Under the pieces are notes generated by a model. That model did not search any database. It worked only from the letters and a program-made list of their open reading frames with translations, and was not told the DNA's origin. Below, piece by piece: positions 1 through 64,000 of a stretch of 64,000 nt of DNA (the stretch's first letter is position 1; each line of letters opens with the position of its first letter). Where the stretch lies: assembly GCF_910592395.1 (NCBI RefSeq), contig NC_088317.1, positions 13,578,001 to 13,642,000 of the forward strand, read 5' to 3'. A program made the translations under genes and the position numbers. Source of the stretch: Lineus longissimus (Eukaryota; Nemertea; Pilidiophora; Heteronemertea; Lineidae).

Positions 1-387
1 TAGGATGGAATGCACTTTAGGATGCACTTATACAGAGTGACCCCCTCCCTGGACCCCTCCGGTCCATTAGTGAGAGAGAGATGACTAGGAAGTGACTAAG
101 TTCTTATGCTGGTTACTCCAAGCTGAGCAATACTGCTTGTTTAGTAGTTTAGAAACTCAGTAACAGAACTGGACCTGGAACTGAGTGACAGAACTGGACC
201 TGGAACTGAGTGTGAGGTACCAAGCGACTCAAAATAAAAAGTGCCACGTTCCCTATCTTGGCAAAAGACTTTTCTTCAGTAGATGCCAAAATAGTAAATA
301 AATATAGCACTGAGGGCAGAGTTTAACATTCATTCACCATCCCAAAACCAGACAACTAAAAACAAAAGGACAACCATAAGCCATAAG

Positions 388-1125
388 GGCGGCTGTTATA
401 AAACGCGGATTCCGCGGAAATCCGCGGAAAAATCTAACTTGGCTACAGGGTGGCTACCTGAACCGCAGGTGAGAGTTTTTCATATTAATAGTGTGCATTG
501 TTGTGCGCAAGAAGTACTCCTGGTGACAAGGTCTTCGGGAATCCCCGTTATATGGTGCGCTGTATGCGCCGTAAATCACAAGCACCTTGTACAGTAGTTC
601 GAAATAAACTTATACTCTAGGACGGGCCGCGAAGTAAGTTTTTGTGATTGCTAAAAATAGACTCCAATGTGCTGTCGCATATATGGTTGGTTAGGTTCGA
701 GCTGCAAGGAGATTGTCCTAAAACATTTTCGTAGACCAGAAGGCAGAATTCAGTTCGTCATCGACCCTATATTTGAAGGAGGCATACCGTAACGTACATC
801 AATCCGGGCATCAATCACACTTGAAAGCAGCCTCGTAATATGTTCCGTTAGGGAATCAGGAACCACGGTGGTGTCGAAGATAACATGCAAAGTTTATCAA
901 CACCAAGAAAAAAAGAGGGAAGAGTCGATCGGAATGGCATGAATGGCGCTCCAGAGGATTAAAATATGACCGATGAAATATGCAGATAACTGGTAGTTCT
1001 TGCCTCCGATTTATGATTTATGTTGTTATTTGTATAATTATCATTAAATATTATGCGCGTATTTACTGGCGGCTTTGTGATTTTTCCGCGGATTTCCGCG
1101 GAATCCGCGTTTCATAACAGCCGCC
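388..1125. mobile_element. TIR DNA element with 5-bp target duplication (non-autonomous)
   Basis: The ends are 47-bp inverted repeats with one mismatch, starting GGCGGCTGTTAT and continuing with nested CCGCGGAA words (388-434 against 1079-1125). The element is flanked on both sides by ATAAG (383-387 and 1126-1130), a likely 5-bp target duplication. I see no transposase or long ORF inside, so it is probably a non-autonomous derivative. The superfamily is not assigned. Confidence 0.85.
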
Positions 1126-1130
1126 ATAAG

Positions 1131-1564
1131 GGAAGGACAACAGCGTCCCAGGGAGTCGGTCTTCGTTGATTGTTCAGCTTCCCAATCCACGAGATAACAA
1201 GCAGCCAACAGAACGGAGAACCAAACCATCTTCATCTCGTGCAATACTTATAAAAAGTGCATCCTCAGTCAAGCGCTTGTTTCAATCGAATGGCTTTTTT
1301 GATCAAACACTGAAACAGAAGTCGCCGGACGAGTTTTCAGGGGAATCACCAGGCATTTGCTTCCGGGCGACGACTGCGTCGATTTTGGGAGCTTGGTCCA
1401 GTAGGCCTACACTGAATGAGATCCACAAATACAGACAACAACACATGGTATAATGTCTATACATACCACTTCAAATACTAGATATCGACTAAATCAGTAA
1501 ATTGGAGAGAGAGTCACGGCCCGAGCAGCAATCTCAATATCGTCGAGAATTGCAATGTCTCATA
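1131..1564. other. Spacer, no gene seen
   Basis: An open frame of about 95 codons at 1166-1453 has no recognisable domain or splice context. I see no gene or repeat here. Confidence 0.4.
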
Positions 1565-2533
1565 TGGCAAGCCAAAGCGGAATTTATTCAAGACTTTAGA
1601 ATAACCATTCAAGAAGTTAAATATAAGTTCAAGAAGGAAATATATGTTCAAGACTAAAATATGTTCAACCTTGAATCAAATGTTTTCAACCTTAAATAAA
1701 ATATGTTCAACCTTGAACAAAATATGTTCAACCTTGAATAAAATATGTCCAACCTTGAACAAAATATATTCAACCTTGAACAAAATATATTCAAGACTCA
1801 CGTGACCATATTCAAGACTCACGTGACCATATTCAAGACGCACGTGACCACAAAATTGATGACGTAGAGCGTAGAATCTGTGGTACTTCTGATGCGTTCT
1901 GTTTCACGACGTGATTGATTGCCTGTATAGCCTTAACACTCAAACATGTCAAAAGACAACGAGAATCCGATACAGTGGTATGAAAGGTGAGAGGCATTGC
2001 GCATTTTGAACCTATAATTTGCCTGATATGTCTGTGAAACATGTATCGACTCTGACATTCACTCGGCATCCATGTCATGATGTGTAGGATTACAGTACAT
2101 GTCAGGTGTAGGCGGCTAGGTACGTGTACAACCATGTGTCAAAACCTTCGTGCGAACAATTCGAGCTCCGAAACGCAACACAAGTACCATGGGTTCGGGA
2201 AAGTCTGGACGCGGGTTCGGGAAAGTCCGTAAAGCATCAAAACATGAGCAACTACGTCATCAATTTTGTGGTCACGTGCGTCTTGAATATGGTCACGTGA
2301 GTCTTGAATATATTTTGTTCAAGGTTGAATATATTTTGTTCAAGGTTGGACATATTTTATTCAAGGTTGAACATATTTTATTCAAGGTTGAACATATTTT
2401 ATTCAAGGTTGAAAACATTTGATTCAAGGTTGAACATATTTTAGTCTTGAACATATATTTCCTTCTTGAACTTATATTTAACTTCTTGAATGGTAATTCT
2501 AAAGTCTTGAATAAATTCCGCTTTGGCTTGCCA
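1565..2533. mobile_element. TA-flanked foldback element with about 300-bp inverted arms
   Basis: The left end TGGCAAGCCAAAGCGG is repeated inverted at 2518-2533, with TA at 1563-1564 and 2534-2535. The arms pair over about 300 bp (1565-1866 and 2247-2533) and are built largely of short minirepeats of the TTCAACCTTGAA / AAATATG type. The TA duplication suggests mobilisation by a Tc1/mariner-type (IS630-like) transposase. The central 380 bp has no convincing gene. Confidence 0.8.
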
Positions 2534-2535
2534 TA

Positions 2536-3514
2536 GTCTCAACACCAGAGGCCGCCAGCGATTGGCGATAGACGAGATCGTGAGGGGGCCATCTCAGTCT
2601 TCATTGATGCCAAGGTCTCCTGCCCGCAAATTTACAATTCCTCGTCAGTCCTCGTTTGATTTTTAGCCGTAGCAGCCAGTAGCTGGTCTCAAATCATCCA
2701 CAACAATCAACAGAACATTGGGTTTCTGAGAATGTGCGAGACCTGAAACAAATGCCAACACAACCGAGATGAAACTTTGTGGATACAGAATTGTGAAAAC
2801 ATGCCAATGGCGTATTTTAGTGCTGGCTCCTCAATTACTGAGAAATTACTCGAAGAGAAATTAGTCCAAGAGACATCTCCAATAATCATATGGACAGTCT
2901 CATCAGTCAGTCGGTCCTAAAGACATTTCTAATAAACATGGGAATAACAATCTCTCTATTCGAGTGGTAATCTGTCCAATTGACCAGGACCATGCAAGTA
3001 TCTTATTTATAGTAGGGGCCTATAGACTAGGCCTGTGGTCTGCTGGTATGACCCATATTTTGAGTATTGTGAAATTGTTATTACAAATATGGATGTAAGA
3101 GTTTTTTTAATCGATAAAATCAAGATCACTTTCAGGTTGATATTTCTTGAGATGAAAACGAAATAACATAATAATGAAGGCACATTAGCAAAACCAAAAG
3201 ATTGATCTTTCAGAAATCAGTTAGTTATCAAACTTTCGTTTCTCTGCTCAACGAATTAGAAGTAGTCGTAATCGATCGCGTAATAGACGAACGCCTGCTG
3301 ACCTTATACTCGTAGCACAGTGACATGTGCATATCTTTGCTAATTTTGACTATTTTGCTATACAGCCATGTATATGCTACATAGTTAATTAATTCTAAGA
3401 AATGCATGCATGCCATGGTGACCAAATTGAGGTTCACCGATTGTTGATGTCTGGGACATGACTCCCCATGCAGCTTCCTCCCATGCAACCATTGCAGGCC
3501 CAGGTACATCCTCT
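2536..3514. other. Spacer, no gene seen
   Basis: AT-rich sequence with scattered short ORFs and no domain, splice pattern or repeat that I recognise. Confidence 0.4.
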
Positions 3515-3720
3515 ATAATAGTCCCGATGTCCCAGTGGAAATGTCCCCAGTTGAAATTGTCCCCGGATACTAACAGCTAGTGGTGAAAGTCCGGGGGTCT
3601 CCAAGTACTAGGTATGAAAGTCAGTCGGACATTGACCACTGGTTGTTATTGTCCACTGAACAGGGACTAAAGTCCAATGTGGACACTGATTCCTTAGGAG
3701 TTAAAGTCCCTTTTTTCTGT
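3515..3720. repeat. Degenerate GTCC/GGAC satellite, block 1
   Basis: Short words GTCC, GGAC and CCTAG or CTAGG recur every few dozen bases with strong divergence. This is the same word set as blocks 4085-4390 and 5025-5180. Confidence 0.5.
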
Positions 3721-4084
3721 GGGTGATATAGAAAGAAGAAGTGAACAAAATAACATATCTTCAATTTGACTGAGTGATTTATTTCGATAATGATTTACAT
3801 CATTGGTTCCTAGAACAACCAGCCTTTGGTTCGTCGCGAGTCACCGCATCCCCAGCATCACCTCTCACCGAGCCATTGTCTTCAACTGGTTCGCCGATCC
3901 TCGAAACAACTCGATACCAGAGTATCCCTTTGTCAAGCTGAAATAGGAAGACTAGATAATATACGGTATCCGATTCGTCAATGAACAGACACATGTAACT
4001 GAGCATGTTTTACTCCATGAAGTCAAAACTCCTTTAGTCCTGACGGCCCTCAATTTTAATGTGATATTTTGGAAATAATGTGAA

Positions 4085-4390
4085 GTGTACGTCTTAGAGA
4101 CCACCATTCCTAGGTATTACTGTCCCATAGACTACCACACCTAGCAACTAATATCTCATGAGACACCTATTCCTAGGTTGGACAGTCCATTGGACATTAG
4201 TAACCGTGTTCACAGTCCGGACACATTCATAACTAGAGATAAGTGTCCAATGAACTTCTATTCCTAGCTGCGAGAGTCGGATGGACATTGAATCCCGCGT
4301 TCAATATCCAGGGACATTAAATCCTAGGTATTAAGGTCCAAAGGACTCCTATTCCTAGAGTTAAAGGTCCGGACGATTGAACTCAGAAGA
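4085..4390. repeat. Degenerate about 37-bp satellite with GTCC-n-GGAC dyads, block 2
   Basis: The clearest block of this family. Units of roughly 36-38 bp carry an approximate consensus of TATTCCTAGGTATTAA followed by GTCC-nnnn-GGAC. Each unit thus has a CCTAGG-like core and an imperfect GTCC/GGAC dyad. Units are too diverged for exact copy counts; I see about eight. Confidence 0.55.
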
Positions 4391-5024
4391 TTTTAACCAC
4401 TCTGTTGGCTGAGATTCCAATTTTTTCCTAATCTAATTCATTAAAAGGGAGAACCTGGATAACTCAATCACATGCACTAAGTAAAACGCCTACTTTGCAG
4501 TTTTTAGCGGCAACACGCCGAAGAACTCGCTTCTGGTTTGCATTTGCTTTAGCGGGTTATTTTCTAAACGACAAATACATGTACCGAAAAACCTCCGCTG
4601 GAGAACTGATGTTTCTCGGCCGTGTTGCACGTGTCCTCTACATTTCGAATGGCAGAGCATTGGCTAGGCGGAGCATTTTATAGCAACTTTTGATAGTACT
4701 TACGCAACAAAATATTTTATTAAGATGACGAAATTGTCATATGAAATAAAGAAAAAAAGATAGTCAATCGCGCCAATACTAACCATTGTATTATATTATT
4801 ACAGTAACTAAAAAAGAAAATCGCCACGGCGTATTTGATCCACAAGACTCTCAACCATGAACCAGGCACCGTTCCACTGCGCCATGAGAGCCGACGGAAA
4901 ATGACCCGATTTTTAGCCTACCTATTCCTACAATCAAAGACCATGTCACATTGCGCGACTATTTATATAAGGAATGGACATTCCATGCGTGGGACTTTAT
5001 GCGCTGTTACTGCTGTAAAAGCGA
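4391..5024. other. Spacer, no gene supported
   Basis: Open frames of 62 and 69 codons start at 4495 and 4835. Neither shows a domain or exon-like boundaries. Confidence 0.35.
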
Positions 5025-5180
5025 TCAATGTCCCTAGTGGCTAAAGTCCGCGTGTCCCTATATAGGACCAGGGATAGATGACCGGTAAAGACTATTATCC
5101 CCAGGGATAAGGGGTCCGGAGGACCCCACTCGCTAGGGAGCAAGGTCCTGACCTTGCTACCAGGGGGACTTTATCCGCTT
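5025..5180. repeat. Degenerate GTCC/GGAC satellite, block 3
   Basis: Continues the word set of the two earlier blocks (AAGTCC, GGACC, CTAGGGA), followed directly by the 167-bp duplication at 5254. Confidence 0.45.
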
Positions 5181-5253
5181 TCACACCGGTACTGTTTACA
5201 TCAGTCAAAGAGACACATATTGATGGATACCATCGGTATGTGGTCTCGAGAAG

Positions 5254-5587
5254 CCGGTGTAGAAGTTTAAAATGTCCTAGGATAAAATGTCCGGGAACAA
5301 AGTATTCTCTTATGCGCTTCAATCTCTGAGCTATTGACTGTCAGGGTCTCTATAGAACCATATTGCAGAATACAATAGGGCCGGACACTTTTTCCAGGGG
5401 GGACACTTTTTACTTTTACACCGGTGTAGAAGTTTAAAATGTCCTAGGATAAAATGTCCGGGAACAAAGGATTCTATTATGCGCTTCAACCTCTGAGCTA
5501 TTGACGGTCAGGGTCTCTATAGACCATATTGCAGAATACAATAAGGCCGGACACTTTTTCCAGGGGGGACACTTTTTACTTTTACAA
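5254..5587. repeat. 167-bp direct tandem duplication
   Basis: Two nearly identical copies begin with CCGGTGTAGAAG at 5254 and 5421 (offset 167 bp) and both end in the GGCCGGACACTTTTTCC block. The second copy runs into the endonuclease fragment at about 5610, so the pair may belong to the 5' side of that retrotransposon remnant. Confidence 0.8.
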
Positions 5588-5609
5588 CGGTTCCAATGAC
5601 AAATCGAAC

Positions 5610-5852
5610 TCCGGAACGAAGCTGGGATTGCTCTGGGACTCGCTAGTCCCCACGGGCCCGGCTATCAAACACCGGCACCCCGACATGCTCGTCTTCGATG
5701 AGAAGGAAAAGGAGGTCCTAATCATCGAGATAGCTGTCAGCTCCGACAGACACGTCCTGGCACGTGCGGAGGAGAAACGATCGAAGTACTGTGGCTGTGA
5801 CTATCTCATCCCTCTCATCATGTTGTCAACACGGTGGAGCAGCCAGGACTAA
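5610..5852 (+). pseudogene. Restriction-like endonuclease fragment of a non-LTR retrotransposon
   Basis: An open frame from about 5605 to 5852 encodes a PD-(D/E)xK-like segment. HRHPDMLVF is followed about 12 residues later by LIIEIAVS, then a basic stretch ending RSKYCG. This spacing matches the C-terminal restriction-like endonuclease of R2/NeSL/HERO-type non-LTR elements. No reverse transcriptase precedes it, so it is a 5'-truncated copy. The last 18 codons run straight into the first unit of the satellite at 5810, implying that the satellite grew from the element's 3' end. Clade assignment is an inference. Confidence 0.6.
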
Positions 5853-6540
5853 TTCGGCCTGGCTATGACCGTTTCATCTCTCTCATCATGCTGTCAACAC
5901 AGTGGGGCAGCCAGGACTGATTCGGCCTGGCTCTGACTGTCTCATCTCTCTCACCATATTAACAACTAGGCAGTGTGGCGAAGACTGATGTGGCCTGGCT
6001 GTGACTTCCTCATCTCTCTCACCATGTAGTCAACTTGGCAGAGCAGCCAAGACTGATTTGGCTTGGCTGTGACTGTCTCATCTCTCTCGCCATATTAACA
6101 ACTAGGCAGTGCGGCCTGGCTGCGACTGTCACATCACCTTCATCATGTTGGCAACACGTTGGAGCAGCCAGGACTGATTCGGCCTGGCTGTGACTTCCTC
6201 ATCTCTCTCACCATATTAACAACTAGGCAGTGCGGCGAAGACTGCGGTCTGGCTGTGACTGTCTCATCCCTCGCACCATATAGACAACTTGGCAGAGCAG
6301 CCAAGACTGATTTGACTTGGCTGTGACTGTCTCATCGCACTCACCATATTAACAACTAGGCAGTGCGGCGAAGACTGATGCGGCCTGGCTGTGACTGTCT
6401 CATCACCTTCATCATGTTGTCAACACGGTGGAGCAGCCAGGACTGATTCGGTCTTGCTGTGACTTCCTCATCTCTCTCATCATGTTGTCAACACGGTGGA
6501 GCAGCCAGGACTGATTCGGCCTGGCTGTGACTTCCTCATC
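5810..6540. repeat. Minisatellite of about 60-68 bp, left block
   Basis: Roughly eleven imperfect units containing GGCCTGGCTGTGACT, CATCTCTCTCA and GCAGCCAGGACTGATT. The block is interrupted at 6540 by the recombinase element and resumes at 9899. The target reads CTTCCTCATC | TCTCTCACC once the insert is removed. Confidence 0.85.
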
Positions 6541-6604
6541 CACCCCACGTGACTTCATCGACGAGTGTGCGAAATCCTTTTGTTCGGCCTCATTCAGCCT
6601 TTTG

Positions 6605-7364
6605 TCGCCTCCTTGGTCGGTCGACTGGCTTCCCCTCCTGTCCATTTTGTTTTTCTCCGATTTTCGTCCACAGTATTCTGTGTCTTTCCTCTCAGGCTTG
6701 CCTGAATCTCACACGGCTCTTTATCTATCTTTCTTCGGGTCACCCTAGGGAGCTTCTTCGCTCGGCTAGGGGGGACGGCATCGTAGCAGACCATTGGGGG
6801 GCGTGCTCGAGCCAGAGATATGAGATATATATATAACTGTCGCCTTGGGAGTCTTGCGTAGGCTCGCCAGTGAGCGCAGTAGAGATGAATCGGGCGTTGC
6901 AGTTCCTCTCTGAACGCGCCGATAGGCGACTATATAGGGGAAGTCACGCTCGACTATTTTTTAGTCTGATTCGAACTCTAAAATTTTCTACAATTTTACA
7001 TCGCCAAAGTCAGACAGTGCACACATATATATTGGGCAAGCTTATGTCAGAGTCACCCTACGAGCTGTCAGTTCGCCCTTGCGTAATTTTAGAATTTTCG
7101 GGCGATTCCTAGCCATGCGGGAAAGAGCAAAATTTCTAAGCCGGCATTTGTGTCCCTTGTTTCGTAAGTACAAAGCCTAGAGTTCCTAAACCCATGTCAG
7201 ACAAAAAGGAATAGCGCCCTTGTTTAGCTCTTTACTTCCACCCGGGGTAACTTCCCTAGTGATCTTTTTCACGTGGGTGGGGGGTTGAGAGCTTTCTGTC
7301 CTTCCTAAATGTAATCTCTATTTGTTTTGAAGAATCAACGCTTTAGAGCGTATAACGTGCCAAC
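6605..7364. other. 5' non-coding part of the recombinase element
   Basis: Between the shared 65-bp left terminus and the first recognisable coding segment I see no domain. Short ORFs of 66-95 codons here have no family signature. Confidence 0.4.
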
Positions 7365-8750
7365 ATGGGAACTAAAACGCCATTTGATCCGGTGTCAGCT
7401 TCGCGCTCTGCAAGGTTGTCGCCAAGCTGGGTAAATCTCATGGGACAGAAAGCCCAACTCCCCGCCCAATTTTACCCAAAATTTGAGGACGTTTTTTCCC
7501 GGCGGCTAAGCTTTGATGTAAATAGTATTGCGCTAAGAGACCCAGATAATTTCGTTGCCGGTCAGTTGCACGAGCATGCCAGTTCTTTGGATGAAATTCT
7601 TCCCCCTGACGACCCTATGTCGCAACAGTACAGCTAACTGGCTACATAATGGAGTGGACATATAGAGCCATTTTTTAAGCATTTCAAGGGAAATTTTAAA
7701 GGGCAAGCATTTGACTCTCAGCGCCCGCCTTCCGAGTCGTTCCAAAATTCGCCCTCCTGTGCTAAATTTGCAAGCTTTATTGCATCAGAGTTGGAACAAA
7801 GAATAAAGCCATCTTTAGAGAATGCGGTAGAGGTACTTCCTATTGTGACATGGCGCGGGAAACCCGGCGGCATCTCCGCTCGTTAAATCGTACATAAAAC
7901 ATATAGCAGGGGAGCAAGCAAGAGCTCAGGTTGTTCCCACTCAGGCCGAGCCCATGTTTTCTCTCAAAAATTATCAAAATTGCCGCCTATATTGATGATC
8001 AAATAACTCGTAGTAACCTGTCGCCAAGGCAACGTTTCGCTCTACATAGAGATCAAGCTTTTTTCAAACTTCAATTCTTTGCGGGAGATCGTGCCAGTGA
8101 TTTAGGCAGAGTCGCAAGCCAACTTAGACAACTCGGGTGTGGCGATATCGCACTCCTTCACAAAAGCGATTAGGGGGGCTACCGGCGTTTGCAACACTTT
8201 CACGGTTACACGCTGTGCCAATGTTGCTACATGCCCGATTGCGGGTCTTGACCGTTATGTAAGCTGGGCTCGTTCATGGGCGGTGGATCTCTCGTTAGGT
8301 TATCTCTTTAGAGTGATATCGGAAAATGGTACCGTCTTAAATAAACCCGTATCATACACTTCTATGTATCATCGCCTGGTCCATTACCTACGTACCCTCG
8401 GCATATACCAGGGTGAGACCCCTCACAGCATAAGAGCGGGTTGCTCTATCACCCTAGCACTTTTATGATGCGCAGCAACCTCTACACCCTCGTGAAAGTA
8501 CAACGCCACCGACAAGATCGCCACCGACACGATGAGGCACGTGGGTTGGTCGACAAGAAAATCTTATGCTTATTACACTAGGGAAGGCTCGTTGAAGCGA
8601 GCTATCGCCGTTGCCCGTAGTTTGGCTAGCTCCTCAAGTGCACCACTCAGGCTGGAAAGAGAGTTCGAGCAGTATGCATCCTTTAATGCCTTTCCGCCAG
8701 CGCTATATAATTTTCACGCAAATCTGATTCAGCATAAAATACGATTGTAA
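7365..8750 (+). pseudogene. Tyrosine recombinase, frameshifted
   Basis: The coding sequence is broken into at least four frames: 7365-7637, a decayed stretch to about 7890, then 7931-8173, 8139-8468 and 8532-8750. Reading across the breaks gives all catalytic signatures of the tyrosine recombinase fold: the box I arginine in GDRASDL, the HxxR motif HSIRAG at 8424, an HVGW box at 8538, and the nucleophile tyrosine in YAYYTR near 8574. The N-terminal segment resembles that of invertebrate 'integrase/recombinase XerD-like' proteins. The family catalyses site-specific strand exchange through a 3'-phosphotyrosine. This copy cannot make an intact enzyme; the lesions are frameshifts near 7637, 7900, 8170 and 8465. 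Confidence 0.75.
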
Positions 8751-9130
8751 GCGCTCATTCAATTACATTAGTTCATTAATTCAATGATATGCATGCATAC
8801 ATGTTCACAACGAGGACTTCTATATCACGGTAATCGCAGGCCCCTGAACCAAAACTCTTCATCAAGTTCTAGCTTCTATCATCATTCTCACTAAAGTGAT
8901 TTCGGTAATAATACGTTTTGCGTTTGCATCATGTTAACTCCCGTTTCTGTAGCCGTATGTCACGTATATCCATGTACTCTTGGTTCAAAGGAATAAAAGT
9001 ATCTCTGTATAAGATATATCCGCCTTGTATAATTTTCTTTCACGCGTTGGAGAAGTTATAGGAGTTTTGGGAGTGGTGGGAGTGTTGAAATAGGAATGAG
9101 CGAGATTTTGCCTGGCGCATTCGAAATTGA
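8751..9130. other. 3' non-coding part of the recombinase element
   Basis: AT-rich, with AATAAA at 8991-8996, a possible poly(A) signal for the recombinase transcript. Nothing else recognised. Confidence 0.4.
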
Positions 9131-9189
9131 AGGAATGTCGTGCTCAGTTCCTCCCAATACTCTTCCTCATGAGCACACGATTGGATGGA

Positions 9190-9221
9190 GTCACGTGGGG
9201 TGCTATCACACCCCACGTGAC
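9190..9221. promoter_or_regulatory. lox-like recombination site, 13-6-13
   Basis: Two perfect 13-bp inverted arms (9190-9202 and 9209-9221) flank an asymmetric 6-bp spacer, CTATCA. Arms extend to about 19 bp with one mismatch. This is the architecture of tyrosine-recombinase core sites such as lox and dif. It is the junction between the two head-to-tail elements. Half sites occur at 6541-6553 and 9880-9892, and the right half retains the same CTATCA spacer (9893-9898). Confidence 0.7.
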
Positions 9222-9892
9222 TTCATCGACGAGTGTGCGAAATCCTTTTGTTCGGCCTCATTCAGCCTTTTGCCCCGAGAGGGGAGGAGAATGGCTGCTC
9301 CCCAGCTGTCCCGTTCGAGGAGACAAGACCACAATTGATTTTTAAGCCTTTAAGCAGTTAAATTGTCAATGTTTGACCGCGACGCATCAAATACTGCGTG
9401 GGGTTGTGAATCTGAAATTTCAAGATTATGTTATTCCGGAGAGTCGGGCAAGTAAATGGTGAAAAATAAACTGGTAGTTGACCACGGAAATTTTTTGATA
9501 ATCGACAAATTAGACAGACTTTGATATTTCCACTCTTTTCAGCCAACTGGCAGAAAAAACTCAAAACACGCCCCCTATTACCCAATTAGCAAAATTCGAA
9601 ATTAATTTTTTCATCAAATAATTTCTTTATATCGGTAGACTTGCCACAGCAAATATTTTTTCTAAACCTCTCCAAATATGTACTTGAGAGTTAAAAACAT
9701 GCACTCGTCTAATTGATAGACCTAGTTCATACATTAGAAATAGCGTCGTTAGCTTTCTTGAGACGTTTGCTTTGCCCACCCACCCACCCTAGTTCTCCGT
9801 CCTTTCGCTTTTCTGCTTTTGCAGATGTCGTGCTCAGTTCCTCCCAATACTCTTCCTCATGAGCACACGATTGTATGGAGTCACGTGGGGTG
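9209..9892. mobile_element. Internal-deletion derivative of the recombinase element
   Basis: 684 bp. The first about 65 bp match 6541-6604 and the last about 72 bp match 9131-9202. The centre lacks the recombinase and instead carries a copy of a dispersed repeat (9336-9722). It appears to be a non-autonomous passenger integrated in tandem with the larger element. Confidence 0.75.
9336..9722 (-). repeat. Dispersed repeat family R1, copy A
   Basis: About 390 bp matching 16626-17035 and 48538-48883, in reverse orientation to both. Shared blocks include CCAGTTGGCTGAAAAGAGTG and ATTTGTCGATTATC. No transposase ORF. Confidence 0.75.
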
Positions 9893-9898
9893 CTATCA

Positions 9899-10492
9899 TC
9901 TCTCACCATGAGACAACTTGGCAGAGCAGCTAGGACTGATTCGGCCTGGCTGTGACTGTCTCATCTCTCTCACCATGTAGACAACTTGGCAGAGCAGCCA
10001 AGACTGATTTGGCCTGGCTCTGACTGTCTCATCTCTCTCATCATATTAATAACTAGGCAGTGCGGTGAAGACTGATGCGGCCTGGCTATGACTGTCTTAT
10101 CACCTTCATCATGTTGTCAACTTGGCAGAGCAGCCAAGACTGATTTGGCCTGGCTGTGACTGTCTCATCTCTCTCACCATCATTATTGTCAACACGGTTG
10201 AGCAGCCGGAACTGATTCGGCCTGGCTGTGACTGCCTCATCTCTCTCACCATGTAGACAACTTGGCAGAGAGCAGCCAATTCTGATTTGGCCTGGCTGTG
10301 ACTGTCTCATCTCACTCATCACGTTGTCAACACGGTTCAGTAGCCAGGACTGATTCGCCCTGGCTGTGACTGCCTCATCTCTCTCACCATGTTGACAACT
10401 TGGCAGAACTGCCAAGACTGATTTGGCCTGTCTGTGACTGTCTCATCTCTCTTATCATGTTGTCAGCACAGTGGAGCAGCCAGGACTGTCAA
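9899..10492. repeat. Minisatellite, right block
   Basis: About nine units of the same array as 5810-6540, restarting with TCTCTCACCAT immediately after the element's CTATCA spacer. Open frames on the minus strand here are only a reading of the repeat. Confidence 0.85.
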
Positions 10493-10579
10493 ACAGTTGT
10501 GTGAGCTCACTAGAGCTTGCACTTACATAATAGTATAAAACTAAAATAAATATAATATATATATATATATATAACCGTC

Positions 10580-10696
10580 ATCGGAAGCGCATCCGATATG
10601 CCACAAGATCCTTCACCGTCAATTCCTTTACCGTCATCAGATGCGCATCCGATATGCCACAAGATCCTTCACCATCAATTCCTTTACCGTCATTGG
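10580..10696. repeat. Two tandem copies of a 59-bp unit
   Basis: The block GCGCATCCGATATGCCACAA followed by TCAATTCCTTTACCGTCAT occurs twice in a row, after an (AT)n tract at about 10549-10573. Confidence 0.75.
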
Positions 10697-10699
10697 ATC

Positions 10700-11596
10700 G
10701 ATGCCACCAGATTTTGAGACTTTGTAAAGGTTTTGGGGATACGACCAATGCATAAAAGCACCGTCGGCGGAACCCCAATCTGCCCTCTCGATCTATCCGT
10801 AGGCCGCGCCACTAGACTGTCAACGCTGACGGACCCCAGTTTATAGACCACCGAGCCTTAGAGACCGAGCTTTTCTTTACCTTACAAATACTTTGTACTT
10901 CGCGACTCACTTATATGTGTTGTTTTTTTCATATACATTGTTCTCGTGGTTTATGGAAAAGTAGGCCCGAAATGTATATAGTGTCTAAAAACAATATTCA
11001 GTTAATGGAATTAAACTTTTTTCAATTACTGTTTGCTTAATATTGCCCTACTGCCCTTTTCATGAATCACTTTTGAGCATTATGTTTACAACGCAGTTAT
11101 TATAACACGAAATATGACTCTAAAATGACAAATACTTGCAACTATTACCGTAATATACGCATATTGTAGGCCTACGTCCATCACTGAAATTTTAGAGTAC
11201 TAATTGCTTGCTATAAGCCAGGTGACTAAACCAACTGACAACTCTACCTCCCCGGAACTCAAACTTTAACGTGAGTTAATTGTAATCTCACTCTCTACAT
11301 ACCAAAGTGATTTATCTAGGAATACAGTTGAACTTCGCTGAAAACTAATGACGTGTTGATGAGTTCAATGAATACTTCAATTCCTTTGGTTTTCTTGGCT
11401 TTTCTTCCCTCTGATTTAGCCAAATTCAATATGATTCTTTTCTACTGTGATGTTAAGGCCCTTGTGTCATGCAGCATATTCCGTCGCAAGTTACACAACT
11501 TATGTTAAACTGTGACCCCGCTGCAATTCAAATTGCACATGACGCCAACTGAATTGTGACGACTTTTAGTGAACAGTGACCAGCCCACCAGGTAGA
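10700..11596. other. Spacer upstream of LAMTOR4 exon 1
   Basis: AT-rich. No gene or repeat recognised. It should include the LAMTOR4 promoter, but no core element is clear enough to call. Confidence 0.4.
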
Positions 11597-11680
11597 ATGT
11601 CCACCATCACCCAAGGAATTGATCGCATTCCCGATTCTCTCTGCTTTCTGGTCCTGAATGAAGATGGTGCTGTACTTAGT
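11597..11680 (+). CDS. LAMTOR4: LAMTOR4 exon 1 (Ragulator subunit), partial
   Basis: ATG at 11597 opens 28 codons that end exactly at a strong donor, AGT|GTAAGT. The peptide starts MSTITQGIDRIPDSL and continues FLVLNEDGAVLS. It closely follows the N-terminus of LAMTOR4 (TQG.(D/E)RIPD.L..LVL....GAVL), where exon 1 ends at the same place. LAMTOR4 is a roadblock-fold subunit of Ragulator, which anchors Rag GTPases and mTORC1 on lysosomes. I could not find the following exons before the convergent PLEKHB gene at 15.2 kb, nor further downstream. They may be lost, highly diverged or outside the window, so this could also be an orphan exon copy. Confidence 0.7.
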
Positions 11681-12320
11681 GTAAGTTTTTGGCCGATTTG
11701 TGAAGCCTGCAAGACCATAAGTAATAAACATGATTATCCACGGAATGATGCCAGAGTCAGGTTTTTATAATTATGTTGGTAAAAGCTGTGCTGAGTTGGA
11801 TTTGACACTAACGGATTTTGTAAGGGAATTGATCTGTAAAAATATGGTCTGTTTGATTACTGTTATCAGCAGTGTATGACCAGTCATATGTTGAAATGTA
11901 TGTCTTTCAACTGTTTTGCTGATTTCATAACATTGTTGGTTTATCACTTCTCTTTAATGAATATTAATATAAACGCTGTGAATATAAAACTACTGTCTGT
12001 TCCATACACAGCATGCTGTGTACATATCCTCTTCCTTCAATAAAAAATCCACTACATATTTAAATTTCAACATTGCCGTTGTAAAGACAGATATAGAAAT
12101 AAAAATGTTGCGCTATTTCCGTTGCGATGCGGCCGACTGAAGAGAAACAAGAGAGAAACAACGCATATTGTTCAGATATCAGTTTATATATACTAGCTGT
12201 CTATGTTAAATATTTACATGCAATACAGCGTCGGAATCCAAGCGTTGGCTCCCAGCTATGGTCTGGGACCGGTGCATTGGATCCGGGTAATATATTTACA
12301 AAATACGATTAAAACATGCA
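11681..12320. other. Presumed LAMTOR4 intron 1, proximal part
   Basis: AT-rich with no coding match. About 12055-12110 matches a dispersed family also seen at 14390-14460, 21490-21690 and 40700-40890. Confidence 0.4.
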
Positions 12321-12324
12321 TTAA

Positions 12325-13324
12325 CCCTTTCAGTACTGGTCAACCGCCGGGCGGCTGAACAGTACCCCGCCGCTCCGTACTCATCAACCGCACCGCGGTT
12401 GGTGCACTATAGAAACTACGAGTGCTGCCGTCTTCTAACGATCGTTAGAACTAATTAGGTTTACAAGGCATGCGGGCAACTGGTTTTCCCGCCTTTCTGG
12501 ATTATTTTCAGCGATCAAATGCTTCTTTGAAGACCTCTCAATGGGCGCGCTTTGGGATTCGAGCATGGCTGCAAAACGTGGCGCGAAAATTTCGGCGGAT
12601 GAGGTTATTGCTCATTTCCTTGGCGATGAAATATATCACACTGTTCTATGCTACACTCAGGTGCCAGTGGCATGAGAAATCAGTCATTCAGGATTTGAAA
12701 GATACAATAATGACTTTGTGAGTTGGTTTGTAGGGAAATAAGCAAAGTCTAATGATTTTTGAGAAATATCATTATTATTTCTCACCATAATTGAGTTGTA
12801 ACTACAGTACATGTACGCCTGTTACATTTCATAGTGAAGCTCCAACCTGTAACATGCAAAATTGCAAGAAATCCACACAAAAACACTTTTTGACGGTTTT
12901 TCACAAAAAAATGCGGAATTTGCCGATTTTCCCTCTTTTTGGGAGAAATATCCTCAAAAATTCATTTCTCAATATTTTTATAAAATTATTTTGAGAAAAC
13001 ATGGAGGAGAAGAGTGGCAATGACTCTTGTTTAGGTTTTTTGCAAGAAAGCTTGAAATAAATGGCCCAGTGAGCTTTATTCCGAAAACAACCACCTGATT
13101 TCAGTTTTCAGAATATGCTAATTAGGCTGTATGACCTAATTTGCATATTTGCATAAGTTAATTTTTTGGTAAAAATAAAGTTTAGGTAGTTGTCCATAAC
13201 AACTAAGTAGTTGTTTCTTTCTTTCTCGATCTGACATAGTGCAGCAGCCCTTTGAAAAAAAACTCTAAAATTGGTCAAATCTTGCTCAGTACAGAGCATG
13301 CACATAGTGCCAGTAGCGAAAGGG
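12325..13324 (+). mobile_element. piggyBac-like element, internally deleted
   Basis: Flanked by TTAA on both sides (12321-12324 and 13325-13328). Termini are CCCTTTCAGTACTGG on the left and, inverted, CCCTTTCGCTACTGG on the right. TTAA duplication plus 5'-CCC ends are the piggyBac hallmark. An ATG at 12564 opens a 36-codon frame (MAAKRGAKISADEVIAHFLG...) that may be a remnant of a transposase N-terminus; it ends at a TGA and the DDD catalytic core is absent. The length is exactly 1,000 bp between TTAA sites. Confidence 0.75.
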
Positions 13325-13328
13325 TTAA

Positions 13329-14039
13329 AGGTAGAACTGGTAATTTCTTATATCCTGCGATTCCGGCTTACCTTGCCGCTCGATGGAGATACCTTTACTT
13401 ACGTTTTCGAATTAAAATGGCGAAGATAAATGAAAGAAATAGAATTCGGCAGATGTTCTTGCTTCAGATTATTCTTGAGAGTCGCCCCGAAGCGTTGTGT
13501 GTTTCAGGTTTTATTTCGCGCCACATGAATTAGCGCTACGCCAAACCCAATCCAGGGTCGCAATTTGTCAAGCCCACAAAATCCACGTGCTCAAGAAAAG
13601 AAGAAACGCCCCCTAGCAACTACGGTTGCAGATGAACAGGCTAACGAGGTCCCAAAAACTATTAAGGACAACTTAACCAGATTAAATATCAGTCACATGG
13701 AATAAATAAAAGTGACTGGAATCGCGGTTAAACGCACAACTACGGTTATTAACCGAATTATTATAAATTGACGATCTAAGTCAACGCGCATGGATATTCT
13801 TAGCAACCGCGTAAATGGGACACAACACGATCACGTGATAATAGCTGACTTGCCGTGCCATGTCAACAAGACTTTATCACAAGCGCTTCAAAAAGGGAAT
13901 ATGAAGTAAACACGCGATGCGGTGAAACCGATGCACACTGACAATGAAAAGATGGCGAAGCCAAATTAGAACGTGGTAAGCAAAGTTAAAGTTAAAGTTT
14001 AGGGTTTATAGTCTGATATCAACTACGATATAGGTTGTC
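13329..14039. other. Spacer, no gene seen
   Basis: I checked this stretch for LAMTOR4 exons and found none. No repeat identified. Confidence 0.4.
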
Positions 14040-14277
14040 ATCCGACTTTACACTTTAACCCCAGTCTGTCCTGAAACCTTTCAGTAGACCTCAGATGAGC
14101 TGCTCAACCAGCGCTACAATCTGAGCATTTCTGACCGGTACCCATTTATACACCTGGGTGCAGAGAGGCAAGTAAGACAGAGAGACCAGCCTACAGTCTC
14201 ACGCCGACAGTGGGGATCGATCCCGGGACCTCTTGACCGCTGGTCGAGAGTCCAAGCCACTACACCACAGCGGCTCC
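14040..14277 (-). mobile_element. tRNA-derived SINE (V-SINE-like), copy 1
   Basis: On the minus strand the head starts GGAGCCGCTG and contains a promoter A-box-like GTGGTGTAGTGG and B-box-like GGGATCGATCC. It is followed by a core shared with 39775-40016 (ACCTTTCAGTAGA and ACAATCTGAGCAT on the plus strand). Pol III promoter boxes plus a conserved core identify a tRNA-derived SINE; the V-SINE label is tentative. Confidence 0.7.
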
Positions 14278-14504
14278 TTAAGCAATGACAACAGCTGTCA
14301 TGCCGGAAATCGCGAGTCAAATGTGCTGACGCAAACAACGAAAGTTATGAACAGAGAATGATGTACATTATATACACAATAATACATTGGCCAAAATGCC
14401 AAATCACCATACTTTGAATACTAAGTTTCAGTAAATTCGTATTCATAATAACTGCACTACGGCTTAATGTATAACTGCATTTCTATCTTCCTGGAACACC
14501 AGTA

Positions 14505-14664
14505 CAGTGGAACCTCCCTAAGCGGACACCTCTCTATAAAGGACACTAGTTTTGGTCCCAAATTGCGTGTTTCTATTCAATTTGACCTCTCTTATCAGGA
14601 CACCTCTCTATTAAGGACAGCACTTGTCACTCCTGAGGGTGTCCTTAATAGAGATGTTCTACTG
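14505..14664. mobile_element. pogo/Tigger-like MITE, copy 1
   Basis: Ends CAGTGGAACCTCCCT and inverted AGTAGAACATCTCT, flanked by TA (14503-14504 and 14665-14666). The interior is made of repeated GGACACCTCTCTATTAAGG words. Six copies of this family lie in the window. Confidence 0.75.
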
Positions 14665-14754
14665 TAATTGCAAACGGCACACCCCTTTACATTACAGGTA
14701 ATAAGTAGCCAACGTCTCCCTGGTCATCCGTGACGTCCCTCCAATGTAACTACA

Positions 14755-15186
14755 ATGATTGAATGAATGAATGAATGAATGAATGAATATAAGAATTTCT
14801 ATAGCGCCTGAATTAAAAGAAAAACTTAAATTCTCAGGCGCTTTACAAAGCAAAACACTCCCTGAAAAGGTGTTGCTTCAGGAGAGTTTTGAAAATGTCT
14901 ATGGAACCAGCAAGCCTGATGTTGGAAGGTAGCTGGTTCCATAGAACCGGTGATGACTTGTAAAAAGAACGGTCACCAAAGGTTTTGCACTTAGTGCGAG
15001 GGACCACCAAAGTTAGAGCAATAACAGAGCGGAGATGGTAGGTGGAATGGTGCCTCAGTCTGACCATATCACACAGGTACGCAGGTGCGACTCCATGTAT
15101 TGCCTTGTATGTAAATAAAAGCACTTTGAAAACAATCCTGTATTTAACAGGAAGCCAATGGAGTCGCATGAGATAGATGGCGCTAT
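14755..15186 (-). mobile_element. LINE 3' fragment (CR1/L2-like) with (ATTC)n tail
   Basis: The minus strand encodes 108 residues (14843-15169) starting MRLHWLPVKYRI with FGDRSFYKSSPVLWNQLP near the middle and a LKQHLF ending. This is the C-terminal end typical of CR1/L2-group reverse transcriptase ORFs. It is followed by a short 3' UTR and an (ATTC)n microsatellite tail (14755-14790, GAAT on the plus strand). The copy is 5'-truncated and its 5' end abuts the PLEKHB stop codon region (15198), so it sits in the PLEKHB 3' UTR on the same strand. Confidence 0.8.
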
Positions 15187-15197
15187 TAGTGTTGAGA

Positions 15198-18100
15198 TCA
15201 CCAGAAAAGGAGCGGTGACCACATCATAGTTCCTAGCGCTGCTCCGGCCATCATGCCCATCGCGACATCTCCACCATCATACCGGTTATGATATTCGGGG
15301 GCATTCTGGTAGATGACGGTCGTCCGTGATCCATCCGCCTCTTGAACGACTGCAAAAAAATACAATGAATCTATATAACGTACGAATATCATCTGCACAA
15401 TCGGCATAAACCACCCTGGCACAGTATCCTATTCTTAGCGTGTTGGCCCACTCACGCCCGCTTACTCTGGCCCTCATCCCAAGATTTTTAAGGCATGGGC
15501 AAAGGAGGCAACTTAACATACAATAGCATTCCGTGACGTTACTATTTATAGCTCACAAGATCATTTGAATAAGATATTGATGACGTTTTAGTCACGTGAC
15601 AGTCGGACATCGACACTTATTTCTACGCATTTGAGCTTGTTTCAAAGTCAATTATCTTTGACCCTGCATTGTTTTAAGCATGAATGATACCATAGAGTCA
15701 GAGAGAGAAATATTCAGAACAATTATGTAGTATTTCCAACAATCGGACATGTGCCAGATTGAATCTAACTGCCCTAGTTAGAAAGCCTGAATCCATTACG
15801 AAACCGCATGTTTGTCCGACATTGCCTGTAATTCAGTGATGGGGAAATAGAGGGCAGCAGCTGCAGTGACGTCATCTTCGCGGAATGCTATTTCGGGCCA
15901 CGTCAGTGTTTAGTACAGTCCCCTTTAATACAGTCCAAGTCACAATCGTCATCCCTAAATTTGCGTCATTGACACACTGGTGCTACCCAGCAAATAGGTC
16001 GTGCGCAAGTTGAGCATGATTTACGCAAAACATAGAGAGATAAGCGCGTCATTAGGGCGCGTATGTTGCCCATCAATGACGTGAAGCAGACGAAGGTCAA
16101 TTGTGAATTGGAATGTAGCGCATCAATGACGCGAAGCAGAATGAAGGTCAATTGTGAATTGGACTGTAGCGCATCAATGACGCGAAGCAGAATGAAGGTC
16201 AATTGTGAATTGGACTGTAGCGCATCAATGACGCGAAGCAGAATGAAGGTCAATTATGAATTGGACTGTAGCTGAGGTGATGATTTTAGAGATTGGATTT
16301 TGACAGTTGGTAGTGTTAAGCGTTGCAAAACTATTAAAGACTGGCCATCATAACATGATCTTTCACTCCGAATTCATTAGCCATACTCGTCACAAGAAAA
16401 CTTTCATTTCTCATCTGTGAAACACCAAACTTAGGACAAGGAAGAACAGATTTTCTCACATCGCAAATCCCATTGTTGGTAATATTGTCTTAAAATGATG
16501 TGTGGCTTATATCCGGGGCAGTGAGAACCAGACTTTACAAAGTGACATTCAAGTTTTGAGAAAAATGGGTCGGTTCTCGATCAGGAACTTTTGAGAGACA
16601 ATACCACCAATGAATATTCATAGGTTGGAGGGATGAGACCTATCAATAAGACGCGAGTATGGTTTTAACTCTCAAGTACATATTTGGAGAGGCATTGAAA
16701 TATTTGCTGTGGCAAGTCTACAGATATAAAGAAATTGTTTGATGAAATAATTAATTTTGAATTTTGATAATTTGGCAACCCTGTGGGTACGGCTGACCCT
16801 GTGTTTTGAGATTTTTCTGCCAGTTGGCTGAAAAGAGTGGAAATATCAATGTCTGTCCAATTTGTCGATTATCAAAAAATTTCCTTGGTCAACTACCAGT
16901 TTACTTTTCACCATTTACTTGCCCGACTGTCCGGAATATCATATCGAAATTTCAGATTCACAACCCCACGCAGTATTTGATGCGTCGCAATTCAAACATT
17001 GACAATTGAACTGCTAAAAGGCTTAAAAAATGGCCAGGGCCATTGTGCTCACCTCACATGGAGGAAAGATGGATAAAGAGCATGGTATTGTGTCATGTAG
17101 TGTTAGGTTTGATGTAGGTCCAAGCAATTACAATTTCCCCAAAATGGCCAATTTACAGTACATTCGACCTCTGTGACCTTGAAAAGTAGGTCAAATACAA
17201 GAAGACCCGGATGACACATTGAATGGTTGTTAGAATTAGATGTACCTATGATATAAAATTGGTGCCAATCGGGCAAGTCATTACTAGGAATAATGGCATT
17301 TTGAAGAATTTAGGATTTGGCCCCCTCCCTGGAGGCCAAACGGCAAATCAGATCGCACCAAACTTCAGTACCTGAGATCACCTGACCAAGGGGTACATGT
17401 GTACTTAATTTGTGATCAATAGTCATTGCAGTTAAGAAACGTGCCATAGTTACGGCCTGACGGCGAATTTACGCCATTTGACCTCTGTGACCTTGACAAG
17501 AAGGTCAAATTAAAAACCTGTGTGACATATACTGTATGGTGGTTAGATGTACCCATGATATCAAATTGGTGGCAATCGGGCAAGAAGTTAAGGAATAATC
17601 ACATTTTTAAGGTTTTTGGATTTTGCCCCCTGGTGGTCAAGTGGTGAATCATATTGGACCAAACTTCGGTCCCTGAGATCACCTGACTAAGGGGTAAATG
17701 TGTACCAAATTTGGTATCAATAGTCATTGCAGTTTAGAAACGTGCCATCATTACATCCTAACAGCCAATTTACACCATTTGACCTCTGTGACCTTGAAAA
17801 GGAGGTCAAATCAAAAACCTGGAGGATGTATGATGCACCTTTGCTAGAAGTACCTACCATATTTTTTTCAAAATTTCCCGACTACTATTAAGGGAGATAT
17901 TGCATATTTTCACTTTTAACGTTTGGCCCCCTGGTGGCCAAACCATGAAACGAATCGGACCAAAACTTGGTCTCCAAGGTGTCATTACATAAGGGTACAT
18001 GTGTACCAAGTTTCAACTCAATAGCTCTAACAGTTACAAAACGTGCCCTGCTAACGGACGACGGACGACGACGACGACGACGACGACGACGGACGACGGA

Positions 18101-21100
18101 CGCCACGGTATGGGATAAGCTCACCTCTGCTAAGAGGTGAGCTAAAAATCAATGGTAGTCTTGCCTCTTGATTGTTCATGGAAAAGTGGAGTGCTGCCAT
18201 CTATGAGTGAACAGTGGAAGCTACATCAACTATTCTGTCAGAAAACAGTACTTAGGTCTGAGGTTGCAACATTTTTAAACAAATTGTCACTTTTTAGACT
18301 CGGGATCTCATCACACCACCTCATGTGTAAGAACAGTGCAAGTTATCAAACATACTGCAAGTAAAGCCTGAAGTTCTTTCTAAATGTTCACAAAAACATT
18401 GTTTATCGATTCCAATTAAAATCAATTGGAATTGAAAGAATAGTACTACTAACCGTAAGGCGGGGGATGTGATCCATAGTACCTCTGCCCAGGGTAGGCA
18501 TAGACAACTCGCTGTGTTGGGTATGCACTTCCCTGCACCTGCTGTGGTGAGGACCCCTGTGGGTACGGCTGACCCTGTGAGTACGGTGGAGGAGGACCTG
18601 TGGGGTAGGCTGGGGGCTGATTCGGGTTGCCCGTAGGTGGCTTGAATGCTGGTCTTACATTGATGACTCTCGCTTGCTCCAGGGAGAACTGCCATGCTCT
18701 GTGAGACAAAAGAATTCATTTTGAAATGGTATCTGCAGCTTCTGGGAGGATGGATTTGTTAGCCAGATAGTATTTCATAATACAATCTCATTCACCCCCG
18801 ATTTGATAACAAAATTTGTATGCAAGGATTTTTGCTGCAGCATTTGTCCTGACCAAAAAATTGCATGGCCCGCCCTCAAAAACCTAATCTTTTAATTTTT
18901 AACATTCCTTGGACACAAAACAGGAAATTTCATTATCATGGCCTGAAGTAATTGGCAAAAACATTGTAACTGGGCACTGTCACCTTCTGAGGATAGGCTA
19001 TCAAGAAACTGCTTAAAGTGAATGTGGAACAAGGCACCAGACTCCAGCTCGCGTACTTCAGATATTGGATACCCCAAGTTGATGTTGCCTGGACCAGTGT
19101 TCTCCACAGGGTTTTCTCCAGGTAGGGTGATACCCTTGATTTGCATGATGTTTTACCAGTGTGCAACACAAGGTAGGGTGGCCAGCAATTTGAGGTAGGG
19201 TGGCCCTATAGGAACCCTCTACAAAGTTCTAGAGCAAGGTAGGGTGGCTCTTCCAAGGTAGGGTGGTAAGCTGCCAAGGTAGGGTGGGCCAACCTGACAA
19301 ATAGCCTTGTGGAGAACACTGCTGGACATTTGCACAGGGATGCCAATGAGCCAAGGCACGAGTCTGAAATTTCTTTCTTACACAAATCTTTCCCTTGGAT
19401 CAGCTTTCACTTGCACAAAAATACCTCGAAAATGTTTAGTTTGGGCCCGAATTTAAAACATCAAAGATCCAAAGTGACATGAGACAGAGATCTGTCAATT
19501 TCAAATATCAACCTTTAGCATTTAGAAACAGGAAAAAGTATAAATCCGCCAGAAATCAGAAATTTGACATCCATGTTTGTATATTGTGCCCAGGTATGTG
19601 GCGTAGGGTGAAGCTTACTTCGCATCATCAGGGTTTTCTCCACATAGCTGCCACGTCTCACTTCTCCCAACCACCGCAAGCAGCGCGTCTCTACTCGCGC
19701 CATCTGGGGGAGAAACGCCACACTAAAATAGAGACAATTTATACATGTATAGACCATACAGTGGAACCTCCCTTAGCGAACACCTCTCTATTCAGGAAAA
19801 CCTCTCTATCAAGGACACTAGTTTTGGTCCCAAATTGGTTGTTTCCATTCAATTTGACCTCTCTGATCAGGACACACTATCAAAGACAGCATTTGTCAGT
19901 CCCGATGGTGTCCATTCAATTTGACCTCTCTGATCAGGACACACTATCAAAGACAGCATTTGTCAGTCCCGATGGTGTCCTTTATAGGGAGGTTCTACTG
20001 TACTTGGAAATTTAACTTAAGCACCCTCTTCAGACAAAAAATTTACTCAAATGCGCTTAAAGAGTAAAAGTTACGATTTTAAAAGATGAACCTTTCGCAT
20101 CTGATCAGTATCTTTATCATCATCTTTTTAGGCTTCATGGTCCATTTTTGCATCTTTGCGATAGGAATTGGTCCACATCAGGTCACATATTTACCCCCTG
20201 TGTCATGGCAACTTATCGGCGGTGAATAACAGTCCTAAAGTCTCCTCCATTCACCGCCGACATCGAGGGGCCAGGAAATCCGTCCGACGCATCATCACAA
20301 ACGAGTGGCCAATCAAATTGCTCGACACAGTCATTAAATGACGGCCTGAATTGATAGTGCCAACCTCAGGATCAGGTTACCCTCCTTCTATACAACATGC
20401 ACTGTGCTTTTGGGTCAGGTCAGCATCCCTGGAACCGTTACTCATTGAACACCTGGTCTTCAACTATGATGGCTTTCAGTGCGTGTCTCGTGCGACAACC
20501 ACGAGGGAGTGTAATATTAGTGTTGTCACGAAATGGACGTGTGGGATAGGAAGGGAATGAAGGGAATTCTGATTATAGAACAAATTCCTTGACCGGCCAT
20601 CAAAGAATTTATATGACAATTGGAATAAAATATTCTTATTTCCAGAATTCTGAAGACTGTTACTAAAATTGGTTTGTACTTTTGCTGCTTTTTTCATTAC
20701 ATGGGACCCCACAGTCATTGGGCCTATGATGGAACGTCCGTGAGTCATCAGTGGATCTACATTGGTTGCACTTTGCTGCTTATGTCCATTTATATGGCCA
20801 TGTAGAATTAGTGGAATGAGCAGACTCTGTACAAAATATGATATAATTACAAAATGGAACTTAATGAACTCATTAAATTTTAATTTCTTCGATACGCCAC
20901 AAAGACTATTTGAAAATCGCTTTTTCAGTCGTTAAGCCAGTACTGGCAATGAGGGCATGAAAACTGGTCTGCAGGGACAGTTTAGTTCAGTCGGTAGCCG
21001 TGTGCATCGCTGTATTACCGTACCTCCTTTCGTCTTCAGAGTTCAGGCATGGCGATGATCATCGCAACAACTGGCTTTTCCAGGTGATTGAAGCCCAGAA

Positions 21101-22107
21101 TCCGCTCATTCCACTTATTCTGCTCATTCTGCTAATTCTACATGGCCCATTTATGGGACCCACGGTCATTGGGTCCGAGATGCAATTCCTACCAAATGAT
21201 CACGCACTTACTGCTCGGCCTGTCTGTATTGTGAGACACTCAGTCTTCATCCTCAATGTAGCCTCGGCCTCAAACACGTCAGGACTCTTGAAGTATTTCA
21301 GGTCTCCATTCGTGTACAAGACAAACCAAACTTTTTTCCAACGCAGGAGAAAGGTACCTGAATTGACAAGATAAGCAGGTCAAAATATGCAGATTGGACC
21401 TGGAGGTGCAAGAAAAGATTCACCAGATGGGAATATCAGAGTCTTTAAAACTGTTCGTAATAACTACTACTAGGGGTCGCGGAAATTAGAAAGGCAGTGA
21501 TTTCTAGTGATGTAGTGCAGTCATTATGCATACAAATTTGCTGAAACTTGGTATTCATAGTATTGGTATATCTGTCTTCACAACGGCAATACTGAAAGTT
21601 ATATTTAGAACGTACTTGTATTCACGAAACTGAAAATTTTCAAATTCAATTACAAATTGTCAACGAACGCCATAGGCCTTTAGGAACTACTGGGTATGTC
21701 ATTACTGGTGCCACACTTCGTCAGGAAAAAGAGCCTACAGTGTAGTTTGTGACATATCGATGTTATTCATCGATTCCTTTCATCTTGCTTTTCCATAGAG
21801 TCTGGTGGAAACTTGATGACGATGCACGTTCATTTGTAGGCCTATGTGAACGGTGTATCGTTTTCTATAGGATTTCTTCCTAGTATCAGCAACCGACGTG
21901 ATAACCAGACATTGCATAAATTTGATGAAAATCACAAATTTGGAAAAAAATACAACTCCTAGCTGGTTTTTAGCATTCTTGGGCCAGTTTCAAGACACTG
22001 TCATTAGTGTCAATTTCAACAAAGGCTTAAATTTCACGAAAGTTTGTCAAATATAATGTCTTACTCTGCCTGTGGAGCCAGCCAGCTTTTGCAATATCCA
22101 TTGCCAT
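15198..22107 (-). CDS. PLEKHB2: Evectin / PH domain-containing family B protein, complete, 5 exons
   Basis: Exons in transcription order: 22107-22065, 21357-21212, 19722-19619, 18698-18454, 15349-15198. All junctions are GT-AG and stay in phase, giving 229 aa (human PLEKHB2 is about 222). Residues 1-110 form a PH domain: KAGWLHRQS, then LLRWKKVWFVLY, PPDGASRDALL and DDAKAWQFSLEQAR. Residues 115-195 are rich in Pro, Tyr and Gln. The C-terminus (about 207-229, DVAMGMMAGAALGTMMW...) is a hydrophobic tail anchor like that of evectins. Evectins sit on recycling-endosome and post-Golgi membranes; evectin-2 binds phosphatidylserine through its PH domain. The start ATG has a good Kozak context (GAGCCATGG). 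Introns carry SINE/MITE insertions and a LINE abuts the stop. Whether it is the B1 or B2 orthologue cannot be decided here. Confidence 0.88.
16068..16275. repeat. Four tandem copies of a 49-50-bp unit
   Basis: The unit GCATCAATGACGCGAAGCAG plus AATGAAGGTCAATTGTGAATT and GGACTGTA repeats four times with few changes. It lies within intron 4 of PLEKHB. Both strands are open only because of the repeat. Confidence 0.85.
16626..17035 (+). repeat. Dispersed repeat family R1, copy B, with filler from PLEKHB exon 4
   Basis: Matches copies at 9336-9722 and 48538-48883 over most of its length. Unlike them it carries a 25-bp insert (16779-16803) identical to 18555-18579 in PLEKHB exon 4. Confidence 0.8.
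17036..18143. repeat. Interspersed repeat with about 300-bp tandem units, (GAC)n and terminal hairpin
   Basis: Contains three to four diverged 300-313-bp units marked by TTTGACCTCTGTGACCTTGA at about 17165, 17479 and 17780. It then has a (GAC)n tract (about 18053-18101) and ends in the hairpin AGCTCACCTC-n-GAGGTGAGCT (18118-18143). The left end at 17046 has the related word GTGCTCACCT. No ORF with a recognisable domain. It lies in intron 4 of PLEKHB. Confidence 0.75.
19095..19321. mobile_element. hAT-like MITE, CAGTGTTCTCCAC termini, copy 1
   Basis: Perfect 13-bp ends CAGTGTTCTCCAC and GTGGAGAACACTG, with CTGGAC on both sides (19089-19094 and 19322-19327), a 6-bp target duplication. The interior is a degenerate array of AGGTAGGGTGG words. 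It lies in intron 3 of PLEKHB. Confidence 0.75.
19758..20000. mobile_element. pogo/Tigger-like MITE, copy 2, with internal duplication
   Basis: TA-flanked (19756-19757 and 20001-20002), ends CAGTGGAACCTCC and inverted CAGTAGAACCTCC. It contains a near-exact internal tandem duplication of about 69 bp that is absent from the other copies. Confidence 0.75.
21490..21690 (-). repeat. Dispersed repeat family R2 fragment
   Basis: Resembles the inverse of 40700-40890, sharing ACAACGGCAAT, GAAACTTGGTATTCATAGTAT and AATTACAAATTGTCAACGAACG words. It lies in intron 1 of PLEKHB. Confidence 0.55.
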
Positions 22108-22683
22108 GGCTCGCACTCGTGAATGAAACCACCAGAGCGTTAATTACCTACAAGATGAAAATAAATGTTTAGCATTATGGTTGAACTGGAGCAGGCAATA
22201 CCCATCAACCCGGTTTGTGGAAGCTGCTTACTGCAACGCCGAGCTATAGACAGTTTGCGTAAATAAATTTCGACCATTTTGAAAAGGAGTTTTCACAGGC
22301 AGCTTTAGTTTACCATGACATGTTTTAAATTGAATCATCACCAAAAGCATTCAAAATATCATGAAAACTGAAGACATGGACAGCTTCATTCAAGTAAATT
22401 GTTTGAATAAGCTTGTATATTGTACTTTTAGTCCATGGTAAACATACGTTGCCTGTTCAAAATGGCCGAACTTTATTTAGGCCTCCGCAGGTTAGATTGT
22501 CTATAGAGTCCTTCACACCAGGCGGAGGAGGAAGCCACTGAAGACCACAACAGACAAGCAGCAAACAAAAGACTGCATGGTCGCACACCACATGATCTTT
22601 TGTTCGTTGTGCCTAGGTTTGTTTATATGTTTGGGCCTGCAAAGACTTCCTCCACCTGACCTGGTCACTGCATGCTGTAAAAC
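22108..22683. other. PLEKHB upstream region up to the TTAA transposon
   Basis: Non-coding. It must hold the 5' UTR and promoter of the minus-strand PLEKHB gene, but I see no clear core promoter element. Confidence 0.4.
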
Positions 22684-22698
22684 TTAAAGGTTAAATGC
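22684..22698 (+). repeat. Left TTAA plus terminal inverted repeat of the two-gene transposon
   Basis: TTAAAGGTTAAATGC pairs with TTAAAGGTCAAATGC on the minus strand at 29545-29559, 14 of 15 bases identical. Confidence 0.7.
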
Positions 22699-22903
22699 CA
22701 AAGTTAGGCCTAATCTTAATCAAAGTACATCAGGATAACCTTTTGTTACATTTAGATGTCAAATGTAGTAAATTTATTTGCATAAATATCGCATGGAATA
22801 AAGAAATTCAAATAAACCGCCCTGTCTCAGCGTGAATTTGCTTCGGCAAAGTTCGTATTTCGTTCGGAAACTCTCGCGGTTTTGGGGAATTCCAAATGAG
22901 GAG

Positions 22904-22911
22904 TGACGTCA
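22904..22911. promoter_or_regulatory. CRE-type palindrome upstream of the THAP gene
   Basis: TGACGTCA, the full CREB/ATF palindrome, lies 184 bp before the THAP gene ATG and within the 21-bp inverted block shared with the other end. A CREB-type role is an inference from the motif. Confidence 0.4.
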
Positions 22912-23094
22912 CTAGTGCTGTCATTGTTAGACTGATCCCACTGCCTGCATACACAAACGCCATGCTGTAGATGCCTGCGCAAGACAGGAGACCAGTTTTG
23001 TTTTCATTCATCTGACAGCTGATTCTACTTTCTGGTTGCGTTCACGCCGTTCCTACCATGTAAAACCAATTATTTTACATGTTCTAAAGCAAAA

Positions 23095-26000
23095 ATGGTT
23101 TACTGCGTCGCACCAAACTGCAGCAGTGATTCAACGAAGGTGTTGAAAGTAGATGGGGTCGGTTATTACAATTTTCCTCGCGACAAGAAGGCCCGAAAAG
23201 TATGGGTAAGACGCATGCATCGTCCGTCTTCTTGGGTCCCGTCTCTCGGTGCGAGGGTATGTTCGAAGCACTTCGTTGCCGGAGATTACCTGCTGGACCC
23301 AGCCATATGCCGTGCGATAGGATTTGACCCTAAAAAACGCCTGCTGAAGCCAGGTGCCTTCCCTACACTCTTCAGTCATGGTGAAGGCGATGCCATGGAT
23401 GGTACGCCTACGACCAGTGCGCCGCGGTCAGCTGTGCAGAAGAGGGCACATCAGCAGGTGATTATTATTTATTATGAAATCAGTATAGTAGGTATGAAAT
23501 TATACCCCATGGCCATAGGCCTAGGCTAGGAATACCTCCATCTCGAGTGCATGACCATGGGGTAGGCATTGTGAAGTGTAGGATGTGGTGTTGCTGGGGC
23601 CTGAGGACCTTTTAAGACTACAACTTGATAATTTTCATAATTGATACTGCACGACTGCACCTACTAGGCTACCTTCAGCTGTAGGAGCAAGTCAAATACA
23701 AAAGTCCTACTCCTATTAGTCAATTACGATAGGCCTTCTATTTAAAATATTTGTTTCTCATTTCGTAGGCTGTAGCAGAGGCGGTAGCGGGATACAACGT
23801 GTTGTATGGAGAGGAGGCGGAGGAGGCAGCTGAGCAGGATGATGGTTTTTTGATGGCTGATGAAGGCCGATTTGAGGAGGTTGGCAATCACCTGATAGAG
23901 GATGCAGTACTGCCACAGAGTTTAGACGATTTGGAGGTTTTGCCACAAGTATGTTCAATCATAACCCAGCCCCATGTGTCATAAGCTTACTATTAACTGA
24001 CTTCAGGGTGTGGCTCTACAAAAACTGGTTATATTGGGTGATCATATTTACATAGATAAATGTCCCGAGCAGTGTAGACTAATAAATCAGAGGATGGATT
24101 AATCCCACAATCTTGTAATAAAAATTAGCTGCATTATTAATGTAGTGAAAGTTAATGTAAACAACATCCCCGGAACAATAGCCTCAATTCTATTTCTTAT
24201 CTTTGCAGGAACACCCTGAAACCTTTGCCATTGGGACACAAGTTGGCTCCTCAGTCTCCATGCGGTTTGCCAAGGCTGTCCAGGTCAATATTGTCACTGG
24301 GTCTCGGAACAAAGGTTCACAGACAACCTCCTGCACCGGGGATATTGGCTGTCAGGCAGAACCAGAAGTCCGAGAAATTGCCATTCAGACAGATCTGTTT
24401 GACATTGATGTGCCAGTTTTCCAAGGTAACCCCAAACCTGAAAATTATGTTGATACTAGTAGCAACCCGACAAGGTGTCAGACAGTTTGGGTTTTACTAT
24501 CTAACACAATTTTGGTTAGTGCCTGGCAATACGACAGGTACCAACAGGCTGGTACCCGATAAGTCACAGTTTGGTGCCAGACAATGTCTTTGACCACCCC
24601 AATATTTTCAGGCTTGAAACCAAGTGATGAAGACATGGAGGATGAAGAGGTGCACTTTCCAAGTCAGGAAACGATGAAGACTGATGACAGTGACGATGAA
24701 GACTGGGAGCCATGTGAAGATGATTATTGTCAAGAATTTGATGACTCGCTCCTTGATGATGAAAATGTGTAAGTGTTTGTTGTAGCTTTCTTGAGAAATT
24801 GATTCTTTAAAACAATTGAATTGTATCAGAGTGAATGAATAGAATGATAGTCATAAAAGTACCGGTATGGCAGTTTCTGGGACCTGTTATTAGTGTTAAC
24901 ACTAATAAAACTTTACTTTTTTCATGAAGGACTCACTAATGATGCTCTACAGTGAGTTTATAAACTGATAAAAAACAATCATTGTCAAATCTTTAACCAT
25001 AATTATTTACTATTTCAGATCCGGCAAACATTATGATTTCGACAATGAGTATGACCAGCCCTCCCCTCAATATGAGAGAAAATTCATTGTCTTTGAATCA
25101 AGCTTGAGGCTTCTGTTCATGTTTTGTCAAGTTTGCAGGGCACCATGTCGAGTCGCACTCCGTACACTTGGCACAGCTGTGATGGTGATGGCGATTTGTG
25201 AAAATCAACATCAACAGGAATGGACATCACAACCATTTAAAGGACAGCTTCCCATTGGAAATTTGCTTTTGGCTGCAGGTAGGCTACATACGTATGCTGC
25301 ATGATTCTTAAAACATTAGTCGGGTCAATATACGAAAAAACATGGAACAAATTGCAACAAATGATTTTTTCGATGTTTTCTATGCTATTGAGATATGGAG
25401 AATAAAAAATCAAAAATAGGACCACCGGAAATACCAAAAAAAAGGGTAAATTCATAAATCCTGAAAGAAAGCCAAACCAGTATTATGATTTCTCATTAAA
25501 TTGTTTCAGGAATTCTATATTCTGGTTCAAGTCCAGTAAGAGGACTCAATATCCTGAAAAACATTGGTGTGGCAGTGATAAGCCGAAGGACATTCTACAC
25601 TATACAAGGCCTCTACCTCATACCATCAGTGTTCGCAGTCTGGCAAAGGAAGCAAGACAGTATGTTTAAGGAGCGAAAGAGGAAACAACTGTCCTTGTCT
25701 GGAGATGCGAGGTGTTGCTCGCCAGGCCACACTGCCAAATATGGGAGCTACAGTTTGATGGATGAGTCAGCCGGTAAGGTGCTGGATGTAAGCCTTGTAC
25801 AGGTACGTTAGTAATAGTGCATTGCAATGTCAACATGACAAACCTTGCCCTTGTGTCAAGTTAAACGAAGTTCTGGAACAAATCAGAAGTCAATATTCCA
25901 TCAAAATGGATTGCTGACTTCCCTAATGAAATTGATTGTTCACTGTCAGTGTTAACTTTACACTTCACTTACAATTTTATAGTGCCATTCATCCTCATGC

Positions 26001-27746
26001 AGATAGCTTCCCCACATTGATCAGATCCTTCTCTTTATCCCAATAGTTATTACCAGCAATAGGTTTAAAAACATGAATAACATGGTTTATTGGTTACTTA
26101 TTTTTCAGTCAAATGAAGTGAAAAATTCTTACTGGATGGAACTCGAGGGTTTGAAACGTAGCATGGCACTACTTGTTACCGAGAAGAAATTGGCAATTGC
26201 AGAGATGGTCACAGATCGGCATTCACAAATCAAAAAGTATCTGAGAGACAAATGGCCTGGAGTACAACACTGGTTTGATTGCTGGCATATCGCGAAAGGT
26301 GTGTTATTGCTCATTTTAACATAAACAAGGCAAAAAAACAACTCGTCCGTCAAGTATCTTTGCCTTTTTGAATTTAGCCAATGAAAGACATTGTAGGCAC
26401 TGGTCAAAAGTCAAGTGGGTTTCTCATAAATTGGAACATAATGTTTCATTCTAAATTCATTACACATGATATATACATGTACATGTACATGTTTTTCAGG
26501 GGTAAAAAAGAAAATGGACAATATTGCCAAGAAGTACAAACTTTGCAGGATACTCGCAAAATGGTCCCAATCAGTGTCCAACCATATCTTCTGGTGTGCT
26601 GCCTCAAGTAATGGGAATGGTGACTTGGTTGAAGCAAAGTGGCTCTCCATTCTAAACCATGTTGCCGACGTACACGATGGGCATGGGGATTTGTACCCAA
26701 AATGTCTTCATGGTCCTCTAGAAGACAGAGAATGGATCAAGAAAGGTTCGTTTAAAGTTACGTTTTAAAAGGAACTTGCAAATGCCATAAAGCCCATGCT
26801 ATGAATGCAATTTGTCTTGACAAGTAAGGAGTGCCCTCAATCAAAAGAAAAACAGCTAGTCATTTGGCCCTGTTAATTCCTTGTTCCTTATTACTTAAAC
26901 CAGTATTACTCTTTCAGGTAGCAAGGCCCACAAGGAACTTACGCTGATTCTCACTCAAAAGATATTGCTCAAGGACATCAGAAAGGTTTCACCAGGAGTA
27001 CAGACTTCATCTCTTGAGTCGTATCACAAAATTGTTGGTTATTTCGCTCCCAAATCCCGCCATTTCTTCTATGAGCCAATGAAAGCAAGGTATGATAGAC
27101 TACAATGTATTCTCAGGGGTCATTACTAAATCACGAAAAAAATTTCATGCAATGCTTTGAGTGAGTGCTATCAAAGCCCACTTTTCCTTATTCATGATGC
27201 AACTGAACTTTGTTCTTGCACTCTACTTGGACTATAAGGCGTGAGGCGAGTAAAACATTGATTGAAAGCATTGACCAGTCATGCCAGTATTACAAATTCT
27301 CTTTACAGGTTACTGCTCGCCACACTCCACTTTAATGAAAATTCAAATCGGAAACAGCGTATGGGAAAAGATGAACAGCCGCAGTGGTCGATTTCATACC
27401 CCAAGGGGAGAGGAGGAGCTGCAGTAGCAAAAGAGGTCAAAATTGAATCAACATATGGTAGGTATAACGGCCAGCATCGTTACTTTAGTGCTAGCACTGC
27501 AAGAAACAAGAAGAAACAAGATTACTTGTATTAATACTTCCCTTTATGTTTTCAGACTATGTACAGCTAATTCTGGAGGACCTGCTGAAGCGGAGAGATG
27601 ACCTGCCATCTTACAAATTGGCAAGAGATGCAAAGGACAAGTACCAAGTGACTCATCCTATTCCAGGTCCAGTGTGCTCAAAGTACGACAAGCAGGACAA
27701 GATGAAAGTTGTAGAAGAAACAAAAACGAGGTTTAACAAACTGTAG
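23095..27746 (+). CDS. THAP-domain transposase-like protein, 11 exons, intact
   Basis: Exons: 23095-23457, 23769-23948, 24209-24425, 24612-24768, 25019-25278, 25510-25802, 26109-26298, 26500-26745, 26918-27089, 27309-27457, 27556-27746. All have GT-AG borders and consistent phase, giving 805 aa. Residues 1-95 are a THAP zinc finger: CVAPNC, the conserved W and P, VCSKHF (C2CH) and an AVPTIF-like box, GAFPTLF. An acidic linker (about 150-310) follows, then a Cys-rich segment CQVCRAPC with ENQHQQEW-SQP. The C-terminal half looks like an RNase H-fold transposase: GDARCCSPGH (D458), TDRH (D526), HWFDCWHIAKG, and HFNEN (E703) form a candidate DDE triad. Proteins of this layout are multicopy in fish and invertebrates. 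Role inferred: binds element ends through THAP and catalyses cut-and-paste. A domesticated host gene is the alternative. Confidence 0.85.
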
Positions 27747-27806
27747 AGTTCATTCATAGCACCATCAGAGTTCACTATCACAGATCAATTGAACGGTCAC
27801 ACCAAA

Positions 27807-29286
27807 TCAATTGAACGTAGGATACTTGAATCCTGTGTACCCGTCATTGTCCGGAGCAGGCCAAGCAGCACGTATCTTGTCCCGAGCACAAACAGGGAGC
27901 GGCAAACGGTTCCTTCTCCCCAACCTCTTCCAAACCCAACGGACAAGGTTCCTATAGGCCACGTATCGATATAACCTGAAATTGTCGGGAAGAAAACAAT
28001 GTTTGTACATTTAATTGACAGTTTTTTTTAGATTTATTGAAAACTTGTAATATTATTACTAAATACATGTAGATACATTTTATTATATCTATTTTCTATA
28101 TTTCTAGTCTTCAAAGGGAGAAAAAAATCTCATTTCTGAATTGATATTGCCTTTTCTTGTCTTCAATTATACAGCGATGGAGGTGGTCATCATTACTTAC
28201 TTGTGAATGGGCTGGTCATCGCCTATTTGTCCCTGCTCTTCGATGTAGTGATACATCGACATTTCCAGCACCCATCTATCAAGACAGGTGCTGGAAAAAC
28301 CTGGGTGTTGCGTGATGCACTCTACTTTCAGCTCATCCTTCTTGGCCTGGACTGGTGAATAGTCTGAGCAGCACAAGGATTCCCTCCCCTTCTCTTGTGG
28401 AGTGCAGACACCACAATGACACCTACAAATACAAGTATGATATAAATGTTATTGTTATACAGCAGTGATGATATTTCGATAGCCATTGCCATCAATGAAT
28501 CAGGGCCCAGGCCAAGGGTAGGCCAAATTTGAGTGAGAGGCAGGCCCCTGGAGCTCAGCTCAGTAAGATTAAGCATTGTTTCAATCAATCAATTAATGTA
28601 GTATTGTCGAAGGCTTTCGCCTTAAGTTGTTACGGTGAGAATAAACTGTTGTCTTTACGCGTGTGTAGTATTTCACTATTTGGTGTGGTATTGGTAATGC
28701 TCCGCAATGGAAGAGTCTCAGTATAGTAATAATCCAAGTTATTAGGCCTAGAGTTCACTACATTCGAGTAGGCCTACTACCAAACCCTGAGGCTTAGTAT
28801 TCCGAGATCCTACTTACTATAAAATAACGATGTGGAATGAACTCACTCAACTCAAGATACGTTGTGGTTTCGACATATTCGAGGTGAAAAACGCCAATTG
28901 TTTACTGACAACACTCGATCCGTGAACGATGGAGCCCTATGTAGAGATGTACATGAATACATGCACATGATGACATGGCTCATATCAGCATAGGCCCCCT
29001 ATAATGTCCAGCTGATGCCGCGCCTATACACATGGCATGCACAGTGCACTGCCACTGCACTTGGAACTCACCAATTGATATTTCCGATGCGATCAAGTCG
29101 CTCATCCTCCATCTCCCCATCATCACCTTCGCCCGAATCAGAACAAGAATCTGAATCGTCTCTCGCACTCTCCACTACTGGCTCGTACATGTAGGGTTGA
29201 ATCACACCATTGCCTTCATCAACAACCAAATCGTCATCAAACAAATCTCCCGCACAATCTTCGCTCGCCATGCTTGCAGCCGCCAT
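27807..29286 (-). CDS. P2RX7_C (P2X7 ballast-type) zinc-binding domain protein, 3 exons
   Basis: Exons in transcription order: 29286-29072, 28422-28201, 27975-27807, in phase, 201 aa. Residues 1-71 are acidic and disordered with IQPYMYEP, typical for stand-alone members of this family. Residues 72-198 match the cytoplasmic C-terminal domain of P2X7: CHCGVC, a CC pair, ECITQHPGF, RWVLE, YRYVAYRNLVRW, LPVCARDKIR and the closing YTGFK. In P2X7 these cysteines form a zinc-binding ballast fold; there is no channel domain here. The ATG at 29286 (AAAATGG) was chosen; MASEDC at 29271 is an alternative, and an upstream in-frame ATG lies at 29343 within the shared inverted block. The stop lies 60 bp from the THAP gene's stop, so the two transcripts probably overlap. 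Function unknown; possibly an accessory protein of the transposon. Confidence 0.85.
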
Positions 29287-29331
29287 TTTTACTTGCGTAG
29301 TGGTCAATGATCGTGGCTTTGACAGCACTGG

Positions 29332-29339
29332 TGACGTCA
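29332..29339. promoter_or_regulatory. CRE-type palindrome upstream of the P2RX7_C gene
   Basis: A second TGACGTCA inside GGTGACGTCACC, 46 bp before the chosen ATG of the minus-strand gene. It mirrors the site at 22904 in position and orientation relative to the element end. Confidence 0.4.
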
Positions 29340-29544
29340 CCAATGTGAACCTAGCGGCGAATAGCGTAACTACACATCTGGCGGTCTTTTCAAAAGCGCC
29401 TTCAAAAACGAGCTCGCAGAGGACTGAACAAATAGCACTTATTTCACAAAAAAATCACTATTTTTTGAATTCCTTCCGGTTTATTATGTTTTTTTAAGAT
29501 AGCATATTATGAAAATTCACCACAAATACAGGTTAAATAGCTCA

Positions 29545-29559
29545 GCATTTGACCTTTAA
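29545..29559 (-). repeat. Right TTAA plus terminal inverted repeat of the two-gene transposon
   Basis: Partner of 22684-22698. Confidence 0.7.
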
Positions 29560-30886
29560 AGGGTCTAACGCCAGATGCCTAACTCCACGGTAACGGTATG
29601 CAAAGATTTTAAACGCATGCGCCTGGACGTAAAAGTCTCTATAGACTGTTCCAGTATTGAAAAGAAGGACTTTATAATAGTGATACACTTTTATATCTGA
29701 GCTCTTGACTAATCAGTCAAAATACAATATAAATGACAGCATGACTGTGGATGACAGGGCCACCACACTTCATCATTCATGGCACGTGACATTTCCAGGG
29801 GGACATTTTCTTCTTCCACACCGACCGCTTATCATACATTTGTCATTATAAGATAACCTTCTCGACCAAGTTACTTAACATGGTAAGTGATCCAATAAAT
29901 CACGAATTGACATGTTTTCTAATACGCCAATGTTATAAACAGTGATAAATGGCAAGAAAAGCTTACAAATCAAGCCAAAATCACAAAAACTCGCGAATCC
30001 CTTGACCGGAAGTTTTGAAACACTTAATTGGACTGGGCACGCTCAGTACGAATCAATCAACAGTCGTACCTATGATGCATTAGTGCGCAATAATGTGTAG
30101 AACAGGTTACCACAAGCCTCTTGGACACGAGGTTAAAAAAGTTCTTGATCCGGTCTACTTTTGGTCACGTGGTATCATTCATGTTAATGTAGTGACCTAC
30201 ATTGTAATGCATTACATTCATGTACACTGTGTACATCAGACATGACTGGTTTGGACGAGCATCAGTCCATGTTTTGTGAGAAAGCACTTGTTTAGAAAGA
30301 CGCATGGGAATCGTTTTATTTCGCATAAGGGAAGCTGTAATTTGGGGATTTGTGAAAGTATGTTGTAGTGATTGAATCCGATATAAATTTCCTTGCTTGT
30401 ACAGTCTGATTGTGCCTTGAAATGATGAGGCGCTGACCTGTTTTCGGGCCGCTGTGTTTTCCGGGATCACTCACTGCACTGTGGAATGTGCATTGTAAAT
30501 GCATTGTGTATCAATCGTGATATTTGATCATGGATCCTGCTATACTAAGGAATTATCATAGATAGTTTTTGTGCAGTAGATGCATGGCATGTGCAGATAT
30601 GGCCATGCTATGGCGGGTTTTTTTCACACTATGAATAACTAGTCTGCACCATTGCGCTTTACCGAGATTGTTGATGTCTTTGAATAAGACGCTTCAGAAC
30701 TTCGGTTCCGGATATGACAACGATATGGTACGGTTTGCGATGTCTAGTGTTTTACGGATATGACCGTTAAAGCGTGTCTCCTTTTAAGAAAACACTGCGT
30801 GACTGCATTCATCTGCGCTCAACTGCCTACTATTTAAAACTAGATGACGGCTTGATACAATCTTGGGTCATCCACCATACTCGATT
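29560..30886. other. Spacer, no gene seen
   Basis: Short frames of 60-100 codons on the minus strand (30165-30504) have no domain and no flanking splice signals that extend them. Confidence 0.4.
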
Positions 30887-30895
30887 GACGCTGTA

Positions 30896-31822
30896 GGGTC
30901 ATGCTAATTCCCGACCTACCCCGACATTTCCCGACTTGTGGAAAATGCTGCCAAAATATAGTGTATTAATCATCAGAATATTTATATTTGTACTGTTTAC
31001 ATACATATACACTAATACAGCACGTCTGTTAATTTCAGGACTTTTGAACGATGCTAAGTAAGTTGAGCAAATCAACTCCAATAATTAATTTATGCTGGGT
31101 TCAGACAAGGCCATATGCATGTACAGTTTACAAGGGTGCGTAAGAAAGCAGGAACGGACCGGAACGGAGTTAAAATTTGCCGAAACGGAGCATCTAGTGG
31201 TTTTAAATGGCATCTGTAGGCAAGATAGGGCCCCTGAATTATAAATTATGTTCATATAATGAAGATTAGACTTCTTTTCCATGATAGCCCCTAAATATTT
31301 AATGAGGACTAAATTTACTTTCACACAGAGCTGAAGTGACGTCATCAGTTCTTGTGCAGTATAAGCGCTGTCTGCTACTGGAATCGGCCTCGACCAAATC
31401 AGGCAATATCATCAATATCACGATGGAAAAGAAGTCTGATCTTCATTATATGAACATAATTTATAATTCAGGGGCCCTATCTTGCCTATAGATGCCATTT
31501 CACTAGAAGCTCCGTTTCGGCAAATTTTAACTCCGTTCCTGCCCATTTTGGTTCGTTTCGGTCCGTTCCTGCTTTCTTATGAACCGGTTTACAAGAAGCG
31601 ACAACCACAACTAACCTAGATTACCGACCTGCAGAAAAATTGCGGTCGGTTGGGTAGATGTAACTTGCTTTGCTCAACTTAGCATCGTTCAAAAGTCTTG
31701 AAATTAACAGACGTGCTGTATATGTATGTAAACAGTACAAATATAAATATTCTGATGATTAATACACTATATTTTGGCAGCATTTTCCGCAAGTCGGGGT
31801 AGGTCGGGAATTAGCATGACCG
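30896..31822. mobile_element. MULE-like foldback element with 9-bp target duplication
   Basis: Two arms of roughly 400 bp (about 30896-31292 and 31410-31822) are inverted copies of each other with few mismatches, around a loop of about 120 bp. Ends read GGGTCATGCTAATTCC and inverted CGGTCATGCTAATTCC. Both flanks carry GACGCTGTA (30887-30895 and 31823-31831), a perfect 9-bp duplication, which is the Mutator/MULE signature together with long TIRs. No ORF. Confidence 0.85.
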
Positions 31823-31831
31823 GACGCTGTA

Positions 31832-33149
31832 CGTAGTTTCAGCGTACCCGGTAGTCAAATATGACACTGTGGTTCCGGACATAAGGTTGATACAATTTGT
31901 GCTTGACTGACATGACCTCTAAAGCACATCTCAAATCTCCTTAGAGAAAATACCGGTACTGCCTTGTGCGCCTGATTATCGACTATGCATGATTTGCAGT
32001 TGCCGTTCAGTGAGCGCAATTGCACAGTGTTCTTTGAAGGATGCGGTAGTGATCGTCTCAGTTATGCACAAACCGTACTATCGTCATAAATGGGACCGAA
32101 GTGTTGTATTGTAACAGGTCCTGTGGACTAGTGTTTCAGAGGCATGATCGACTAACAACTGTGGTGTCCGAAAAGGGATGTTCCACTACTTTCTATTCTG
32201 AATCCGGACCTGACTATGTTTTTAAAAAGATTTTTTGAACATTTTCTTATATTTTCAGATTTGGGGTTAGAATGAACAATTATCCGGCATACCTTTTCCA
32301 TCGAGACGGGACAGCAGCTGAAAGTAAGTGTATCAGATGAGCCAGTAACCACTAAATAAAAAAATCTGGAGTTGGTGAAGCCATGTGTCCTTGGACAGAA
32401 CACTTAATTGGCATTTTTGCTAAGTGTGAAAATGTTCTCCAGGCAAAGTTTGTGTTTATCTAGGATGCAAACACGAACATTCACGCATTAGTAAAAAATC
32501 ATTTCATGTCTAATGCATTCCAGAGAGGTGAGCAGCTGAGCTTATCTTAAAGGGGATTTCGCACACCAAAAATTCAGCCTACTTTTCACATTTTCTCGGG
32601 TGGTGAAAATGAACAGTGTCATTTCCTGTGCATAAGTCTGGCGCAGATCAGTTGCTAGATTAGACCTGCTGAACATGTGGACAATACGGTGCACCAAAGG
32701 GTTCCATTCAGTAACTTGCGTATGACTTGATGATGCTTTGATACCTACTGAGGTGAGGGAAGGGCATTGTATTTGTCGTAGGATATACGCTTTAAGTTGC
32801 AGCCTCTCTTGGTGTCGTTGTTCGTTTTCAAGGCATGCTTTGTAACTACTGGAGCTATAGACTTGAAACTTAGTACACATGTTCCCGTATGAAATGACAC
32901 CCCAGAGACTGAAGTTCGGTCTGGTTCGATTCCTGAGTTTGCCAACAGGTGGCTGAAACCGAAAACACAAAAATTTCTATATTTCCCTAACAGGGCTCAA
33001 TCAGCACCACATTTTTATCAGAGGTTAGGTACATGTAATGACATACAATATCAAACAAGTTTTTGATTTGACCTTCTTTTCTAGGTCACAGAAGTCAAAT
33101 AGTGTAAATTGTCCGATGGTGGCATGTTGCATATTTTACTGGAGCTATT
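31832..33149. other. Spacer, no gene supported
   Basis: The longest frame, 32542-32970 on the minus strand (142 codons), shows no domain. The words TTGAAACTTAGTACACATG look like common intergenic repeat fragments. Confidence 0.4.
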
Positions 33150-33392
33150 CAGAGTTCTCCACTATCATGACGATGCTTTTTATCCAGGCACAGCACCCAG
33201 ACAGAATCATTTTTCCCACTTTAGCACCCGGACAAAAAGTTAGCACCCAGGCAGATTCATGGAGTTTGTAATGGTTTTACTGTTAGAGCACACGGACAGG
33301 TTTTGCTGCGCACCTGGACAGAACTGAAGTGAATTCTCAATTGTTTCAAAATATTTGCACCCGGGCCAAAAAAATTGTTGTGGAGAACACTG
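33150..33392. mobile_element. hAT-like MITE, CAGTGTTCTCCAC family, copy 2
   Basis: Left end CAGAGTTCTCCAC, right end GTGGAGAACACTG, flanked by CTATT on both sides (33145-33149 and 33393-33397). The interior consists of degenerate AGCACCCGGACAG words, unrelated to the interior of copy 1. Confidence 0.65.
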
Positions 33393-33397
33393 CTATT

Positions 33398-34658
33398 GAC
33401 TTGGAACTTGGTACATATGTAGCGCTATGATTGTTATGAAACAGCCCTCACCATTTCATTAAAAAACAATTAACTAACTTGAAATTAAGTCTGCCAGAAA
33501 TTGAAAATGAGCATGCCGGTAATTATTTGCGAGGTGGACCTGGTTTACACGAACAGTACACATCTGTTTGTTCAGTGTCTCTGGCATATTACTTGAATAT
33601 CACTGCCTAAATTATCCAATGACATAAATCTTATTTGGCCTAACACTAACTCCCCCTGCAATGCGAAGGGTTTTTTCTTACTCGTTAATCGCTAAATTTT
33701 GTGATGAGCAATAAAACGATATATCTTGTCACGTTTGGACCGCTATTGGCGCTAATACAGTCTAGGTTTGCGATAAATTTGTCCCAGGCTGCGGTTGATA
33801 AGGTGACTAATTATTGTTGTCGTTCGTTGTGATAATCATGCCAGCCCAGGTTGCTGCAAAATGAAGTCTGACTTGTGGAGCATTTTACTACCAGTATTGA
33901 AAAAGAGACAATTTTGACCAAGGAACAATTGACTGAGCAGTGATATCGGGGTCTGACAAGAGATTTTGAGGGCAAGACAAAACTTGTTTTTAGGGCAGAT
34001 AATTTTGTCTTCTGGCACCAACCAGACAGAAGGACACCAAGGCAATAACTCGACATTTTGAACTATTTAAAATACTGTGTTGCAAAAGAAATTGGCGACA
34101 ATTTGATGAAATACTGTACATTTCATGAATGAACCAAGTGACAAGCTGTTTGTGTCCATGTCGAGACTTTGATAAAGCTTTTTACGGGTGAGGACAGTGG
34201 CCCTGGCCATTTTTGATATTGAAATATCACAGGCATAACAGGTGGCTATGCTAATCTTCTGAGATGATGCAGGAATAGTTGAATACTTGATAGACCGCAG
34301 TAATCGGTGGTGTTGGTGTGTCATGTACATGTACAGCCACAGCAAGACTCGGCCCTGGTTGTCAGTGACTCTGCTTTGAGCATGACATAATCAGGCAGTG
34401 AGAATGTGATGAATTGTTTTTTACTTGTATACGATTGGATATCACTCAGTGAGCTATGGATTTTGGATCATGGATAAGTTCAGACCGCTGCATATTGTCA
34501 AATTGTTGTTGTGAAATTCATTATTTTCAACTGCTTCAGCTTGGATAATATCACTAGGGGAAACATCTTTTTTTTAAAGTTCATAAAGACATCCCTTAAA
34601 TGTCTCAAAATTCTGTGGTATTTAGCCTGCTCTAAATTACCAGTCCTCTACATGTAGA
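33398..34658. other. Spacer, no gene seen
   Basis: AT-rich with short unsupported frames on the minus strand. No repeat recognised. Confidence 0.35.
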
Positions 34659-34683
34659 CGTGTACATGTATGTTGCAGACACC

Positions 34684-36540
34684 ATGGGGCAAGTGTTGAT
34701 ATCAAGTCGTCTGAGACCACAGACTAAACAGGGAGTTATTCATCATGTACCAGAAGAATCGCCTCCAGAGGAATCTTCATCAGCTCTTTCTGTGTCTGAT
34801 AGTCAAAATGGTCTGCCAGAGTTCTCTGGCCCAGACCAGGCTGACGATTGTTCTTTGAGTGTAGAGGATGTAGGCTCTGAGTATGGCGGCGAAATTCCTG
34901 ATGGTTTTGAAACACAACCTCCGGATGCATTGGCAGATGAGTGTGGACCAGAACAGGAGGAAAGGATGTACGGTGCGATGTCTTATTTTGATGCAGAGGG
35001 TTTTTATCGAGACTTTGGCCTGAATCGTGAAATATCCCAACCCGAGACCCCAAGTAACAGTGCATCAAATGAACAGGTGGATGGTGACGTGTGTCATGGG
35101 TTAAGTGTACCTGTGCTTAACAGCAGTCAGTCTCGGGGGCAGTTTAATAACAGTAGTAGCCCCCCTGAAATTTGTACTGATGTGCAGCAACATCTTCATG
35201 GTTACAACGCAGACAATGGTGTTAGCACTCTCTACAGAAGGTCAATTCAGGAGCCTTGTGGTCACGATAGTCCAAATGGACCTGGTTACAGTGCAGATGA
35301 TGGTGTTAGCTCCCTCTACAGAAGGTCAATTCAGGTGCCTTATGATGACAATAGTCCAAATGGACCTGGTTACAGTGCAGATGATGGTGTTGGCTCCCTC
35401 TACGGAAGGTCAATTCAGGTGCCTTATGATGACAATAGTCCAAATGGACCTGGTTACAGCGCAGATGATGGTGTTGGCTCCCTCTACGGAAGGTCAATTC
35501 AGGTGCCTTATGATGACAATAGTCCAAATGGGCCTGGTTACAGCACAGATGATGGTGTTAGCTCCCTCTACGGAAAGTCAATTCAGGTGCCTTATGATGA
35601 CAATAGTCCAAATGGGCCTGGTTGCAGCACAGATGCTGGTGTTAGCTCCCTCTACGGAAAGTCAATTCAGGTGCCTTATGATGACAATAGTCCAAACATG
35701 CCAAATGGACCTGGTTACAGCGCAGATGCTGGTGTTGGTTCCCTCTACGGAAGGTCAATTCAGGTGCCTTATGATAATGATAGTCCAAATGGACCTGGTT
35801 ACAGTGCAGATGATGGTGTTAGCTCCCTCTACAGAATGTCAATTCAGGTGCCTTATGATAACGATAGTCCAAACATGCCAAATGGACCTGGTTACAGCGC
35901 AGATGATGGTGTTAGCTCCCTCTACAGAAGGTCAATTCAGGTGCCTTATGATGACAATAGTCCAAATGGACCTGGTTACAGCGCAGATGGTGGTGTTAGC
36001 TCCCTCTACAGAAGGTCAATTCAGGTGCCTTATGATGACAATAGTCCAAACATGCCAAATGGACCTGGTTATAGCGCAGATGATGGTGTTGGCTCCCTCT
36101 ACGGAAGGTCAATTCAGGTGCCTTATGATAATGATAGTCCAAATGGACCTGGTTACAGCGCAGATGATGGTGTTAGCTCCCTCTACAGAAGGTCAATTCA
36201 GGTCCCTTATGATAACGATAGTCCAAATGGACCTGGTTACAGCACAGATGATGGTGTTAGCTCTCTCTACGGAAGGTCAATTCAGGTGCCTTATGATGAC
36301 AATAGTCCAAATGGACCTGGTTACAGCGCAGATGATGGTGTTGGCAGTCTCTACAGAATGTCAATGCAGGAGCCTTATGGTCATGATAATCCAAATCAAC
36401 CTTTTTACTCAAAATCTGCCCATCACGGAATGAAGGCTAATCCAGTTTCGCGGACAGATTCCGTGGTTGAACCACACTTGAGGCGAGCTGATGCGGTCTA
36501 TGTGATTGGTGCATGTTTACCACCTGAGAAATGCAAGTAA
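34684..36540 (+). CDS. Acidic Ser-rich protein with 13 tandem 28-residue repeats
   Basis: ATG at 34684 has an ideal context (ACACCATGG) right after a splice-acceptor-like TGTTGCAG. An earlier in-frame ATG at 34660 is a weaker choice. It encodes 618 aa. Residues 1-170 are acidic, Ser/Pro-rich and probably disordered. About 172-570 are tandem repeats of the type GPGYSADDGVSSLYRRSIQ plus VPYDDNSPN; some carry an extra MPN. The tail is about 50 residues ending PPEKCK. No known domain, signal peptide or membrane segment. The stop TAA overlaps a possible weak donor (CAA|GTAATG), so this may be an internal exon, but it does not join in phase to the exon at 37494. Length, codon-periodic repeat and initiation context support coding; function unknown. 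Confidence 0.6.
   Translation: MGQVLISSRLRPQTKQGVIHHVPEESPPEESSSALSVSDSQNGLPEFSGPDQADDCSLSVEDVGSEYGGEIPDGFETQPPDALADECGPEQEERMYGAMSYFDAEGFYRDFGLNREISQPETPSNSASNEQVDGDVCHGLSVPVLNSSQSRGQFNNSSSPPEICTDVQQHLHGYNADNGVSTLYRRSIQEPCGHDSPNGPGYSADDGVSSLYRRSIQVPYDDNSPNGPGYSADDGVGSLYGRSIQVPYDDNSPNGPGYSADDGVGSLYGRSIQVPYDDNSPNGPGYSTDDGVSSLYGKSIQVPYDDNSPNGPGCSTDAGVSSLYGKSIQVPYDDNSPNMPNGPGYSADAGVGSLYGRSIQVPYDNDSPNGPGYSADDGVSSLYRMSIQVPYDNDSPNMPNGPGYSADDGVSSLYRRSIQVPYDDNSPNGPGYSADGGVSSLYRRSIQVPYDDNSPNMPNGPGYSADDGVGSLYGRSIQVPYDNDSPNGPGYSADDGVSSLYRRSIQVPYDNDSPNGPGYSTDDGVSSLYGRSIQVPYDDNSPNGPGYSADDGVGSLYRMSMQEPYGHDNPNQPFYSKSAHHGMKANPVSRTDSVVEPHLRRADAVYVIGACLPPEKCK
35278..36393 (+). repeat. 84-bp coding minisatellite (13 units, some 93 bp)
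   Basis: Units begin GGACCTGGTTACAG and end AATAGTCCAAAT. Three carry an extra 9 bp (encoding MPN). Variant positions are shared between non-adjacent units (R/G and S/G in SLYRR/SLYGR, DDN/NDS), pointing to unequal exchange. As units are multiples of three, a second plus-strand frame (35105-36433) is open throughout as a by-product. Confidence 0.95.
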
Positions 36541-37493
36541 TGTTAGATGTGCTATTACTAGTATTAGTTTTTAGGACCCTCGTCTTAGCATCTCTCTTAG
36601 CATGTCAGATTTCCGATTTTTGGCGGAATCTCACTCAACGATAAATCTGATGGTATGGGATGACCTCTTTCTGAGCTTTCTGTGGATCTTTGAATATTCA
36701 AAATCAGCCCAAAAATGAGCATTTTAGTCACACTTTCGTGCAAGCGAGTGCTGGTCAAAGGGGAAGGTTTTCAGATTTTTTGCCCAACTGATTGGCATCC
36801 CTGCCTATTCAAGGAACTGGAATGGTCTGCATTTTTTACCGACAATGAAATTAGTGCATTGACTTTGGCTCTCTTTAAATAAAACTCTCTCCAAAAAAAC
36901 TGAAAAGACATATGTTGGTGATGGTTCATTCTGGATTTAGCCTGTCAACACGTGATTGGCAATGACACGATCAATCTTAATTTTGTCTGACACTGTGCCG
37001 CGAAGGATTTATAAGATTTGTTGTAAACACATCACCGGATTGTGAATAAGACTTAGCACTTGGATTGTTGATATCTTGCTACATTGTGTCTCTCGCTAGA
37101 GGTCAGTTGTGATGGCAGGTGAGCAGTGTCCATCAGTTAGTTATAATTCAAAACGGGTCTGTCCTATTTTCGCTTTTACCTAGGTACTCTTTTCCCGTTC
37201 AAGGCAAAATCAAAGAGTTATTGGCACGGGTCACAATATTTTTACAGATAAACGTGTTACGGTGCATTGTTTCTTAAGTGCGAAAGTTTAAAATCTGATC
37301 TTGGCCAAAGGTTACCAAATAGCTCCGTTCAAATGTCTAAATGTTCTTCCGTCAATCTCAGCTGATTGACGCTGTATTGCAAGTTTGATTGTGTTGTTTC
37401 TACTTGCACTTGCAGGAACTGCTCTATTATGACTTATATTTTTGAAAAATTCTAGACTTTCTTCAAAGTGATTGCGTATCTTGCGTGTTTCAG

Positions 37494-40400
37494 AACCTGT
37501 TGGTGGCCCTCCAGAGACGCCCGAAGCATTACAGGCCTCACAGAGCCCAACACCAAGCCAAGGTAAGCCGGAGGGATCGCCTGAAGCTGTCGTTTCATCA
37601 GCAGATAGCCCACCGCCATCCGTGGTGACCGTGCCCTCACCGATCTCCACCACATTACTGGAAAAGACAAAAGCGCAGAGTATATATGGCGGCAACTTAG
37701 GATTCCTAGGAGCCGGACACTCAGGGATTCGACCACGAGTCCGGGTCGGACCCGTCAAAGGCATTTTGCCGTCATATAGCCCCCAGCCTAAAGCAGCTAA
37801 TTATATATGTATGTTCTGATGAATAGAGTCCCTGCCATTTGAAATAGATTCTTCTTCAATTGCACCTATATTATTTACCCAGTGGTATTGGTGATCCCCG
37901 TGTGATTCCTTATGACCCTGGTTTCTGGATCCCATTCACACGAATACATTCAAACTGATGCAGCTAAAACATGTTAACCATTGTTCGTCCTGAACTTGTG
38001 TATTATCGGGGAAGCCAGCAATAGTTTGTAATGATAGTTTGGAGATAGTTCAGTGTCTAATGCTAATCAAACTAGACCAGAACCCCATTCACGTGTGAAG
38101 GAATGTGATGTGATATACAGTTAGCTGACCAATCTAGAACAGTAAAGCGCCATGTGTAACATTCAAATCATTTACTTACTGTTGTTTTATAAAAATACAA
38201 GCTCATAAGTGCAGTTGAAAAAGGAGCTATTCCTCTGGCAGAGATATAGAGACGCCATAACATGGTGTTTGCAAACGTTTAACCCTTTTTGATGACTAGG
38301 TGTGTGTCCTTTTTTCTTAGAACTCCTTTTGCTAGTCCAAATGCCAAGGTCATTAGGATGATGTCATTGTGATGGTCTTTTATCTCCTTGTGGTGTCACA
38401 GAATTTATATGCTGCCAGGACAAAATGTGAGACTGAAAAATCCTAACACAGAAAGGCAGTAATTTACTAGTACTAGTACTTGCTCATCGGTAACTTCTGC
38501 TAACGTTATTTTTTGATTTCTTGAAAAATTGGCACAAATTACTGTTTTCCAGTTGATAAAAGACAAAGGCATGATATCATCACTAAAGATTGGCACGAGT
38601 GATTGCCCATGTCTTCTCTTTCAGTGGTGTCCAGCAGTGTCTTAGGTTGATTCTTCAGTCTTTGACTATTGTCCTTTCCATATATGTCAGACCACTGTGA
38701 CCTTGGCCATGCAGATAATTCTGACCTGGGCCATCCAAACATCTATGACCTTGACAAACCTAACATCTCGTACATCTATGACCTTGGCTTCCCAACGTGT
38801 TTGACCTCTTCTGACCTTGATCATCCAAATGTCCCTGACCTCGCTGAAATGTTTTCTAACCTGTCTTGACCTCTCTGACCTTTAATAACTTGTCTGACCT
38901 GTGTAACCTTGGCTAAAACCTGCCGTCTCTGATCTCTTTACTTGGCCTTCCAACCAGCTCTGAGCTTAAAATATCCTTTGACCTTGCATCTTGACTTCGA
39001 CAACTGGATTGGTTCAGTCCTGAATGAACTACTTTCTCTTGACTTGCTGACACCTTTCCCTTCTCTCCACTTCCACAGTGGTCTGAGAGCGATTTCATCT
39101 TGGGACATTTTCAACTTGTTTTACAAGTCGACTGACTTTGTTTTATCAGATTTTTTACAGTTTCGAAGTCGAGGAGGACATCTGCGTAGGGAGGTAGACA
39201 ATGATATTTTTTCTGTGGCTGGGTATACTGATACAATAGAAACCACTTTTTTGTCATGGCCACACTTTTGTTTCACCAGAGAATGAATACGTGTCCAACA
39301 AGTCTTTTTTAGCAGTTTTTCCCTGAAGTGAGAAAATGAGAGTCATAGGCGTAGGCAAGAGGGGGTCCAGGGTGCAAATGGTCTCCCTTTTTGGGAAAAA
39401 TCTTTGAATTTTGCCAAGAGAAGCCCCAGGTGCTGAGTTATCTTTGAGATTAACCTCAAAATCCCTTAATTTTGGGAGAGAAAAAGTTAGCTCAGGTAAA
39501 ACGACCTTCCCTCTCAAAATTCTGACTCGGCCTATCCTATGAGAATTGCATTTTCAAAATATGTTTGATGAGTCACAATACAATGTACATGCTCCAGCAT
39601 CAAGGGACACAGCTGTGTGCAGTAAATGCTTGTGATTGAAAACTTAGAATGTGAAAAAAGTGTGGCCATCTGTGTAATATTATAGTAACCTTTAGCATTT
39701 TAGGTTTTGTCCATAGAACACACAGCCAAGGTTGATATCACAATAAGTGCCTGTTTTTCATAGCCGGGCCCTAAACCTTAGTTTAAGAAATAACTTGAAT
39801 TGCCACGGTCTTTACTGAAAACCTTTCAGTAGAAGTCAATCTGCTCAATCGGCATTTACAATCTGAGCATATCTGCCCTGAATCCATCTACACCAGTGTG
39901 GAGTGAGGCAAAGATACATATATATATATGCCTGGAGTCTCACGCCGACAGTGGGGATCGAACACGGTACCTTATGGAGCTGGTCGGAACCCCGAACCGC
40001 TACACCACTTGACTCCGACAGATAAGGCCAATGCGGGGGAGCTTGGCCAAAGACGAGTTTTGAATCGATGACAGAATCTGTAGATGGAGGCAAATAAAAA
40101 GCCACCTAGTTAACATTTTAAGGGAGTCCAAGTCGTCGAGCTATGATTAAAAAGTCAGGAGCCTGTCTTTATTTGTCATTTAGTGTTATTGGCTGTGTAG
40201 TCATGGACAACCCCTACCATACTGCTTCTCACTTTTACTGAATTTTCCATTCATCTCTCTGTTGACACCAAGTATGTTTGAAGCACTGGATGAGGATGTA
40301 AACCCATGACAAAGTTGTGTTTGCTACAAGTACAACATAATATAGGCATTTTGTTCAAGCGCCCTTCAACCTGCAATGAGCATCTACGCAGTATCTAATT

Positions 40401-43400
40401 GCAGTGTTCTCCACACCCTTTAATAAAGGGGCGGCTTGCCCCCACTTATCCCCGGCCCCAGGGGCCCCGTTTTCCACAACCCCTTAAAAATGGTAGCGGG
40501 CCCCTCTTAAAATTTTTTGTTAAAAATGACCTAATTTGTTTTAACCACCTTCAAATGCTATATAATGACCCCATACACCTTTAATGAAATAAGTCTGAAG
40601 TCCCTGAAATCTTCAAAATAGGACCTTAAGAATTTAAGAACAATTTAAGAACGTGTGCGCAAAAACAGAAAAAGCTGTTAGATTAACCCCACCTTAAAGG
40701 CCTACGCCGTTCGTTGAAAATTTTGAATTTGTAATTGAAGTTAAAAATGTCCAATTGCTAAAATACATACTGAATATAAATGTCAACATTGCCGTTGTGT
40801 AGACTGATATACAAATACTATGAATACCAAGTTTAAACAAATTTGTATTCACAATAACTGCACTACGGCATTGTGTATTAGTGGACTTCTATTTAACTGG
40901 ACCACAAGTAATTACAAACAGAGTACCCCTTTAAACTCAAAGGCTGTGGAGAACACTGAATTCGTGTTTAGGAATAATATATGAAAAGTAACTTCATCAT
41001 TAAAAAATTCTCAAAATTCATGTTTTGAAGCCATGGGTTTACACTTCTCATCACTCTAGGCTAAATAAATGAACTTTGTTCCCTGTACTGCTTTGCGTTG
41101 AAAGACTTGAGAGGGTTAAACCACAAATTAACTGTCCGGCATGAGATTCTGATAAGTTTATATAAAGAATTAGAAATAATGAGTAACTTTATTGTCAATA
41201 GGTGGCAGTAGTTAACGGTCCGATGCACAACAGATTTCCTGCCCATGTCAAACCCATGTCAATTTCATCCACAGAAGATCTTGTATTTTGTTGGACCGCT
41301 AACCAAATGCTCTACTGCCACCTTTTGGCGATATAGTCCCCCATTGTTGTAAATAATCATAAGACCATGTTGCAATTTCAAGTTGAGTCTTCTCCTCTTG
41401 CTCCTCCTCACCCGAGGCAGGGTAATTTTTTTATAAGGGCCTGTGTCTGCAAAACATCACTTTTCGATAAGGTTTCACTGTTGAACCCCTTGAGGAGCCT
41501 CATTGCCTAGTGGGTTCGATCCCAGGGAGAACCCAGGATTGTATTTCTGGATTAACAGGCATGGCTTTCAAGGAACTAAAATTCCTGGCTCTTTACAATT
41601 TGTACATTAACGTATGAAATACTCAAGGATCTGTCGGATGAGACTAAAAGCCGTGGTCCCTTGGTACCGAGTGTCTATGCCAGGGCAAGTAAAAGATCTC
41701 ACATAGGTGGACAGTAGCCTGTAGTGGATTCCATACCTCCGGCAAAAATCCAATATGGTTACGACGCCGGTAATAATATGATATCATTGAAATTTATGAG
41801 TAGGCTCTCATATGCTGCTTGCTTGCTGGTCAAATTAATTAGAAGACCAGAACTTTGTATTTTTCCATAAACATGAAAGTGTGATGCGTGCCGAACTTCA
41901 CCAAGTTTATGGGAGTGACTCCGCGCAAAATGCTGTTTTTGCAGACATCGTCTCTTGAAAAAGTCAAGATTTCCCCTCAAGATATTTGTGATTTTTAATA
42001 GGCATGTGACTGAGCCCCTCATCAAGGCATGCAGTTTTCCAAAGCCTTCAAATTAATGTGATGCATACCATACTGTGATGTGAGTCCAAGAATAGATCAA
42101 TCACTGTGTAAAATTATTTTTGAAACGTATAGCATGATGCAAAGCTTCAGTAGGTTTTCAAGTGGAGTATGGCATTGTGACATTTTCAAGATCCTACAAA
42201 GATTGAGGGTTGACTGTACATATAGGTACCACCATTTTGGCCATAAATTAATTTTTTTTAACAAATTGAATGCCAATTTCAAGGGTGGGGAGTCTAAGAT
42301 ATTGATTTGATGGGAAGGGGGGCATGGTCATGATGGTATGAGAGAGGTAAGTGAGATTTAGCTGGGACGTTAATCAGTTGAGGGATATTCTTCATGCTGG
42401 CACATGTTATTCTGTAGAGACTGCTTAAACTGAAAAAAATGTATATCACATTTTGTAGTCTAATTGGGAGTTTGATAAACATGAGGTGCGGAGGGGCAAT
42501 AGAAGACTCAGGTGGGTGATATCTGGTTGAGTTTAGGTTCGCTATGTTTTGAAATAGAATATCGCATAGTTTAGCATTACGTTTGGACTATTCTCTTGCA
42601 ATGAAATTGTTGTAATGCTTGCAAATGTAACTGAATGTCTCACATGTCCTCTTGTTGCCTTTCAGATGCCTACAGACCTTTAACTTATAGTCCAGGTGCC
42701 GGGTCAAATATGAGCCTGACTCCATCGCCCGGTGTCGATTACTCACCATATGAAAGCCGGGAAGCGGCGCCGGGTTATCAACAATACGTGCAGTCCGTGC
42801 CATATTACCAGTATGCGGCAGCCTACGCCCAGGCCCAGGCCCACGCGCAGGCCCAGGCCCAACAACAAGGAATGCCTGGTTACCTTCCCTATAGCCTGCC
42901 AGCGTCAGCTGCACTGGCATATCAAACAGCTGCGCTACAGCAGCAGCAACAACAACAACAACAGCAACAACTGCAACCAGCACCATCAGCGTACCAACTG
43001 CCACCTGGGTATCAGGCGCAGGCACAAGCACATGCGGCCAGAATGGCGTATGCGCCTCAGGTAAACGATTGCGTCTGAAAATATTAAAAGTGAGAAACAC
43101 GCAAGGTAGAATTGGGTAATAGTAACCCCGGTTTAATTGTTGCCCGCCCCTGCCTGTGATATCGATTGATATCTCCATGCATCAAACAATGCAGGGACTA
43201 CGAATAAACCGGGGCTACAATTACCCCATTCTACCTTCCAACGCATGTGAGTGAGAGTGCTCTCAGCACCTTTAGATACAACAGACAATCTGTGTCCCTC
43301 GTTCTGGTCACTTTTTAACAATTGACCATTTCTATTCTCCAAAACTGTGAGTTCGGAGGGTAAGAGGGATTTGGTGACAGCAAGATGTTTTCTGGACTTT

Positions 43401-44300
43401 TACGGTATGTGACTCGGAAGTGTACCACAGTTGATCATGCCTGTATTGCGAACTTCTGCAGTGGTGACAAATTACTACAGTAGAACCTCTCTTTTAAGGG
43501 AACCCTCGGGACTGATAAGTGCTGTCCTTAATAGGGAGGTGTCCTGATCGGAGAGGTCAAATAGAGTGGAAACACCCAATTTGGGACCAAAACTAGTGTC
43601 CTTAATAGAGAGGTGTCCGCTAAGGGAGGTTCCATTGTATATCCTATATTTGGTATATTCGCCCTTCTATCATGGCAGGAACTGGTGTAAATCGCGGAAC
43701 TGATATTTACCTGTGTGCAGTGTGAAAATCCACACGCAGCCGTTCAAGTCCTTGTCTCCTGGGCAACAATCCTGTAATACGCTGACCAAATGGCGCCATT
43801 TTGTATAGTCTTCGGAAGTTTCTGAGCATTTCTGCAAATAATGGAATAGTCATGAGGCGTGCCGTGTGCAAAACGGATCAAGTTGAGCACAGCGCAGGAA
43901 CTTTGTGAAAGGGGCAAAGCATTGAATGGTGTTTTTTTGTTTTCCGTTTTAAAAAGTGCATGCGGATAACTGTTGATAGTTAAAATCTGGTCCGTGATTC
44001 ACACCGGCTCAGTAGGGTACATATGTAGAAGGGCGTATTGACATGGAAACAATGAATTGAGCTAATCCTCAACTCGCCTGTCGTTTTATTCTTCTTTCTC
44101 TCTTTCTTTACACAGCAGGTTGCAGGTTTAAGTCCGTACGCAAGTTCTCAAGGGATTGGTGCAAGTTCACTTCCACAGTACATGTATGCCCCGATGATGG
44201 GTGCGGGTGCTAATCCGGCATTATATGGTAGTGTGGTCCCAGGCCAGGCAGCTGCTTCCATCTACAATCCCTATCAACCAATACAGCCTCAAGAGGATTG
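37494..44300 (+). CDS. Q/A/Y-rich low-complexity protein, three in-phase exons, partial
   Basis: Exons 37494-37808, 42666-43060 and 44119-44300 join in phase with good borders (TTTCAG acceptors; GTATGT, GTAAAC and GTAAGT donors). Exon 1 is Pro/Ser-rich, then has a conserved-looking block SIYGGNLGFLGAGHSG and RVGPVKGILPSYSP. Exon 2 starts AYRPLTYSPGAGSN, is rich in Tyr, Ala and Gln, has AQAQAHAQAQAQQQ and an 11-residue polyQ (about 42937-42969). Exon 3 continues LSPYASSQGIGASSLPQYMYAP and ends QPQEDW. TGG is followed by TAA at 44302-44304, overlapping a donor, so it is either the C-terminus or spliced on. Composition resembles the disordered tails of RNA-binding proteins, but no RRM or KH domain is seen. 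The 5' exons were not found. Confidence 0.6.
38690..38990. repeat. Degenerate array of TGACCT words
   Basis: About a dozen TGACCT words, several as TGACCTTGG or TGACCTTGA, spaced about 15-30 bp within an intron of the Q/A/Y-rich gene. The neighbouring words (CATCCAAACATC, CTATGACC) repeat too, so this is a decayed minisatellite of roughly 30 bp. Confidence 0.6.
39775..40016 (-). mobile_element. tRNA-derived SINE (V-SINE-like), copy 2
   Basis: Same head and core as 14040-14277: GGAGTCAAGTGGTGTAGCGG, B-box-like GTTCGATCCCC, then CACTGTCGGCGTGAGACTCC on the minus strand. Confidence 0.7.
40402..40958. mobile_element. hAT-like MITE, CAGTGTTCTCCAC family, copy 3
   Basis: Perfect 13-bp inverted ends, flanks AATTG (40397-40401) and AATTC (40959-40963). 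The first half matches the inverse of 49351-49668. The second half carries an R2 repeat fragment (40700-40890). Confidence 0.7.
41493..41750 (+). mobile_element. tRNA-derived SINE with second core type, degenerate
   Basis: The head GGAGCCTCATTGCCTAGTGG is fused directly to GTTCGATCCC, so the tRNA-like part has lost its middle. The body includes GGATGAGACTAAAAGCCGTG and CAAGTAAAAGATCTCAC, words that resemble the Nin-type SINE core. Truncation and domain naming are inferences. Confidence 0.5.
43103..43237. mobile_element. Short MITE with about 33-bp inverted ends
   Basis: Ends AAGGTAGAATTGGGTAAT and inverted AAGGTAGAATGGGGTAAT, continuing through CCCCGGTTTA. 135 bp, 43 bp downstream of exon 2 of the Q/A/Y-rich gene. 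Confidence 0.7.
43478..43637. mobile_element. pogo/Tigger-like MITE, copy 3
   Basis: TA-flanked, left end CAGTAGAACCTCTC, inverted right end CAATGGAACCTCCC. Opposite orientation to copies 1 and 2. Confidence 0.75.
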
Positions 44301-44304
44301 GTAA

Positions 44305-45440
44305 GTTGGGGACCAATGTTCGAAAGGCGCTGTAAAAATGATTCATCTCTATGAAAAAAGGCAGTCCGCCATGAAGTCCGCCAGGTTGTGTACAGTGCGC
44401 TCACTAATACTCCTTTCGAGTCTGACTGGACTTGGGATGTACAGATAGTGCTGCAGCTCGCCAACCACAGGCAACATGCTCATCACAAGACCAGACCACA
44501 ATGGTGAAGGACTGGTGGGGGGGGAACTGTAGGACACACTGACAATACATACATGTCATTGGCGATAGCTGTAGGAATAACATCATGGTCGTCGGCTTGT
44601 TTTTACTACAGCTGTATTAAAAGTGTTTGAGAATAGTTTTGAAGTTGCCGGTTTTAAACCTTTGAATCCGGTTCAAGTATGTTACCCTTCTGATCAGGTA
44701 TGACCGTTTTGTTTTTCAGAGGCAAGTTTCTGATGATGTTAGTAAAGAGCAAGATATGTCGGGATGCCGCACAATGCCCTAAAAACTCAACGTTGAAGAC
44801 TTGTTAGACAAATGAAGTGTTTTAATGATGTCTTTTTTATGAAATACCGAGAGCCAGAAGGGGCAGCGTGTTTTGGTGCGTGTGGTCGTGATGAGTTTTC
44901 TTCACCAGATTTACTTTTCGTTGGTGGTTTCGTCAAAATATTGGTTTCGCACTGAAAACGAGGTACAAATGCTTTATGAAAGCAACATTCATTCTGTCAT
45001 TGATTTACTCGATGTCTAGCTAACTGAAAGAGCTGCTGTAGAACGCCATCTAATCAATCAGTGGAGAAGTTGATTGACTCATTGTCATCAGTATATTAAT
45101 AAAAAAGCTGTTTACGTCGCGTACAAAACAAAAAACGGCACCTCCTGATCCAAGTTGGGCGAATAGGGTCGACTTTTACTCGGATTCTTGGTTTCTGTCT
45201 GGATCTCATATGATGCGTGATCATTTCTGTGCTGTTATTTGCTTTTGCCTCGAATATAAACAGTGCTATTATATATTGAGTCTTTTCGTCAAAGGAGTTT
45301 AAAATATTGAGTTTAGAGAGCTGTGCGTCAACTAGGAAATAATGTTTAGCTCTATAACCAGTTATTGGGCAATTGTAATGTAAGTAGGAGGAAACCTACG
45401 CTGTCGAAGATAGTTGCCCTCTCTATCACATGAGTATAGC
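44305..45440. other. Non-coding downstream of the Q/A/Y-rich exon 3
   Basis: No exon or repeat recognised. Could be 3' UTR or intron. Confidence 0.35.
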
Positions 45441-45512
45441 ACGGCCGACTGGGAATCGAACCCGGGACATCAGAGGTGACAGGCACAGATAATTCCACTG
45501 TGCCACTCCGAC
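45441..45512 (-). mobile_element. tRNA-like SINE head
   Basis: On the minus strand GTCGGAGTGGCACAGTGG begins a tRNA-like block with a perfect B box, GGTTCGATTCC. The anticodon arm does not fold cleanly and no CCA-adjacent acceptor pairing is evident, so it is a SINE head or tRNA pseudogene, not a tRNA gene. Confidence 0.55.
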
Positions 45513-45734
45513 AGTATCAAAGTAGGGCCAGTACCAGAGTAGAACACCTTTCTTCTTCACAACATTGGTTTTCATGATACTATTGTGCTCATCTGCTAAT
45601 AGAAGACCATCACAACTTTTAGGTGACTGACAAAAGAAAAAGATTGCTAGAGATGATGTTCTAAACTCTGTTTTGTCATGATCAAAGTACATTGTACAAT
45701 GAAATATATACACTATTGAGTCGGATATATGCAA

Positions 45735-47615
45735 GTCTCACTATAAGTAGTACCTAAAAATGAGAATGTTTGAGAAATGAATTCCCCCGGGTGCTGACTT
45801 GAAAATGAAACTGAAATGCTTGTGTCCTGTCAAAACATCCCCAGACAAAAGCCTCCCAGGGTTCACAGCAAGAGTGAAAGTGGCACAATGGTTGCCTTTG
45901 CTCGCATATACCTGCAACTTTGTAGGCTGATTTTAATACTACATGTACATTTAAGGTAAGATGGTACAATTACCGCCTTGGTGTCCATTGATGTGTGCTA
46001 CCAGCTCATTTCCACACTGTAGGGGCTATACGTTGTTCTGGAGCTATAATTGTAACACTTTACCTTACATTTCTCAGCTTTAAGAACTTGAGAAAAGAAG
46101 ACGTTACTTCAAAAACTTGTTGACAAAGTGTAAAAGTCAAAATAGGTTAATGCTATCAAAAAATAACATTAATTGTTATGGTGGACTGAATTTGAAAGAG
46201 ACTTGGCTCTCCTAACGGGTGTTTTGAAATGAGGAACAGTGTCGCATGTAACTGATAAACTTGGAAGAGCATACATGTATTTCGGTACATCTTGACCCTC
46301 AATGTATAGACATTGCTAAGTTTTATAGACACCGGGCGTCTAATACCTTGACGAAAATGCATGCAATCTCTCTCAAGCTGAAGTTGATCGGCTATTACTC
46401 ACTCATAAATGGCATCGCTGTACACACAATGGTAACAAGTTAGCGTGAGGCCACTGACCATCGCCATTGCTCGATGAGCCGTCTGATATCTCGGCAAGTG
46501 TAGCATTTTTGTGTCTCATTCAAAAACCACCATACGCTTTGCGTTGAAACTTACGCAGTGTCTAGAGAAGATTGAAAGGGCAAGCCCTGTGAAGTTATTT
46601 TAAAATCCAGCTCATAAACAGTGCAGTGGCCATGGAGAGTGAAGTCTGTGTGATCGAAAAACGGGTTCACCATATGCTGCTTAATTTACCGCATAGAGAT
46701 AGTGTACATTGCATACGGCAGAGTCAACTCAAATTTGGGTCAGGTGCACCGTAAATTGAGGCGCGCGATATACAGAAAAATGACACGTATTTCTTCAGTG
46801 GTATGGGCGGACGTAACTGGGGCAATACCGCTGGAAGCTCAGTATGATTTCGATAGGTCCTTCAATCATGTAGCTTCAGCTCTTACATGTAATACATTAA
46901 CATGTACATGCAAGCTGATTCTGGCATTGTATTGTGTCTTCTCTGTTTTCTGTTGATAAAACTTTGTGTTAGGTGTATAAACATGATAATGGGAAACTTG
47001 TTGCCGAGATATCATCAGGAATGCCGCATTGTTCAGATGTTGCCGACATGCGATACGATAACGCTCTATTTCAACATGTTCATCTTTGCACTTAGTCAAG
47101 GCCTTAAAAAATTTCTATCTACTTTTCAAATGAAAAAAATTATTTCGATTTTTTTGCAAATCAAATTTTTAAATTCAAAAGGCCGTTGAAAATTTGACTG
47201 TTCACAGTAGCCATTTCTGAAACTATCTCTTGATCAAAAAGCTCTTCACAGAACTAGCTGGTTTTGTAGTTGATTGAAGGTTGTAGCGATCTGACTGATT
47301 TTTCTCGCTGGCACCTGTGTTGACCTCCGCACACAAGTGATTTTTGTCGCATGCAATCATTATCGCAGGTCGCTGCAACAAAAATCTCTTTTTGTGGCTC
47401 GCTTAAGTCTCCGTTCTTCTCCTTTAAGTTATTGAAAATTTTGTAATTGACATGGTTGTGAGTAATTCATTTGATGATGGGTTTTGAGCCGATTATGTTC
47501 TGAATCTGAATTAGACGGCGGCATTCTAACCAGCTTGTGATGCATGTTTGCTGATGTGCGCGTGTTCTCTGCATAGCGTGTGAATGGTGTTTCTCGCAAG
47601 CGTTGGAACTACATG
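45735..47615. other. Spacer, no gene seen
   Basis: AT-rich with TACATGTA words and short unsupported ORFs on both strands. Confidence 0.35.
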
Positions 47616-47617
47616 TA

Positions 47618-47777
47618 CAGTAGAACCTCTCTATTAAGGTCACCCTCGGGACTGACAAGTGCTGTCCTTAATAGAGAGGTGTCCTGATCAGAGAGGTCAA
47701 TTTGAATTGAAACACCCAATTTGGGACCAAAACTAGTGTCCTTAATAGAGAGGTGTCCGCTAAGGGAGGTTCTACTG
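47618..47777. mobile_element. pogo/Tigger-like MITE, copy 4
   Basis: TA-flanked (47616-47617 and 47778-47779), perfect CAGTAGAACCTC ends, the best preserved copy in the window. Confidence 0.8.
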
Positions 47778-48537
47778 TACACTGATAATTCGAGTACTAT
47801 AGACTGTATGATGTAAATCTTTACTTTTCTCAACACATAGAGTTTATTTATATGTGTCTGACTCAAATGCACTTGAAATCGATTTACTCTAGACTTATTT
47901 TGATAGGAAACTTGACTCCAATGGGGAGGGGTGGTGCGGTGGGCGACCTAACTCAGTTTCAGACTCATTTCTTGAAATAAATTGAACTATCCAACTTTTG
48001 CATTGATGAAGGATAATGTCTTGGGATAACCTGTCATACATGATTGTTTGAATCCGTTGGCGAAAGCCCTTGTTTGGAGTGGGTGTTGAGGGTAGTTAAG
48101 GCACGCTGTGTGGTCATTACCAGGATGCTTATACCTCTTGCTAAAATAAATGTACTGGTCAGCAGAGCATAGGCTTTGACTTGTCTAAGAAATATTCAAA
48201 TGTAGCAGATATCTATTAATCCAGTTACATGCATTGTGTACTTAAAATACCTTCACTGTTGGCAAAATATTTGAATGCATTTTCCGCTGTATCCTAGGGC
48301 CACACTCATTAAAGGGACACTGTAGATATTTTAAAAGGAACATTTGGGCATGAGAAATGTTGGTTTTACATACAAAAACGGCATCCACCAGGACCGTGAC
48401 ATTTCTGAACAGAATGATTAAAAAACCATTGATTTGCAATGAAAACAATGTATTAGAACTGTGTGTATCCGTAGGTGTGTCTGGGTTTCACAAGCTATGT
48501 CCATAATTGCCGCATTACCCTTGCGAAAATCAGTTTT

Positions 48538-48883
48538 CGAGACCTATCAATTAGACGCGAGTAGGTTTTTAACTATCAAGTGTATATAAAGAAATTTTTT
48601 GATGAAAAAAAATTTGAATTTTGCTATATTGGCGTGTTTTGAGATATTTCTGCCAGTTGGCTGAAAAGAGTGGAAATATCAACGTCTGTCCAATTTGTCG
48701 ATTATCTGGTCAACTACCTAATCTGATTATCTGGTCTACTACCAGTTTACTTTTCACCATTTACTTGCCCGACTGTCCGGAATATCATATGAAAATTTCA
48801 GATTCACAACCCCACGTAGTATTTGATACGTCGCGGTCAAACATTGACAATTTAACTGCTAAACGGCTTAAAAAATCAATGAT
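48538..48883 (+). repeat. Dispersed repeat family R1, copy C
   Basis: Same orientation as copy B. Lacks the 25-bp PLEKHB-derived insert and carries a small local duplication of ATTATCTGGTC (48702-48736). Confidence 0.75.
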
Positions 48884-49350
48884 GGTCTTGTCTCAGTCCC
48901 CCTTTATTAAAGAAACCATTTGCAATTCCACCATCTTTCAGTAACTTCAGTAACCCAGTTGCTCAATCAGGGTAAGAGACATACTACAGTGCTGGCTCAA
49001 CAGAGGTAGTCTCCTTCAGTAAATTTACTTGGCGTATTATCAACCTCTTGAATCCCGGTGACCGACCAGTCAGTCATTTTGAAATAACGTTTTTTCCCCA
49101 ATGACCGACAGGTCGGTCTCAGTGATATTTTTGTTCACTTCAGCTGGGACGCTAGTTTATTGCTTGTTTTAGCATGTTTGATGTACAGTCGGGTCAGTTG
49201 GAGCATGCCTGGGTAGATGGTGCCTCGGTACCGGACTTCGGGTTATATGCGGGCGCTATACATCATGAAAGCCGGACCCAATTTCGCAACCGCGTGACCA
49301 CCCTGGGATCCCGGATTTTCAAGTTTTGGGATTCAAGAGGTTTAGTAGCC

Positions 49351-49668
49351 CAGTGTTCTCCACTGCCTTTGAGTTAAGGGGGGGGGGGTAATCTAATGTT
49401 TTTTTCTGTTTTCGTCATGTTTTAACACGCACCAGGGAAGTTATTGTTAACTTCTTGTTAATAGCTCCTACATGTATTTTGAAGATTTCAAAGACTTCAG
49501 AAGTATTTTAAAGGCGTTTGGGGTCATGATATAGCATTTTAAGGTGGATAAAACAATAAGGAGGTCATTTAGATATTATTTTAAGGGACGCTCATTTTCA
49601 GGGGGGGGGGCAGAAATCGGACCCCTGGGAATCAGGGGCCCCTATTTTTAAGGTTGTGCAGAACACTG
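49351..49668. mobile_element. hAT-like MITE, CAGTGTTCTCCAC family, copy 4
   Basis: Ends CAGTGTTCTCCAC and inverted CAGTGTTCTGCAC, flanked by GTAGCC (49345-49350) and GTAGCA (49669-49674). Interior related to copy 3 in reverse; carries two poly-G runs. Confidence 0.7.
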
Positions 49669-49674
49669 GTAGCA

Positions 49675-52600
49675 CTATGACTTAACGCCAATTACGTGTA
49701 TTACTGCCAATGCCAAATGAGTAACTAGGCCCTGTTTCCTTCATGTACATGTATTTCAAGGAGCCTAGATTCTTTATATGTTTTCTGTAAATCTGTTTTC
49801 TAGTGATCACGTAGTAAGTCAGACTGGCAAAGGTGCTGGTGCCGGTTACGACTTTTCTGAGAAGGATGATCTCGTCATCTTGATGGGGCGGGTTCGTCGT
49901 CCCATTTGTTTCCCTTGGTTGGCAACACCAGGGTTGGCGAAATCTTGATTGTTGATGTTGATGTACTGAATGTTTTGTACTGTTTTATTTCAAAGATGCA
50001 AACTCTACAAATGAGAGTGGTTCACAAGACACTTTTTCCTGTTGTTTTTAAATGGTTATTCAACATAGGTTTCTTGGTCGTTATTTGATAATTCATAAAG
50101 GGCCATCCTAAAATATCTTGATGCTTGTACCGCTATATTCAATCATGTAGTCTTGACCAAAATATTTGGGAGTTTTATCGCAAATCAGGTCATATCCGTT
50201 TTTGCTATTTTGAAAAAAGGCCTTTAACTGAAAATACATTCTAACATTCTGATTATAAGAGTTTTACAGAATTCATGGAAATATTGGGGTCATGATTATT
50301 AGATGACTGTATAGGTCTACATGTAAACCACAAACCACTAGTTGAAGACAGTCCAAGTGATTACAGCGGTTTCTTCCTCAGCTTCTGAGTTTTCATATCC
50401 CATCAGGATGTTTAATTTGCTCCTGTAAATTATGGTGTTTGATTTATATTGCAAACAGAATAAAAGGATAGTACCAAAAAAAAATGTTATCAAATCATAA
50501 AACTTCAATGGAGGTCAAAATGGGTGTAATGTCTGTGAGCAACAAGTTGTTTTGTGATGGCCCCCAAGTTGTGCAAAAGCTGTGATTCAGTGGTTGGACA
50601 GTTTGTTATTGTGTGAAAGGATGGCGATGAAAAAAACTCGCATTCAAACTCAGTTGGTGACCAATCGGTTGCGTCACACCGGTTTTTATCATGATGGGGC
50701 TCCGTCACTGTCGAAAAGATCCCTGGTTAATTTTACTGGTAGAATTTCTTTCTCAGTGGAACGCTTCTGGAGATATTGCCATGAAATGTTCAGGTGGAGA
50801 AATGATGAATAAACTGTATGATTGCGGCAAAAAATCATTAGGTTTCCTCAAATTAGTTTTTAGAAATACGTTGTGTACATTTAATCATTGTAGCTCACTG
50901 GTGACACACCTAGGGACGGAAAAAAACCGAGGTTGTTGACGTAACCGACGGTTACTGCCTGATTCAGTCTGCAATGTGACTGATGGGCAATCATCTCCAC
51001 GGTGGCTAAAGGTATCGGTTCACCTGAGAAAAATACATGCTCAACTGGAGAGGAAATGACAACACAAAAGAAACGGACAAAAGATTAGTTCATTTCGAGG
51101 GTCGAAAGACTCGCATTTATTATCTTTATCCGATGGTACCCCTCCAACACTGTAATGGGAGGGCCTTGTTTCTATTGTGTTGCAATGGTAAACCAATACC
51201 TTAACCCACTGATTTTGATCTCTCCACGGGCAGAGAAATCAAACATGATGACGACTGTAGGATAGATTCCCATAACATAACTTCTTCCTCTTTTCCACTT
51301 GATATTACTTAATGACATCTTTTAGGACCAGATGCTAATTTTAGATTTATTGTATTATAAAATACTTTCTATTTATAAATAAAGGAAGGTATATATATAC
51401 TTAATTCAGACTTTATTTGTTTTGTCAATGCTCTTTAACACCATCAGTGCTGGTGTTTCAACACCCAACACCCCCCCCCCCCCCTTCAGACCCCAGAAAA
51501 AAAAATATAAGAAGTGGCTGCATACATATAAGGTATTTTGCAGTAACTTCTCCAAGACAAGGTGAAGGTCTTCTTGAATCAATTTACTATATTTTATTTT
51601 TTGGTTGAAAAATGACCCCCTTTCCAACACACCCCGACCCCCCAAAAAATTCCCTGAGTCGGGACAGTTTTATTTTGATATTTAATTCTAGTACATGTGT
51701 TGAACGGTTTGGTCTTGTCAGTTCCTCCTTCGCCCTGAAGATGGCGATGGCGTAGTTCTTCGGTAAAGTCCATGTCACTCCGATAACCAGCTCAATGAGG
51801 GAGGATTTGGGCCACGTAATTTGTCATGTCCGCTTTTGGTGTTGAAACAATGGCACTGTCCTGGATTTGCCTGGTCCACGTTCTTGAGAAAGGAATTATT
51901 TCGCAGCTACATCATCATATATGGCTAGAATCAGCAGTTTATTAGCGGGAGTATCCATCTGGGCTATCCTTATGAGCACTGAGCTTAATGACAGTGTTCA
52001 AGTATATCTACCTGGTTCTGCCTAAATTATATCTAAAAATGGAAGCTGCTTAGTTATGTACATATAAGGACCAGTCGGTGCACTGCAATCAGCTGAGGGG
52101 GCTTATCTCTAGAATTTCTGATCCGGTAGACAGTGCTGCCAACAGCAGATTTTCGGCTATAGGCCAGATGAATACTGTGTTATTCACTGCTGCTGGAATT
52201 ATACAGGCATGTACCTCGATCGCATCTCTGGCCCTCTGTGGCCAATCTCAACCAGCCCAAACAATTGCAAACCTTCCTGCAGAAGGTCAAGTGCAGAGGG
52301 GCCATCTGCCCCCAACACTAAAATAGTTCAGTTGGCGAACATGATTTGCAGATCAGTGAGATCTGGTCAGGCAATCTACATATATCTACTCCAGCCGAAT
52401 GGAAAGTGTTTTGGGTTAATTTCAACTCAGTCCATTTCCTCATCCTATTCATACTGGTGAGCGACGAGGCCGGTCCGCTGCAATCGGAAGTTAAACTTCA
52501 TCCAGCAGTACCCCCCCCCCCCCCCCCCCCAAGACGAGCCACTCATGATGTCCAATGTCTGGACTTCTGGCGCAGTTGTGGAGTATTGACCTTGTGCATG

Positions 52601-52862
52601 CATTAGTTGTTGATGCTGGGCAGCTGTGGATTTGTACCTTTATATCAATCTGCACAAACAGTATACGGGATGATCTCTGCCAGATTTTTCAGGCATCCAA
52701 GTTGTGGACTTTAGTAATCTCTCATAGTGCTAATGGGATTTGTGAAACTTGGATTGTCTGCTTGGTGATTAATTTAGTACACACGGTACGCACCGAGGAG
52801 ACCGAGGGGATTGGCAAATTTTAGGTTCAATCGCTACCGCTCCTTGAGAGTTCCAGCCACTA
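49675..52862. other. Spacer, no gene supported
   Basis: Short ORFs only. Holds poly-C tracts at about 51472-51484 and 52510-52530. No exon, domain or dispersed repeat recognised. Confidence 0.35.
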
Positions 52863-53207
52863 TAGTCCGGGAGCCAAAGGCTGATATTTACCTGAACCTG
52901 GAAATGCCGGATGAAGTTTTTTTCTTTGCTGTTTTCACTAGTCTAGGGGATGCTCATCATGATTCAAGAGGGTGCCCGGTGATATCTCTTGAGCAATTTT
53001 CAAAATATGCAAATTAGGTCCGCCATTACTGAAATTCCGTTAATTGACTATATCTCAATTGATATGCATCATACCATAACGAAATTGGTGTCTATACCTA
53101 GGTTATCAGGGTCTACGAACACAATAAGCCCATCATTGCAGTAATCAAACGTTTTGAACGCATGCAAATTGTGCAAGTGAGGTCGGCCATTACCAAATTT
53201 CAGTTTT

Positions 53208-55105
53208 TTGGCAATATCGCGGGAAATATGCAGTATAATCTCATCAAATAAGTGTCCATTCCTAGGTTATCAGGGTCTATCCAACCTGGACGAGATGGAG
53301 GAGGGTGAGACATCACACATCAGTCAGCTCTACCACAAAGAAGAGGGAAAAGCTCGAATTCAATCTGATGGCAAAGACAGGACTGGAATCCGTCAAAAGT
53401 TGGACGCGTACATCGATCCATTAGACCCGAAAGAACATCCCGATGGAATAGTGAACATTGCCAGTGGAAGGGTGGCTATACCTGCAGTGAATGTGCACGA
53501 TGCAGTGTCCATTGGAGAAACGATGCTTGCAAACTTTGAGAAGGACTTGCCCAGTGGCTTTTATAACACCATATCAAAAAAGGTTACAACTATGGCCGTA
53601 GTGGACAAGTCTAAACAGGTTGCCGACACAAAAGCATATGATCTCAATGCAATATATGCTAGGGTTATTGCCTTGCTGGCAAGTGACCGTGACTTACACA
53701 TAAAGGATGTTCTTTCGTATGAACTTGCTCCAGTGCCAACCTCAATGTTCAAGAAAGACGGGATGCGTATTGCAAAAGGCAAATCAGCACTGAAGAACTC
53801 CCTTCAAGTGGAGGTGTCCAGCAGGAATGCCGGAGATGCAGATGTAACCGTTATAGATGGCTCAGCGCTTTTATGGACAATTCATTGGCCGGCAGATGGT
53901 ATTGTGGAAGATTATGTCACCAACGTTAAAAAGCGAGTTGCTTCATACCTGGTGAACAGTGATGTCTATCTGATCTTTGATAGATACGATGACTACAGTA
54001 TAAAATCTGTCACAAGGGATGGCAGGGAGACTGGTGTCAGCCGTACACATCGCTTGTTGTTGACAACAAGACTACCTGCCCAGAAGGTTATCTTGTCAAA
54101 TGTTGAAAACAAAAAACAGTTGATTAAAATCATCTGTAGTGATCTTACTGCAGACAGATTGTTTCACAATCGGAGCACTGAGAAACACAAGTTAGTTGTC
54201 ACTGGAGAAGACCCGTGCCCCACTGAAATCAAGAAGGATGAAATCAGCATTAGATATGATCTGGAGACATATCACGAAGAAGCCGATATCATTATTGTGC
54301 AACAAGCGTTGAAGTGCGCAAGTGAAGCCAGGAGACTTGCAGTGGTAGCAGACGACACAGATGTGTTTGTTCTTCTGGTCCACCACTATGAGGAAGCAAA
54401 ACTGAAGCTACCAATGAGGATGGAATCACCTAGTAAAGGCAGGGCAGTACAACGGACAGTAGAAAAGCATCGCGACATCGTGAAGCAGCTCCTTCCTGCA
54501 CATGCTATTTCCGGTTGTGACACTGTGGCATGTTGTTTTGGAGTAGGAAAGGGTTCTGTTGTCAAATCCCTGAGGGCTGGATATAAGCTGAACACCATTG
54601 GGATTGTAGATGCATCCTTTACTGACGTCATGGACCAAGCTAGCGCTTTCATGTCTGCCTGTTATGGTGTGAAGGACACAAAGGACATGTCACAAACCAG
54701 GCTATATGTACGGGGGAAAAAGAATGGCAAGGGGCATACATCCACACCAAACCTGTCAACGCTTCCACCTACAAGAGAGGCATTTAAAGAGAATGTGAAG
54801 AGAGCCCACTATCAAGCAATCCTGTGGCGAACCCTTGATACAAATGATTTACCCGAACTAAACCCAGAGGACTTCGGATGGAAGAAGGATACCAGCAACA
54901 CAAGGCCAGCAACAAGTCATTAACACCAATTGCCATTCCAGATGATGTTAAACTCGCCCCTGATTACATAATGGAGATGATCCGTTGTGGTTGTAAGAGC
55001 AAGAACCCTTGTAGTTCAAAAAGGTGTAGTTGCGTGAACAGTCATGGCTCGGAGTGCACTATCTTTTGTGCATGTTACCCCATAGTATGCGCTAGAGTAA
55101 AGTAG
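53208..55105 (+). pseudogene. PIN-like/CXC-domain protein, 5'-truncated with frameshift
   Basis: The frame 53208-54923 (571 codons) starts inside the element's arm; recognisable protein begins near GLSNLDEMEE (53274). It belongs to a multicopy invertebrate and fish family with the motifs TVIDGSALLWTIHWP, YLIFDRYDDYSIKS, SRTHRL, HKLVVTGEDPCP, HEEADIIIVQQAL, VVADDTDVFVLL, PAHAISGCDTVACCFGVGKG and LPPTREAF. The Asp-rich VDGS/DTDVF pattern suggests a PIN/FEN-like nuclease fold (inference). A tesmin-type CXC segment follows (CGCKSKNPCSSKRCSC and FCACYP), but in another frame (to 55105): a one-base loss near 54885, after GW, breaks the fusion. The N-terminal half of the family is missing. Role unknown; probably transposon-associated. 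Confidence 0.65.
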
Positions 55106-55289
55106 TCTTACCATTTGCCACAACGGCATCTTATTTATGCATACCGGTACCTTAATGTTCAGCAACACATGCAATCGATACTGTTACAGTCTTACTTGAA
55201 AGACAGGCCTAGATAACCTATGATTGGACACTTGTTTTTGACATCTGCTTACATATTTCCTGAGATATTCCGAAAATCAAAATATCAGT

Positions 55290-55840
55290 AATGGCGGACC
55301 TAATTAGCATAATTAACGTCATTCGTCGACTGTAAGGCGTTAAAATAGAGTAGTGATGGACTTATCTTGTTCGTATACCCTGAAAACATGGGTGCCGACA
55401 CAATTTTTATGATGATATCATTAATAATGTTTGAGTTATAGCCAATTAACGGAATTTCAGTAATGGCGCGCGGGCCTAATTAGCATAATTAACGTCATTA
55501 GTCGACTGTAAGGCGTTAAAATAGAGTAGTGATGGACTTATCTTGTTCAAATACCCTGAAAACATGGGTGCCGACACAATTTTTATGATGTTATCATTAA
55601 TAATGTTTGAGTTATAGCCAATTAACGGAATTTCAGTAATGGCGGACCTAATTAGCATAATTAACGTCATTAGTCGACTGTAAGATGTTAAAATAGAGTA
55701 GTGATGGACTTATCTTGTTCGTATACCCTGAAAACATGGGTGCCGACACAATTTTTATGATGTTATCATTAATAATGTTTGAGTTATAGCCAATAAATGG
55801 AATTTCAGTAATGGCGGACCTAATTTGCATATTTTGAAAA
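55290..55840. repeat. Subterminal tandem repeat, about 175-bp units
   Basis: Three nearly identical units marked by TAATGGCGGACCTAATTAGC at about 55291, 55460 and 55637, plus a fourth truncated start at about 55809. They form the inner part of the right arm. The left arm carries related inverted sequence at 53020-53270. Confidence 0.85.
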
Positions 55841-55967
55841 TTGCTCAAGGGATATTATCGGGCACCCTCTTGAATCTTGATGAGGACCCCCTATACTATT
55901 GAAAACAGCAAAGAAAAAAACTTCATCCGGCATTTCCACGTTCAACCCCATGGCTCCCGGACTACTA

Positions 55968-56041
55968 CAGGGTGGCCCAGAAAACACTTCCCTCACACAT
56001 AATTCTTTTCTGCAAGGGAACTTTTCTGGGTCACCCCGCCT
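55968..56041. mobile_element. TA-type mini-MITE (CAGGGTGGCCCAGAA), copy 1
   Basis: Left end CAGGGTGGCCCAGAAAA after TA, with a diverged inverted right end GGGTCACCCCGCCTG. Same family as 58104-58190. Confidence 0.6.
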
Positions 56042-56148
56042 GCAGTCAACAGCAGCTCCTCGTGAGAAAGATATCACAATCGTTGTGCCAGGACAAGTCC
56101 TCAGAAGTTATTCTTGTTTAGCCCAGCAGAAAAGAGGCAGTTGTTATA

Positions 56149-56326
56149 CAGTAGAACCTCTCTATTAAGGATACCCTCGGGACTGACAAGTGCTGTCCTT
56201 AATAGAGAAGTGTCCTGAATAGAGAGGTCAAATTGAATGGAAACAACCAATTTGGGACCAAAACTAGTGTCCTTAATAGGGAGGTTGTCCTTAATAGAGA
56301 GGTGTCCGCTAACGGAGGTTTCACTG
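56149..56326. mobile_element. pogo/Tigger-like MITE, copy 5
   Basis: TA-flanked (56147-56148 and 56327-56328), ends CAGTAGAACCTCTC and inverted CAGTGAAACCTCCG. Confidence 0.75.
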
Positions 56327-56328
56327 TA

Positions 56329-57549
56329 TTTCTGTTATTTCCCACCAAACCGAGGAATATCAATTCCTCAGCTTGTCATGAGCTGGAAAGTCTGGTGATT
56401 TGAATGCATAACTAAAGACCCAGTAGCTTCTGCAAGCACTGTATATTTGTCCGTTTGAATTCGCTCAGCGTCATATGTGACCCGCTCCAGCTAAAGGAGA
56501 CGCATGTCGCAAATGGTCAACACCGCCAATCAGTTCTTCAGCTATTGTCATTGTGGACAATTGCTATTGTAAATCCACGAAGATGTTCATTTCAGCCATT
56601 CTGTTGCAAGGCCATTAACCCTTTACATCTTCTCGACATGCGTTTCCTTTTGCTGGAGCGTGTCACATATGGTACCACTAACACGGACGCAGATAGAGGC
56701 CATCGCTGTCATGCTCTTAATAGGCCCGATGGGGCACTGTCCATCCCATGGATCACGCTTCCAAGAATTGGACGTACATATATATATCGTCATCCTGTAT
56801 TCAGTGAAGGGATGTCTTTGACTTCTTCTTGTAGTAATGAGTTAGTGTCGATAGAGTCTTAGACCAAGAAAGATGTTATCCATTTTATCTGAGATTATAG
56901 CCATATACATTAATAATGTTGTTATCGTTTTTAGGAGCGATTTTCCTAACAAGACTCATGAAGTGGGATGTAGTCAGTCCCAATACTCCTCTGGCATCAA
57001 AACAACAACCAAGTCTGCGCAGCATCCAAATATATTCACAACAAGACTTACTGTAATGTAATATAGTTGTTTATTCTGAAAATCAACCACTTCTGTTATT
57101 GAATTACAAACTATTACATTGTGGACCACTGTGTTATCATGAGTGAGCTATCGCCATCCCTTCTACACTTCTCATCAAACTCACTTCAATGTTGGTGCAG
57201 ACCCTTGGTTCAAAAACCACAAGAGAATCTTCCCATTCCTGAAGCCTTCAAGTGTACATCTATCACCTTGACACTTTAGAGCTGCCTACCGTCTATTCTG
57301 GCAATATTTCTTGGCAAAACAGTGTACAATCAGTCACAGAAAGTGAAATAACTGGGTTTTGTGATGACTTTTGTGTGATTTATAAAAACTTCTCCTCAGT
57401 CAAAGTGCAATGCAAGTGCAATGCCTTAGGAACATGTAAACAAGTTTGGTAATGTGTAAATTTCTGTCAAATGCGTCATGGTAGGCCACTCTGCAGATGT
57501 TACAATTAGCAATCTCTAGCGGGTGTTTTCCAGGAGAGAGACATTACTA
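56329..57549. other. Spacer, no gene supported
   Basis: The 135-codon frame at 56455-56862 has no domain and no exon-like ends. Confidence 0.35.
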
Positions 57550-57551
57550 TA

Positions 57552-57712
57552 TAGGGGAACCTCTCTATTATGGACACCCACGGAACTGACAACTGCTGTC
57601 CTTAATTGAGAGGTGTCCTGAATAGAGAGGTCAAATTGAAAGGAAACAACCTATTTGGGACTCTAAACTAGTGTCCTTAATAGAGAGGTGTCCGCTAAGG
57701 GAGGTTCCACTG
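57552..57712. mobile_element. pogo/Tigger-like MITE, copy 6
   Basis: Degraded left end (TAGGGGAACCTC), intact right end with inverted CAGTGGAACCTCCC and TA. About 510 bp downstream of the URB2 stop. Confidence 0.65.
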
Positions 57713-58103
57713 TATTACGGGTAGGCAACAGTAGTTGGCAGTCCAGAACACAATAGATTTCCAGCCCATGTCAATTTCATCTACATAAGGTTCTGGAGTT
57801 TATATGACCGTTAAGGCCAGAGTTATATGGGATTCACGTTGTCACTTGTCATGTTTCACGTGTCACGAGTTAACTGACTTTGGTTTGAAAACACGACGTG
57901 AGGGTGAAAGGTGACATTGTGAATCGTACGTAGCCCACTCTTTGGAAATGACCTTTTCGTTTTTCACGTCATGCATGAAAAGTGAACAGTGACATGAAAT
58001 TTTACGAGTGAAAGCATGAACTCTATAAAAATCACTGCCTTACTGTAACTGCTGCCTCTTGGCAATAAAGTCCCTGATTAAAGCAGGGCACTGGAGGCCA
58101 CTA

Positions 58104-58190
58104 CAGGGTGGCCCAGAATTATTTTCCCTTGCACAATAGAATTCTATTATGTATCCATTGTGTGAGGGAAAATAATTCTGGGCCACCCTG
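58104..58190. mobile_element. TA-type mini-MITE (CAGGGTGGCCCAGAA), copy 2
   Basis: 87 bp, near-perfect inverted repeats CAGGGTGGCCCAGAATTATT on both ends, TA on both sides (58102-58103 and 58191-58192). Lies just downstream of the URB2 stop codon, so likely in its 3' UTR. Confidence 0.85.
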
Positions 58191-58227
58191 TACAGAGCCT
58201 GAAGAGTTCCCCACCCACCAATAGTGT

Positions 58228-61200
58228 TTATATTCGGCCAGTATATTTGTAATGTTTCGTATAGTCCTGATAAAGTGCTGTGAAGATATGTTTCACTCCC
58301 GGGTTGAGTACGGTATGCAGGACGGCCATCGAGTGTTCATCACAGAGGTTGAGCAGGCAGTGGATGCCGGGCAGCAATGATTTCTGAAAAAAAAACAGTA
58401 AAATTATCATTGGCATTGGTCACAATAAGTCCTCACCACAACAGGCAAAACCGAACTTTCGATTCAAGAATCCTTCAGCGTTAAAATAGAATTTTTGCTA
58501 TCTATTGTCTTCTTTTCGATAGTGAAAACCGCACGTCTCATTCAAATATGGCCATTTCCAGAGACAGCCAATTTGCACTTTCGAAACAGTCAGCCTCAAC
58601 ATTCAGCTACCGTTAACCACTATTTTACAAAAAACAATATCGATGCATTTTCACACACACCAGACATATTTCTAACCTTGTAAAGGGGGGGGGGGGGCTG
58701 CTCTTACAAACAGGACCATACATGTACCAAATCAAGGGATTATGCTTCCAGGTTCATTGGAAAGCATCTGGGTAGCTGCTACCTGCATGTGGTACAGGTA
58801 CAAGTTTGACAGCAGAGGAGTTAAAGGGTTATCACTCATGTTTGAATCTACCAAGTATTTTGTCACCGATATTGTCTACTTATCAACTGGGCTACAAGCA
58901 TGACATTTGACACACACAGAGTGCTCTCTCCTATGATGTGCACCTCGTCTTGATAGTTAATGGCTGGAATGAGAGTCACCTTCTGTAGTGATGTCACATA
59001 ACCAGCAACAAGATATAGAGCCACTTTAGAGAACTCGCCTTGACGGCTGAGATGAGAGTCACCTTCTGTAGTGATGGCACATAACCAGCAACAAGATATA
59101 GAGCCACTTTAGAGAACTCACCTTAACGGCTGAGATGAGAGTCACCTTCTGTAATGTAGTCACATAACCAGCAACAAGATATAGAGCCACTTTAGAAAAC
59201 TCACCTTAACGGCTGGGATGAGAGTCACCTTCTGTAGTGTAGTCACATAACCAGCAACAAGATATAGAGCCACTTGAGAGAACTCACCTTAACGGCTGGG
59301 ATGAGAGTCACCTTCTGTAGTGATGTCACATAACCAGCAACAAGATATAGAGCCACTTGAGAGAACTCACCTTAACGGCGGGGATGAGAGTCACCTTCTG
59401 CAGTGATGTCACAGAACCAGCAACGAGATATAGAGCCACTTTAGAGAACTCACCTTAACGGCTGGGATGAGAGTCACCTTCTGTAGTGTAGTCACATAAC
59501 CAGCAACAAGATACAGAGCCACTTGAGAGAACTCACCTTAACGGCTGGGATGAGAGTCACCTTCTGTAGTGATGTCACATAACCAGCAACAAGATATAGA
59601 GCCACTTGAGAGAACTCACCTTAACGGCGGGGATGAGAGTCACCTTCTGCAGTGATGTCACAGAACCAGCAACGAGATATAGAGCCACTTTAGAGAACTC
59701 ACCTTAACGGCTGGGATGAGAGTCACCTTCTGTAGTGATGTCACATAACCAGCAACAAGATATAGAGCCACTTAGAGAACTCACCTTAACGGCTGGGATG
59801 AGAGTCACCTTCTGTAGTGTAGTCACATAACCAGCAACGAGGTTTAGAGCCACTGAGAGAACTCACCTTAACAGCTGGGATGAGAGTCACCTTCTGTAGT
59901 GTAGTCACATAACCAGCAACAAGATATAGAGCCACTTGAGAGAACTCACCTTAACAGCTGGGATGAGAGTCACCTTCTGTAGTGATGTCACATAACCAGC
60001 AACAAGATATAGAGCCACTTGAGAGAACTCACCTTAACGGCTGGGATGAGAGTCACCTTCTGTAGTGATGTCACATAACCAGCAACAAGATATAGAGCCA
60101 CTTGAGAGAACTCACCTTAACGGCTGGGATGAGAGTCACCTTCTGCAGTGACGTCACATAACCAGCAACAAGATATAGAGCCACTTGAAAGAACTCACCT
60201 TAACGGCTGGGATGAGAGTCACCTTCTGTAGTGATGTCACATAACCAGCAACAAGATATAGAGCCACTTGAGAGAACTCACCTTAACGGCTGGGATGAGA
60301 GTCACCTTCTGTAGTGATGTCACATAACCAGCAACAAGATATAGAGCCACTTGAGAGAACTCACCTTAACGGCTGGGATGAGAGTCACCTTCTGTAGTGA
60401 TGTCACATAACCAGCAACAAGATATAGAGCCACTTGAGAGAACTCACCTTAACGGCTGAGATGAGAGTCACCTTCTGTAGTGTAGTCACATAACCAGCAA
60501 CAAGATATAGAGCCACTTGAGAGAACTCACCTTAATGGCTGGGATGAGAGTCACCTTCTGTAGTGTAGTCACATAACCAGCAACAAGATATAGAGCCACT
60601 TTAGAGAATTCTTCCTTGTGGGTGGCCACCAGGGAAAACAATCTGAAGAAAGACATGTGGAAGATGAGAAAAATGTTGGTATATTATTGTGCCTACCTGA
60701 TAGAGACTCATCCTTGCTGCTTTTGAGAAGTTTATATCAACCTCTTCACCCCATTTCCCTGCATGGACTCTTCCAGTTGATGTATTGATAGACAAGTCCA
60801 TAAAGAAAAGTGGCCAAACTTAACTCCAGACACAATTGTACAGATGGATTGTGTGGATGAAGTGTCCACAATGTGTCCAATATGTCCAATCGACATACGA
60901 ACAATCACTTGGTGTTCTTGGCACTGTAAAACTTCCTTACTTAACAAAACAAGATTAGTAAGTGCAAGTTTTAGTGCCAACTGTTCAAAGACAAAATTTG
61001 CCCTGGACTTGGCAGTTTAGTGACAAATCAGTCACAACTTTCGTGTGGCCAGGTCTTGTTGGAAAATATATAAGAAACTCAAGAACATAGTAGAATGTAG
61101 TAGCATATTTATCTTGAAATAATCAAAAGCATGGGACTGATATGATCAAAATGACTAGGATTGTTTTGGATTTTGATCAGTGTCAAACTATCCAATACAA

Positions 61201-63777
61201 TCAGCATCGGTAAGCATAGATTAGGTCAGATCTTTGCCAATACACAGCACACCATGAGCTGGGGATAAAAATTGCCTGTTTGCAGACAAACATTTTTGCA
61301 TGTAGAAATGTGCAGTGACGTCATTAGGACTGTCATTTTGGATGTCAATCTGTGCGGACATCGCCAACAATATTTGCGCTACATGTAAGTGTGGATGACG
61401 TCCCAGCTGATGTGGTCACAGTTCATTACCGCCATGTCGTGCAGACGACGAAGCGCACCACATGGTCCTATGCCATGGCGTAAATTTTACATCCAAAAAG
61501 ACGTCACTGAAGATCGCGTCTGTCCAGCCCCTAAAGCAGCAATCAAACACCTTCTTTGTCTCACCTTTCAATCAAACCGGCGCAATGGACCAGCTCCTCA
61601 ACCTTGTTGATATACAACCCATCCTGGTCACTCCGCATCATCACAGCCTCCAATAACTGCTTGGCGGCACTAACGAATGCTGCAATCATACTCAGGCCAA
61701 TCTGGGTATGCTTCGTCAGGATGACGTTGAGAATCTGATAGACCGCTGGGAAAATATGCATGAAGGTTTCGTGGTGAAGGCGATTATGCAAGGGAGTGAG
61801 CTCGCATGAGGTCAGCACCATCCTGACGACATTCGGTGAGAGACGCAGCTGAAAATCAATGGTGAATACATGAGTGTAGCTAGTAGAGAGGAACCAGGAT
61901 TTTAGTTTGCATTTTGCCAATCCCTTTCAAAGTTTGGAGAGACAACCAATACCTCCAGTACACTATCAATTCCTTCAAATAAGGTACCACAGTTGACTGA
62001 ATGAATGAATGAATGAAATTTACACTTGTATAATGCAAAATCCAAAATTTTTCTCAAATGCCGCGCCTCAAAAAACTGTCCACACAGATGGGTTTTTATC
62101 ACATGCCACGACATTATCGAGGTTTTGCAAAAACCCGTCTCAAAATCAAATCTGATACAAATTGTGGCAGAAAATCACACCAAACCTTAGATCTTTTGAT
62201 GATCTTTCGGTTGAACATCATTAAAACCGACTTCAGACTTGGCTTAACAACTTTATTTGATTGTTTCTGTGCGTTGTCAAGCGTGCCATCGAGCCATGTG
62301 ATATTTTCCCGGATCACATGGTTCTATCACATGGGTGACCTCTGCGACGAGGTCGAGAATCTGTGACGCCACGCAGTCTTGTGGGTTTCCGTGCCAAGAC
62401 AAGCAGTCATGTGATACTTCTGCTAAAAAAAACACACTCAGTTGGTTTTCTTATTTTAGCCCACGCCTGAAAATGGTAACAGTCTCAGCCTCAAATATCA
62501 AACCTGAGTTCGTTCCAAAGTCTGGCCGCCCGTACATTGAAACATATGTTGTTGTGGACATTTATGTTGTGTTTACCTGCGAATGGGATAGCATAGCAGT
62601 CTGAACAGTCAACAGTGGCTCCACCACACTCTGCATGATGTAATCGTCAGTTTCATCGACTGCCTTCAACTCGAGGAGTAGGGTTTGGAAACAGATCAGC
62701 ACCTGAAGCGACAAACAGATTGATAAAAGAGGACCTTCCAGGTTGCAGACATAGAAGATAACCAATGCTACGAATGAAATGTTATGTAACTTTATGACGC
62801 CAGATTGAATCTTGATCGATCGTCTGTTACATTGTTGCTTTCAAAACATCGACATGGTGACGCTAATCATTTGATAAAAGAATGTTGAGTTTCTTGTGCC
62901 ACTGTCTGGTGTCCTCGAAACTGCTCAGATTTATGAATGAGAACCTTTTTTGCCATAGGTTGTTACTGTGCTGTTCAAAATATCGCATGTCTTAGAGGAG
63001 TTCTATGACCTCATTTAAATATCATTTCCTTTAGCTTATCAAGCCACTAAATTAGTCAAACCATTTGAGGCATATATTTTGTGACGACAAAAACCAATCA
63101 ACACCCAGTCAGTAGGTCATGCTGCGTAATATTAAGCGAGACCCCTATTAGCGATTTTGTGTAACTTGTAATGTGTAATCTTGCCAACCTGGGCTGGGTT
63201 TTTCGAAACAACGTTAATGAGTCATTACATCGTAATGTGAACATTTTTATGAGTTTAAATGAAAGTGAAAGGGACAATGTATAATATGTTAGGGATAACG
63301 TATTTTTTGTGCTTTTGAACAACCGGGCCCTGGCTGCTGCCTATAGACTTCCCTTTAAAGGGACAATAAAGGCAGCAGCTAGGCAGGCAAGATAAAGTTA
63401 CACAAAGTCGCCAATAGGGGTCTCTCACATCTCACATTACGTCGAAATGATTCACGCTTCTACGAGAAATATATTTAGTGCTGAATCTGACATGACCCAG
63501 GGCCCTTACTGTGTATATTAGTCACCTGAAGATGGCCAAATTAGCCCCTCTGCTCCCGCCTATAGTCCCCCTATAAAGGACCATGAATGTAAAAGTTTAC
63601 AATACTTAGGAAGTGATAAAATTCCCCAGAGTTTGGTGATTACTCAATACTCACGCTCTGTGAGGCGTAGTTCAGATTGGTCCTCTTCTCCTCATTAACC
63701 TGGACAGATAGCACCCGCTGCCAAATCCTAATCCCAGTGGACACCTTGCTGGTATCTGTCCAAATATGGTCAGGACA
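58228..63777 (-). CDS. URB2: URB2/NPA2 homologue, last five exons (5' part outside window)
   Basis: Exons in transcription order: 63777-63655, 62702-62577, 61848-61565, 60642-60531, 58383-58228. All GT-AG and in phase, giving the C-terminal 266 residues. The order of motifs matches the C-terminal Urb2/Npa2 domain: LRLSPNVVRMVL, VYQILNVILTKH, VEELVHCAGLIER, then HKEEFSKVALYLVAGYV, QKVTLIPAIK, LLPGIHCLLNLC, GVKHIFTALYQDYTKHYKY. URB2 is a nucleolar protein needed for early 60S ribosomal subunit assembly. The exon at 60642-60531 is followed by an intron that is mostly 19 extra copies of that exon's 3' end and donor. The copy at the exon itself is the only one in frame with the upstream coding sequence. 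The gene continues beyond the right edge. Confidence 0.87.
58960..60612 (-). repeat. 83-bp minisatellite made of URB2 exon 3' end plus splice donor
   Basis: Twenty copies, period 82-83 bp; the copy nearest 60600 is the true exon. Each unit holds, on the minus strand, 72 bp of exon (AAAGTGGCTCTATATCTTG to CCAGCCGTTAAG) and 11 bp of intron (GTGAGTTCTCT). Every unit thus keeps a strong donor AAG|GTGAGT and a CACTACAG acceptor-like site 27 nt upstream of it. The duplication joint shows TTCTCT shared by the exon (GAATTCTCTAAAG) and the intron start (GAGTTCTCT). Confidence 0.95.
63130..63445. mobile_element. MITE with inverted ends and central TTTAAA palindrome
   Basis: GACCCCTATTAGCGATTTTG (63140) pairs inverted with 63402-63421, in longer arms that include GTGTAAC. 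Inside, GCTGCTGCCTATAG and CTATTGTCCCTTTAAAGGGA-type sequence form a second palindrome centred on TTTAAA (about 63353), as if two TTAA-targeting elements abut. It lies in a URB2 intron. Confidence 0.6.
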
Positions 63778-64000
63778 CTGGAAGTAACGACATTACATAA
63801 GTAAGCGAGGTATTAGAACAAGCCAATCCTTGTCACGAAGATCTTATTCATGGATAAGGGTGCGGAGAAAATATTACATAATATATTGTCTGTGATTGAA
63901 TATTTCATTGCGTCGTCATGGTAACCAGCATTGTGTTCATCATCAAATTACAGCGTCCCCCGGTATTTAAATCAATTGGATGAGAGAGCCAGACATGCAC
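63778..64000. other. URB2 intron at the right edge
   Basis: Presumed intron upstream of the 63777 acceptor. No further exon seen before the window ends. Confidence 0.5.

Follow-up and report, generated by a model that had tools for sequence, protein, structure and literature searches.

What is a THAP transposase gene doing beside a gene for the zinc-binding tail domain of P2X7, and do the two travel together? The window, that is, the whole stretch analysed here, comprises 64,000 nt of Lineus longissimus DNA (GCF_910592395.1, NC_088317.1:13,578,001-13,642,000, forward strand). Its initial annotation proposed a two-gene transposon bounded by TTAA. Positions 22684-29559 indeed hold a complete TTAA transposon, with a transposase gene and a convergent P2RX7_C gene, and the element is a young multi-copy transposon of the Kolobok kind.

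Structure of the element

The features are as follows.

22684..29559, + strand: whole transposon with both TTAA (copies with identical ends; empty site beside copy L022)
22684..22698, + strand: left terminus, TTAA + AGGTTAAATGC (ends shared among copies)
22903..22923, + strand: left 21-bp block GTGACGTCACTAGTGCTGTCA, which includes TGACGTCA (upstream of the transposase gene)
23095..27746, + strand: THAP + DDE transposase gene, 11 exons, 805 aa (splice sites, open frame, THAP, core 37% identical to that of locus L039)
Exons 1-6, + strand: 23095-23457, 23769-23948, 24209-24425, 24612-24768, 25019-25278, 25510-25802
Exons 7-11, + strand: 26109-26298, 26500-26745, 26918-27089, 27309-27457, 27556-27746
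27807..29286, - strand: KolX-type gene (P2RX7_C / ballast domain), 3 exons, 201 aa (exons, translation, domain, cysteines)
Exons, - strand: 29286-29072, 28422-28201, 27975-27807
29320..29340, - strand: right 21-bp block GTGACGTCACCAGTGCTGTCA (upstream of the P2RX7_C gene)
29545..29559, - strand: right terminus, TTAA + AGGTCAAATGC, inverted (ends shared among copies)

The matching 11-bp termini described in the initial annotation hold with one mismatch: TTAA-AGGTTAAATGC from 22684 pairs with the inverse GCATTTGACCT-TTAA up to 29559 (15 bp with TTAA). AG...CT adjoins the TTAA, in agreement with the 5'-RR...YY-3' termini of Kolobok elements. Long terminal direct repeats of the KolobokP kind (about 450 or 660 bp) are absent, the longest direct repeat shown being 29 nt.

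Splice sites and open frames bear out the two intact, convergent, spliced genes. All ten transposase introns are GT-AG, and the predicted 805-aa product carries a THAP domain (Pfam, E=8.2e-14) with its C2CH, P-W-F and AVPTIF-box signatures (CVAPNC 4, CSKHF 56, FPRD 27, KVWV 35, AFPTLF 88). The DDE core is assigned by motif reading: D458, D526, D547xxH550 and E669 form a triad with C/DxxH between the second D and E, and the motifs GDAR, TDRH, DCWH and LESYH are present. H582, C586, C622 and H624, assigned by eye and with counterparts in the divergent L039, would fit a candidate zinc finger between C/DxxH and E. No Pfam transposase family exceeds the cut-off in this protein (Mutator PF20700 is sub-threshold, E=0.0013). 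The L039 transposase, otherwise open but with E in place of the second catalytic D, has a Mutator-like Pfam match (5.7e-7), not a Kolobok one; THAP was not found in the L039 stretch, whose 5' part was fetched incompletely, and the protein folded alone has a mean pLDDT of 32, a structure that was not used. At Pfam E values up to 1, neither window protein contains a P-element transposase domain or the extra nuclease or helicase domain of KolobokE, KolobokH, KolobokD or KolobokP. P elements duplicate 8 bp.

The 201-aa protein matches P2RX7_C (PF20478, E=1.8e-15) and P2X7 structures (best 3.3e-8), confirming the ballast-type domain. C73, C75, C78, C89, C90, C107 and C175 are in register with P2X7, and all seven are kept in L039. 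The second gene of the element is of the KolX type, with the ballast domain and seven cysteines found in the second protein of Kol0 elements. P2X7 is a vertebrate immune ion channel, and the zinc-binding domain of KolX is its tail domain. Pattern scans of viral contigs gave 8 matches for the KolX protein and 3 for the core of the transposase, with no relatives among them.

Copies and insertion sites

With the left 237 bp as query, the same genome yields 32 matches at 31 places; 25 of the 32 begin at query base 1 and exceed 200 bases, with 94-100% identity. Because left-end matches are so many and both ends are common to the copies, the terminal likeness goes beyond chance. TTAA stands at the start of 27 of the 30 related places fetched and on both sides of 15 of the 18 copies tallied with a right end, and the left flanks of the copies are mutually unrelated. 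The initial annotation proposed looking for further copies and for empty sites bearing one TTAA, and both exist: the termini of other copies fall on the same bases, and the empty site is a minisatellite unit neighbouring one copy (L022). The TTAA target-site duplication of Kolobok is seen in 15 of 18 copies and against an empty site; like THAP, it is a Kolobok feature.

Besides the window copy, three of the 21 others examined (L014, L016, L022) have both genes intact. Copies with KolX broken or cut occur, and L028, L033 and L034 are short copies with neither gene full. Four copies (L010, L024, L027, L032) have lost transposase exons and keep KolX open; L011 and L019 share one deletion junction with identical filler, and this deletion form has multiplied. 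Variants of KolX present in at least two copies hit 10 of 202 third codon positions, against 5 of the 404 at codon positions 1 and 2 (Fisher p=0.0099), although such variants are not independent, since the copies are related; the same test for the transposase is not significant (p=0.20).

Pairing of the two genes across the genome

Linkage was counted from exon-wise matches, same-strand exons being merged into one locus when no more than 5 kb apart for the transposase or 3 kb for P2RX7_C. The searches gave at least 118 matches (150 of 187 candidates scored) and at least 139 (108 of 537), and further searches gave at least 165, of which 150 were used (150 of 544 candidates scored), and at least 117 (104 of 495). 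The 118-match search matched none of the 19 window-family loci and the 165-match search 18 of them; an unlisted locus is not an absent one.

Among the matches listed, a P2RX7_C gene lies no more than 5 kb from 18 of the 19 transposase loci of the window family. The same lists give 31 of 70 for divergent loci, defined as lying outside that family and having over 25% identity to one or other query, with L039 included. All 49 pairs within 5 kb are convergent. This fixed order recurs beside transposases 32-57% identical to that of the window. A distant lineage, the contrast group of transposase loci at 25% identity or less, has no P2RX7_C within 5 kb at any of its 18 loci among the matches listed. 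Linkage at 31 of 70 divergent loci compares with a mean of 0.34 and a maximum of 3 in 1000 random placements, in which contigs 2, 7 and 18 were given roughly guessed lengths, and with a mean of 1.1 and a maximum of 6 in 1000 shifts. The recurrence of linkage in both groups makes the pairing a general one, and the two genes proposed to occur together in the same order do so in other, divergent families that this genome contains.

The genome holds at least 147 P2RX7_C loci. For 92 of 147 there is no transposase among the matches listed, and 32 of the 70 divergent transposase loci have no P2RX7_C within 10 kb among the matches listed. Some of these unpaired loci are known deletion copies, but solo loci may exist. 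Twelve KolX loci of near-equal score, 63% like the window KolX, also have no transposase among the matches listed.

The 21-bp inverted block

GTGACGTCACTAGTGCTGTCA and GTGACGTCACCAGTGCTGTCA are inverted and alike at 20 of 21 positions, each starting 219 bp from the outer edge, 215 past TTAA. The annotated 215-bp spacing is therefore exact in this copy, but the symmetry is not general: from the end of the right-hand TGACGTCA to the right edge, the distance is 220 bp in the window and ranges over 205-220 bp among the copies retaining TGACGTCA, 15 of 18. A functional requirement for exactly 215 bp on both sides is accordingly rejected.

We take TGACGTCA to be a CRE-like site, and a block of this kind near each end would drive both genes inward. 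It might instead be an internal transposase-binding repeat, such as P elements have, a possible but somewhat doubtful alternative. In favour of a binding repeat, the block occurs in inverted orientation at almost the same distance from either end, and its left TGACGTCA core is kept in 27 of the 30 fetched places. However, the core reads as a palindrome of CRE-like type, the spacing on the right falls to as little as 205 bp in other copies, and L028 and L034 end normally without the right block. A further TGACGTCA precedes the KolX frame of L039, whose transposase is 37% identical, although this could be chance, since five of the seven occurrences in the 64-kb window fall outside the element.

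Proposed mode of transposition

The element is a discrete multi-copy unit between TTAA duplications, with a THAP + DDE transposase and a convergent KolX, and diverged families elsewhere in the genome show the same pairing. We assign it, with a probability of about 0.93, to recently active autonomous Kolobok DNA transposons of the Kol0 type, filed by TTAA, termini, motifs and KolX. The transposase would use its THAP domain to bind the element ends and would cut and paste the element into TTAA. KolX could be a nuclear accessory protein of transposition, assisting assembly of the transposase complex, targeting or regulation; by analogy, its place beside the transposase may resemble that of RAG2-like beside RAG1-like.

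An ordinary host locus spread by segmental duplication would explain the multi-copy status and nothing further, and exact TTAA borders, unrelated left flanks and the empty site lead us to reject it as extremely improbable. We also reject, as very improbable, that KolX is a mere passenger of this one family with no part in transposition. Copies in which KolX is damaged, and the three short ones without either full gene, are what a passenger would leave, but the convergent order recurs beside much diverged transposases, shared variants in KolX are biased to codon position 3, and PMC9587614 presents KolX as a feature of the entire Kol0 group. Open-KolX copies without transposase exons, the multiplied deletion form and the 12 transposase-less KolX loci raise a further, rather unlikely reading, namely that KolX itself drives spread, acting in cis or helping or steering a transposase supplied from elsewhere, and is selected in its own right. 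If true, this would fit repeated KolX domestication. Highly similar copies with both genes open offer a practical element for studying the role of KolX.

Relation to known systems

In Kojima & Bao 2022 (PMC9587614), KolX is the second protein of Kol0 Kolobok elements (representative, Kolobok-1_XT), is identified as a P2X7 ballast fold and is given as the source of P2X7. Our element shares with Kol0 as presented there the TTAA duplication, RR...YY ends, a DDE transposase with C/DxxH and a second protein with the ballast fold and seven cysteines, with no defining difference found. The suggestion that the ballast domain spreads with or serves a transposon, with its hint at how P2X7 gained its tail, is supported by the results from this genome; as the same idea, tail origin included, was printed in 2022, the element is a well-documented further example, not a discovery. 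Among the papers listed, only that one treats KolX; the sections consulted describe no functional test and state no gene orientation or linkage counts, and its main text has no occurrence of 'THAP', 'convergent' or 'amphioxus'. New here are the counted convergent pairing, the CRE-like block that precedes each gene, and the copies whose KolX is still open despite the loss of transposase exons.

Xenopus Kolobok (XKol) families (PMC6004289) likewise have TTAA, AG termini and a THAP + DDE + H2CH transposase, whereas 'P2X', 'ORF2' and 'second gene' do not occur in that main text. A paper on sea cucumber THAP genes (PMC13228809) has no occurrence of P2X or Kolobok. RAG-like transposons (ProtoRAG), as described in PMC7204232, also pair a transposase with an accessory protein in two convergent genes and are a source of vertebrate immune genes, but differ in their RAG1/Transib transposase, 5-bp target duplication and CAC termini.

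Vertebrate P2X7 and nanor proteins (Rump 2020, PMC7016195) have the zinc domain in common with KolX but are host genes, P2X7 being fused to an ion channel. That study reports that each species has one or a few (<10) ballast-domain genes, without large families, in contrast to the at least 147 loci in this single genome, and our pairing counts oppose its view of no such expansion. Taken from a single genome at chromosome scale, they independently confirm by count that a group of transposons usually carries the P2X7 tail domain as its second gene.

Boundaries and copies of the element

The initial annotation proposed a two-gene TTAA transposon that pairs a THAP transposase with a P2RX7_C-domain protein; the element is real and was correctly interpreted. 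Its extent is as follows:

Window 22684-29559: whole element, 6876 bp including both TTAA

The left terminus reads TTAA-AGGTTAAATGC, and the right terminus is its inverse with one mismatch. Used as a query against the source genome (391,118,348 bases in 30 contigs; the window is C10:13578001-13642000), the left 237 bp matched 31 places in 32 rows, two of which are pieces of one place. The sequence of the 30 places besides the window was examined for copy structure. TTAA stands at the expected first base in 27 of the 30; the others are L024, where it is changed, and L037 and L038, where the match begins further inside. It is present on both sides in 15 of the 18 copies tallied (exceptions L011, L024 and L038), a tally that omits L033, whose right-end alignment stops three bases before the edge, and 11 others without a right end within the stretch examined. 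Other copies thus end at the same bases. No similarity was found among the 200-bp left flanks of the copies compared.

The whole element is covered in six copies, by a single alignment for each of L013, L014, L016 and L022 and by two for each of L017 and L021. Outside coding sequence, these six differ from the window copy by 0.9-1.2%, L009 and L010 by 0.2-0.3%, and the oldest long copies, L032 and L038, by 4.7-4.9%; because this divergence is low, most copies are young. The host of the L022 insertion is a short minisatellite. The joined flanks of this copy are identical at 61 of 62 bases to the adjacent unit, ACACCATTGC-TTAA-AGCCAGCACTG, which has one TTAA only and shows an unoccupied target. 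The empty site that had been sought is therefore present as a neighbouring repeat unit, not as the other allele.

The two genes

In the window copy the transposase (805 aa) is encoded by 11 exons with GT-AG introns. It has a THAP domain at residues 4-93 (Pfam) and D458, D526, D547xxH550 and E669, assigned by motif reading; its core is 37% identical to that of L039, a divergent transposase/KolX locus of the same genome. KolX, the P2RX7_C gene, lies on the opposite strand and encodes 201 aa in 3 exons, the domain spanning residues 66-196 (Pfam). Its C73, C75, C78, C89, C90, C107 and C175 align with cysteines of P2X7 structures, and R149 and R181, matched by eye in alignments, correspond to P2X7 R546 and R578, which are described as conserved (PMC7016195). 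All seven cysteines are retained in the L039 KolX at 30% identity. In these two proteins a shared QPY-x-(Y/F)-EPVV precedes the zinc domain, at residues 30-38 of the window KolX and at the N-terminus of the L039 protein.

The 21-bp inverted blocks hold a palindromic CRE-like site, TGACGTCA, and one block lies upstream of each gene, 33 bp before the KolX start and 171 bp before the transposase start. Judged from sequence, the block would preferably be read as a promoter element shared by both genes, and less readily as a transposase-binding repeat. In L039, TGACGTCA is likewise found some 110 bp before the KolX frame, where it may be a chance site, given that 5 of the 7 occurrences in the 64-kb window fall outside the element.

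Exons were inspected at 21 of the 30 places. Like the window copy, L014, L016 and L022 have open frames for both genes. KolX is open in L013, where the transposase is frameshifted, and in L010, L024, L027 and L032 (3 residues shorter in L032), which have lost transposase exons. It is disrupted or interrupted in L011, L012, L017, L019, L021, L025 and L038, by a few additional bases at the first splice junction in L011, L012 and L019, and is incomplete in the sequence examined of L009, L015, L020, L023, L026 and L029, in some because the stretch ended. At their different sites, L011 and L019 share an identical transposase deletion joining element positions 2587 and 4135 with identical filler bases. 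The shortened form has therefore itself multiplied.

Variants found in two or more copies were sorted by codon position. In KolX they number 10/202 at position 3 vs 5/404 at positions 1 and 2 (p=0.0099), and in the transposase 11/806 vs 13/1612 (p=0.20). Among these related copies, the pattern is modest evidence that the KolX protein mattered during the family's spread.

Pairing across the genome

The P2RX7_C query gave at least 118 exon-level matches and the window KolX at least 165, of which 150 were used; merged, they form at least 147 loci. Queries with the window and L039 transposases merged into at least 107 loci, listed as 19 window-family, 70 divergent and 18 distant ones (a lineage at ≤25% identity). 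A listed P2RX7_C locus lies within 5 kb of 18/19, 31/70 and 0/18 of these, respectively, and in all 49 pairs it is downstream on the opposite strand. The two genes are thus linked in the same convergent order beyond the window copy, and L039 is one divergent pair seen in sequence. Within 10 kb, among the loci listed, 38/70 divergent loci are paired (36 convergent) vs 0/18 distant ones (Fisher p=8e-6). For the 5-kb count of divergent loci, random P2RX7_C placement gave a mean of 0.34/70 (maximum 3 in 1000 runs), and shifting the P2RX7_C loci by 30-500 kb a mean of 1.1 (maximum 6). RAG-like systems are likewise convergent gene pairs (PMC7204232).

No listed partner lies within 10 kb of 32/70 divergent transposases or of 92/147 P2RX7_C loci. 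The latter include the known window-family deletion copies L015, L024, L029, L032 and L038; the former, among the loci listed, include a set of several at 42-48% identity. KolX-less transposase families and transposase-less KolX may well exist. At least 12 KolX loci, 63% like the window KolX, are nearly equal in score (99.1-99.2 bits), with no transposase within 10 kb among the loci listed; they are perhaps a transposase-deleted family spreading with KolX.

KolX loci of nearly equal score (contig:position)
C2:13982702
C9:10487615
C13:14351813
C12:10119125
C6:7980355
C4:12104892
C6:11289994
C15:2952407
C4:18233252
C13:9512453
C7:14633608
C3:8905293

The 18 listed loci of the distant lineage (23-25% identity; e.g. 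C1:8427962, C7:9275239) comprise equal-scoring copies with open frames up to 630 aa.

Relation to earlier work

That a transposon carries the ballast domain is not new, since KolX of the Kol0 families has already been described (Kojima & Bao 2022, PMC9587614). These Kolobok families, whose hallmarks are given in PMC6004289, code for two proteins, the second being KolX, with the P2X7 ballast fold and seven conserved cysteines. The same paper derives P2X7 from a P2X4-like gene that became fused to KolX, and regards nanor as a probable domesticated form of KolX. The ballast domain was described across animals by Rump 2020 (PMC7016195), whose text contains no occurrence of 'transpos'. The passage on Figures 5-6 of that paper describes an Ixodes protein that has a ballast domain at its C-terminus and, at its N-terminus, a domain spelled 'TAHP', which we read as THAP. 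It also describes two markers that show linkage to ballast genes in different phyla; both findings could reflect a transposon rather than ancestral synteny.

Other open frames in the window

A 580-aa open frame (window 53181-54923) has no Pfam match at E up to 0.1. Another, of 634 aa (window 34636-36540), has no Pfam family above the cut-off and consists mostly of an 84-bp (28-residue) tandem repeat, with 13.7 units at window 35199-36379.
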